This document shows, piece after piece, positions 1 through 31,415 of a stretch of 31,415 nt of DNA. The DNA lies in IMG/VR virus record IMGVR_UViG_3300030329_004653, positions 1-31,415 of that record; one strand, given 5' to 3'. Position 1 is the stretch's first letter; the number at the start of each line of letters is the position of its first letter. The position numbers and the translations under genes are program-made. Source of the DNA: a virus. The notes below the pieces were generated by a model that searched no databases, was not told where the DNA came from, and saw only the letters and a list, made by a program, of their open reading frames with translations.

Positions 1-570
1 CCAAATTTTGTACCCATATTTATTCTTTGGTTTCTAAAAGCACTTACACTTGGCTCTTTCCATTCACATTTTTTCCATAATGATTGGTAAAGTACCGCTG
101 TGCTTATTCCAGAGCCATAAATGGGTTCTGTAGTCGAATCCCAATTCTTAACATCAGGACCAAGACCTCTCAAATGACATACATCATAAAAATATTCTGG
201 TATAGATGAACCGCTTGAATATCCATTGGAGTCAAATCCAGACTGCCTAGCATTGTTCGTTGGAACTCCAGCAGCAGCAAAATTACAACCATATTGAAGA
301 ATGTCGGTTGGAGAAAAATAGTTCTGTTCTGGCATTTGGACCTGCATTAGTTGTGCAGTATATACATCAGACAAATCCCTTTCCCTTGTAAGGGATGTTA
401 CAGCCCCAGCAGCGAGTGTTATGTCGGCTGATGACTTTTGGGTCAGCGGCTTGAATATAACCTTGTTTGTGTTGTCATCGTACCTTAAATCATAAAGCAA
501 CCCAGAATCTTCACACAATTTGTTAATCAATGGTTTTGGGTTTATTGGAACTTGACCGCTTTTTGCGAAA
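1..570. repeat. left copy of the diverged terminal overlap
   Basis: This segment aligns without gaps to the last 570 bases of the window at about 89% identity (I counted about 61 mismatches). Both copies encode the same stretch of the tail-tip protein. About 16 of 190 residues differ, so most base changes are silent. The match begins at the very first base and runs to the very last, as expected when a circular or circularly permuted genome is assembled from a mixed population. Confidence 0.9.
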
Positions 571-2621
571 GCCTCATAAGTAAATGTGTTTATCTTTATT
601 CCTGTATTGCTACTATCGCTTGTATTGAACTGCAATCCAGCACCACCAGTCATCTTTGATTCTGAAAGTATATTTTCCAATGATGCCTCTGTGTCTGTAA
701 GTCCTGTTACTGCCACTTGGACAACATCAGTAATGTCTACAGAGTTATCTTCAGTTCCCTTGTCTGGACTTGTACTGGCATCTCCATCATAGGAGAATTG
801 ATGTACATATAAGTTTCGGTATCCATCCCATTTGTCATCGCCATCATTAAGTTTTATGACACCCTCTGCTGCCACAACACCTATTTCCTCTACAGGACCA
901 TCAGCACTAATGTAACATTTAGGGGCATCTCCACCAAGTCTATTGGGAAATACTTCAAATATATAACTACCAGCACCCCATTCAACTCCTTTATAGTTTG
1001 CAGAGCCTATCTCCCAAAGGTTAGTAAGGTCTCCTCTGGTGTTCCTTTCTATTGGTGGTGTGGTGTTATAGGCATTTAAGAAATACTTCTCTTTTTCAAA
1101 ATCATAAATATATCCGTTATAGTGTATAAACTCAATATGAGTTTGTTCTACACATATGACCCAAGCCCTACCAGAAAAGCCCATATGTGTATCGTTAGTC
1201 GCAGAAGAGCCATCGTACTCTCCCACATAAACCCTAGATTCATCCAGTTCTGCACCTAACTCATCATTTCCAGAAGTCGAACTTGTGGGTTCTGCCAAAA
1301 CCTCTCTTGTTCTTCCACGAATATCCCAACCCTGTGTTGCTGTGTAATCTGAATCAGACTCAACACCAGCACCACCTTGCCAATTCTTTGAAAGTATGAC
1401 ATATTTATTTCCTGAAGTCCAAATATCATCTGTACAGGTAATAGTATCTCCAGCAGCATCTATTGACTTTATGTGTGTAATCTTCATTGTTGTACAGTTG
1501 ATGACAACACATCCTGGTTTTATCAAGTCTGTATTAAAGGGTGTACCAGAATCAGGCTCTAAAACATAATTTGCTGTTGAGCCACCTGATGTTGCTGTTG
1601 TGTATGTTCCATCAGAATTGACACTACTGGAATATGCAACTGGTTGTGAAACAAACGAATAGTCCTCAAAACCTTTTGTTTGATATGCCTTATTATCTCC
1701 CTGATAACCTGTAGCATCAGATTCAATCATAGGTGTTTTCTTGTGGAAACTATAATTGGGCAATTCTCCACTTAATGCTATTTTATCTCCAGGAACTACT
1801 GTGTAATCAAGTATAGCCAACCTGTCGTAAGCAACAAAGGATACAGTTCTCTTGTCTGCATCTATTGCTGTTGGGGCATCTTGTATATGACCCTCAAAAA
1901 GAATCTTTCCACCTGTTGATTCTGTAACTCTTACCAAAGAACCTAACATCAATGGATTGTCAATATCTTTCTCCTGTTCAAACTTGTTTGTTCCAACTAC
2001 ATCATTCATTATGGTAGCACTAGCCTGTTTAGGTTCATTGAGTTCTGCTGATATATTTAGGCTTTCTGGATATGCCGATGTGGATGCACCTCTTCCGACC
2101 TCAAAGGTTGTTGCTGTAACCACAATAGATGTGTCTATCTTTATGGTTGTCGCAGAGTTATCTATTATTGTGTATGCTGTACCATCTAACCTGTCTGGAA
2201 CAAACTTCATACCTATCAATTCATCAGAAAGTAATGTTTTTGATTCTTCCCATTTGTTTTTGACAGCACTTACTGTTATAGTGTCGCTGGAACTGGCATT
2301 AGCAGTAACAGTACCAGTTACACCACCAGCAATCCTATATGTTGTTGTTCCTGGTGTTACCAAAGACCTTTGGTCTCCTGATACTGTTATCGTGTTTACT
2401 GTGTTGGAAATAATTGTACAGACATTGTTTGTTCCATTGGTGTCAACCACACAACTGTAATCAGCCCATTCATTCGTAACCCAATTAGCCTTTCTGTCAG
2501 TTAGTTTTGTGTTTCCACTAACATCTTCTTCGGCATCCCAAGTTCCCCTATCCCCATAATTCTGGAGTGATTCTTGGAAATGCCCATTGGATATGGCAAT
2601 CTTTACTACAGGCAGAGCCAT
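1..2621 (-). CDS. tail-tip / central tail protein, N-terminal part (gene runs off the left end)
   Basis: A frame of 873 codons is open from ATG at 2621 to the first base, with no stop. It starts MALPVVKIAI and is rich in Ser, Thr, Asp and Gly in short beta-strand-like stretches. It contains a baseplate-hub-like passage (VRVTESTGGKILFEGHIQDA) typical of tail-tip proteins that cap siphovirus tails. The start overlaps the stop of the upstream minor tail gene (TAATG), which fixes it. Joined to the frame at 29699-31415 through the shared 570 bases, the full protein would be about 1255 residues. Its place after the tape measure and before the fibre gene supports a role in adsorption or DNA ejection. 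The exact family is not recognised. Confidence 0.85.
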   Translation of the reverse strand, partial: MALPVVKIAISNGHFQESLQNYGDRGTWDAEEDVSGNTKLTDRKANWVTNEWADYSCVVDTNGTNNVCTIISNTVNTITVSGDQRSLVTPGTTTYRIAGGVTGTVTANASSSDTITVSAVKNKWEESKTLLSDELIGMKFVPDRLDGTAYTIIDNSATTIKIDTSIVVTATTFEVGRGASTSAYPESLNISAELNEPKQASATIMNDVVGTNKFEQEKDIDNPLMLGSLVRVTESTGGKILFEGHIQDAPTAIDADKRTVSFVAYDRLAILDYTVVPGDKIALSGELPNYSFHKKTPMIESDATGYQGDNKAYQTKGFEDYSFVSQPVAYSSSVNSDGTYTTATSGGSTANYVLEPDSGTPFNTDLIKPGCVVINCTTMKITHIKSIDAAGDTITCTDDIWTSGNKYVILSKNWQGGAGVESDSDYTATQGWDIRGRTREVLAEPTSSTSGNDELGAELDESRVYVGEYDGSSATNDTHMGFSGRAWVICVEQTHIEFIHYNGYIYDFEKEKYFLNAYNTTPPIERNTRGDLTNLWEIGSANYKGVEWGAGSYIFEVFPNRLGGDAPKCYISADGPVEEIGVVAAEGVIKLNDGDDKWDGYRNLYVHQFSYDGDASTSPDKGTEDNSVDITDVVQVAVTGLTDTEASLENILSESKMTGGAGLQFNTSDSSNTGIKINTFTYEAFAKSGQVPINPKPLINKLCEDSGLLYDLRYDDNTNKVIFKPLTQKSSADITLAAGAVTSLTRERDLSDVYTAQLMQVQMPEQNYFSPTDILQYGCNFAAAGVPTNNARQSGFDSNGYSSGSSIPEYFYDVCHLRGLGPDVKNWDSTTEPIYGSGISTAVLYQSLWKKCEWKEPSVSAFRNQRINMGTKF

Positions 2622-3034
2622 TAACTTGCTGCGAATCTGTCTACATCAATAATTATTGAATAAGGCGGCTCAGTCATTTTAGCCTCTGAGTATCCACCAG
2701 CATCCAGAGTTCTTATTCTCCCGAAAAAGTATTTTGGAGTAGCATCATAATAGGTTGAGTTAGATGCAAAATCCCTAACCCTTACCTCTGTACCACCAGT
2801 CATCCAAGTATTGAGTTGTGTCCAATTTGCCCTTGATATTGATGATAATGGTACATCTATTGTTAATTGTCTTATCTTCCCATAGTCAGAAACATCTCTT
2901 GCCCTTAAATAACCATTTAAATCCCTATAAGAGAAATCTTCCCTATGTATAACCTCAAACAGCAATGCTGGGTTTATTTCTACAGATGGACTTCCATCCG
3001 TTTCTTCTATCGTAATTTTTCCCTCATCTGCCAT
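2621..3034 (-). CDS. minor tail protein (function not recognised)
   Basis: A protein of 137 residues lying between the tape-measure gene and the large tail-tip gene, where siphoviruses usually keep distal-tail or tail-tip assembly proteins. It is mostly beta-type sequence with an acidic N-terminus (MADEGKITIEETDG). The passage GKIRQLTIDVPLSSISRANW and the closing SIIIDVDRF suggest a compact beta-sandwich. Its stop overlaps the next ATG, and a GAGGT ribosome site precedes its own start. Position is the main argument for the call; I do not recognise the family. Confidence 0.75.
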   Translation of the reverse strand: MADEGKITIEETDGSPSVEINPALLFEVIHREDFSYRDLNGYLRARDVSDYGKIRQLTIDVPLSSISRANWTQLNTWMTGGTEVRVRDFASNSTYYDATPKYFFGRIRTLDAGGYSEAKMTEPPYSIIIDVDRFAAS

Positions 3035-3036
3035 AA

Positions 3037-5061
3037 TTAAAACCTCGTATCTCTGCTAAAGTCTGATGACATCATAGAGTTTCCAGGACTTGCTATCATT
3101 GGACTTACCGCTCTTCTTGCTGATGCCTTTAGAAGTTCTTGGGTCATATCGCCCCAGTTTACAACCTTTACAGGCACAGGTTTTGTTTCGGTTGGTGTGT
3201 CCTTTTTGAATAATTTATTAAAAATAAAACCACCTATAAATCCACCAGCCAAACCCCCGAAAGCACCTGCAATCTTTGAGCCTAACTCATCAGCAGTTGT
3301 TTGTGCAGTCTCTAAAATGTCCTCACTAACATTTTTTGTTACAAAATCTGTTATATCTTCTTGTATGGCAGCAGCAGTAATTCCCTCTATTTCCTTGGCA
3401 ACTATATCACTAAAAGCCTTTCCAAGTTTTTCTGTCTGAGACTCATCATTAGCCAATCCAAGACCTATATCCCTGAAGAATTGATTTAAGTCTCCCACAG
3501 CAGCCTCTAACCTGTTGAAGAAACCAGCAATCAAGCCCAATGTCTGGAATCTTGGTCCATCCAATGTGGTTGCTATTTGGTCTAGTTTTTCTTTTTGTTC
3601 CTTGTTTAACTCTTCTCCAGCAATCAATACAGCAAGTAATTCTTGTTCGTTTTTAAGCATACTCTCAAGAAAATCATTCTGCTTTTCAAGGTTGGCATCA
3701 AAGACTCCGAAGAAATCTGTTAATTTATCCCAAGTTCCTTTTCCTAAACCTGACATTGCATCAGAGACATCTTTGTTCATTGATGCCGCAGCAGCGAAGA
3801 AGTTATCTATTCCCGCTTGTCCCTCAGCCCTTTTAGGACTTTTGGCGAAATTAGCCTCAAATTGTACTTTTCCTATTTTTGCACCGAGGATACCCATTGG
3901 ATTGAACTTGTTGTACATATCAATAAGCCCGTTTATTCCATCAACAAGATTTCCAACCAATGCCTGGAACATATTTCCTATATCCTCAACAATAAAGAAA
4001 AATATTTCGTGTACCAATGATGCTGCTGCATTTAAAATACCCGTAATAACACCCCATATTGTTGTTATTACCTTTACAGCACCCTCAATAAGAAACATAA
4101 AGCCAGAAACAACAGCACTAATTGTTCCTGTTATTGGTTTCAAAAGGTTCATAAATGACCCCAAAAGACCTAATACACTACCGCCAACACTTCTAAAGAC
4201 TGCAAATATTGATTGTGATAGTGTTACCAAATCTTTTGTGCTGAAATCGACAATCCTATCTCTTAAATCTTGCATCCCAGTAAGCAGTGCTGGGATTTTA
4301 CCTATAACCATACCAAAATTACCAGCCAGGTCTCCCAAAGCAGCGATAGATTGCCTGACAGCACCAACAAAAGTCTTAGCCAAAGCCTCTGATGCCTCTC
4401 CAAACTCCATTTCAAGTTCTTCAAGGATTACATTTTGTGCAGATGCAACATCGTTCATCAGAACAAAATCCTCAATCATCTTCTTTTGTGTCAAGTTGAA
4501 TGAGACACCTATTCTCATCAATCTTCCGACACCTCTTATTGGGTCATTTAGTGCTGTACCCAATTGAATCATTGATTGCTGTAATGTCTGACCGAATATG
4601 GATGACATATCCAAGGCAGATGCTATTGCTCTTGGAAAAGTGTCTCTTCCTATCTTTGTGAATGTAGCACCTAATGCCTGAGCCTCTGTAATCGCTGTTC
4701 TGCTGAATGTGCTGACCCTGGCAAGTTCATTTGCCATTTGACCCATCTCTCCAGAAGTAAGTCCAGCAGCATTGTTTGTTGTTTTCAGTACGGATTCAAG
4801 TTTTGTTGTGGCATCAATGGCAGCAACAGTCTGTTCTACAACTTCCCTTACCGCCTTACCGAGTATGAATATACCACCAGCCAAAGCACCGATTCCAGTA
4901 AGAGCAGCAAAGAAAGGTCTTATTGTCTTTCCGACTTTTGCAAAACCAGCAGCCATTCCACCCAAAGCCTTGCGGTGGTTCTTTGCTATTGCCTTTAATG
5001 GTGCAGATGCCTTATCTACCAAGGCAACTGTAATAAGGTTTTTTAGACCACCCGTAACCAT
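3037..5061 (-). CDS. tail tape-measure protein
   Basis: A protein of 674 residues with the standard tape-measure layout: a basic N-terminus (residues 1-35), a small-residue-rich hydrophobic stretch (about 50-75), long helical regions, a central block of hydrophobic segments (about 290-390) and a Gly-rich hydrophobic stretch near the C-terminus (GGLAGGFIGGFIF). Such proteins set tail length and are ejected with the DNA; by the usual length rule the tail would be roughly 100 nm. It starts at a TAATG overlap with the chaperone gene and sits between the tail-assembly chaperones and the tail-tip genes, as in most siphoviruses. No lysozyme or peptidase motif was seen in it. Confidence 0.93.
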   Translation of the reverse strand: MVTGGLKNLITVALVDKASAPLKAIAKNHRKALGGMAAGFAKVGKTIRPFFAALTGIGALAGGIFILGKAVREVVEQTVAAIDATTKLESVLKTTNNAAGLTSGEMGQMANELARVSTFSRTAITEAQALGATFTKIGRDTFPRAIASALDMSSIFGQTLQQSMIQLGTALNDPIRGVGRLMRIGVSFNLTQKKMIEDFVLMNDVASAQNVILEELEMEFGEASEALAKTFVGAVRQSIAALGDLAGNFGMVIGKIPALLTGMQDLRDRIVDFSTKDLVTLSQSIFAVFRSVGGSVLGLLGSFMNLLKPITGTISAVVSGFMFLIEGAVKVITTIWGVITGILNAAASLVHEIFFFIVEDIGNMFQALVGNLVDGINGLIDMYNKFNPMGILGAKIGKVQFEANFAKSPKRAEGQAGIDNFFAAAASMNKDVSDAMSGLGKGTWDKLTDFFGVFDANLEKQNDFLESMLKNEQELLAVLIAGEELNKEQKEKLDQIATTLDGPRFQTLGLIAGFFNRLEAAVGDLNQFFRDIGLGLANDESQTEKLGKAFSDIVAKEIEGITAAAIQEDITDFVTKNVSEDILETAQTTADELGSKIAGAFGGLAGGFIGGFIFNKLFKKDTPTETKPVPVKVVNWGDMTQELLKASARRAVSPMIASPGNSMMSSDFSRDTRF

Positions 5062-5450
5062 TAGAATTTACTCCTGTTTCTCATACTTTTCTTTTTTGTT
5101 CTTTCCATTTCCTCTCTTTCGTATTTTCCTTGGTTTGAGTCAAGGAACTCCACAGTCTCGACAAAGCGGTTTGATTGGTCAAGGAATGGACCTTCATCTG
5201 GCAAGAACCCTTTTTTGTATCCCGACCATATTGTCAATACCTGACTTACCTCTGCATCTATGAATGTCAAAGGGCATTTCCATATCTCTTCGCCATCTAT
5301 GATATAAGGAGTTTTTGCCTTTATCCCAGGCAAACAACCCCTGACTTCGCATAAGCCACTCTTCTTGCACGATTTGCAGTCGTAACCAGCCCTTAAACCA
5401 GCCAGGGCTACGACTAACTTCCTTTTGGGACTTCTCCAAGTTTGGAACAC
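5061..5450 (-). CDS. tail assembly chaperone, downstream frame (gpT-like part of a probable gpG-gpT fusion)
   Basis: This frame of up to 129 codons overlaps the 3' end of the upstream chaperone gene in the -1 frame. Its only upstream start is a GTG inside that gene, without a good ribosome site, so it is more likely made as a -1 frameshift extension at the heptamer at 5423-5429. The product is basic at both ends and has a cysteine cluster (CKSCKKSGLCEVRGC, then WKCPL) that could bind a metal. The position immediately before the tape measure is that of the lambda gpG/gpGT pair, whose fusion binds the tape measure during tail assembly. The start at 5450 is therefore nominal. Confidence 0.8.
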   Translation of the reverse strand: MFQTWRSPKRKLVVALAGLRAGYDCKSCKKSGLCEVRGCLPGIKAKTPYIIDGEEIWKCPLTFIDAEVSQVLTIWSGYKKGFLPDEGPFLDQSNRFVETVEFLDSNQGKYEREEMERTKKKSMRNRSKF

Positions 5451-5797
5451 TCAGAAACCCATTGGGAAATCTCCGCAATAAGTTGTAACGGAAGTGTATC
5501 AACATAAGTCTGGTCCACAACATCGCATTTAAATCCAAGTTTATTTCCTTTTTTAACTTTAAAACCCTCTCCCAGAGAGCCTTTAACATCTTTCAAACCA
5601 TACTTTACCAACTCAACAGCCAGTAAAGACATCTTTGCACTATCCTGTGCCTCTTTTGCCATATCTGCTCTTCCGAACAAGGCAAACATCTGTCTTGCTG
5701 TCAGAGGTCCGATGTACCATTTAGTTTTCTCTTTGTTGTCATCGAGTTTACTAACATACTCAGACCTTGCTGACAAATCTATTAACTTTATACCCAT
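5414..5797 (-). CDS. tail assembly chaperone (gpG-like)
   Basis: A 127-residue, mainly helical protein between the tail-tube and tape-measure genes, the usual place of the tail assembly chaperone. It contains WYIGPLTARQMFALFGRADM near residues 27-46 and ends in SKLGEVPKGS. In the chaperone pairs of lambda-like phages, most ribosomes make the short protein and a few slip back one base to make the longer one; the C CCA AAA sequence four codons before this stop fits that scheme exactly. The fold is not recognisable by eye, so the call rests on position and frameshift architecture. Confidence 0.8.
   Translation of the reverse strand: MGIKLIDLSARSEYVSKLDDNKEKTKWYIGPLTARQMFALFGRADMAKEAQDSAKMSLLAVELVKYGLKDVKGSLGEGFKVKKGNKLGFKCDVVDQTYVDTLPLQLIAEISQWVSECSKLGEVPKGS
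5423..5429 (-). promoter_or_regulatory. -1 ribosomal frameshift heptamer (C CCA AAA)
   Basis: On the minus strand the codons GTC CCA AAA GGA AGT TAG end the gpG-like gene. C-CCA-AAA matches the X-XXY-YYZ slippery pattern in the zero frame, and slipping back one base gives CCC AAA AGG, which is exactly the downstream open frame (5061-5450). I did not establish a downstream pseudoknot. Confidence 0.7.
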
Positions 5798-5826
5798 TTT
5801 TTAAATCCCCCTTTAAATTATTAAGT

Positions 5827-6792
5827 TTAAGTATAAACCAAATTAATGGTATTGTTTCCAGCCAAATTATTTGTTATCAATGAGAATGGAACTTCGTATA
5901 CAAGTATCCCATCAGCATCAGTTGTCTGTGGAGAACCAGTCAAAACCATATCCCAAGCCCAAGTCATTTTGTTGTACTGTGTGCTACCGACAAGTATTGA
6001 GCCATCAATTTTTGTCTTGTTGTTCCAAATGTTCTGCCAATGGTAAGCAGATGATGTTGGAATCTCAACAGTCATTGTGCCAGTTCCCAATCTTCTTGTG
6101 ATTTGTGGAATAGTATATCCAAAAGTCTGAGACATATCTCTTCTACTGGTAACTTCATTACCCATATCAAACTCAAGTTTAGTACAAACACCAAAAGCAG
6201 TTCCACTATCCAATGTCATAGTTGTATTTTGACAAACAGGTGGTACAGTCGTGTTGTAACTTGGAGTTGGGTTTGTTCCATCTGCTGGTATACCATCTAC
6301 CATTCCAGTAAATGTCCAGGCACACTTTCCAATCATTCCAGATTCCATTGTTACCGAAACATTGCCTACAGCACCTTTCATATCCCATTGCATACCATCA
6401 GAAAAGTACCTGAATGTTACAGTTTTCATATCAGCAGGAGATGCCTGGTCCACTATCATTGCATTTGCTGGAGAAGTACCACCACTAGAATAGTCTGATT
6501 CTCCACACTCAAAACCACAGGCTTTCCATAACGATAAATCTGTAGGGGCTGTTCCCTCTGCACCACCACCTCTCAATTCAGTAGTGAAACTTATTGTTCC
6601 TACTAGAGACCCAGTAACTCCAGCCATACTATCCAAAGAGCCTAGGTTTCCAACCCTTTCGTTCTCATCTCCAGTAAATTCTATAGATACATCTTCAACC
6701 AAATGGTAGTTTGCATTTGCTATTGCTATAGCAGTACCAGCAGTTGTTTCCAACTTGTAACCAAGAAATTGTTTTCTTCCTAATTTAACCAT
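5827..6792 (-). CDS. major tail tube protein
   Basis: A 321-residue, beta-rich protein with a lysine/glycine N-terminus (MVKLGRKQFLGYKLETTAGT) and many Thr/Ser/Gly strands. This is the composition and size of siphovirus tail-tube (major tail) proteins of the kind that open with a 'K-x-ETTAGT' strand. It lies just upstream of the chaperone pair and downstream of the tail terminator, where the tube gene belongs. Its ATG overlaps the stop of a tiny upstream gene (TAATG). Six cysteines are spread through the protein (for example GFECGES, PPVCQN, GVCTKLEF), which is unusual for a tube protein and might stabilise the tube by disulphides. Confidence 0.88.
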   Translation of the reverse strand: MVKLGRKQFLGYKLETTAGTAIAIANANYHLVEDVSIEFTGDENERVGNLGSLDSMAGVTGSLVGTISFTTELRGGGAEGTAPTDLSLWKACGFECGESDYSSGGTSPANAMIVDQASPADMKTVTFRYFSDGMQWDMKGAVGNVSVTMESGMIGKCAWTFTGMVDGIPADGTNPTPSYNTTVPPVCQNTTMTLDSGTAFGVCTKLEFDMGNEVTSRRDMSQTFGYTIPQITRRLGTGTMTVEIPTSSAYHWQNIWNNKTKIDGSILVGSTQYNKMTWAWDMVLTGSPQTTDADGILVYEVPFSLITNNLAGNNTINLVYT

Positions 6793-6908
6793 TACCCTTT
6801 ACCCCCTTTTGCGAGTTTCTCATCGTGCAATTTCATAATTGCATTAATTCTGTCTGTGAAATATCCTTTCTTTGCGACAGACTTTACCTTTACATCCTTT
6901 TTAGTCAT
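6792..6908 (-). CDS. 38-residue basic protein upstream of the tail tube
   Basis: A short frame of 38 residues starting MTKKDVKVKSVAKKGYFTDR and ending in KLAKGGKG. It starts at ATG 6908, seven bases after a GAGGT ribosome site in the same AACGAGGT context used by other late genes here. Its stop overlaps the tail-tube ATG, so the two are probably translationally coupled. The protein is very basic. Function unknown; a structural accessory peptide or simply a coupling leader are both possible. Confidence 0.6.
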   Translation of the reverse strand: MTKKDVKVKSVAKKGYFTDRINAIMKLHDEKLAKGGKG

Positions 6909-7079
6909 ATATATACCTCGTTTTTTGTATTACCGATATTCGGTACTTTAATATTACAGATTATTTCTGTTTTTTGTAATATTTAGATAGTTAGAGTTAG
7001 CCTAACTGGATAGGGTTTTCATTTTTTTCCCTTTCCACTCCCTTATAACCTCTGGGAGAGAGGGTGCTATCATCTCCCT
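6909..7079 (-). promoter_or_regulatory. intergenic region with inverted repeats before the tail-tube genes
   Basis: The largest gap inside the structural arm. It holds a 9-bp inverted repeat (AATATTACA at 6950-6958 with TGTAATATT at 6975-6983), a smaller hairpin ACCGA/TCGGT (6932-6944), and on the minus strand a -35/-10-like pair (TTACAA, 17 bases, TAATAT). A GGGAGA/TCTCCC hairpin follows the upstream gene. It may terminate head transcription partly and restart tail transcription. The promoter match is weak. Confidence 0.4.
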
Positions 7080-7394
7080 TTAGGATGTCCAGATGAATAG
7101 TGGTGTGTTTTTTCCCACATAAGAACCTTGTACATTAAATTCAAAAAATTCGTGAGCACCAGACAAAGTCATACCATCCCTTACAACAAGTATATCTATG
7201 ATTTGTTCTGCATCATAAACCGCTACTGTGTTTTCGTGATGAAAGTGATTCCTTGATACACCTATTAAAGCCTCATTAAAACCATCTGCCAATTGTGCAT
7301 CTGGATTTTCCTCTTCTAATATTTCTATGATTTCGTTAAAAAACTGTTTTTCCATATTTGAATTATATTCACATAATTCTTCTGCAAAGAACAT
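7080..7394 (-). CDS. conserved phage hypothetical (DGM / FEFNV / GxNTPxF family)
   Basis: Up to 104 residues. The core DGFNEALIGVS, then AVYDAEQIIDIL, RDGMTLSGAHEFFEFNVQG and a closing VGKNTPLFI is a pattern I associate with a small protein found in many unrelated phages and of unknown function. The start is uncertain: ATG at 7394 overlaps the tail-terminator gene by 26 bases, and a second in-frame ATG at 7355 gives 91 residues and begins just before the conserved core. Neither has a clear ribosome site. It sits between tail-terminator and tail-tube genes, but members of this family elsewhere are not clearly structural. Confidence 0.75.
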   Translation of the reverse strand: MFFAEELCEYNSNMEKQFFNEIIEILEEENPDAQLADGFNEALIGVSRNHFHHENTVAVYDAEQIIDILVVRDGMTLSGAHEFFEFNVQGSYVGKNTPLFIWTS

Positions 7395-7821
7395 TTACAC
7401 TAATGTCGCATATTCCAGCAGCATCAACATCTTGCCAAAGGAAAGGCGGTTCTGCGGATACAACCTCTGCCTTTATTATTCCAGATTGACCTAATGTTGG
7501 ATTGTCATAAATAGCCTTATGTATATCTTCTATCATCTTGTTGGCGGATTCCCTAATGTCATCATCTTCTCCGCCAGTAACATAACACCTTAAACCTACT
7601 GACATAATTGTATTCATAGCATCTTGCAGAAGTGGTTGCATTTCTGTTCCACCCATATAAATAGAAACAACTGGATAGTCAGCGAAATCTATGTCTGTTA
7701 AATGTGTCGGATAATCCAAAACTGTCGTTATTGTCTGCTGATAGCCATTTCCTGTCGTTACTGTCTTTAATACTGTATCCAGTCCAGATATTACCGATTC
7801 TCTTATTCCTGTTGTTGCCAT
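7369..7821 (-). CDS. tail terminator / tail completion protein
   Basis: A 150-residue protein starting MATTGIRESVISGLDTVLKT. It has alternating strands and helices and a late segment PVVSIYMGGTEMQ...VGLRCYVTGGEDD...KMIEDIHKAI, the layout typical of gpU- or gp17-like proteins that cap the tail tube and join it to the head. It lies downstream of the neck protein and upstream of the tail tube, with only two bases separating it from the neck gene. Two cysteines sit in its last 15 residues (GICDISVNVLCRRIM). Confidence 0.7.
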   Translation of the reverse strand: MATTGIRESVISGLDTVLKTVTTGNGYQQTITTVLDYPTHLTDIDFADYPVVSIYMGGTEMQPLLQDAMNTIMSVGLRCYVTGGEDDDIRESANKMIEDIHKAIYDNPTLGQSGIIKAEVVSAEPPFLWQDVDAAGICDISVNVLCRRIM

Positions 7822-7823
7822 AA

Positions 7824-8420
7824 TTATTTTTTGTAAAGCCTATTAACCCCCTCTCTAAACAATCTTTCCACTATTCTATTCTTTCTGAAACTGACCATAG
7901 CATCTTCCATACCATTCCTGGCAAACCTTTTTGCTTTTATTCCTTTTTTTCCTAATTTTTGCCAAACCCTAAAAATAGCACTACCTTTATATGGCAAAGC
8001 ATCATTCTTTGGGTTTTCCTTAAATCCTCTAGGTCTACCGCCTGTGCTTGAAGATATTCCTTTCATTATACCCCACCTGTATATTTTTGCGAATGGGGGA
8101 TACCAAGGTGCAAATGAACCAAACTCCTGTACCCTTGTGTATTTGTCCATATTTTTCATAGATACTGCAGCATTCCATTTTAGGGGATTTGTCATCCAGG
8201 CTCTAGGTCTCAGGTTGGAGTGCATCTTTCCTGTTTGGACATAATCCATCATAGATACGATTCCTTTCGCATTGTCTGTTCCTCTTTTGGACAGCCATTG
8301 TGCTGCCCTAGGCATAACATACAAAGGCATAACCTTGGGGTATCTCTCACCTCTTTTTATTGCTCTTTTCGTTCCCTTTACTGTATAGGTAATCGAACTT
8401 CCACCACGAGTAAAAACCAT
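7824..8420 (-). CDS. neck / head-closure protein (HK97 gp10-like)
   Basis: A very basic protein of 198 residues. The passage YTRVQEFGSFAPWYPPFAKI followed by RWGIMKG is the 'V-EFG-x-AP-Y' plus 'I-x-R-WG' signature common in gp10-like proteins that join head and tail. Its ATG shares bases with the stop of the connector gene, so the two are coupled, and it is followed directly by the tail-terminator gene. The strong positive charge fits a protein near the DNA exit channel. Confidence 0.75.
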   Translation of the reverse strand: MVFTRGGSSITYTVKGTKRAIKRGERYPKVMPLYVMPRAAQWLSKRGTDNAKGIVSMMDYVQTGKMHSNLRPRAWMTNPLKWNAAVSMKNMDKYTRVQEFGSFAPWYPPFAKIYRWGIMKGISSSTGGRPRGFKENPKNDALPYKGSAIFRVWQKLGKKGIKAKRFARNGMEDAMVSFRKNRIVERLFREGVNRLYKK

Positions 8421-9049
8421 CAGATACCCGCCATTACATAATGGTCAAGTATCTCTTGTGCCTCATCTGGCAATCCCCTCTGGAAAACCTCATTGACAAA
8501 AGAGACACTCTCAGCACCTCTACTCTTAGAGGAGATTCCTATTCTTCCATCTCCTTTCTTTGAGTCTAGGTAAGATTTTGTTGCTATTATCACAACAGCC
8601 ATCTCTAGGTCATTGGGAACATCTCCAAAAGTTGTTGTTATGGCATCTGTATCCCAATCACTTGTGTCATAGCCAGGATGATATGTAACCTTTAGGTTAA
8701 GAAAACCTGTTGTTGGATTAGCACCATCAAACCTGACAACACCATCTGCACTAAATACATCATAGTCATCACTTGATATTGTGTCATCCCCACCAGTCTT
8801 GGCATAGTTCTCAATAATAGATGTAATGCTGTTTATTGGCTTGTTCCTAAGATATAAACGAGAGTTCAGAATATCTGTAGGACTGTAATACTCAATAATA
8901 GCACTACCTGGTTTCTCAAGGTATTTTCTTCTAGTGTACCTAGATGCTATACCTGTAGCAACCTTTAAGTGTAACTTTAGAGTATTGTCGTTAGTGGAAC
9001 TACTTATGTTCAAGTAGTCCTTTAGGACTGACAATCTTGCTAAAGCCAT
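8420..9049 (-). CDS. head-tail connector protein (gp6-like)
   Basis: A 209-residue protein with the typical opening of phage head-tail connectors: a short helical N-terminus (LSVLKDYLNISSSTNDNTLK), a helix with the RYTRRKYLEKPG motif, a beta region with YLRNKPINSITSI, and a C-terminal helical part (DVPNDLEMAVVIIATKSYLD). Proteins of this kind form the ring that docks on the portal and prepares it for tail attachment. It follows the capsid and a small head gene and precedes the neck protein. The start is ATG two bases after the stop of the upstream gene. Confidence 0.85.
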   Translation of the reverse strand: MALARLSVLKDYLNISSSTNDNTLKLHLKVATGIASRYTRRKYLEKPGSAIIEYYSPTDILNSRLYLRNKPINSITSIIENYAKTGGDDTISSDDYDVFSADGVVRFDGANPTTGFLNLKVTYHPGYDTSDWDTDAITTTFGDVPNDLEMAVVIIATKSYLDSKKGDGRIGISSKSRGAESVSFVNEVFQRGLPDEAQEILDHYVMAGI

Positions 9050-9051
9050 CT

Positions 9052-9426
9052 TTAATTCTTTGCTTGGAAAGCGACTACAGTTACTAAAGCATCAAAACCT
9101 GTTGCGGTTGCTGATGACTTGGCATTGATAGCCTTGTTTATGGCAGAAGTCTTTATTGGAGTTGTAAGGTTTATTGTGTGGTTTCCAGGAAGAGTTCCTA
9201 CTGCTATATATTGAGAAATCAATACTGTTGTATCCTCTAGTATGTCTACTTTCAATAGAGCAGATGCCCCAGCCTTTACAGCAATCACTATGTCAGTTAT
9301 GTAAGTGAATCTTGCTGTATCTGCTGCCAATACTTGTGTTGAACTTGCATCTGTAAGGTTTGCTTGTCCGTGAACAATCTCAAGTCCAGAAAGAGTATGC
9401 TGACCAGAATTATTTATTCCTGACAT
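9052..9426 (-). CDS. small head-associated structural protein, beta-rich
   Basis: A 124-residue protein dominated by Thr, Ala, Ser, Val and Ile strands with almost no cysteine or aromatic residues. It opens MSGINNSGQHTLSGLEIVHG. Its position two genes after the major capsid protein is where head-decoration or other head-surface proteins are often encoded, but I do not recognise the family. ATG overlaps the stop of the 56-residue gene upstream (TAATG). Confidence 0.65.
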   Translation of the reverse strand: MSGINNSGQHTLSGLEIVHGQANLTDASSTQVLAADTARFTYITDIVIAVKAGASALLKVDILEDTTVLISQYIAVGTLPGNHTINLTTPIKTSAINKAINAKSSATATGFDALVTVVAFQAKN

Positions 9427-9596
9427 TAGTCATCCCCCTTTTTCGCTTTCTTCTTTGGCTTCGGTGCGGCTTTAGCCTCAACAACCAAACCTTTCTTCAG
9501 AAGTCTTACAGAATCTCCAGCAGCAATTTCTGCCACATCTCCTGTTCTGTATTTGTTTCCTTTAAGACTAAAGTCTCTTTTAATTTCGTATTTCAT
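9426..9596 (-). CDS. 56-residue lysine-rich protein after the capsid gene
   Basis: A short frame of 56 residues starting MKYEIKRDFSLKGNKYRTGD and ending in a Lys/Pro-rich tail (KPKKKAKKGDD). The N-terminal half contains DVAEIAAGDSVRLLKKGLVV, which resembles the short strand-helix domains encoded next to phage capsid genes. The GAGGT ribosome site lies upstream of ATG 9596 in an AACGAGGT context, and the stop overlaps the following ATG. A role in head assembly is inferred from location only. Confidence 0.65.
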   Translation of the reverse strand: MKYEIKRDFSLKGNKYRTGDVAEIAAGDSVRLLKKGLVVEAKAAPKPKKKAKKGDD

Positions 9597-9622
9597 TTAA
9601 CTTACCTCGTTTTTTTATTTTT

Positions 9623-9646
9623 GTGGGGGAGTCGAAACCCCCCCAC
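9623..9646 (-). terminator. strong stem-loop after the capsid gene
   Basis: A 7-bp perfect stem, GTGGGGG with CCCCCAC, with a TCGAAA-containing loop, 33 bases after the capsid stop. On the transcribed strand it is followed by A-rich, not U-rich, sequence, so it is probably not an ordinary intrinsic terminator. It could protect the 3' end of capsid mRNA and set the ratio of capsid to downstream products. Confidence 0.5.
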
Positions 9647-9678
9647 TCGTTGTTATCGTAGTTTATGAATTAGTGATA

Positions 9679-10860
9679 TTATGTAATACCATCTATTTCA
9701 ACAACAGCACCGCCCTTTCCATCAATAGTAGTATTGACCAAAGAGTTAGAGTCAACTAACTCGTATGCTCTCATACCGAATTGTACAGATTCCCAAGCAG
9801 TTCCACCAATCTCGCTGGTGTCAATCCTTAATCCGTTACTGTGTCTGAATACAGCCATCGCTCTATCCCAAGCACCATACCAGATGCTAGTGTCCACAGC
9901 CTGTGGGTTTAAGAAAATTGGTGCACCAAAGATAGTTGCTGATTCAGGAGAAAGACCTAAGTCTCTGTTGTAGATTGGTGCAGACCCAGCAGTCAAGGAC
10001 ATAATCCTTTCCAAATTGTTTGGGTGCATCATCCACATTGTAGGCAAAGCCCTGTACTCCACAGCAAGTTCGTGGTAGCATTTCTTTAGGTGTGCATAGG
10101 TCAAAGCACCAGAAGTGGTTGGCTTATCCCAAGCAGTACCATCGATAGTTCCAGTAAAGTTAGAACCATCAGTAATTTCGTTTTCAATGAGTCTCCTCAA
10201 AGCAACGATTTGATTTGCTGTAGTTTCACCGATTAGGTCTACAGCAGTACCAGCCAAGAGTTCTTGTGACATATAAGTCAAAGCAACTGCTTTGTCAAGA
10301 GCAAAAGTCCTCTCAACGAAAGTTGGCTTTGTGTCAGTAGTGTCAGCATTTTCAGCCACGATTGCTGCTGTCAAGTCAGCGGAAATCGCTGGAACAGCAC
10401 CTGTAGTGGAAGTAACAGTAATGTTTCTCAAAACATCCTGCATCCTTGGTCTATCTATTTGCATTACAAAGAATTCATTAGCCAACAATTCAGTTGGTAC
10501 AGTAAATCCACCACTAGCATCTGTAGTAGACATTGGGTTGTCTGCTTTAGTGTAAATACCTGAATCTTTGATTTCTGCTCTCTTGTAGAAAGCATCTTTT
10601 CTCTCCCAGTCTTTCTGGAAGTGAGCCTGTGTTAAACCACCTAGATATGCACGAATTCCCTCGGCAGTTTTCCAAGTAGCATCAACAACAGGGTCTTTTG
10701 TGTAAGTGTTTCCACTTACTTTGATTTCCTTTCTTTCAACTTTAGTTTCAGCCTTTTCCTCTTTTGGTAAAGCATCTTTAACTGCTTTTTCCACGATTGG
10801 AGACAAAACTTCCTCTAAGTTAAGGTCAAGGTCATCATTTTTATTAGTGTCTTTTGACAT
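9679..10860 (-). CDS. major capsid protein, HK97 fold
   Basis: A 393-residue protein. The first 50 residues are charged and helical (a delta-like scaffold domain). Then come a linker and the characteristic start of the mature capsid domain, STTDASGGFTVPTELLANEF, followed by RPRMQDVLRNITVTSTTGAV and a long helix RRLIENEITDGSNFTG. These are standard features of HK97-type capsid proteins that are cleaved after the delta domain. The gene follows the prohead protease and is preceded by a GAGGT ribosome site. Length and layout are normal for the family. Confidence 0.95.
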   Translation of the reverse strand: MSKDTNKNDDLDLNLEEVLSPIVEKAVKDALPKEEKAETKVERKEIKVSGNTYTKDPVVDATWKTAEGIRAYLGGLTQAHFQKDWERKDAFYKRAEIKDSGIYTKADNPMSTTDASGGFTVPTELLANEFFVMQIDRPRMQDVLRNITVTSTTGAVPAISADLTAAIVAENADTTDTKPTFVERTFALDKAVALTYMSQELLAGTAVDLIGETTANQIVALRRLIENEITDGSNFTGTIDGTAWDKPTTSGALTYAHLKKCYHELAVEYRALPTMWMMHPNNLERIMSLTAGSAPIYNRDLGLSPESATIFGAPIFLNPQAVDTSIWYGAWDRAMAVFRHSNGLRIDTSEIGGTAWESVQFGMRAYELVDSNSLVNTTIDGKGGAVVEIDGIT

Positions 10861-10878
10861 AATATTAAATACCTCGCT

Positions 10879-12147
10879 TTATTTAGATTTCTCTTCAAGA
10901 TACTTGCTAACTGCTCTTCGGAGAATTTGCATTTTTCTCTCTCGTAAGTCAGTCTCCACTTTTTCTTCAGAGTTATTTTCCTTTTGTTCTAATAGTTTAT
11001 CAACCTTTTCATTCAGGTTGTTTATCTTTTCTTCTAATACTGCGATGTCCTTGTTGTATCCAGGACATTCTGGATTATCCATTGGACATTCGCCTTTTTC
11101 TTTTTCTTCTTTAACTTCATTGCAGCCACAACCTTTACACTCGCCCTCTGTGCTGTCAGTTACAGTTGATTCCATACACATTTCCCTAGCGATAGCATAG
11201 GCTTGGTCCTCTTCCATTGTCGGATTCTCTTCCATTATTATAGGAATCTTCCTTTCGATACACTCATCTACAGTTTCTTTGTTTTCTGGCACTAAAGCCT
11301 GTAAAACAGGTTCACTTTTAATGTCAAGTGATTTTATTGTGTGAATAATGGCATCAGGGTTGGCTGGAACATTAACAACCGATATTTCTAATAATTCTTG
11401 CTTTGTAAAGGTCCTGCCACCCTCGTTATTCATTTTCATATCCATAGGTCTAAATCCAACAGACAATCCTTTCAGGTCGCCAGAGCGAACAAGTTTTTCA
11501 ACATCTGTTGATAATTGTGTCTGTCCATTGAATTTAGCCTTTCCAACCAATCTGCCATCATCAACCTTAACCCAAAGAACTCTTCCGATAGGAAGTTTTG
11601 ACTGGTCGTGACCCCATAGCAAAGGACCACCATCTTTAAATGTGTCCAATACCCAACCATCAGGATTGATAATATCGCTTTCTCTATCTACACTTGCTGT
11701 AGATGCTGTGAAAACCATTTCCCCTTTCTCGTTAGGAGTCTTGTCGATAATTGCTTTTGTAAATTGTTTATTTTCCATAGTTATACTTTTTTCCTCTTCT
11801 TTTTTGATTTGGTCTCTTTTTTTTCTAGACCAAGAAAAACCAGCATCTCCACCCCATAAAGCCCAAGCAATTCTTCCATTGGATGGGTAGCCTTTTTCGC
11901 CTCTTCTGAAACCTTTTCCTGATTTGTCTGATTCGTGTCTTGAGAAGAAACTAAACATTCTCTTGACAGTCCTTACAGACATATCCTTTCCATTGACAAT
12001 ATCTCTTGCTCTAGAGATTCCTACCTGAGTTCCGCCTCTGCCAAACTCCTTTCTCCAGGCAAGTCCTCTTTTTGCCTCTTCTACCATTCCGCTTGTAGGT
12101 GTTAGGTTGATGTCGGAAAGTGCTTTTTTGCTTAATTCAAATTCCAT
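10879..12147 (-). CDS. prohead protease (HK97 type) with extra N-terminal domain and Cys-rich, coiled-coil C-terminus
   Basis: A 422-residue protein in three parts. Residues 1-120 form a separate module with RGGTQVGISRARDIVNGK, SVRTVKRMFSFFSRHE and PSNGRIAWALWGGDAGF. Residues from about 122 carry the S78 protease core: STASVDRESDIINPDG, LLWGHDQSKLPIGR (probable catalytic His), DLKGLSVGFRP (probable catalytic Ser) and ISVVNVPANPDA. The C-terminal part holds RKIPIIMEENPTMEEDQAYA, a cysteine cluster (CKGCGC, then CPMDNPECPGY) and a coiled coil likely to act as scaffold. No clear ribosome site precedes ATG 12147. An internal ATG (MENKQF) could give a shorter protease. It lies between the MuF-like and capsid genes as expected. 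Confidence 0.9.
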   Translation of the reverse strand: MEFELSKKALSDINLTPTSGMVEEAKRGLAWRKEFGRGGTQVGISRARDIVNGKDMSVRTVKRMFSFFSRHESDKSGKGFRRGEKGYPSNGRIAWALWGGDAGFSWSRKKRDQIKKEEEKSITMENKQFTKAIIDKTPNEKGEMVFTASTASVDRESDIINPDGWVLDTFKDGGPLLWGHDQSKLPIGRVLWVKVDDGRLVGKAKFNGQTQLSTDVEKLVRSGDLKGLSVGFRPMDMKMNNEGGRTFTKQELLEISVVNVPANPDAIIHTIKSLDIKSEPVLQALVPENKETVDECIERKIPIIMEENPTMEEDQAYAIAREMCMESTVTDSTEGECKGCGCNEVKEEKEKGECPMDNPECPGYNKDIAVLEEKINNLNEKVDKLLEQKENNSEEKVETDLRERKMQILRRAVSKYLEEKSK

Positions 12148-12173
12148 ATTATTTTTATATTACAGAAAAAAAC

Positions 12174-12932
12174 CTAATTTGAGTCCAATCCCATATCTTT
12201 TTCTGTCAAAGGAAGAGCCACACACCTACAATTTACGACTTCATCCGCTGGACCAAGTGGGTCTAAAGGATATTGAAGTCCATTTGAGAAAATCTCTCCT
12301 TTAAATATCCTTTCTCCATTCATTATCTGGTGTGCAGGTCTTGTTTTTCCATCCATAACCGCTGACCACTCAAAACCAGCAACCTGCATTGATTCTCCAT
12401 ACATAGCAAAAGATGCTGCATTTAGCCCTCTCATCGTTTCAGTCCTTGCTATTCTTCTTGCCCTAGTTCCACCTAAACCAAAAACCTTTGCTATCTCATC
12501 TTTGGTTTGCTTTACAGTCCAACCCAATACAAAAGACTGGTTTATCTTTTCTTTCAATTCCTTATATACTTCTTGACCCATTCCTGTTATCAGGTTTTTT
12601 TGCTCTTCAGCAACAGCAAGAAGTGTTGGGTTTGTTTCGCCTTTCCAGTCAACAGGGTCTTTCAATGTTCCTGATGCCATATCCCATCCTCTTCTGTATA
12701 TTTCCCATATTATTGGAACAAGAAGTATATTGAATTGCTCTAACTCTGCAGCCTCTGGGGGAAAGTAAAGAACAAATATATCTTCATCAACTTCTTTTTT
12801 CATTACCCTGTATGCTTTGTGTGCATTATCTATATTTCTGAAAATCTTCTTTTCGAGTTTGTCAAAATGAATCTGAAAAGCATTTTCCATTTTTTTTGCC
12901 AATGGGTCTAACTCTTTGTCTCTCGAGTTCAA
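12174..12932 (-). CDS. MuF-like head morphogenesis protein (SPP1 gp7 / Mu F family)
   Basis: A 252-residue protein. The helical N-terminal half is followed by the MuF core: GLGGTRARRIARTETMRGLN, then SAVMDGKTRPAHQIMNGERI, a YPLDPLGPADEV stretch and the closing VNCRCVALPL. The 'RTE ... D-x-R-x-x-H ... NCRC' order is diagnostic. Family members are minor head proteins bound to the portal and may be ejected with DNA. The likely start is TTG at 12932, preceded by GAGGGTAAGG; no ATG is available upstream in frame before the stop, and an open stretch of about 16 codons precedes the TTG. It lies between portal and protease, the normal order. Confidence 0.88.
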   Translation of the reverse strand: MNSRDKELDPLAKKMENAFQIHFDKLEKKIFRNIDNAHKAYRVMKKEVDEDIFVLYFPPEAAELEQFNILLVPIIWEIYRRGWDMASGTLKDPVDWKGETNPTLLAVAEEQKNLITGMGQEVYKELKEKINQSFVLGWTVKQTKDEIAKVFGLGGTRARRIARTETMRGLNAASFAMYGESMQVAGFEWSAVMDGKTRPAHQIMNGERIFKGEIFSNGLQYPLDPLGPADEVVNCRCVALPLTEKDMGLDSN

Positions 12933-12967
12933 TATAGCCTTACCCTCACATAAGGGCAGGAAAGACT

Positions 12968-14368
12968 TCAGCCTTTTAAATCTTCAGATGCCTCTGTGTC
13001 TTTTGTAAAGACCTCATTTAACCATTTGTCGAGATTCTCTTGTTTTTCCTCATCGACATCAATAATCTCTCTTGATTCTTTTTCTTCGCCCAATGGCATC
13101 ATATTCATCTGAATCAAAGGAACATCACCCCATTCCACAGGTTCTAGACCATCTCTTTCCCTTTCTTCATTTATTGTTGTCATTCCAAGTTGTAGGTTTG
13201 TCTTTTTTTCCAAAAGCCTAAATGAACTGTCTTTTGATGTAGGGTCATCAAACATCATAATCATATTTTCTCCAAACATAGGCATAAGGAATTTGTTAAT
13301 TGTTGCCTGTATCTTTGCCAATCTTGGCTTTATGGCATCTTTAATGAATATCCTTTCAGCAGCCTCTACTGTAGCCTTGTTTACTTCTGGTCCACCAAGT
13401 ATTGCATAAGGCACTCTGTATATGGCAAATATCTCTTGCCAAACAGAATCTTTCCCTTTCTGAAATTCCAATTCTTCTGCAGAAAGACCAAGTCTCTTGA
13501 ATTCAAAAGAACCAGCATCAAGAACAGCGAGTTTGCCTCTTTGTTGCCTACCTTGGTAAAGTTGATTCCATTGTGTCCTTATCCTTTCCGCATCCTCTTG
13601 TGTTAAAGGTCGCTGCGAGACCAAAAGCCCCTCTGGTATTGCCCTATTCTGTAACAGCCTCAATCTCTGTACTGACATCTCGGTATCTGTATCCATAGAG
13701 TACCTTGCTGCCTCTATAGGGCTAAATCCATAAAATAGAGATTTCGGGTTTGCAGTCTTGAAGTGTATGATTTCATCCCTTGAAAATGCTGTTGTCCTGC
13801 CATCATCCATAAAAGTTGGATATGTGCTGTCAGGTGTGTCTAGACTGTACAGATAACCAGCGATAAGTTGTCCATCATCATCTTCCTCTTTTTCTGGAAC
13901 GACTGTCATATTTTGGGATAGTAATGGGTGCAGTTCAACTGGAACACCTTTTTCATCTCTAACAACATAAAGATAAGCATTACCTGTCAAGTCCAAATCT
14001 ATTGAAACCCTCTCCATAACCTCTATGTGGTCCATCAAAGGATTCGGATTCATAAACAATCTGTAGAAAGGGTTTGAAAAATCCAAAACCTTTTTCATCT
14101 TGTTTTTTTCTGTCCTGTACATCTTGAAAGATGTCAAGGATATGGCATCTGCAATCCTTTTTGTTGCCGAATACACAGCAGACATATATCCATCTACCAT
14201 CTCTTGTTGAGACAGGTCTGGAACAGTCGTTTTCTTTAATTGCCTGTTCCCAGCCCCTGTAGCAACATTGACATATCTTTCTGAACTGCTAGGTTTCCTG
14301 TTCAATCTTCTCCAGAAAGAATCGTTTAATCTGCTAAACCTTTTCTTAAAATTATCTAAAATACCCAT
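12968..14368 (-). CDS. portal protein (HK97-like)
   Basis: A 466-residue protein beginning MGILDNFKKRFSRLN. It shows the portal hallmarks VYSATKRIADAISLTSFKMY, the MERVSIDLDLTGNAYLYVVR stretch, IIHFKTANPKSLFYGFSPIE, and late LGMTTINEERERDGLEPVEW, the usual 'T-x-NE-R-x-x-x-GLxP' motif near the C-terminus. Twelve copies form the channel through which DNA enters and leaves the head. The ATG lies 13 bases inside the end of the large-terminase gene, so translation is coupled. Confidence 0.95.
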   Translation of the reverse strand: MGILDNFKKRFSRLNDSFWRRLNRKPSSSERYVNVATGAGNRQLKKTTVPDLSQQEMVDGYMSAVYSATKRIADAISLTSFKMYRTEKNKMKKVLDFSNPFYRLFMNPNPLMDHIEVMERVSIDLDLTGNAYLYVVRDEKGVPVELHPLLSQNMTVVPEKEEDDDGQLIAGYLYSLDTPDSTYPTFMDDGRTTAFSRDEIIHFKTANPKSLFYGFSPIEAARYSMDTDTEMSVQRLRLLQNRAIPEGLLVSQRPLTQEDAERIRTQWNQLYQGRQQRGKLAVLDAGSFEFKRLGLSAEELEFQKGKDSVWQEIFAIYRVPYAILGGPEVNKATVEAAERIFIKDAIKPRLAKIQATINKFLMPMFGENMIMMFDDPTSKDSSFRLLEKKTNLQLGMTTINEERERDGLEPVEWGDVPLIQMNMMPLGEEKESREIIDVDEEKQENLDKWLNEVFTKDTEASEDLKG

Positions 14369-15642
14369 AAACCAGTACCCCCTGATTGCCTTTGACCCCA
14401 GACTGCCAAAGCAAGAGCGATAACACAGTCATCGTGATGACCAGGTGCTGCCTCATACTTTACCAATCCAGTAGGACTTCTTGTAAATTGATAGTTTTGT
14501 AATTCTTCCAATACAATACTACCTATAGGATAGATTACGGATTGTGTCTCAATTTGAAACCCTAAATGCTGTATTATCTCCGCTTTTGTCTTGTAATCCA
14601 AGTTAATTCCCTCAATTCTCATACCAGAATTTCTCAAAGCCTCAAAGACCGAAGAACCCATTCCTGTCGCATCAATATATACTGGACACTTGGCATATAG
14701 GTTAATTGCATAGTTTATTCTTGACTTTTGCTGTTCAAATGAAACATCCCTACATCTATCCATATAAACAACTCTTCCATCATTGTCTATGATTGTTATA
14801 ACAGTAAAGTCGTTTTTTCTTGCCAGGTCCACTCCACACATATAAGTTTTCTTTGAATCAAACTCTATGGGAAGTTTATAACTATCCTCACAACCCTCTA
14901 ATCCAAAAAAAGCCCCACCAGCAGAATCTGTGAATTTTGCCAAGTATTCCTGTTCAAAGATGTTCCTTGGTGTCCTTTTCTCTATTTCTTTAAGTCTTCC
15001 CTTTATGAAAGGGCTTTCTGTTGATGGTGTGTGATATGACTGCCAATTTGGATACTCTTTGCTTTGACCCCACATCCAAGCCTCATAAAACCAATTTCTT
15101 CCCAATGGTGTCGAAATCATCCATACATTTGCTTTTTTGACTATAAGCATAGGTTCAATGTATTGTTCCCATATTTTCTTGTCAAGCCTGGCTGCCTCAT
15201 CCAATATTGCGAAATCCAGGGTTGCACCCAAAAGATGGTCAGCATATTGCTGTTCTCCAGACAGGAAAATTATCCTAGAGCCATTTTTAAGGTAAAGAAT
15301 CATATCTGTAACAGTAACATCATCAAATTCTTTCTGGTTTCTGAACATTCTCAACATCCTGGGCATAATATCCCTACGACATTGCCTCAAAGTGGGAGAA
15401 AGCCACCAAATGGTCCTATTAGGGGCTTCTTTAGCCGCCATCCAGGCTCTCATTATGGCTAATTCTGTTTTTCCGACCTGCCTACCAGCACAAATGACAA
15501 CATTTTTGTCTTTTGATGCCTTTAGGACCTTTTTTTGCCATTTGAAAGGTTTCCATTCCTCTTTTGATGCCTGAACACTTGCAACTGCGGATTTTCTTCC
15601 CTGAAGTTTGCTTGTTTCAAGTTTACCAAAGGCTTTACTCAT
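14356..15642 (-). CDS. terL: terminase large subunit
   Basis: A 428-residue protein when started at ATG 15642, which follows GAGG by six bases (an upstream TTG would add four residues). The ATPase domain has Walker A GRQVGKT (about 53-59), Walker B FAILDEAA (about 144-151) and the coupling motif ISTPLGRNW. The nuclease domain shows GVDLARKNDFTVI, VYIDATGMGSSVFEAL and HHDDCVIALALA, giving the three acidic positions of the RNase H-like fold. It pumps DNA into the prohead and cuts it. It overlaps the upstream small gene by eight bases and the portal gene by 13. Confidence 0.96.
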   Translation of the reverse strand: MSKAFGKLETSKLQGRKSAVASVQASKEEWKPFKWQKKVLKASKDKNVVICAGRQVGKTELAIMRAWMAAKEAPNRTIWWLSPTLRQCRRDIMPRMLRMFRNQKEFDDVTVTDMILYLKNGSRIIFLSGEQQYADHLLGATLDFAILDEAARLDKKIWEQYIEPMLIVKKANVWMISTPLGRNWFYEAWMWGQSKEYPNWQSYHTPSTESPFIKGRLKEIEKRTPRNIFEQEYLAKFTDSAGGAFFGLEGCEDSYKLPIEFDSKKTYMCGVDLARKNDFTVITIIDNDGRVVYMDRCRDVSFEQQKSRINYAINLYAKCPVYIDATGMGSSVFEALRNSGMRIEGINLDYKTKAEIIQHLGFQIETQSVIYPIGSIVLEELQNYQFTRSPTGLVKYEAAPGHHDDCVIALALAVWGQRQSGGTGLWVF

Positions 15643-15868
15643 CCATTGCCTCAATTACAGTAGCAAGATTCTTCAATGTCCTTATCTCATTCTCTATTGA
15701 TTTAGTACAGTTATTCATTGCTGTCGCCAATTTTGCTATATCAGTAGGGCTAAGGTCATCTTCAGTCATCTTGAACTGAATGTCAGCAACCCTCTCCCTG
15801 TGTTTCTGAACTGAAATCAATGTTTGACTGTACATCGCATCCAAACTTGCCTTTTCGTTGTTTGTCAT
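15635..15868 (-). CDS. small helical protein before terL (possible terminase small subunit)
   Basis: A 77-residue, almost wholly helical protein (MTNNEKASLDAMYSQTLISV, then AKLATAMNNCTKSIENEIRT) that ends inside the start of the large-terminase gene. The place directly before terL is where the small subunit, which recognises the packaging site, is normally encoded, and small size plus helical content is compatible. I see no convincing helix-turn-helix, so the function is inferred from position. The ribosome site AGGGAG precedes ATG 15868. Confidence 0.65.
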   Translation of the reverse strand: MTNNEKASLDAMYSQTLISVQKHRERVADIQFKMTEDDLSPTDIAKLATAMNNCTKSIENEIRTLKNLATVIEAMDE

Positions 15869-16010
15869 CGTATTCTCCCTCTAAAAATGTTATATTTCCG
15901 ACTTTTTTGACAATAAAGTATTTTGAGCCATCTCCGAATATGTAGTTTTCATTCTGGTCAAGGTATGCCCATACCCATTCTTCACCACTTCCACTCGAAC
16001 TCGACTCCAA
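15783..16010 (-). CDS. small hypothetical protein with uncertain 5' end
   Basis: A frame of up to 75 residues with a protein-like core (EEWVWAYLDQNENYIFGDGS, then KYFIVKKVGNITFLEGEYDD). Its only start is TTG at 16010 directly after an in-frame TAG, and its 3' end overlaps the next gene by 86 bases. Just upstream, in another frame, lies a plausible stretch KLIYKKEKGEKIVGVEFEWK that ends at a stop in the same place. The two may once have been one gene, now split by an indel or joined by a frameshift. Function unknown. Confidence 0.4.
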   Translation of the reverse strand: MESSSSGSGEEWVWAYLDQNENYIFGDGSKYFIVKKVGNITFLEGEYDDKQRKGKFGCDVQSNIDFSSETQGEGC

Positions 16011-16046
16011 CTATTTTCTCACCCTTTTCCTTTTTGTAGATGAGTT

Positions 16047-16376
16047 TTAGTCTAGGGCTTTTCCCACTAATTCCTCAGCGGTATCCTCTATTGTGTCTTG
16101 GTTCAGTATCTTTGCCTGTGCCTCATCGATTGCCTCGTGGATTTTATCTCTCATAAGGTTTCTCCAGGCATTAAGCACGACATCCTCTATAGGTCCATCC
16201 TTTATGTGTTCCTTGATGAATTTCTCAACATCGGCATCTAAAGTTGCCTGTTTCTCATCAATCGCCTTGTTTACCTCATCTGAAAGTTTCTCAGCCAATG
16301 CTGGGATGTATTTCCCGATAAACCTCTTTACTTTGGCTTTCGCCTTGTTTCTCCACCAATTGCTCAATCTGCTCAT
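16047..16376 (-). CDS. small charged helical protein
   Basis: A 109-residue protein when started at ATG 16376 (MSRLSNWWRNKAKAKVKRFI), which has an AGGGGAAG ribosome site and overlaps no other gene. A longer TTG-started version lacks such support. It is helical and highly charged, with a basic N-terminal amphipathic stretch and an acidic remainder (DEVNKAIDEKQATLDADVEK, then EDTAEELVGKAL). It is the gene next to the small membrane protein and two genes before the small-terminase candidate. I do not recognise it; an accessory packaging or lysis protein are both possible. Confidence 0.6.
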   Translation of the reverse strand: MSRLSNWWRNKAKAKVKRFIGKYIPALAEKLSDEVNKAIDEKQATLDADVEKFIKEHIKDGPIEDVVLNAWRNLMRDKIHEAIDEAQAKILNQDTIEDTAEELVGKALD

Positions 16377-16377
16377 T

Positions 16378-16545
16378 TTATTCTTCCCCTTTCTGCCTTG
16401 ACCCAAAGTAGAAACCCAAGACTATCAAGGTTGCATCGCTGATATTGTCATTGTCAACGAAGATAAAGGCGGCAACCAGCATCAAAGCCAGTATCGCCCT
16501 TACAGAACCCTCAGGCAATGCCAAAGGCTTGTCAGGGTCAAACAC
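16378..16545 (-). CDS. 55-residue membrane protein (holin-like)
   Basis: A short frame from GTG 16545 to TAA 16378, starting with FDPDKPLALPEGSVRAILAL and continuing into a hydrophobic segment LMLVAAFIFV, then a second hydrophobic stretch LIVLGFYFG and a polar tail SRQKGEE. A 'LPEGSVRAILAL' run before a membrane helix is something I have seen in other small phage membrane proteins. It overlaps the end of the upstream gene (probable coupling) and ends one base before the next ATG. With its neighbour it could form a holin pair. Confidence 0.65.
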   Translation of the reverse strand: MFDPDKPLALPEGSVRAILALMLVAAFIFVDNDNISDATLIVLGFYFGSRQKGEE

Positions 16546-16738
16546 CTTTCATCATCAGCGAGATGCCGAATGATATGGCTGCTGTCCAGCCAAGCACCCA
16601 GATTCGCCAATCCTCAATAATCCGAAGTCTCCTGTCAAGTCCAGATATTCCAGATTTAACCTCATCAATATCCTCTTTGATGGATTGAGTCCGCTCATCC
16701 ACCTTTCCTAAAGTTACCGACAGGTCCTCTTTTGACAT
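16538..16738 (-). CDS. 66-residue coiled-coil and membrane-anchor protein (XhlA-like)
   Basis: Starting at ATG 16738 (MSKEDLSVTLGKVDERTQSI), the protein has a charged coiled coil in residues 1-45 (IKEDIDEVKSGISGLDRRLR) and one C-terminal transmembrane helix (WVLGWTAAISFGISLMM). This layout is that of the small XhlA/hemolysin-type proteins that act with holins in phage lysis. A longer reading from 16828 adds a hydrophobic leader that overlaps the divergent promoter and looks unlike a protein. AAGGA precedes ATG 16738. It is the first gene of the leftward arm. Confidence 0.7.
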   Translation of the reverse strand: MSKEDLSVTLGKVDERTQSIKEDIDEVKSGISGLDRRLRIIEDWRIWVLGWTAAISFGISLMMKGV

Positions 16739-16772
16739 TATCCTTATATTAAGCGAAAAAACACTAAATGTA

Positions 16773-16801
16773 TTGACAAAGAGGCTGTTTTCAGTTAATA
16801 T
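16773..16801 (+). promoter_or_regulatory. near-consensus sigma70 promoter reading right
   Basis: TTGACA (16773-16778) is followed after exactly 17 bases by TAATAT (16796-16801), with an A-rich stretch upstream. Transcription would start near 16808 and run into the GC-rich non-coding region and then the small-gene array. It lies just upstream of the first leftward gene. Confidence 0.75.
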
Positions 16802-17192
16802 TAGCACAGGGAAGGGCATAATTAGCACTTACATACTAGAGAGTGAGAGAGAATAATTACAAATTATCCTAAGAGAGTTCACAAAACCAGAGTTTTTAGT
16901 TAGAGCATCAGCACTATATTTAGGGTCAGGCTAGGAAAAATCAATAGCCCCCATACCCCCCTAGGGTATAGCAATTTACCGCAAAAAGGCTACAGAATCC
17001 AAGCCAAGAAAGGGACTTTTGAGCATACCCCCGCTGGGTATCCCCGCCCCGCTTTCCTGCGGGTCTTTCTTTTCCTTGCTTTCTGGATTGCTCCCCCGCT
17101 CTCCTGGTCTCTACCTGTCCACCCCTAGAAATGATACTTGATAAACCTAGATTTCTATTAGCCCCGCATAGGGTCTTTCTATTGCCTGTATT

Positions 17193-17222
17193 TGCATACT
17201 TTCGCCTAGTTCCGTATGTCAA
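17193..17222 (-). promoter_or_regulatory. possible leftward promoter inside the non-coding region
   Basis: On the minus strand a perfect TTGACA (17217-17222) is followed after 18 bases by a poor -10 (TATGCA). If used, it would give the leftward structural arm a leader of about 450 bases. The weak -10 keeps confidence low. Confidence 0.25.
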
Positions 17223-17857
17223 CACACACTCAGGGGAAAATGTAGAGGATGCTCTCTATGGGGCTTATTTGCCCCTCTCCGTTTGCTTTCCCCTGGTGTA
17301 TCTGTTGCCCCTCTGGTAGTTCCTGCCTGTCTCCTTTTTTCCTGGTCTTGGATTTCTGCAGATTCTGGCGGGGCTTTTGGCGGTTTTGTTTGCCTGATTC
17401 TGCCCAGGTTTAGGCTGTTTGTCTAGTTTTTGCAAGGCTTTTTTCCTCGAGAGAATCCAGAAAGTCATATATCGATGTCTAGAATTCGGGTTTATGGTGT
17501 TATGATTCCCTTGGCGGATGGTTGATAGCCTGAAAGGATACCGCCCCCAGGGGTAGACCTCTGGGAACTGAAAGGTTGAAATTAGGGATGAGAAAGCCCT
17601 AGAGCCTGGGACAAGACCGCCCAGACTGACAAAGCCCCAGGGGGTAGAGCCAAGAGTAAACCTGGAAAGCCGATAGCCTGGCGATAGCCCAGGGGGTCAG
17701 AATACCCCTGGAGATTCTGGAAATTTAATATTCCAGAGGGTAGGGCGAAATATTCACCTGCAGAGAGTGAATGGCGGTATAGAGCCTGGGACAATCCCAG
17801 GGGCTAGGCAGTCCCTAGTTAAGTAAAAAATCATAAATAAATTAAATCTCAATAGGC

Positions 17858-17881
17858 GGGGGTTAGGGTTTCCTAGCCCCC
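17858..17881 (+). terminator. very stable hairpin near the end of the non-coding region
   Basis: GGGGGTTAGG pairs with CCTAGCCCCC (10 bp, one G-U) around a four-base GTTT loop, followed by AGAATTTGCG. It could end a separate RNA or form an attenuator before the small-gene array, but it lacks a proper U run. Confidence 0.45.
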
Positions 17882-17898
17882 CAGAATTTGCGATAATC

Positions 17899-17921
17899 TG
17901 CAGGGTCAAAAGACCCGCCTG
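17899..17921 (+). repeat. array hairpin, copy 0 (diverged)
   Basis: TGCAGGGTC, an AAAA loop, then GACCCGCCTG: a shortened relative of the array stem-loop, with GGGTC/GACCC as its stem. It stands before the first array gene, 28 bases ahead of the conserved leader. Confidence 0.5.
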
Positions 17922-17960
17922 AAAGGGTACAAAAAGATGCCGATTATTGGAGATAAATTT

Positions 17961-18164
17961 ATGCAAACAATAGTGTACAAACTCAAGACGGAAAGGGCAA
18001 GACAAAAAGCCCTAAAAAAGAGGTTAGAGGGGGCAATAATTACCCTCGCAGATAGGTTCTATCACCTCGAGGAAAAACAGGATAGGAGTATGTTGAAATC
18101 TAGAGCGGATGCCCTTCAATATTTCAATGATAAAATTGAGGAAATCATTAGCGATTTTAGATAG
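17961..18164 (+). CDS. array gene 1: small basic helical protein
   Basis: A 67-residue protein starting MQTIVYKLKTERARQKALKK. I chose ATG 17961 because it follows the leader GGAGATAAATTT that precedes nearly every gene of this array; an in-frame ATG 24 bases upstream has no such site. The protein is helical and charged, with many Lys and Arg in its first half and an acidic end (FNDKIEEIISDFR). It is unlike the acidic products further along. Function unknown. A stem-loop copy begins five bases after its stop. Confidence 0.75.
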   Translation: MQTIVYKLKTERARQKALKKRLEGAIITLADRFYHLEEKQDRSMLKSRADALQYFNDKIEEIISDFR

Positions 18165-18168
18165 AGTT

Positions 18169-18207
18169 AACCCTGCAGGGCGGAGAAATTCCGACCCTGT
18201 CAGGCTT
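18169..18207 (+). repeat. array hairpin, copy 1
   Basis: Nested stems: CCTG/CAGG outside, CAGGG/CCCTG inside, CGGA/TCCG at the tip, with single-base bulges (A, T) on the 3' side. A block of about 50 bases is identical to copy 2. Confidence 0.85.
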
Positions 18208-18251
18208 ATCTTATAGTCAGGTAAAAGACTCAAAAACCAGGAGATAAATTT

Positions 18252-18551
18252 ATGAGCAACAGAAAGATGATTAGGGAATATGACCAAGTAGGGGCGGACG
18301 GTTTCGCTGTAGCCCTGTCAGGATACACAGGCAGATGGGAGACCACTGAGGATATCACAGACTCAGGGAAAGCACAGGCTAGAATAATGGCACAAATAGA
18401 GGATGCCCGCTGGTGGTTAGCCAGGGCATCGGGAATTGTTAGCGAGTCCAAAAGGAAATCTAACGGGCTAAGCCCCGAGGATTTGGAACTTCTGGCGATA
18501 TGTCAGAACAACCTCGCCCTATGTCAATTTTATATGGAATATACCGAGTAA
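18252..18551 (+). CDS. array gene 2: hypothetical protein, helical
   Basis: A 99-residue protein starting MSNRKMIREYDQVGADGFAV. After the conserved AGGAGATAAATTT leader it reads mostly as helices (ARIMAQIEDARWWLARASGI, then LSPEDLELLAICQNNLALCQ) and ends in YMEYTE. The composition is balanced, with several Trp and two Cys in the last third. I do not recognise a family. It stands between hairpin copies 1 and 2, which are identical, so this gene could be gained or lost by recombination between them. Confidence 0.8.
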   Translation: MSNRKMIREYDQVGADGFAVALSGYTGRWETTEDITDSGKAQARIMAQIEDARWWLARASGIVSESKRKSNGLSPEDLELLAICQNNLALCQFYMEYTE

Positions 18552-18566
18552 AAAGCGGTAAGAGTT

Positions 18567-18605
18567 AACCCTGCAGGGCGGAGAAATTCCGACCCTGTCA
18601 GGCTT
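18567..18605 (+). repeat. array hairpin, copy 2
   Basis: Same nested stems as copy 1 and identical over about 50 bases. A second shared block, AGACAAGACCAAAAAATC, leads into the ribosome site and is found again after copy 4. Confidence 0.85.
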
Positions 18606-18650
18606 ATCTTAGAGAGTCAGACAAGACCAAAAAATCAAGGAGATAAATTT

Positions 18651-18737
18651 ATGAGGGTTTTATTAGGTAAAAATATGATAATTTACACCAAAACCAAAAA
18701 AGGCAAAAAAGCCAAGATTAGGGGATGGGTAGATTAA
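18651..18737 (+). CDS. array gene 3: 28-residue basic peptide
   Basis: A very short frame (MRVLLGKNMIIYTKTKKGKK and eight more residues) behind a perfect AAGGAGATAAATTTATG leader. The leader is the reason to accept it as translated. The peptide is strongly basic with a hydrophobic start. It may be a functional small peptide or the remnant of a longer array gene. The following 120 bases to the next gene hold only hairpins. Confidence 0.55.
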   Translation: MRVLLGKNMIIYTKTKKGKKAKIRGWVD

Positions 18738-18856
18738 GACCGCAAGGGGCGGGAAACCGCCCCCCAAGGTAAGACTCGCAAGGTAACCCCCGCAAGGGTG
18801 AGGGTTATTTTAAGACCCGAAAAGGGCAACCCCGCAAGGGGCAAGGAGATAAATTT
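18738..18856 (+). other. string of small hairpins between array genes 3 and 4
   Basis: This stretch has no full array stem-loop. Instead it carries GGGGCGG-GAAA-CCGCCCC (18746-18763) and a run of tiny stems with GCAA or GAAA loops (ACCCCCGCAAGGGT, CCCGAAAAGGG, CCCCGCAAGGGG) up to the leader of the next gene. Short Cs, a GNRA loop and matching Gs recur before other array leaders as well. Confidence 0.6.
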
Positions 18857-19063
18857 ATGAACGAAGAAATTAGTATAGATGTGAGGGCGGTATACGATAC
18901 TACGATATATGTAACTCAGGCAGATTATGACAGAGCCGAGAGGGAATACATAGCGGACTATGGAAAAAAGCCAGACAGGGAAGAAGTTTTGAATTCCCTA
19001 GTATGGGATAACCTCGATGAGGTTACAAATGATAGCCCAGAACTAGAAATCTTAGAATATTAA
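18857..19063 (+). CDS. array gene 4: small acidic protein
   Basis: A 68-residue protein starting MNEEISIDVRAVYDTTIYVT. It is strongly acidic (I count 19 Asp/Glu against 6 Lys/Arg). Strands in the first half are followed by a helical part (YDRAEREYIADYGKKPDREE) and an acidic tail (NDSPELEILEY). It follows a perfect leader. The family is not recognised. Compact acidic early proteins of phages are sometimes DNA mimics or inhibitors of host enzymes; that is only a possibility here. Confidence 0.8.
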   Translation: MNEEISIDVRAVYDTTIYVTQADYDRAEREYIADYGKKPDREEVLNSLVWDNLDEVTNDSPELEILEY

Positions 19064-19068
19064 GTTTG

Positions 19069-19112
19069 AAACCTGCAGGGTTAGGGGGCAACCCCGCCCT
19101 GTCCAGGTTTTT
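19069..19112 (+). repeat. array hairpin, copy 3
   Basis: AAACCTG/CAGGTTT outside (7 bp), CAGGG/CCCTG inside, tip GGGG-GCAA-CCCC with a GNRA loop. It ends in TTTTT, so it may also work as an intrinsic terminator. Confidence 0.85.
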
Positions 19113-19133
19113 AATTAAAGTTATGAAATTTTA

Positions 19134-19260
19134 AGACCTAGTCAATCATAGGGAGTAATTAACCTGAGTGATTCCCAGGGGAAAAGGGGCTAATCTAGAA
19201 GTCAGACCGAAGTAACCAGGATGGTAAGGGACAAGTTCCACTAGGCAAGGAGATAAAGTT
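19134..19260 (+). other. geneless spacer, possibly structured, ahead of a start-stop codon pair
   Basis: CCTAGT (19137-19142) can pair with ACTAGG (19240-19245) and close a domain of about 100 bases that contains GGGA/TCCC and many short G and C runs, composition like the 17.5 kb region. It ends in the leader AAGGAGATAAAGTT, but the ATG is followed by AAT TAA. It could be the place of a lost gene or a small regulatory RNA. Confidence 0.4.
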
Positions 19261-19269
19261 ATGAATTAA
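19261..19269 (+). other. two-codon frame ATG-AAT-TAA behind a full array leader
   Basis: The conserved ribosome site is intact (one base change), yet the frame ends after Met-Asn, and the stop codon lies in the outer stem of hairpin copy 4. Either a gene was deleted cleanly between leader and hairpin, or a start-stop element holds ribosomes there. Confidence 0.55.
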
Positions 19270-19310
19270 TCCCGCAGGGTTAGAGGGCAACCTCGCCCTG
19301 TCAGGGTTAA
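19266..19310 (+). repeat. array hairpin, copy 4
   Basis: TTAATCCCG/CAGGGTTAA outside (8 of 9 pairs, one G-U), CAGGG/CCCTG inside, tip GAGG-GCAA-CCTC. Relative to copy 3 the tip shows a paired change (G-C to A-T), which supports a real RNA stem. Confidence 0.85.
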
Positions 19311-19353
19311 TTTTAAGTGTCAGACAAGACCAAAAAATCAAGGAGATAGATTT

Positions 19354-19488
19354 ATGAGTTACGAAAAATTGCAAAAAAGATGTATGTTTTATAAAGACCT
19401 TTGGTTGAAAGAAAGAGAGGAGAAATGGACATACTTAATTGAGTGTAGGAGATTGGAAGAAGAAATTTTGGCGATTGATAAGAAATAG
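19354..19488 (+). CDS. array gene 5: 44-residue charged helical protein
   Basis: Starts MSYEKLQKRCMFYKDLWLKE after AAGGAGATAGATTT and continues as one long charged helix (TYLIECRRLEEEILAIDKK). It has two Cys and looks like a short coiled coil or small DNA/RNA-associated peptide. Function unknown. The leader block in front of it (AGACAAGACCAAAAAATC) is the same as the one before array gene 3. Confidence 0.7.
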   Translation: MSYEKLQKRCMFYKDLWLKEREEKWTYLIECRRLEEEILAIDKK

Positions 19489-19516
19489 GCAACTTTCAAT
19501 AATAAATCCTAAATAG

Positions 19517-19561
19517 TTAATCTTGCAGGGTTAGGGGGCAACCCCGCCCTGTCAGGGTTAA
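19517..19561 (+). repeat. array hairpin, copy 5
   Basis: TTAATCTTG/CAGGGTTAA outside (9 pairs counting G-U), CAGGG/CCCTG inside, tip GGGG-GCAA-CCCC. It is followed by several GNRA mini-hairpins and the 14-base word AAGGTCATACTCGC (19604-19617). Confidence 0.85.
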
Positions 19562-19638
19562 TTTTAAGACCCGTAAAGGGCAACCTCGCAAGGGTAAGAC
19601 CGCAAGGTCATACTCGCAAGAGGTAAGGAGATAGATTT

Positions 19639-19920
19639 ATGAGCGATAACACATACAACGGATGGACAAATTGGGAGACTTGGCTAACTGCCTTACATAT
19701 CAACGAAACACCAAGCATATTAGAGAGTTTCCAAGAGATGTACCACTACGACAAACCCACCTGCAGTATTGGAGAAAATGACAAGATTCTAAAAGAATAC
19801 ATAATCGAATTTTTTCACGAATTTAGCGGGGGCTATGTTGAGGAAACACTCCACATTGAAAGCCACCACATTGATTGGGCTGAAATATGTGATTCTCTAT
19901 ATGAGGAAGAGGGATGGTAG
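19639..19920 (+). CDS. array gene 6: very acidic 'GWTNWETW' protein
   Basis: A 93-residue protein opening MSDNTYNGWTNWETWLTALH. The 'YNGWTN-x-ETW' motif recurs at the N-terminus of a small protein family in phages, plasmids and host chromosomes (DUF7249-like, from memory); its function is not known to me. This member is very acidic, 20 Asp/Glu against 3 Lys and no Arg. It follows the leader AAGGAGATAGATTT. A role against host defences or as a host-enzyme inhibitor is possible but only inferred from size, charge and location. Confidence 0.82.
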   Translation: MSDNTYNGWTNWETWLTALHINETPSILESFQEMYHYDKPTCSIGENDKILKEYIIEFFHEFSGGYVEETLHIESHHIDWAEICDSLYEEEGW

Positions 19921-19941
19921 TATGAGGATTATGAATAAATT

Positions 19942-19976
19942 AACCCTGCAGGTTGTGAGAGCAACCTGACAGGCTT
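19942..19976 (+). repeat. array hairpin, copy 6
   Basis: CCTG/CAGG outside, then a continuous CAGGTTG/CAACCTG stem closed by a TGAGAG loop, with one bulged A. The inner stem differs from copies 1-5 on both sides, so pairing is kept. Confidence 0.8.
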
Positions 19977-20017
19977 ATTTTAATAAAAGACCTAGAAATA
20001 GGCAAGGAGATAAATTT

Positions 20018-20518
20018 ATGGAAACATTAAGAGAGGGCTATTTACCGAAAGGCAAGTACCTAATTTCCGACCCCTGTTATATTCAATATAGCAAAAGGGA
20101 CAAGGCGGATACAGATAACTCGATTTGGAGTGATTTCTGCGATGCCTTACACAAAAAGGAAAGAGAGACAAACCGCAATGGGGTTGTTTTTGACTTTAGG
20201 GGTTACGAGTTATTTGTATCAGGTACTGCTCACGGAGATGGAAGTTATTGCGGAAATAACGGAGAAATTTACGGAGTGGATGCGGGAATTTTGGGATGTG
20301 TGCCTGTAGAGGTTGCAGACCCTGATTTTGTCCAGGAAGTAAAAGAGGGCAAAAAGTCGTATATCACTTATCACGAATTTGATTCTGAGATTGAGTGTTA
20401 TTACGATGAGGGCAAGGTTGTTATGGGAAGTGTTGAGATAGACACAGACCCGCCAGACCCCGATGCCTGTCCAGAATGTGGATATATCGATTGTTGCGAT
20501 GAGGATTGTGAGGGTTGA
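20018..20518 (+). CDS. array gene 7: 'YLISDPCY / HGDGSY' protein with Cys-rich tail
   Basis: A 166-residue protein, the longest of the array. It contains GKYLISDPCYI, later SGTAHGDGSY and YGVDAGILGCVPVEVADPDF, a motif order I know from conserved hypothetical proteins of phages and bacteria whose function has not been settled. The C-terminal 20 residues hold five Cys (CPECGYIDCCDEDC), probably a small zinc knuckle or disulphide-rich tail, and the protein as a whole is strongly acidic. It starts after a perfect AAGGAGATAAATTT leader. Confidence 0.85.
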   Translation: METLREGYLPKGKYLISDPCYIQYSKRDKADTDNSIWSDFCDALHKKERETNRNGVVFDFRGYELFVSGTAHGDGSYCGNNGEIYGVDAGILGCVPVEVADPDFVQEVKEGKKSYITYHEFDSEIECYYDEGKVVMGSVEIDTDPPDPDACPECGYIDCCDEDCEG

Positions 20519-20528
20519 TAAAAGTTTG

Positions 20529-20566
20529 AAACCTGCAGGTTGTGAGAGCAACCTGTCCAGGTTTTT
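20529..20566 (+). repeat. array hairpin, copy 7
   Basis: AAACCTG/CAGGTTT outside (7 bp), CAGGTTG/CAACCTG inside, loop TGAGAG, bulge TC, then TTTTT-type tail. It combines the outer stem of copies 3 and 9 with the inner stem of copy 6. A CCCGAAAGGG mini-hairpin follows before the leader. Confidence 0.85.
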
Positions 20567-20601
20567 AATTTAAAATCCCGAAAGGGTAAGGAGATAAATT
20601 T

Positions 20602-20757
20602 ATGGAGTCTTACAAAAAGTACAAAAACCCACAAAACGACTACGAGGTGATTTGGAACAAATATTGTTCCTGTCGCAAATGGGAATTGCTTGAAGTGATT
20701 TATTCACTTGAAAAGCATAACCAAGTGACACCCTGCTACGACCCCAACAGGAAGTAG
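20602..20757 (+). CDS. array gene 8: 51-residue protein with CxC motif
   Basis: Starts MESYKKYKNPQNDYEVIWNK after a perfect leader and contains YCSCRKWELLEVIYSLEKHN and a late TPCYDPNRK. Three Cys (CxC plus one) might bind metal. It shares the opening 'MESY' with the next array gene, but beyond that the two differ. Function unknown. The stop is followed after four bases by hairpin copy 8. Confidence 0.75.
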   Translation: MESYKKYKNPQNDYEVIWNKYCSCRKWELLEVIYSLEKHNQVTPCYDPNRK

Positions 20758-20761
20758 TTTT

Positions 20762-20799
20762 AACCCTGCAGGGCGGAGAAATCCGACCCTGTCAGGGTT
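20762..20799 (+). repeat. array hairpin, copy 8
   Basis: AACCCTG/CAGGGTT outside (7 bp), CAGGG/CCCTG inside, tip CGGA/TCCG with bulges A and T on the 3' side. Downstream come repeated AAGGTAGAAACCGC words and a CCCGAAAGGG mini-hairpin. Confidence 0.85.
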
Positions 20800-20879
20800 T
20801 TAATTACAAGGTAGAAACCGCAAGGTAGAAACCGCAATTATCAATTTAAAAAGACCCGAAAGGGCAAGGAGATAGATTT

Positions 20880-21137
20880 ATGGAAAGTTATGACCAAAAA
20901 TACAACAGGTATATTATTGTGGATTGGGCGAACAACAGATGTTTTAGGGATTTGAGATACAGAAATGGCTATAAAGAATTTAATTCTTTTCATTGTGCCT
21001 GGGAGTATCTAAATAAAGTCTCTTATCAATTGTTTGGAGACAATCAAGACAAAAGGGATGAGTGGGAAGAAGATTTTTATTTCTACCTAGAATCCGATTG
21101 GTTGAACGATGAGGATAACGGAGTATACGAATATTAA
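20880..21137 (+). CDS. array gene 9: small acidic aromatic-rich protein
   Basis: An 85-residue protein starting MESYDQKYNRYIIVDWANNR. It is rich in Tyr, Trp and Phe (for example EEDFYFYLESDWL) and acidic (19 Asp/Glu against 10 Lys/Arg), ending in NDEDNGVYEY. It follows AAGGAGATAGATTT. No family recognised. The acidic tail resembles that of array gene 4 (both end in EY before a GTTTGAAACCTG hairpin), which may hint at shared history of these two cassettes. Confidence 0.8.
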   Translation: MESYDQKYNRYIIVDWANNRCFRDLRYRNGYKEFNSFHCAWEYLNKVSYQLFGDNQDKRDEWEEDFYFYLESDWLNDEDNGVYEY

Positions 21138-21142
21138 GTTTG

Positions 21143-21181
21143 AAACCTGCAGGGCGGTTTTGCCGACCCTGACAGGTTTTT
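21143..21181 (+). repeat. array hairpin, copy 9
   Basis: AAACCTG/CAGGTTT outside, CAGGG/CCCTG inside, tip CGG/CCG with a TTTTG loop and two bulged A's, followed by a T run. This is the last clear copy of the array. Confidence 0.85.
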
Positions 21182-21197
21182 AATTTCAGGGTTACAC

Positions 21198-21320
21198 CTG
21201 AAGATAATTTTATTTCCTAATGGGGCAGTTAGGTTTGCTATGCAAATACCTGCAATGAGAAAAACAGGCGGAGAATGGAAAAGCAGTAGGAAATCCGAAA
21301 GGTGGAAATACTGCAACTAA
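21198..21320 (+). CDS. possible array gene with a lost or CTG start (40 residues)
   Basis: An open frame reading LKIILFPNGAVRFAMQIPAM and then a basic tail (KTGGEWKSSRKSERWKYCN). The first two lines look like a genuine protein start with CTG in place of ATG. Upstream there is no array leader. A leader-like word GAAGATAATTTTATT (3 changes in 15) overlaps the frame but is out of register. It may be a decayed cassette or a gene using CTG. Confidence 0.35.
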   Translation: MKIILFPNGAVRFAMQIPAMRKTGGEWKSSRKSERWKYCN

Positions 21321-21349
21321 CATAAGACCCCCCAAAGGAATTAAAGGAG

Positions 21350-21499
21350 ATGATTTTATTAAAGGTCTTGTTCGTGTTGAAATTGGTCTCAAGGTCAAGG
21401 TCGCACTCGCAAGGTAAACCCCGCACTATTGAAATTATGATTTTCCCCTGGAGAGAAATGGGGCATAGAGCAACAGGTCGCACCGATTGTAAGGTTTAG
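21350..21499 (+). CDS. possible small gene of 49 residues
   Basis: A frame from ATG 21350 to TAG 21499 that begins MILLKVLFVLKLVSRSRSHS and ends in MIFPWREMGHRATGRTDCKV. GGAG touches the ATG directly, so the ribosome site is too close, although AAAGGA lies further up. The middle is made of the GCAAGGT-type repeated words found throughout the array, which weakens the case for coding. It could be a decayed cassette. Confidence 0.3.
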   Translation: MILLKVLFVLKLVSRSRSHSQGKPRTIEIMIFPWREMGHRATGRTDCKV

Positions 21500-21596
21500 G
21501 TCGCAAGAGGTCAACTTCGCATTGTTTTTTTTCAAGCAAACCAAGGGGAAATCAAAATACTGACAGATAAGTCATAAAAATCAAGGAGACTAAAGA

Positions 21597-21692
21597 ATGA
21601 AGAAAAAGAAAAAAGAAAGTTTAAAAAAGTTTACAAAAAGACTAGAAAATGCATTTAACGATTATCTAGAAAAGAAAAACATTAAACTTTAA
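21597..21692 (+). CDS. 31-residue lysine-rich peptide
   Basis: ATG 21597 follows AAGGAGACTAAAGA, a good ribosome site that differs from the array leader. The peptide MKKKKKESLKKFTKRLENAF plus eleven residues is a basic amphipathic helix. It is the last gene before the terminator-like hairpins. It might bind nucleic acid; function unknown. Confidence 0.55.
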   Translation: MKKKKKESLKKFTKRLENAFNDYLEKKNIKL

Positions 21693-21735
21693 AGGGGAGA
21701 GAGAGGGGGGATATATAAAGGGGGGAGAGAGTAGG

Positions 21736-21765
21736 GTTTTATTTATTATAAAACTCTCTAGAGAG
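21736..21765 (+). repeat. inverted repeats in a purine-rich intergenic stretch
   Basis: GTTTTAT/ATAAAAC with a five-base loop (21736-21754) overlaps the 12-base palindrome CTCTCTAGAGAG (21754-21765). Both are embedded in GAGAGAGG-type runs. Confidence 0.5.
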
Positions 21766-21774
21766 AGGGGGTAT

Positions 21775-21806
21775 GGGGGAGAGAGATGCAATCTCCCCCT
21801 GCTTTT
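21775..21806 (+). terminator. terminator-like hairpin ending the small-gene array
   Basis: GGGGGAGA pairs with TCTCCCCC (8 perfect pairs) around a nine-base loop, followed by TGCTTTT. It lies between the last small gene and the next promoter. Confidence 0.55.
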
Positions 21807-21826
21807 CTGAAAAAGACCATTTCGAT

Positions 21827-21855
21827 TTCAAAAATAGCAATACCTGTGCTAAGAT
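21827..21855 (+). promoter_or_regulatory. probable promoter of the second rightward unit
   Basis: TTCAAA (21827-21832), 17 bases, then TAAGAT (21850-21855) preceded by TGC, an extended -10. A 9-bp inverted repeat, ATTGTTGTA/TACAACAAT (21860-21896), lies where transcription would begin and could be an operator or a leader hairpin. Confidence 0.45.
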
Positions 21856-21932
21856 GACTATTGTTGTACGGATAAACCAAAAATTCATACAACAATAATA
21901 AAAAAATCCCGAAAGGGTAGGAGACGAAAAAG

Positions 21933-22166
21933 ATGCAAAACATTTTAAAGACATCGTTAGAAATGCTTTTAAAGGTACTAACGGATGCACAAACCACAGA
22001 ACAGGAAAAACTTTCAACCTATGAAAAATATCCTGATTTGGAAAGTGAGGACAAGGGACATATTTTAGGATACATTGATGGATTGGGCTATGCGGTAAAT
22101 ATAGTCAAGAGTCAATTGGATATGGTCAAATTGGCGGAAGATTTTACAGGGAGTAGGGAATGTTAA
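21933..22166 (+). CDS. small hypothetical protein, first gene of the second unit
   Basis: A 77-residue protein starting MQNILKTSLEMLLKVLTDAQ. It is helical with a short loop around GHILGYIDGLGYAVNIV and an acidic character. It is preceded by a CCCGAAAGGG mini-hairpin and AGGAGACG, a variant of the array leader, so the same signal type extends into this unit. Its stop overlaps the next start. Function unknown. Confidence 0.7.
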   Translation: MQNILKTSLEMLLKVLTDAQTTEQEKLSTYEKYPDLESEDKGHILGYIDGLGYAVNIVKSQLDMVKLAEDFTGSREC

Positions 22167-22528
22167 ATAGTGAAAGTGAATTTTATTCAACATTATTTGA
22201 TGCTACAAAGCCGATGAGGGAATCTATAAGACCGCATAGAGAGGTGTTGCACAATGACCCAAAAATGCCTAAAAAGAACTCCCAATGTTGGAAGATACTA
22301 AAAAGGTTTGTAGAAAGCAATGGAGTCCTTTTCACAGGGGACTTTATGCTTATGTATATCGCAAGATATGGTGCAAGGATAGGAGACCTACGGAACAAGT
22401 ATGGTTGGACTATCACAACAAAGAAAATCAAGCAAGGAAAGACTCAATACACTTTGGATGAGGATGAATACTACAGACTCTATATGAAGAAGTTTGAGAT
22501 TTTCGGAGATGATTTAAATTTTAATTAA
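22160..22528 (+). CDS. winged-helix DNA-binding protein
   Basis: A 122-residue protein. After a polar N-terminus it shows the pattern of phage winged-helix domains: a helix QCWKILKRFVESNGVLFTGD, a turn, the recognition-type helix RYGARIGDLRNKYGWTI and a wing of strands (TTKKIKQGKTQYTLDEDEYY). Such proteins occur near replication and regulatory genes and often act as origin-binding or regulatory factors. It overlaps the gene before it by seven bases and is followed by an HTH regulator. Confidence 0.72.
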   Translation: MLNSESEFYSTLFDATKPMRESIRPHREVLHNDPKMPKKNSQCWKILKRFVESNGVLFTGDFMLMYIARYGARIGDLRNKYGWTITTKKIKQGKTQYTLDEDEYYRLYMKKFEIFGDDLNFN

Positions 22529-22539
22529 AGGAGAGTAAT

Positions 22540-22809
22540 ATGGAAAAAGCAATAGAATTTCAAAAATATTCTGTACCGAGTGTTTATGTCAATATAGGTT
22601 TGATATACGAATTTTGTGCAGAAAACAATTTGTCAATCCAAGACTTTTGTCAGGCAATAAGGATACACAGGGCAAGTTTTTACCAATACAGAGAGGGTAA
22701 ATCCCCAAGTTTGCCTATAAGGTCAAGGATTCAAAAATTTACAGGAATACCAAATGATAAGTTGTTTATACCCAATGGTAAAAAACAACAAGGCAGAGTT
22801 GTGGGATGA
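22540..22809 (+). CDS. helix-turn-helix regulator (XRE/Cro-like)
   Basis: An 89-residue protein. Residues 20-70 form a Cro/repressor-type domain: LIYEFCAENNLSIQDFCQAI (helices 1-2), RIHRASFYQYREGKSPSLPI (helix 3 and turn) and IQKFTGIPNDKLF (end helix). It probably binds operators in this phage and may switch gene expression. A good ribosome site (AAAGGAGAG) precedes ATG 22540. The 118-base gap after it contains small inverted repeats that could be its targets. Confidence 0.78.
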   Translation: MEKAIEFQKYSVPSVYVNIGLIYEFCAENNLSIQDFCQAIRIHRASFYQYREGKSPSLPIRSRIQKFTGIPNDKLFIPNGKKQQGRVVG

Positions 22810-22867
22810 CAGCACAAAGTTTTTCTTTGGGATTGTTGATTGGTAGGTATTTAGACCTAGGGATAAA

Positions 22868-22880
22868 GACAATGATTGTC
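22868..22880. promoter_or_regulatory. possible operator (GACAA TGA TTGTC)
   Basis: A perfect 5-bp inverted repeat in the gap between the HTH gene and the recombinase gene; a second one, TAGGT/ACCTA, lies about 20 bases upstream. Location beside a regulator gene is the only evidence. Confidence 0.3.
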
Positions 22881-22927
22881 TGCACGATAGTCAGGTTGTC
22901 AGGAATTTTAAATTAAGGAGAATATAG

Positions 22928-23959
22928 ATGAATTTTAAGTTACAAAACTATGAAATGGTAGAGGACAGGCTCAAGAGGTTTTGGGCAAAATGTCCTAACG
23001 GAAGAATTGACACAGAGGTTGTCAATGTGTTGATGGATGGGGCAATGATAATGGTTAAGGCATATCTTTACGAAAATAAAGAAGATGAAAAACCTGTCGC
23101 AACAGGACTTGCTATGGATTGGAAAGGCAAGGATAGTGGTGCAACAAAAACAAATTGGATGGAAACAAGTGAAACATCTGCAATAGGCAGAGCAATCGCC
23201 AATTCGAGGTATCAAGACCCAAAAGCACAAAGACCTAGTCGTGAGGAAATGCAAATCGCACTAGGTCGAAGAAACAACACACAAACAAAAGCACCTACAA
23301 AGGTAGAGAAACAAGAGGAGTTTGATTTACCAGACCCGATAGAGAACACACCACAAGACCTTATTGAGGAAGAAACTCTAAAGGAAGTAGAGGAGTTAAA
23401 TGCAACCGAAACGATTGATGGTTGGTTGGATAATGTCAAAAAAGAGTACCATAAGAAAATGGTCGCATTGAATCCGAACATCGATAAGAATGATACGAGG
23501 ATGCACTTGAACAAGGCTTTTATAGAAAAGCAAACACTTGAAAAAGGAAGAAAGAAATTTCAGGATGGAGTAGACCATTGGAACAAGATGGTCAAAACAA
23601 AGCCTTATGATATAGAGGACAGAGAAAAAGGAGACATTAATGTAAATGAAATAGATTTAGTGTCAAGTAAAGATTTACCGCCTGTTGTTGATGAGATATT
23701 GGAGAATATGGGTGCAGTAGAGGTTGATAAGTTTGAGGAGTTTCCAAACATAGTAAAAAACACTACTTACAAAAACCCTGGCTTAAAAGCATCACAAAAA
23801 CAAAAAGAATTGGTTTTGAAATGTTGCAATTACAGAAACATAAGCACAGACAGGTTAAATCAGTACCTAAAACAAGAGTTTGAATCATCTCTGGAAAACT
23901 TAACCATACAACAAGCAAGTTGGTTGATTGATGGTTTCTTTGGGGAGAAGAAAAGATGA
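22928..23959 (+). CDS. probable single-strand annealing recombinase (ERF/Rad52-like)
   Basis: A 343-residue protein. The N-terminal domain (1-115) has DTEVVNVLMDGAMIMVKAYL, then WMETSETSAIGRAIANSRYQ; the 'ETSAIGRA-AN' signature is characteristic of phage annealing proteins and related ssDNA-binding recombination proteins. A long charged, low-complexity middle (120-260) follows. The C-terminus (KASQKQKELVLKCCNYRNIS, then LTIQQASWLIDGFF) resembles the small tail domain found on other phage DNA-metabolism proteins. It is the only clear DNA-metabolism gene here. A clean AAGGAG site precedes ATG 22928. Confidence 0.72.
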   Translation: MNFKLQNYEMVEDRLKRFWAKCPNGRIDTEVVNVLMDGAMIMVKAYLYENKEDEKPVATGLAMDWKGKDSGATKTNWMETSETSAIGRAIANSRYQDPKAQRPSREEMQIALGRRNNTQTKAPTKVEKQEEFDLPDPIENTPQDLIEEETLKEVEELNATETIDGWLDNVKKEYHKKMVALNPNIDKNDTRMHLNKAFIEKQTLEKGRKKFQDGVDHWNKMVKTKPYDIEDREKGDINVNEIDLVSSKDLPPVVDEILENMGAVEVDKFEEFPNIVKNTTYKNPGLKASQKQKELVLKCCNYRNISTDRLNQYLKQEFESSLENLTIQQASWLIDGFFGEKKR

Positions 23960-24192
23960 GAAAGTGGGGATGGAGACAAGGGCATAAGGATATGATTGGA
24001 AAAGCAATCCGCTTTTATAACAAAGTCAATAGAGGGGTGGGAAATATTTTTCCGCCCCCAACAAAAGATGAGGAAGATTTGAAAGGACTCTTTTATGTTA
24101 TGTATTGGGATTGTGAATTTGAAGATAATGAAACAAAAGATAGATGTGAGTTTTATATGGAATATTTTAAAAAATACAGGAGAAGAAAATAA
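23956..24192 (+). CDS. small hypothetical protein
   Basis: A 78-residue protein starting MRKWGWRQGHKDMIGKAIRF, translationally coupled to the recombinase gene by an ATGA overlap. It has basic ends (a C-terminal FKKYRRRK) and an acidic aromatic middle (YVMYWDCEFEDNETKDRCEF). The coupling suggests that it works with the recombinase, but no family is recognised. Confidence 0.7.
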   Translation: MRKWGWRQGHKDMIGKAIRFYNKVNRGVGNIFPPPTKDEEDLKGLFYVMYWDCEFEDNETKDRCEFYMEYFKKYRRRK

Positions 24193-24195
24193 AGA

Positions 24196-24381
24196 ATGAA
24201 AAGTAAAGAAAGACATTTTGAGGTGGTTGTGAAAATAGACAAAGAACACATCCAATACGATGATACCCCTATGGAAGATATTGAGTGGAGTATCAAGGAT
24301 GAACTAGCAAGAGAACATAATATCGATTGTGATGATGCTAGTGTAGAAATAGATATAAGAGAGGTTAGATATGATAGGTAA
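24196..24381 (+). CDS. small acidic hypothetical protein
   Basis: A 61-residue protein starting MKSKERHFEVVVKIDKEHIQ. The pattern of two strands, a helix (WSIKDELAREHNIDCDD) and a last strand (ASVEIDIREVRY) suggests a small alpha-beta fold. Its stop overlaps the next start by a few bases, as in most genes of this cluster. Function unknown. Confidence 0.65.
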   Translation: MKSKERHFEVVVKIDKEHIQYDDTPMEDIEWSIKDELAREHNIDCDDASVEIDIREVRYDR

Positions 24382-24679
24382 CTTTAAATTAACTTGGTAT
24401 GGAGAATGGTGGTTATGGTGGGTATTGGTATTGAGCCTGGTAGGGAACTTTTTGCAATATGAGTTCTTTAAGGGTTACGATAAGAATGTATCTACAATCG
24501 CAGAGGGATTTGAGTCAGAGCAATTAGAGAATTTTGACCTCAACAGGGCAATTCACGAAAAGAATCTATTGATACTTGACCTGAATAAAAAGTTGAACGA
24601 ATGTATAGCAGTCCTGCAGATTGTTGAAGAAGAAACTGATGGGAGTATTGCAGTAAAGCATATATTGGAAGATGACTGA
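24371..24679 (+). CDS. membrane-anchored coiled-coil protein
   Basis: A 102-residue protein with one N-terminal transmembrane segment (WWLWWVLVLSLVGNFLQYEF, about residues 13-32) followed by a charged helical region with heptad-like spacing (LNRAIHEKNLLILDLNKKLN). It resembles small inner-membrane proteins with a cytoplasmic or periplasmic coiled coil. A spanin-like role is conceivable, but it sits in the early arm and not beside lysis genes. It overlaps both neighbours. Confidence 0.7.
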   Translation: MIGNFKLTWYGEWWLWWVLVLSLVGNFLQYEFFKGYDKNVSTIAEGFESEQLENFDLNRAIHEKNLLILDLNKKLNECIAVLQIVEEETDGSIAVKHILEDD

Positions 24680-24863
24680 AGAACAACAAATAGAATCTTT
24701 AAGGTTTTCCTTGGAGTCAAAAAAACTCCAATTAACAGAAAAAGAAATGAAGATTGTCAGACTGAATGAGATTATTTCTGACAAGAACAAGATAATAGAG
24801 GGTTATCAAATGTTTATAAGAGATAACCTGCAAAACATAATAAGGAGAGAAGATAATGGTTAA
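24672..24863 (+). CDS. 63-residue coiled-coil protein
   Basis: Starts MTEEQQIESLRFSLESKKLQ and is one long charged helix (LTEKEMKIVRLNEIISDKNK) to the end. The start lies eight bases inside the preceding membrane-protein gene, and the end overlaps the next ATG. It may pair with the coiled coil of its neighbour. Function unknown. Confidence 0.65.
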   Translation: MTEEQQIESLRFSLESKKLQLTEKEMKIVRLNEIISDKNKIIEGYQMFIRDNLQNIIRREDNG

Positions 24864-25026
24864 ATTTTATAAAGTTGAAAAAGATGGGAAAGAGATATAT
24901 AAAACCACATCCCTATCAATGGCTATAGATTACAAAAAATCTAATGGGGGAGTTGTCAAGAATAAGTGTTGGACTTATGATGATGATGGTTTTCCGCATA
25001 GGACTAAAGGAACAGAGGGAAAATAA
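24856..25026 (+). CDS. 56-residue protein, first of a tandem paralogous pair
   Basis: Starts MVKFYKVEKDGKEIYKTTSL and continues SMAIDYKKSNGGVVKNKCWT. It follows AAGGAGAGAAGATA. The spacing of FYxVxxxGKExYK, SLxMA and GG..KNKxW is shared with the next gene, so the two arose by duplication. The short beta-hairpin followed by a helix resembles small presentation domains, but I cannot name the family. Confidence 0.7.
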   Translation: MVKFYKVEKDGKEIYKTTSLSMAIDYKKSNGGVVKNKCWTYDDDGFPHRTKGTEGK

Positions 25027-25163
25027 TGAGCAATGGAACTTTGTTTTATGTTTATAGAAACGGAAAAGAAACCTACAAGTCCCCATCCTTGGTAATGGCT
25101 AGGAAACATAAGGACTTATATGGCGGAGATATTAAAAAGAACAAAAGGTGGGATTGTGAATAA
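25026..25163 (+). CDS. 45-residue protein, second of the tandem paralogous pair
   Basis: Starts MSNGTLFYVYRNGKETYKSP and continues SLVMARKHKDLYGGDIKKNK. Its ATG overlaps the stop of its paralogue (TAATG). It keeps the FYVYRNGKETYK and SLVMA positions but lacks the acidic C-terminal tail of the first copy. Function unknown. Confidence 0.65.
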   Translation: MSNGTLFYVYRNGKETYKSPSLVMARKHKDLYGGDIKKNKRWDCE

Positions 25164-25392
25164 AAAACGAAAAAAGGAATTAAGGTTAGAGATATACAAA
25201 GAAGATTTTGATTATTGGTATAAGAAAGGATGTATGGGAGAATCTGTAAGATTATCAGGAAGTGCGATTATAACAATAAAGAAACAACAATTTCTAGACT
25301 ATATGAAAAATCCTCATACCCCAACAGATATGTATACACTTGCTATGTATAAAAACTATGAAAAACTAGAGAGTGAGTTTTATGAGCAATAA
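25120..25392 (+). CDS. hypothetical protein
   Basis: Up to 90 residues from ATG 25120 (AAGGA five bases before it), overlapping the preceding gene by 44 bases. GTG 25156, preceded by AAGGTGG, would give 78 residues and a short overlap more usual for this cluster. The common part reads NKKRKKELRLEIYKEDFDYW, then VRLSGSAIITIKKQQFLDYM and a C-terminal helix ending in FYEQ. A small alpha-beta domain is likely. Function unknown. Confidence 0.65.
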   Translation: MAEILKRTKGGIVNKKRKKELRLEIYKEDFDYWYKKGCMGESVRLSGSAIITIKKQQFLDYMKNPHTPTDMYTLAMYKNYEKLESEFYEQ

Positions 25393-25744
25393 CATCAAAT
25401 GGAATTGGAATGATTCCCAAAAGGTTGGGATACAGGATGTTGCAACAGGGTTAAATCTTGGAGAGGACTTCAGATACACAATATGCCCACCAAAGGTAAG
25501 GCACTTCACAACAAAGTTGGATTTAACATATCGAAGAAAATCTAATGAGCAATGGGAAAGGATGCCTGAGTTGAGAGATAGAGGGGCAGTATGGGACAGG
25601 ATTGCTAATGGTTATGTCTGGGATAGGGACAAAGAGCAATTTGTCGTACTTGATATATCTTACGAGATAGCAGACCATTATGGAAATATTAGACTATTAG
25701 ATAAGGAAACAGGAAAAAAGACAGACTTGTGGGAAAACTATTGA
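25382..25744 (+). CDS. hypothetical protein, last gene of the coupled cluster
   Basis: A 120-residue protein starting MSNNIKWNWNDSQKVGIQDV (an in-frame GTG three codons earlier is possible). It has many aromatic and charged residues: DFRYTICPPKVRHFTTKLDL, ELRDRGAVWDRIANGYVWDR and a final RLLDKETGKKTDLWENY. The strand-rich pattern suggests a globular enzyme-like or binding domain, but no motif is diagnostic. It overlaps the end of the gene before it. Confidence 0.7.
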   Translation: MSNNIKWNWNDSQKVGIQDVATGLNLGEDFRYTICPPKVRHFTTKLDLTYRRKSNEQWERMPELRDRGAVWDRIANGYVWDRDKEQFVVLDISYEIADHYGNIRLLDKETGKKTDLWENY

Positions 25745-25755
25745 TATATGTTAAT

Positions 25756-25783
25756 TTGCAGTAAAATTTACTCTATATATAGT
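25756..25783 (+). promoter_or_regulatory. probable promoter with almost no 5' leader
   Basis: TTGCAG (25756-25761), 16 bases, then TATAGT (25778-25783). The ATG of the next gene is only 11 bases beyond the -10 and has no ribosome site, so the mRNA would be leaderless or nearly so. Confidence 0.45.
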
Positions 25784-25794
25784 AATATATACCT

Positions 25795-26094
25795 ATGGGT
25801 ATCTCTAGACCTCATAAAAAAAGGTTGGATTATTGGATTAAAGATAGTCCTGCAGGGAAAGACCATTGCAAAGAGTATTGGAAATTATTTAACAAATATG
25901 TCAAAAAAGACACAAAGCATTTCGTATGTATAAAATGCTTAGATGTTTATTACGACATACCTGCACCCTACAAGTATGGAACAAGGAGAAAAATGTGTGA
26001 TGAATGTAGTAACGAAGTTTATAATAAAAATGTATCTAAGAATCAAGATGTTATTCTTGTCAAGCAATATGGGAAAAATAGTAAAAAGAACTAA
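25795..26094 (+). CDS. small Cys4 zinc-binding protein
   Basis: A 99-residue protein starting MGISRPHKKRLDYWIKDSPA. Two CxxC pairs, FVCIKCLDVYY and KMCDECSNEV, separated by about 25 residues form a probable zinc ribbon. The rest is very basic (CKEYWKLFNKYVKKDTKHF; C-terminal KQYGKNSKKN). Such proteins often bind nucleic acid or recruit it to host factors. It is preceded by its own promoter and overlaps the start of the final HTH gene, with which it probably forms a small regulatory unit. Confidence 0.72.
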   Translation: MGISRPHKKRLDYWIKDSPAGKDHCKEYWKLFNKYVKKDTKHFVCIKCLDVYYDIPAPYKYGTRRKMCDECSNEVYNKNVSKNQDVILVKQYGKNSKKN

Positions 26095-26314
26095 AAGATG
26101 GGAGAGACCCAAAGTGAAAATAAAAGGTGAAATCCTGTCTGAGTGGATTGATGCAAGTCCGTTATCAAAAAGTGATATAGCGGAGTTGTTAGGATGTACA
26201 AGAAGAACTATCAATAGATGGATTGCAGAGACAAGGTCTCCAAGGTCAAATGACCAAAGGAAGATTGTGCAATTGACAGGTCTTAATTTCTGGGAACTAT
26301 TTGAAGAAAGATAG
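26069..26314 (+). CDS. helix-turn-helix regulator
   Basis: An 81-residue protein from ATG 26069 (MGKIVKRTKRWERPKVKIKG); a longer reading from 25943 would overlap the zinc-ribbon gene across its motif region and is less likely. The HTH is clear: ILSEWIDASPLSKSDIAELL, then GCTRRTINRWIAETRSPRSN and a closing IVQLTGLNFWELF. The basic N-terminal arm would aid DNA binding. It overlaps the end of the zinc-ribbon gene by 26 bases. Confidence 0.75.
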   Translation: MGKIVKRTKRWERPKVKIKGEILSEWIDASPLSKSDIAELLGCTRRTINRWIAETRSPRSNDQRKIVQLTGLNFWELFEER

Positions 26315-26335
26315 TATAATTGAGGAAACAGAGTG

Positions 26336-26359
26336 TGAACATTTTTTGTGTTCATAATT
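26336..26359 (+). terminator. terminator at the end of the rightward arm
   Basis: TGAACA pairs with TGTTCA around a seven-base T-rich loop, followed by TAATTTT, 22 bases after the last rightward stop. Confidence 0.5.
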
Positions 26360-26376
26360 TTGTCTCCTTAGTAAAC

Positions 26377-26413
26377 GAGGGTAGGTCAAGAATTAAAACA
26401 CTTATCTGCCCTC
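26377..26413. repeat. stem-loop in the convergent intergenic region
   Basis: GAGGGTAG pairs with CTGCCCTC (8 pairs, one G-U) around a 21-base A/T-rich loop. It stands between the converging arms; the remaining sequence to 26517 shows no gene. Confidence 0.45.
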
Positions 26414-26517
26414 ACACAAAGGGAACAAGAGTGGCGGGAAAGAGAAAGAGAAGTTAGAAATAACTACCAAGAGAATCTCTGAGGGCGGTAATAGGGCTAT
26501 TGGGTAATAGACTCCAG

Positions 26518-26766
26518 TTACTTTGATTCTCTCTCTTTCTCGCTTTTTAATTCATTAACCCAATCAACATACTGAACCAGCAAATCGTTCTTTGCTTGAA
26601 TTATCTTTATTAAATCGCTCTTTGTAAGACTCTTTAAGGTTTCATAACCTAGATTTATTTCTTTTTGTGAACATAAAGGACAAGGTTCTTTTGCAAGGTC
26701 ATATTCGCATTGCTTATCTCTTTTTTGCATTTCTTTTTCTGTTAATTTTTTTAAAATTCTTTCCAT
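26518..26766 (-). CDS. small Cys-containing hypothetical protein
   Basis: An 82-residue protein starting MERILKKLTEKEMQKRDKQC. A CEYDLAKEPCPLC segment (CxxC plus one Cys) could bind metal, followed by two helices (LTKSDLIKIIQAKNDLLVQY, then VDWVNELKSEKERESK). It is the last gene of the leftward arm. The 14-base word duplicated just before its ATG also occurs within its coding sequence, at the CEYDLAK codons. Function unknown. Confidence 0.65.
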   Translation of the reverse strand: MERILKKLTEKEMQKRDKQCEYDLAKEPCPLCSQKEINLGYETLKSLTKSDLIKIIQAKNDLLVQYVDWVNELKSEKERESK

Positions 26767-26794
26767 AAGGTCATACTCGCAAGGTCATACTCGC
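26767..26794. repeat. tandem 14-base repeat AAGGTCATACTCGC
   Basis: Two exact copies side by side immediately before the ATG of the 82-residue gene. A third copy with one change lies inside that gene (26695-26708), and an exact copy is found in the small-gene array (19604-19617). Confidence 0.8.
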
Positions 26795-26795
26795 A

Positions 26796-27671
26796 TTAAA
26801 CTTCAGCCCTTATAAATTCAAATTTTACTTTTTCATCTCTTGGAGAATAAAAAAACCTTAACCACCAAGCACCTGTAGGTTTAGGGGGCATACCCCTTTC
26901 CCTGTGCCAACCCTCTCCAACACAGAAGTCCTCTTTGTAAGATGGAAGTTGCACCGCATATTGTGTAGATAATGTAGGTGTATAAAGGTTATTAGAGAGT
27001 TTTTCCCTCATAATCTCCAAAACCCAAGACTCGTGGATATGACCACAAACGACAATGTCTGCATCTGGGGTATATACTGCTCTTCTCTGAGCCTGTATAG
27101 TACCTTTGGTAACAGGACCACCCCCCCCGTATCCGTGAGTGTAATTTAATGTAACCCTATATCTTCTTCCTTTGTTGTTGTTTTCCTTAAACTTAAATAC
27201 GACATATCCAGCATACTTTCCAACAAGTGTCTCTCCCTGATACAAGGTATTTAAAAGTTGTGAGAGCCGCTGTGTAAGGTCAATTTCTTGATTCTTCAAT
27301 ACAGCAGTTTCGTGGTTTCCTGGAGAAATAAATCTTATATTCTTCGCATAAGGCGAAAGCCAATCTGCCGCTTGTTCAACAAGGGCATCAAAGTAATTCG
27401 GAACTTTTAGTTCATCCCTTAACTCTCCTTTACTTCTCCTAGGGTCATATTTACCCCCCATACAATCAAAAAAATCCCCCAAGATAAACACATCTGCATC
27501 CCTTTCCTGTGCCTGTTTCAAGTGATAATCCATAAGGTCTCTGTCGCACTTCTTACTATCCCAATGATGGTCAGAGGACAACAAAACCCAATGTTCCCAA
27601 TTTTTATTTCTCTTATAGTCAATATCGTGCTTAAACACAACATTGTTTGCCCTTTCAAACTTTACACCCAT
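26796..27671 (-). CDS. calcineurin-like metallophosphoesterase
   Basis: A 291-residue protein with the complete metal-binding set in order: LLSSDHHWDSKK (D-x-H), FILGDFFDCMGG (GD-x-x-D), FISPGNHETAVL (GNHE), NYTHGYGGGGPV (H) and VVCGHIHESWVL (GHxH). These residues coordinate two metals in phosphoesterases and nucleases of this superfamily. The middle insertion (residues about 60-100) is charged. Its location after fibre and membrane-protein genes is odd for a nuclease. It could process DNA or nucleotides late in infection, or serve a lysis-side function. The start shares bases with the stop of the upstream gene. Confidence 0.9.
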   Translation of the reverse strand: MGVKFERANNVVFKHDIDYKRNKNWEHWVLLSSDHHWDSKKCDRDLMDYHLKQAQERDADVFILGDFFDCMGGKYDPRRSKGELRDELKVPNYFDALVEQAADWLSPYAKNIRFISPGNHETAVLKNQEIDLTQRLSQLLNTLYQGETLVGKYAGYVVFKFKENNNKGRRYRVTLNYTHGYGGGGPVTKGTIQAQRRAVYTPDADIVVCGHIHESWVLEIMREKLSNNLYTPTLSTQYAVQLPSYKEDFCVGEGWHRERGMPPKPTGAWWLRFFYSPRDEKVKFEFIRAEV

Positions 27672-27976
27672 ATATATACCATCCCTATTATTTCATAAAT
27701 TATTAAAACCCTCATTACGATTAAAGCAAAGTCAATGCAGATTTCTGCTGACCTCTCATCAAGTTTCCTAAGTTGTGTCCAGACAATCGCAAATCCAGAC
27801 AAGAAAAGCATTTTCGTTTGCCATACTGACCAATCCTGTTGTAGGAAATGGTCGAAAATCGGATTAACCTCTTCTCCGCCAAGGGAGAGAAAATAATCCG
27901 TTGCCAAAGCATCAAGTAGTGACAGCACAACGAAAGTAAGTGCTTTTGTGTTAATTCTAAAAGTGTTATCAAGCAT
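27662..27976 (-). CDS. small polytopic membrane protein (DUF5658-like)
   Basis: A 104-residue protein with about three transmembrane helices: LTFVVLSLLDALATDYFLSL, MLFLSGFAIVW and IVMRVLIIYEIIGMVYIWV. The 'D-x-x-T ... GGEEVNPIF' motif after the first helix matches what I remember of DUF5658 membrane proteins. In this position (after the fibre, before the phosphoesterase) it may act as a holin-like protein. A GGAG site precedes ATG 27976. Confidence 0.72.
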   Translation of the reverse strand: MLDNTFRINTKALTFVVLSLLDALATDYFLSLGGEEVNPIFDHFLQQDWSVWQTKMLFLSGFAIVWTQLRKLDERSAEICIDFALIVMRVLIIYEIIGMVYIWV

Positions 27977-27991
27977 TTCATTCTCCTATAT

Positions 27992-28072
27992 TTATATTCT
28001 TGGTATTGTTATTACCGATAATGATGATACGAATAAAATCATCACAAGTAAAACAAAAATGTACTTTTTCAT
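27992..28072 (-). CDS. 26-residue hydrophobic peptide
   Basis: MKKYIFVLLVMILFVSSLSV plus six residues, with a strong ribosome site (AAGGGGGAAACA) before ATG 28072. It looks like a bare signal-anchor helix. Together with the membrane gene that follows 16 bases later it may be part of a lysis function. It has no lipobox cysteine. Confidence 0.55.
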   Translation of the reverse strand: MKKYIFVLLVMILFVSSLSVITIPRI

Positions 28073-28082
28073 TGTTTCCCCC

Positions 28083-29696
28083 TTAAATCTTTACTTCAGA
28101 ATACCTCATTACACAAACCCATTTCATATTTTTTCCTGTAATACCCTCGACAGTAATCTTTAAGGCATTATTTGTGTTGTCGGCAGTAACATTAGCATCA
28201 GCACCACCAGCAGCGAAAGTGGTTGATGGGTTGGCTGTCTTTGTTACAGAGCCTTGACCAGCAAGTGCAGTAGTTCCACTATCATTTACTATTGAGCCAA
28301 CAAAAGTAGCACCAGCATTTATAGTTCCTGGTGCTGTTTCATCAATACAGGATAGTTGAATTTCAAAGGTTACTAAAGAATCTGTATCTATAGTGAATCT
28401 GTAACCAGCACCAGCAGCCAAACTATCGGCAAGATAAAGGACTGTGGCTGCAGCATTTGTTGTTCTACCAGCAAAAACTACTGTACCCGCTTGAGCCTCT
28501 CCAGCAGTAAAGTTACTACTTCCAGCACCCCCAACTGCAAATTCGCCATATCTTTTTGAGTCTGCCTTTATGCCAGTAGCAACACTATTTATTCCAGTAG
28601 CAACATTACTCTGCCCCCCAATAACAACAGATTCTGAACCAGATGCTGTATTTAACCTACCAGCAAAAACTCCTGAATATGTGCCAGATGCTGTTGAATC
28701 AAGGTTTCCTACAACAGCAGAATAACTAGCAGATGCTGTGTTTCCATTTCCACCAATAACCGAAGAATGAGCAGCACTAGCAGTATTGTTCTCTCCAGCA
28801 ATTAAAGTGGAATTAACACCACTAGCAACTTCAGTTGCATTATCTCTTTCGGTTTGTAAGTCTACTGAATTTTCGCCTCTGGAATTTCCAGCAACAGCAC
28901 CTTGATTTGCTGCCTCTATATCGTATGTGCCATCTGAACCTTGAACAGTACCACCAGAACCACTTGTGATAGCCCAAGAGCAAGTACCATCCCCATCCTC
29001 TCTCAAGAACTTGTTTCCACCAGTTTCTCCTGTAGATTTGAGTTCTGTTCCCTCAAGGTCGCAATTTATCGTTACCTTGTCGGTTGCACCAGCAACAGTA
29101 TTTATTCCTGTTCCACCCTCAATATCAACAGTATTGGCATCAGTTATTGTTTGGCTAGAGCCAGAATCTCCAGACAGTGTCCAACTTGACATTGAGCCAC
29201 CACCACCACCACCGCCAGAAGTCAAGTCATATTCAGTTCCACCATCATTCTTGAAATAAATCTTTCCATCATTCTTCTCATAGAAAACACCCTCTCCAGA
29301 ACTTGGTGTGCTTGGTGCTGTAGTTCCAGCACCCTCTTTGATATACAAAGCACCACCAGAAGTGTCATTTCCTTCCATTCGGAATCTTTCGTTTCCACCA
29401 GTATCAAACCTTATCTTGTCCTCATCAGTAGATTCTTCTGTATCTACCTTTGTGTCCTTGTCTTTGTCTTGGATTATTGATTGTGTACTTACTATAGAAT
29501 CATCATTTGGATTAAGTTCTTCTGGGTCATTATCGTTATAGCCACCTGTTCCAGGAGAACCCATCTCTTCTGATGACATCTGTACTGGTCTCGTAGTGTC
29601 AATGAAATCCACCCTTTCAGAACTTTTCTTGGTAAAGAATCTTGACATATATCTCTTTAATGTCTTTAATGGTCTTTTTCTGTCAAATATACTCAT
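28083..29696 (-). CDS. tail fibre with trimeric head-domain repeats
   Basis: A 537-residue protein. The N-terminal 130 residues are polar and acidic. A seven-Gly linker (SGGGGGGGSM) comes near residue 165. Residues from about 285 to 380 contain YadA-like 14-residue repeats, for example ENNTASAAHSSVIGGNGNTA, then SGTYSGVFAGRLNTAS and GSESVVIGGQSNVA. The C-terminal part is a beta-rich Thr/Ala domain. Such repeats build left-handed trimeric beta-rolls, so this is probably the receptor-binding fibre. It is next after the tail-tip gene, separated by two bases. Confidence 0.88.
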   Translation of the reverse strand: MSIFDRKRPLKTLKRYMSRFFTKKSSERVDFIDTTRPVQMSSEEMGSPGTGGYNDNDPEELNPNDDSIVSTQSIIQDKDKDTKVDTEESTDEDKIRFDTGGNERFRMEGNDTSGGALYIKEGAGTTAPSTPSSGEGVFYEKNDGKIYFKNDGGTEYDLTSGGGGGGGSMSSWTLSGDSGSSQTITDANTVDIEGGTGINTVAGATDKVTINCDLEGTELKSTGETGGNKFLREDGDGTCSWAITSGSGGTVQGSDGTYDIEAANQGAVAGNSRGENSVDLQTERDNATEVASGVNSTLIAGENNTASAAHSSVIGGNGNTASASYSAVVGNLDSTASGTYSGVFAGRLNTASGSESVVIGGQSNVATGINSVATGIKADSKRYGEFAVGGAGSSNFTAGEAQAGTVVFAGRTTNAAATVLYLADSLAAGAGYRFTIDTDSLVTFEIQLSCIDETAPGTINAGATFVGSIVNDSGTTALAGQGSVTKTANPSTTFAAGGADANVTADNTNNALKITVEGITGKNMKWVCVMRYSEVKI

Positions 29697-29698
29697 AA

Positions 29699-31415
29699 TT
29701 AATCTTCATCTCCAGCCTGTATGTATTGTGCTGTATTGTTTCTATCATAATCCTCTAATCTAAAATCAAACCTAGCACCCTCTGCATTTACTGTAAACTC
29801 ATAAGAAGTCAAAACACCAGAGAAAGGAGTTGTTCCAGGGTTGGAAGTTCCCACCTTGTCATCTGTTACTGTTATTGTTTGTCCAATAAAAGGAATGTTG
29901 TTTGAGTTTACGAAAGGATTTAATCCATCTAAAGAGTAATCCCTTGCCTGAAATCTTCTCAACTTGTCATCAAGGAACTGTTGTCCTAGACCTTGTGCCT
30001 CACTAAAAGAGAAATTCTCAAGATTTATGGTATTTATCTTATAGCCCATATTTGCTGTTTTTTTGTAAGATGGAGAATAAGGTAATCTTTCAATATTGTC
30101 TTTTAGGGATTGGTTTTTTGTTGTTCTTACAAACAATGCTTTTTTTCCAACTCCTCTTACATTAAATCCAGATAGGAAGTTTCCTGTCTGAACATAACCA
30201 GCCCTCTCTCCGCCAGTATTAGATAAATCTGTATTGTCTATGGCATTTTGAAAGGCAGTTTTGACATAAGGTGTTCCGTAGTACCATTTGTTATGTCTTT
30301 TGTAATCATCAAAACTGTCGTTACTCCAACCCCAAGCATCTTGTCTGTTTCCGTTCCAGTAAGGTCTCCCTGAACCCTGAGTCCAAACATCATCTGCTTG
30401 TGTGAATGTTTCACAAGTTGAACCATAACCCCAAGTCTGGTATCCCATATCCACATTTGTTTGCCTTAGATGTTCTCTACCCTCTCCCCACCAGCCTGGT
30501 TGTGCAAATGGAGATGCCAATGCTAATATCCTTATTCCCTTAACTGAATTTACATCACACTTCTTTAATGTGAACTTTCTTCCTGTTTCGGTTGGCATCA
30601 TTACAGAATTATCATTAAATCTTTCCCAAGTCGTGTCTGAATGGAAAGGGTCTGATACATCTATGTCGGTTGAAACCTCAACCCTGTAAGTTCCGCCTCT
30701 TCCAATACCCATCATACGAACATTATCTCCAGCAAGACCAATATTGAAAGAAAATTCATCTATATCTAGAGCCATTCCACCCCTAAACCAGAATGTAATC
30801 AAATGTAAAGGAGTTTTGTTTCCATCATCACTCAATGTGGGTATTCCAAACTTTCCACCCATGTTTATTCTTTGATTTCTATATGCAACTGTACTTGCTT
30901 CTTTCCATTCACATTTCTTCCAAAGAGATTGGTAAAATATTGCTGTGCTTATTCCAGAGCCATAAATGGGTTCTGTAGCTGAATCCCAATTCTCAACATC
31001 TGGACCAAGACCTCTCAGATGACATACATCATAAAAATATTCTGGAATTGATGAACCACTAGAATATCCATTGGAATCAAACCCAGACTGCCTAGCATTG
31101 TTTGTTGGAACTCCAGAAGCAGCAAAATTACAACCATATTGAAGAATATCTGTTGGGGAGAAATAGTTCTGTTCTGGCATTTGGACCTGCATAAGCTGGG
31201 CAGTGTATACATCAGACATATCCCTTTCCCTTGTAAGGGATGTTACAGACCCAGCAGCGAGTGTTATGTCGGCTGATGACTTCTGGCTCAATGGCTTGAA
31301 TATGACCTTGTTTGTGTTGTCGTCATATCTCAAATCATAAAGCAACCCAGAATCTTCACACAGTTTGTCAATCAGTGGTTTTGGGTTTATTGGAACTTGA
31401 CCACCTTGTGCAAAG
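29699..31415 (-). CDS. tail-tip / central tail protein, C-terminal part (gene enters from the right end)
   Basis: An open frame of 572 codons from the last base of the window to TAA at 29699, without an upstream stop. The first 190 residues repeat the end of the left-hand fragment at about 92% identity (CEDSGLLYDLRYDDNTNKVI and onward). After that come tail-hub-like beta regions (YRVEVSTDIDVSDPFHSDTT, GYQTWGYGSTCETFTQADDV) and a closing half that includes NMGYKINTINLENFSFSEAQ, typical of baseplate-hub proteins. The TTG at 31345 is internal and not a start. The protein continues that of 1-2621. Confidence 0.85.
   Translation of the reverse strand, partial: FAQGGQVPINPKPLIDKLCEDSGLLYDLRYDDNTNKVIFKPLSQKSSADITLAAGSVTSLTRERDMSDVYTAQLMQVQMPEQNYFSPTDILQYGCNFAASGVPTNNARQSGFDSNGYSSGSSIPEYFYDVCHLRGLGPDVENWDSATEPIYGSGISTAIFYQSLWKKCEWKEASTVAYRNQRINMGGKFGIPTLSDDGNKTPLHLITFWFRGGMALDIDEFSFNIGLAGDNVRMMGIGRGGTYRVEVSTDIDVSDPFHSDTTWERFNDNSVMMPTETGRKFTLKKCDVNSVKGIRILALASPFAQPGWWGEGREHLRQTNVDMGYQTWGYGSTCETFTQADDVWTQGSGRPYWNGNRQDAWGWSNDSFDDYKRHNKWYYGTPYVKTAFQNAIDNTDLSNTGGERAGYVQTGNFLSGFNVRGVGKKALFVRTTKNQSLKDNIERLPYSPSYKKTANMGYKINTINLENFSFSEAQGLGQQFLDDKLRRFQARDYSLDGLNPFVNSNNIPFIGQTITVTDDKVGTSNPGTTPFSGVLTSYEFTVNAEGARFDFRLEDYDRNNTAQYIQAGDED
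30846..31415. repeat. right copy of the diverged terminal overlap
   Basis: Gap-free match to bases 1-570 at about 89% identity, in the same reading frame of the same gene. Differences are concentrated at third codon positions, and some 16 of 190 residues change. Confidence 0.9.

Follow-up and report, generated by a model that had tools for sequence, protein, structure and literature searches.

Genome organization and a gene-free gap between the two arms

The window, by which we mean the whole 31,415-nucleotide stretch that was analysed, represents an HK97-type tailed phage that has not been cultured and covers nearly all of its genome; its terminase, portal, protease and capsid proteins belong clearly to their families. 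The first and last 569 bp (positions 1–569 and 30846–31414) match each other with 90% identity, an overlap which suggests that the record is a closed circle put together from two strain variants; it is thus close to a full circle, without a marked genome end. Late genes are read to the left from 16741 and early genes to the right from 17961, and between these arms lies a gap of ~1.2 kb (Table 1) in which neither the list of open reading frames nor codon scores gave a convincing gene. A sequence-only reading had described positions 16808–17935 as GC-rich, hairpin-dense and without genes, lying between divergent arms, and as a candidate large structured RNA; the lack of genes and the flanking arms agree with our results, while the bounds had to be widened to those in Table 1. 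Open frames inside the gap score at most 0.15 bits per codon, a range shared in part with the lowest-scoring genuine small genes. The minus strand of the left half has weak open frames, among them one of 67 aa that starts at 17468; these frames were rejected as genes, their codon scores being weak and the 17468 start having no visible Shine-Dalgarno sequence.

The rise in GC is moderate and uneven (47.6% in 16808–17935 vs. 39.2% in the window), with 16808–16944 being AT-rich (36% GC), so that the region is GC-rich only in part. A further AT-rich stretch lies at ~17825–17855. The left half (16945–17475) has 39% purine on the plus strand and is therefore pyrimidine-rich, unlike the rightward genes; strand composition switches at ~17450 (17448), within the gap, and the minima of the cumulative GC skew and of purine fall in the gap as well. 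The repeat AGAGCCTGGGACAA that had been pointed out is indeed present twice, inside hairpins at ~17601 and ~17782, whereas the purine-rich loops of the right half, offered as a sign of RNA, did not clearly exceed those in shuffled sequences. Another gene-free stretch was observed at 21190–21560, with repeated short CGCA-bearing motifs, e.g., GGTCGCACTCGCAAGG.

Location and composition bear on whether the gap might be a replication origin or a packaging (cos/pac) region in which the hairpins act as DNA, a possibility also raised in the earlier reading. The position between divergent arms, the switch at ~17450, the two minima and the AT-rich stretch at ~17825–17855 are all in keeping with this; however, divergent transcription would produce a skew switch just as well, one strand has the larger fold-energy excess (see below), a search for iterons gave no clear array, and no origin protein was recognized among the early genes searched, most early proteins being without a family. 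With no further positive evidence beyond position and composition, we consider an origin or packaging role very doubtful.

Table 1. Features of the gap and of the adjacent early operon, in positions of the window.
Feature	Position	Strand	Basis or remark
Gene-free gap between leftward late arm and rightward early arm	16742–17960		ORFs, codon scores, early start box
Sigma-70-like promoter TTGACA-17-TAATAT, rightward into gap	16773–16801	+	Sequence match; activity inferred
Two ATTAGCAC copies, 21 bp apart, at start point	16800–16829	+	Pattern match
Left half, better fold on minus strand	16945–17475	-	17375–17329 long-range paired with 16946–17016 (minus strand)
Right-half structured domain, multibranch	17500–17837	+	Predicted; z -4.3, 0/100 shuffles
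10-bp hairpin GGGGGTTAGG-GTTT-CCTAGCCCCC, without T-run behind	17858–17881	+	Predicted fold
Structure beside and partly over first early ribosome site	17886–17954	+	Predicted fold
Ribosome-site box GGAGATAAATTTATG (GGAGATARAKTTATG)	17949–17963	+	Box at 10 places
Bulged hairpin copy 1	18163–18213	+	Intergenic pattern
Bulged hairpin copy 2	18561–18611	+	Intergenic pattern
Bulged hairpin copy 3	19063–19116	+	Scores as intrinsic terminator
Bulged hairpin copy 4	19262–19314	+	Intergenic pattern
Bulged hairpin copy 5	19513–19565	+	Intergenic pattern
Bulged hairpin copy 6	19936–19982	+	Intergenic pattern
Bulged hairpin copy 7	20523–20570	+	Scores as intrinsic terminator
Bulged hairpin copy 8	20756–20805	+	Scores as intrinsic terminator
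Bulged hairpin copy 9	21137–21185	+	Scores as intrinsic terminator
Span with 14 of the 15 early-arm GNRA mini-hairpins	18746–20864	+	Count vs. shuffles

The predicted promoter and the first early gene

At its left end the gap carries a match to a sigma-70 promoter, directed inward (Table 1), and the same arrangement occurs at the equivalent position in the relatives L001 (10 of 12 positions) and L006 (a perfect 12 of 12). A TTGTCAA on the opposite strand is invariant across the three-way alignment of the window, L001 and L006. The pair of ATTAGCAC copies at the predicted start point is a possible operator: the pattern ATTAGCACW has just these two matches in the window, two or more matches being found in 11 of 100 shuffles as well, and L001 has two copies of ATTAACAC at the equivalent place. 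No promoter scoring at least 9 of 12 was found on either strand at 17450–17500. On the late side, the first late gene is preceded in the window (16730–16760), L001 and L006 by TAATAT or TATTAT ~7–8 nt before its ATG, a hexamer that would suit a leaderless late mRNA.

The ribosome-site box occurs first at the right end of the gap, and its other nine places are at downstream starts in the early arm. Because this box is common to the early starts, we moved the start of the first early gene from 17937 to the ATG at 17961, which is most likely the correct one judging from the sequence, and with it the end of the gap to 17960. One downstream copy belongs to a gene-less cassette (19118–19316), in which ATG AAT TAA comes after the box, with a hairpin element immediately behind it, and which looks as if its gene had been lost. 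We considered 19118–19262 as a further structured RNA and rejected it (z +0.8).

Predicted RNA structure of the gap

When perfect stems were counted (at least 6 bp with a loop of 3–10), 17476–17936 had five, compared with 1.1 in shuffles (a count reached by 1 of 100), and 16945–17475 had two compared with 0.8, which is not significant; hairpin density, as first proposed, is thus a property of the right half and only partly of the left. Fold energies gave a similar picture, with a z of -4.4 on the plus strand for 17476–17936, and for 17500–17960 a z of about -5.4 (-5.3 to -5.5) on the plus strand (reached by none of 100 shuffles) vs. a weaker -3.9 on the minus strand. The left half had the opposite preference, with z values of -2.1 to -2.4 on the plus strand and -3.0 to -3.6 on the minus strand, and a 250-base scan (40 shuffles) placed a second local peak at 17150–17399, strongest on the minus strand (z -5.8). 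The right-half domain is predicted to be bounded by a closing helix (17500–17507/17829–17836) and to contain an inner helix that closes the multibranch loop (17538–17545/17773–17780), each of 8 bp; their mean pair probabilities were 0.93 and 0.97, respectively, when 17500–17840 was folded alone. The structure next to the first early ribosome site is predicted to consist of a helix (17891–17898/17942–17949) and two hairpins (17903–17916 and 17917–17928). When the whole 1.13 kb was folded on the plus strand the z was only -2.4 and the right domain was partly broken.

These values need to be read against the rest of the window. In the whole-window scan the mean z on the plus strand was -2.6 for the early arm (17961–21600) vs. 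-1.9 for the gap, i.e., the early arm is at least as structured as the gap, so the density of structure in the gap is not unique. The strongest scan window of all was capsid coding sequence (10501–10800, minus strand; z -5.4, reached by none of 200 shuffles). Since coding sequence reaches the same z, fold energy is weak proof of a non-coding RNA: it shows structure, and does not by itself identify such an RNA.

Hairpin families in the early operon

Structured RNA hairpins occupy nearly every gap downstream in the early operon. The main family is a bulged hairpin, AACCYTG-CAGG...CCTG-T-CAGGTT, of which nine copies stand at early gene ends (18163–21185). Across the eight distinct copies 91% of the pair cells are standard pairs (reached in 1 of 2000 shuffles) and eight cells are changed on both sides (reached in 2 of 2000), these copies being paralogs within one genome, such that the compensatory changes counted are not independent events. 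Apart from copies 3, 7, 8 and 9, no intrinsic terminators were predicted on either strand of 16700–22600, and the gap itself contains none. The second family comprises mini-hairpins with GNRA tetraloops, of which 17961–21600 has 15 on the plus strand, compared with 0.8 ± 0.9 in shuffles, and none on the minus strand; this restriction to the plus strand points to a role as RNA. Many of them lie directly ahead of ribosome sites or within the intergenic elements. Neither family extends into the gap, where the bulged-hairpin pattern is absent and no GNRA mini-hairpins were found on the plus strand.

Searches for relatives and comparison with large phage RNAs

A search of the whole window against Rfam at the gathering score gave no match to GOLLD, ROOL, OLE, for which a check had been proposed, or to any other family; a relaxed search of 16600–18300 (E up to 5) gave a single chance match, to FAM13A-AS1_2 (16.6 bits vs. 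a cut-off of 38). A look for homologous regions in related phages had also been proposed; searches among phages, plasmids and IMG/VR identified no relative of the gap, and the early arm showed no similarity to phages. IMG/VR relatives, sought with the terminase, the portal, the capsid and a 109-aa late protein, share the late arm only (capsid 91–92%, portal 77–86%). None spans the gap: the two whose contigs come nearest to it break off ~200–230 bp upstream of the gene at 16741, where the GC-rich part is about to begin or is just beginning. In the same database the first early protein had no relative, a 343-aa early protein matched two phages that are related in that gene only, and patterns for the bulged element and for the ribosome site matched only unrelated sequences. 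The capsid and portal were not found in GTDB genomes, and the remainder of G001 held no early arm.

The want of relatives would be expected if the gap were fast-evolving, gene-poor filler or decayed genes and cassettes, whose hairpins would be leftovers of lost intergenic elements; the weak minus-strand frames of the left half and the gene-less cassette remnant at 19118–19263 (box, then ATG AAT TAA) fit with this too. This reading is unlikely in view of the fold-energy excess in the right half and the absence of the intergenic-element pattern from the gap.

Among known large phage RNAs, GOLLD and ROOL resemble the gap in being long, ORF-less, structured stretches of phage genomes, and are often found near tRNA islands, an association rather than a strict requirement (PMC12286853). 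The gap differs from them in having no covariance-model match, no tRNA island and no homologs found; there are no tRNA genes in the whole window. By analogy, the closest precedent for the large RNA first proposed is that of phage ICP1, whose most abundant transcript, identified by RNA-seq, is ~800 nt long and lies in a 1-kb ORF-less space (PMC7567579); the likeness is in the ~1-kb ORF-less phage gap, and an RNA from it would here be a predicted one. A stand-alone large non-coding RNA of this kind, acting in trans or as a particle, or a divergent pair from ~17450–17500, could explain why the fold-energy excess lies on the plus strand in the right half and on the minus strand in the left, why composition switches strand at 17448, and why a predicted closing helix bounds the right domain. 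Nevertheless, we judge it unlikely, as Rfam, tRNA and homolog searches were all negative, there is neither a promoter of at least 9 of 12 at 17450–17500 nor a terminator in the gap, and coding sequence can match its z. That new large structured RNAs, one or two in number (right half plus, left half minus), are expressed from the gap as separate molecules of a class without known relative seems to us quite unlikely. What stands of the large structured RNA is the predicted structure of the right half, which fold energy supports, with more excess on the plus strand; the Rfam, homolog, terminator and tRNA results do not show a separate molecule.

A proposed structured leader of the early operon

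We lean towards reading the gap as the region that controls the rightward early operon and as its long, structured 5' leader, which would be untranslated and act in cis. A leader is the simplest reading because the promoter points inward, the gap has no terminator, its right end has the ribosome site common to the early genes, and the operon behind it is itself structured as RNA. If the conserved promoter fires, transcription would start at ~16808 and, were the whole gap transcribed, would run rightward for ~1.15 kb before reaching the first early gene (17961); the right part of this leader would fold into the multibranch domain, the 10-bp hairpin and the structure flanking the ribosome site (Table 1). 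Of the ways in which the folded leader might act in cis, we rank the stability or processing of early mRNA first, read-through by polymerase of terminator-like hairpins, as with the put RNA of phage HK022, second, and gating of translation of the first early gene third. HK022 put is a short structured RNA of the early leader that makes polymerase read through early terminators in cis, and lambdoid early genes mostly have terminators ahead of them (PMC9378689). The likeness is in a structured RNA after an early promoter and terminator-like hairpins among the early genes, and a put-like order is present here, with a promoter match at 16773 (its activity predicted), the gap, and four predicted terminators downstream; however, put is ~70 nt long, has two stem-loops and binds RNA polymerase, whereas the structured part of the gap is predicted to cover ~460 nt.

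The main difficulty for a leader is the left half, which is pyrimidine-rich on the plus strand and folds better on the minus strand, as if transcribed leftward, a bias for which one transcript running rightward does not account; a divergent RNA pair or an origin would fit it better. Also counted against a leader are the low z and partly broken right domain of the full-length plus-strand fold, the weakness of fold energy as evidence given the capsid coding sequence, and the lack, on the plus strand of the gap, of the GNRA mini-hairpins that characterize the operon. If a leader is nonetheless correct, the early operon would alternate small genes with structured RNA (leader, bulged hairpins and GNRA mini-hairpins), and would provide a compact new case in which to study how phages use RNA structure to regulate early mRNA at the levels of read-through, stability and translation; if instead the gap yields a separate RNA, it would add one more large phage RNA of unknown function.

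In the early region of phage T7, RNase III sites are hairpins between early genes; the early operon described here likewise has hairpins between its genes, but differs in that several copies have terminator-like T tails. T4-type phages have very stable CUUCGG tetraloop hairpins that are enriched between genes, and a leader hairpin stabilizes mRNA in the case of the gene 32 leader (PMC8948821). The likeness to the present phage is in the enrichment of tetraloop hairpins between genes, while here the loops are GNRA rather than CUUCGG and are found outside the gap, farther downstream in the early arm. The GNRA mini-hairpins are often in tandem before ribosome sites, e.g., ahead of the gene at 19639.

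Follow-up and report, generated by a model that had tools for sequence, protein, structure and literature searches.

Phages keep stretches of fast-changing small accessory genes that often counter host defences. How such genes are captured and supplied with working expression signals is poorly understood. Hairpins or inverted repeats set between genes are known from several systems: RNase III processes hairpins between the genes of a single transcript in the early region of T7; in integron cassettes, an imperfect inverted repeat (attC) stands after each of the promoterless small ORFs; and the intercistronic REP/BIME hairpins of enterobacteria can protect upstream mRNA.

In cluster K mycobacteriophages, a Shine-Dalgarno-bearing motif (SAS) is found at the starts of many small non-structural genes, at sites scattered across half a genome, and for a subset of them an inverted repeat lies upstream (ESAS; 17 bp, tightly start-linked) (PMC3203893, PMC12699233). 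T4-type phages have promoter early stem-loops (PeSLs), which recur among the small genes of a plastic region and are proposed to mediate gene shuffling (Arbiol 2010 and Comeau 2014, cited in PMC4503421). In a PeSL, the stem-loop is followed by a promoter. An earlier note on the locus described here had named the cluster K arrangement as the only comparable one and overlooked the T4 PeSLs. The array resembles SAS/ESAS and PeSLs in layout and is neither on the defining features tested.

Results

An array of ten leaders and ten hairpins

The window (the whole stretch of 31,415 nt analysed here) derives from a metagenomic, uncultured, siphovirus-like virus of ~31 kb, in which a protein scan identified genes for a portal, an HK97-type capsid, a Mu F-like protein and a tape measure. 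The small-gene array occupies 17.95-21.18 kb on the + strand and comprises ten leaders serving nine small genes and one empty slot, each slot being followed by a hairpin [Table 1]. The nine to eleven small genes counted earlier come down to nine ORFs, 28-166 aa long, and a single two-codon ORF. All ten hairpins, nine clear and one diverged, lie on the + strand, 3′ of a stop codon and 5′ of the next leader; most start no more than 14 nt from the stop. Where measured, the next leader (AAGGAG) follows after 21-68 nt, in one case after about 135 nt. The array is preceded by a structured non-coding stretch, possibly a long 5′ leader, and by a diverged half-copy of the hairpin whose fold differs from that of the array hairpins. 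A 13-nt sequence flanking the array on both sides, ATnTTAGCACAGG, was not significant.

Table 1 Features of the small-gene array. CM, covariance model; z, folding energy relative to shuffles.
Feature	Position	Strand	Details
Structured non-coding stretch upstream of array	17520..17900	+	MFE z = -4.2; 0/100 shuffles as good
Diverged half-hairpin ahead of first leader	17897..17925	+	CTGCAGGGTC..GACCCGCCTG; without outer arm
Cassette 1	17947..18164	+	leader 17947-17963; 67-aa ORF from 17961
Hairpin c1	18165..18212	+	CM 66.5 bits; z -4.4
Cassette 2	18238..18551	+	leader; 99-aa ORF from 18252
Hairpin c2	18563..18611	+	CM match; 51 nt identical to c1 region
Cassette 3	18637..18737	+	leader; 28-aa ORF from 18651
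Hairpin c3, diverged	18778..18812	+	CM 13.1 bits; U-rich tail TTATTTTA, like other copies
Cassette 4	18843..19063	+	leader; 68-aa ORF from 18857
Hairpin c4	19064..19118	+	CM 51.5 bits; z -3.8
Cassette 5	19247..19269	+	leader 19247-19263; empty slot ATG AAT TAA from 19261, abuts c5
Hairpin c5	19264..19316	+	CM 61.0 bits; z -5.5
Cassette 6	19340..19488	+	leader; 44-aa ORF from 19354
Hairpin c6	19515..19567	+	CM match; two U-G wobbles
Cassette 7	19625..19920	+	leader; 93-aa ORF from 19639; DUF7249 / phrog_871
Hairpin c7	19938..19986	+	CM 48.6 bits; z -4.7
Cassette 8	20004..20518	+	leader; 166-aa ORF from 20018; phrog_20074
Hairpin c8	20524..20575	+	CM 34.8 bits; z -5.3
Cassette 9	20588..20757	+	leader; 51-aa ORF from 20602
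Hairpin c9	20755..20806	+	CM 67.1 bits; z -7.5
Cassette 10	20866..21137	+	leader; 85-aa ORF from 20880
Hairpin c10, array end	21138..21188	+	CM 53.4 bits; z -6.3

The 93-aa product of cassette 7 matched Pfam PF23907 (E 3.8e-10) and phrog_871 (E 1.1e-8), and the 166-aa product of cassette 8 matched phrog_20074 (E 2.3e-19), with homologues in Acinetobacter phages, including the T4-like Acj9 and Acj61, by tblastn. The small proteins are no more similar to one another than alignment noise, and comparison with defence families gave no match beyond chance.

The translation leader

The motif GGAGATARATTTATG occurs ten times at no more than one mismatch, always on the + strand, between 17949 and 20882; shuffled versions of the window yielded a mean of 0.19 and a maximum of 2 occurrences at up to 2 mismatches. 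The near-identity over 17 bases at ten starts claimed in the earlier note was confirmed, in that the full 17-mer AAGGAGATARATTTATG is present in seven leaders, the other three reading TTGGAG.., CAGGAG.. and ..AAAGTTATG. GGAG sits at a constant distance from the ATG, and conservation spans the Shine-Dalgarno core through the start codon in all ten; the same phage's leaders outside the array differ from it. In IMG/VR, the leader 17-mer was found on 77 contigs, as a single match each, in unrelated contexts and with zero repeated arrays. Like the SAS, the array motif includes a Shine-Dalgarno core and marks some of the starts. The 13-bp SAS consensus GGGATAGGAGCCC (at up to 2 mismatches) was found at none of the array starts, its one match, at 22376, lying inside a coding region; the sequences differ from those of cluster K, as had been stated. 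To our knowledge, PeSLs have no shared translation leader.

Conservation past the Shine-Dalgarno core, together with the different leaders elsewhere in this phage, would be consistent with the leader being bound by a factor, from phage or host, under whose control all ten starts stand, the hairpin forming part of the signal. The identity is explained equally well, however, by modules that were recently duplicated or converted, and leaders are not clearly more accessible with their hairpins (mean 0.60) than with shuffled flanks (0.55), one leader of ten being individually notable. We regard such a factor as quite improbable. Given no measurable gain in accessibility, an insulator role for the hairpins, by which they would expose the ribosome site, is unsupported.

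Folding and mosaicism of the hairpins

A covariance model (R2) built from six hairpin copies recovered nine + strand copies at 35-67 bits and c3 at 13 bits, in agreement with the nine clear copies and one diverged copy reported earlier, and up to E = 1 it found no further + strand copy elsewhere in the window. The model placed the nine clear copies at 18165, 18563, 19065, 19264, 19515, 19938, 20525, 20758 and 21139, and c3 at 18781. Folding energies of the nine clear hairpins range from -18.9 to -30.2 kcal/mol (z from -3.8 to -7.5), and in no case did any of 200 shuffles fold as well. The stems are bulged and have ~15-21 pairs. Pairing is better in + strand RNA for several copies, most of all c6, which by virtue of its wobbles is far more stable in that form (-28.8) than as - strand RNA (-16.6). 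An Rfam scan reached no family (top match 22.2 bits vs. a cut-off of 43, E 0.6). Searches with a loose hairpin pattern gave >120 single matches, as chance predicts, and a strict pattern gave a single match, located inside a coding gene.

Scored over 15 pairs in six copies, 96.5% of the cells pair, and pairing drops to 25-56% when the register is slid. Nine of the 12 pairs of the main helix are invariant. Changes on both sides were seen in three pairs (reached by 11 of 500 shuffles) and the covariation score was 0.129 vs. 0.068 (3 of 500 shuffles), figures in which shuffling overstates independence, since all copies sit in one genome and are related. The modules are also mosaic, with exact shared blocks of 17-51 nt tying different partners in different module parts. 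Hairpin c4 combines the loop of c6 with a 5′ arm like that of c10 and a 3′ arm like that of c8; in c7 and c8 the loop is the same and the arms differ; c1 and c2 are identical over 51 nt, close to the ~50 bases noted before. Gene ends are conserved as well, GAATATTAA standing ahead of both c4 and c10. AAACCTG 5′ arms are found in three copies, and CAGGTTT 3′ arms in the same three and no others, a match expected in 1 of 84 cases under random assortment. Because the arms stay matched despite loop exchange, and because both-side changes occur, the folding itself has been kept. Pairing is thus supported, within this genome, by folding, both-side changes and matched arms.

The repeats might instead act chiefly as DNA, providing short homology for the swapping of small genes, with a secondary role as RNA. 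Pointing in this direction are the empty slot at 19261, the mosaic modules, whose exact shared blocks reach 51 nt, the conserved gene ends and a differing locus in relatives (see below). The kept folding argues against it, as does the failure to find an integrase or transposase among the proteins scanned (a subset of the ORFs), and we consider it unlikely.

U-rich tails and likely co-transcription

As in intrinsic terminators, a GC-rich stem is followed by a U-rich tract in 10/10 array hairpins, T making up 5-6 of the 8 nt downstream of the 3′ arm (mean 5.8 vs. 1.7 in the background); the tails are of three different types and their tracts are interrupted by A. This uniform tail favours terminator-like 3′ ends, a reading absent from the earlier note. 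A simple terminator scan, which disallows bulges, returned 9 hits vs. 6.3 expected, that is, no excess. Since the terminators at the same locus of relatives are textbook ones with 8-9 U, the array hairpins would be weak terminators.

In the inter-gene spacers, promoter-like sites of the sigma-70 type, to which the scan was confined, did not exceed shuffles, and a sigma-70 promoter in each spacer is therefore unsupported. The array genes are likely co-transcribed, in line with the earlier proposal of a single RNA.

The hairpins could alternatively be RNA processing sites, where a nuclease specific for double strands, either RNase III of the host or an enzyme of the phage, would cut to yield separate small mRNAs with protected ends. 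Like the T7 RNase III hairpins, they lie between phage genes of what is probably a single transcript; their bulged stems, the better pairing of several copies, particularly c6, as + strand RNA and the lack of internal sigma-70-like promoters are all consistent with cleavage. The sequence, however, offers no identifiable cleavage site, RNase III would find c7 and c8 short, and the conserved U-rich tail, which follows every array hairpin unlike those of T7, would be unnecessary. We view such processing as possible but somewhat unlikely.

Near-identity of some modules might also mean that they have no present function and are recent leftovers of the duplication of one gene-plus-spacer unit. The mutual dissimilarity of the array proteins speaks against this, as do the pairing and U-rich tails kept by diverged copies, making it a most improbable explanation.

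The locus in relatives

IMG/VR, INPHARED and PLSDB yielded no relative that carries the array, nor any that shares its genes or hairpins, and the array DNA had no match in phages and plasmids. As queries, neither the 166-aa protein nor a joined pair of right-arm proteins retrieved viral relatives; terminase and capsid queries had no match in GTDB genomes. The contigs of three close relatives (G001, L210 and L211) stop short of the array. Two relatives (L212 and L213) span the syntenic locus, where repeated promoter/start modules and terminators surround other small genes and neither the array leader nor the hairpin is present; the array locus is variable on this account. With the mosaic intergenic modules and the empty slot, this difference bears out the earlier suggestion of cassette-like modules.

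Discussion

Unlike the ESAS repeat, the array hairpin is bulged and lies 3′ of the previous stop codon, not immediately upstream of the start motif, and unlike the scattered cluster K sites the elements form one array. As with PeSLs, the stem-loops lie between small genes in a plastic region; unlike PeSLs, they have no sigma-70-like promoter (the only type scanned) directly after them, and their carrier, at ~31 kb with an HK97-type capsid and a tape measure, is unlike the T4-like myoviruses that carry PeSLs. The small ORFs, promoterless in the sigma-70 scan and each with an imperfect inverted repeat behind it, recall integron cassettes. Identity with attC was rejected, as the hairpins have no RYYYAAC...GTTRRRY boxes on either strand; among the proteins scanned, no integrase was found. 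REP/BIME are similarly intercistronic; their core is absent from the array (two loose matches lie far outside), and, unlike them, the array hairpins run head-to-tail in register with genes at a single phage locus.

We hold with moderate confidence that these small phage genes form a promoterless accessory operon, each cassette consisting of a leader, a short ORF and a U-tailed hairpin, with joint transcription, 3′-end formation or protection, and recombination. What we infer from the sequence features is that the genes are co-transcribed, that transcription partly terminates or the RNA is protected at the hairpins, and that genes are exchanged. The genes would be transcribed jointly from upstream; at each hairpin, some polymerases would stop, or the RNA end would be trimmed back to the hairpin and then protected, so that each gene would acquire its own defined 3′ end. 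The near-identical leader would give each gene a similar, strong translation start. The intergenic modules may have spread and been patched through recombination between copies, by which genes could enter or leave between leader and hairpin. The array has the look of an accessory operon assembled from patches, in which gene ends are built in; the principle is familiar from other phages, and the sequences are new.

A bolder proposal, to which we give little credence, is that leader and hairpin make up a portable docking frame that can be loaded with any small gene; the empty slot would be a frame left unfilled, and one phage factor would set 3′-end formation and translation for all the genes together. 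If true, it would be an integrase-free counterpart of the integron with post-transcriptional control. With a common leader and 3′ hairpins of one kind at every gene, mosaic modules and an empty slot, such an array would make it possible to test how small accessory genes are captured and supplied with expression signals, and its elements would serve as a search handle for further such genes.

Organization of the small-gene array

The window, at 31,415 bases, corresponds to the complete IMG/VR virus record. Its main genes, carried by the - strand, encode a terminase, a portal protein, a Mu F-like protein, a prohead protease, an HK97-type capsid and a tape measure protein, a set that identifies the phage as siphovirus-like. 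The array, in contrast, lies on the + strand and comprises nine small ORFs [Table]. One further copy of the ribosome-binding leader, located between the ORFs of 68 and 44 aa, opens ATG AAT TAA only and is then followed by a hairpin. Known relatives were found for just two of the nine array proteins, namely the 93-aa product (DUF7249, phrog_871) and the 166-aa product (phrog_20074), the latter having homologues in Acinetobacter phages. No recognisable kinship was apparent when the array proteins were compared with one another. Elsewhere in the genome, a tail-region protein harbors a repeat stretch with a weak match to LbR_Ice_bind, an ice-binding beta roll (E 0.0004, below cut-off). The two ends of the window match one and the same stretch of the close relative contig G001, and the window may thus contain two related copies of one piece.

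Coordinates of the array and of other features in the window and in relatives
Feature	Location	Strand or orientation	Detail
Nine small array ORFs	17.95-21.18 kb	+	67, 99, 28, 68, 44, 93, 166, 51, 85 aa in order
Structured stretch 5' of array	17520-17900		non-coding
14-nt tandem units	18761-18797, 19585-19627, 20807-20837, 26767-26795		CGCAAGGTnAnAC type
13-nt exact pair	16798-16810, 21843-21855	opposite	ATnTTAGCACAGG
Genes bounding syntenic locus	16538-16828, 22160-22528
Tail-region protein	28083-29696
Window ends matching G001	280-797, 31103-31390		both to G001 16191-16727
Small genes with start modules, L212	11620-18230
Small genes with start modules, L213	11440-20100
Early-gene block	L212 12517-15137, L213 15400-12776	inverted

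The leader, GGAGATARATTTATG, occurs ten times at one mismatch or fewer, always inside the array, as compared to 0.19 occurrences in shuffled sequences. The leaders of other genes of the same phage differ from it, AAGGAGACTAAAGAATG and AAAGGAGAGTAATATG being examples. As a single copy, the 17-mer is widespread, occurring in 77 unrelated IMG/VR contigs, so that the signal resides in its repetition rather than in the word itself. Tandem 14-nt units of the type CGCAAGGTnAnAC were also noted, several of which form GNRA-like mini-hairpins immediately 5' of leaders.

Hairpin pairing and exchange of module parts

The hairpins share an outer arm (5' AACCCTG or AAACCTG; 3' CAGGGTT, CAGGCTT or CAGGTTT) and an inner arm, CAGGG/CCCTG, contiguous with the outer arm on the 5' side and offset from it on the 3' side by 1-2 bulged nucleotides, the whole being capped by a variable inner stem-loop. 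Folding z-scores ranged from -3.8 to -7.5. A covariance model made from six of the nine clear copies scored these nine at 35-67 bits and the diverged copy at 13 bits. With the structure set by hand, 96.5% of cells were paired and both-side changes were found at three pairs, while control registers slid by 1-3 columns yielded 25-56% paired cells. Since the majority of outer and inner pairs are invariant across copies, this covariation, drawn from related copies inside a single genome, is only modest.

More telling was the comparison of the longest blocks shared between the intergenic modules (c1 to c10 in order), in which parts of a single module matched different partners. Modules c1 and c2 share their whole hairpin (51 nt); c2 shares spacer and leader with c5 (30 nt); c4 shares its loop with c6 (30 nt), gene end and 5' arm with c10 (26 nt), and 3' arm and tail with c8 (19 nt); c7 and c8 have a loop in common (24 nt), and c5 and c6 a 3' arm and tail (24 nt). 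Loops have thus been swapped between arms. Yet the 5' and 3' arm types agree in every hairpin (3 + 6 of 9), for which the chance is 1/84. That arm types have stayed matched although loops were exchanged is the best evidence that selection maintains pairing.

Tails, promoters and a likely transcript

Five or six T residues occupy the 8 nt located 3' of the GC-rich 3' arm in all ten hairpins, in the form of three tail sequences. The mean of 5.8 T out of 8 compares with 1.7 in the background and 2.2 after other AGG sites. In the 5' flanks, A residues average 3.7 of 8, fewer than the T residues of the tails, and the element is therefore directional. A standard terminator scan misses most of the array hairpins because it does not allow bulges. 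Sigma-70 promoter-like sites were in no excess over shuffles in the array spacers, which makes one transcript the simplest reading: the array would be transcribed as a single RNA, and at each hairpin transcription would partly terminate or the RNA end would be protected. The main rival to partial termination or end protection is processing of the hairpins by RNase III. The non-coding stretch directly 5' of the array is strongly structured (z -4.2), contains CCTGGGACAATCCCAGGGG-type repeats and could be a long structured leader.

Comparison with known systems

In its working, the array would be closest to the promoter early stem-loops (PeSLs) of T4-type phages and to the start-associated sequences and extended stem-loops (SAS/ESAS) of cluster K mycobacteriophages, but on the features tested it is a member of neither. 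The parallel with the former lies in their shuffling stem-loops (PMC4503421), but no sigma-70-like promoter was found at the stem-loops of the array. With the latter it shares repeated start motifs; the SAS consensus, however, is absent from the array starts, and the inverted repeat of the array sits at the previous stop rather than at the start (PMC3203893). The array hairpin matched no Rfam family. Identity with attC sites or REP elements was considered and rejected, the hairpins resembling neither.

The syntenic locus in relatives

Three contigs are close to this phage (its terminase is 76% identical to that of G001, capsid 90-91%), but all stop short of the array. Exact-pattern scans, which could miss diverged arrays, found no relative carrying it, and the evidence on the array comes from one genome. 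An exact 13-nt sequence, ATnTTAGCACAGG, flanks the array region as a pair in opposite orientation; it is a possible operator, albeit not a significant one.

Two 32-kb contigs, L212 and L213 (57-58% in the metallophosphatase), span the syntenic locus. An early-gene block is inverted between them. Neither the array leader nor the hairpin was found in these two contigs, where other small genes occupy the locus. Several of these are preceded by a start module that is promoter-like and recurs, TTGACTA-n-GTGTATATTG ... AGTATGGAAACAAA (also given as TTGACTAnGTGTATATTG..AGTATGGAAACAAA), of which seven copies were aligned. The locus also contains G-rich terminators with 8-9 T. The lineage thus has a plastic small-gene locus, at which regulatory modules are repeated in more than one form.
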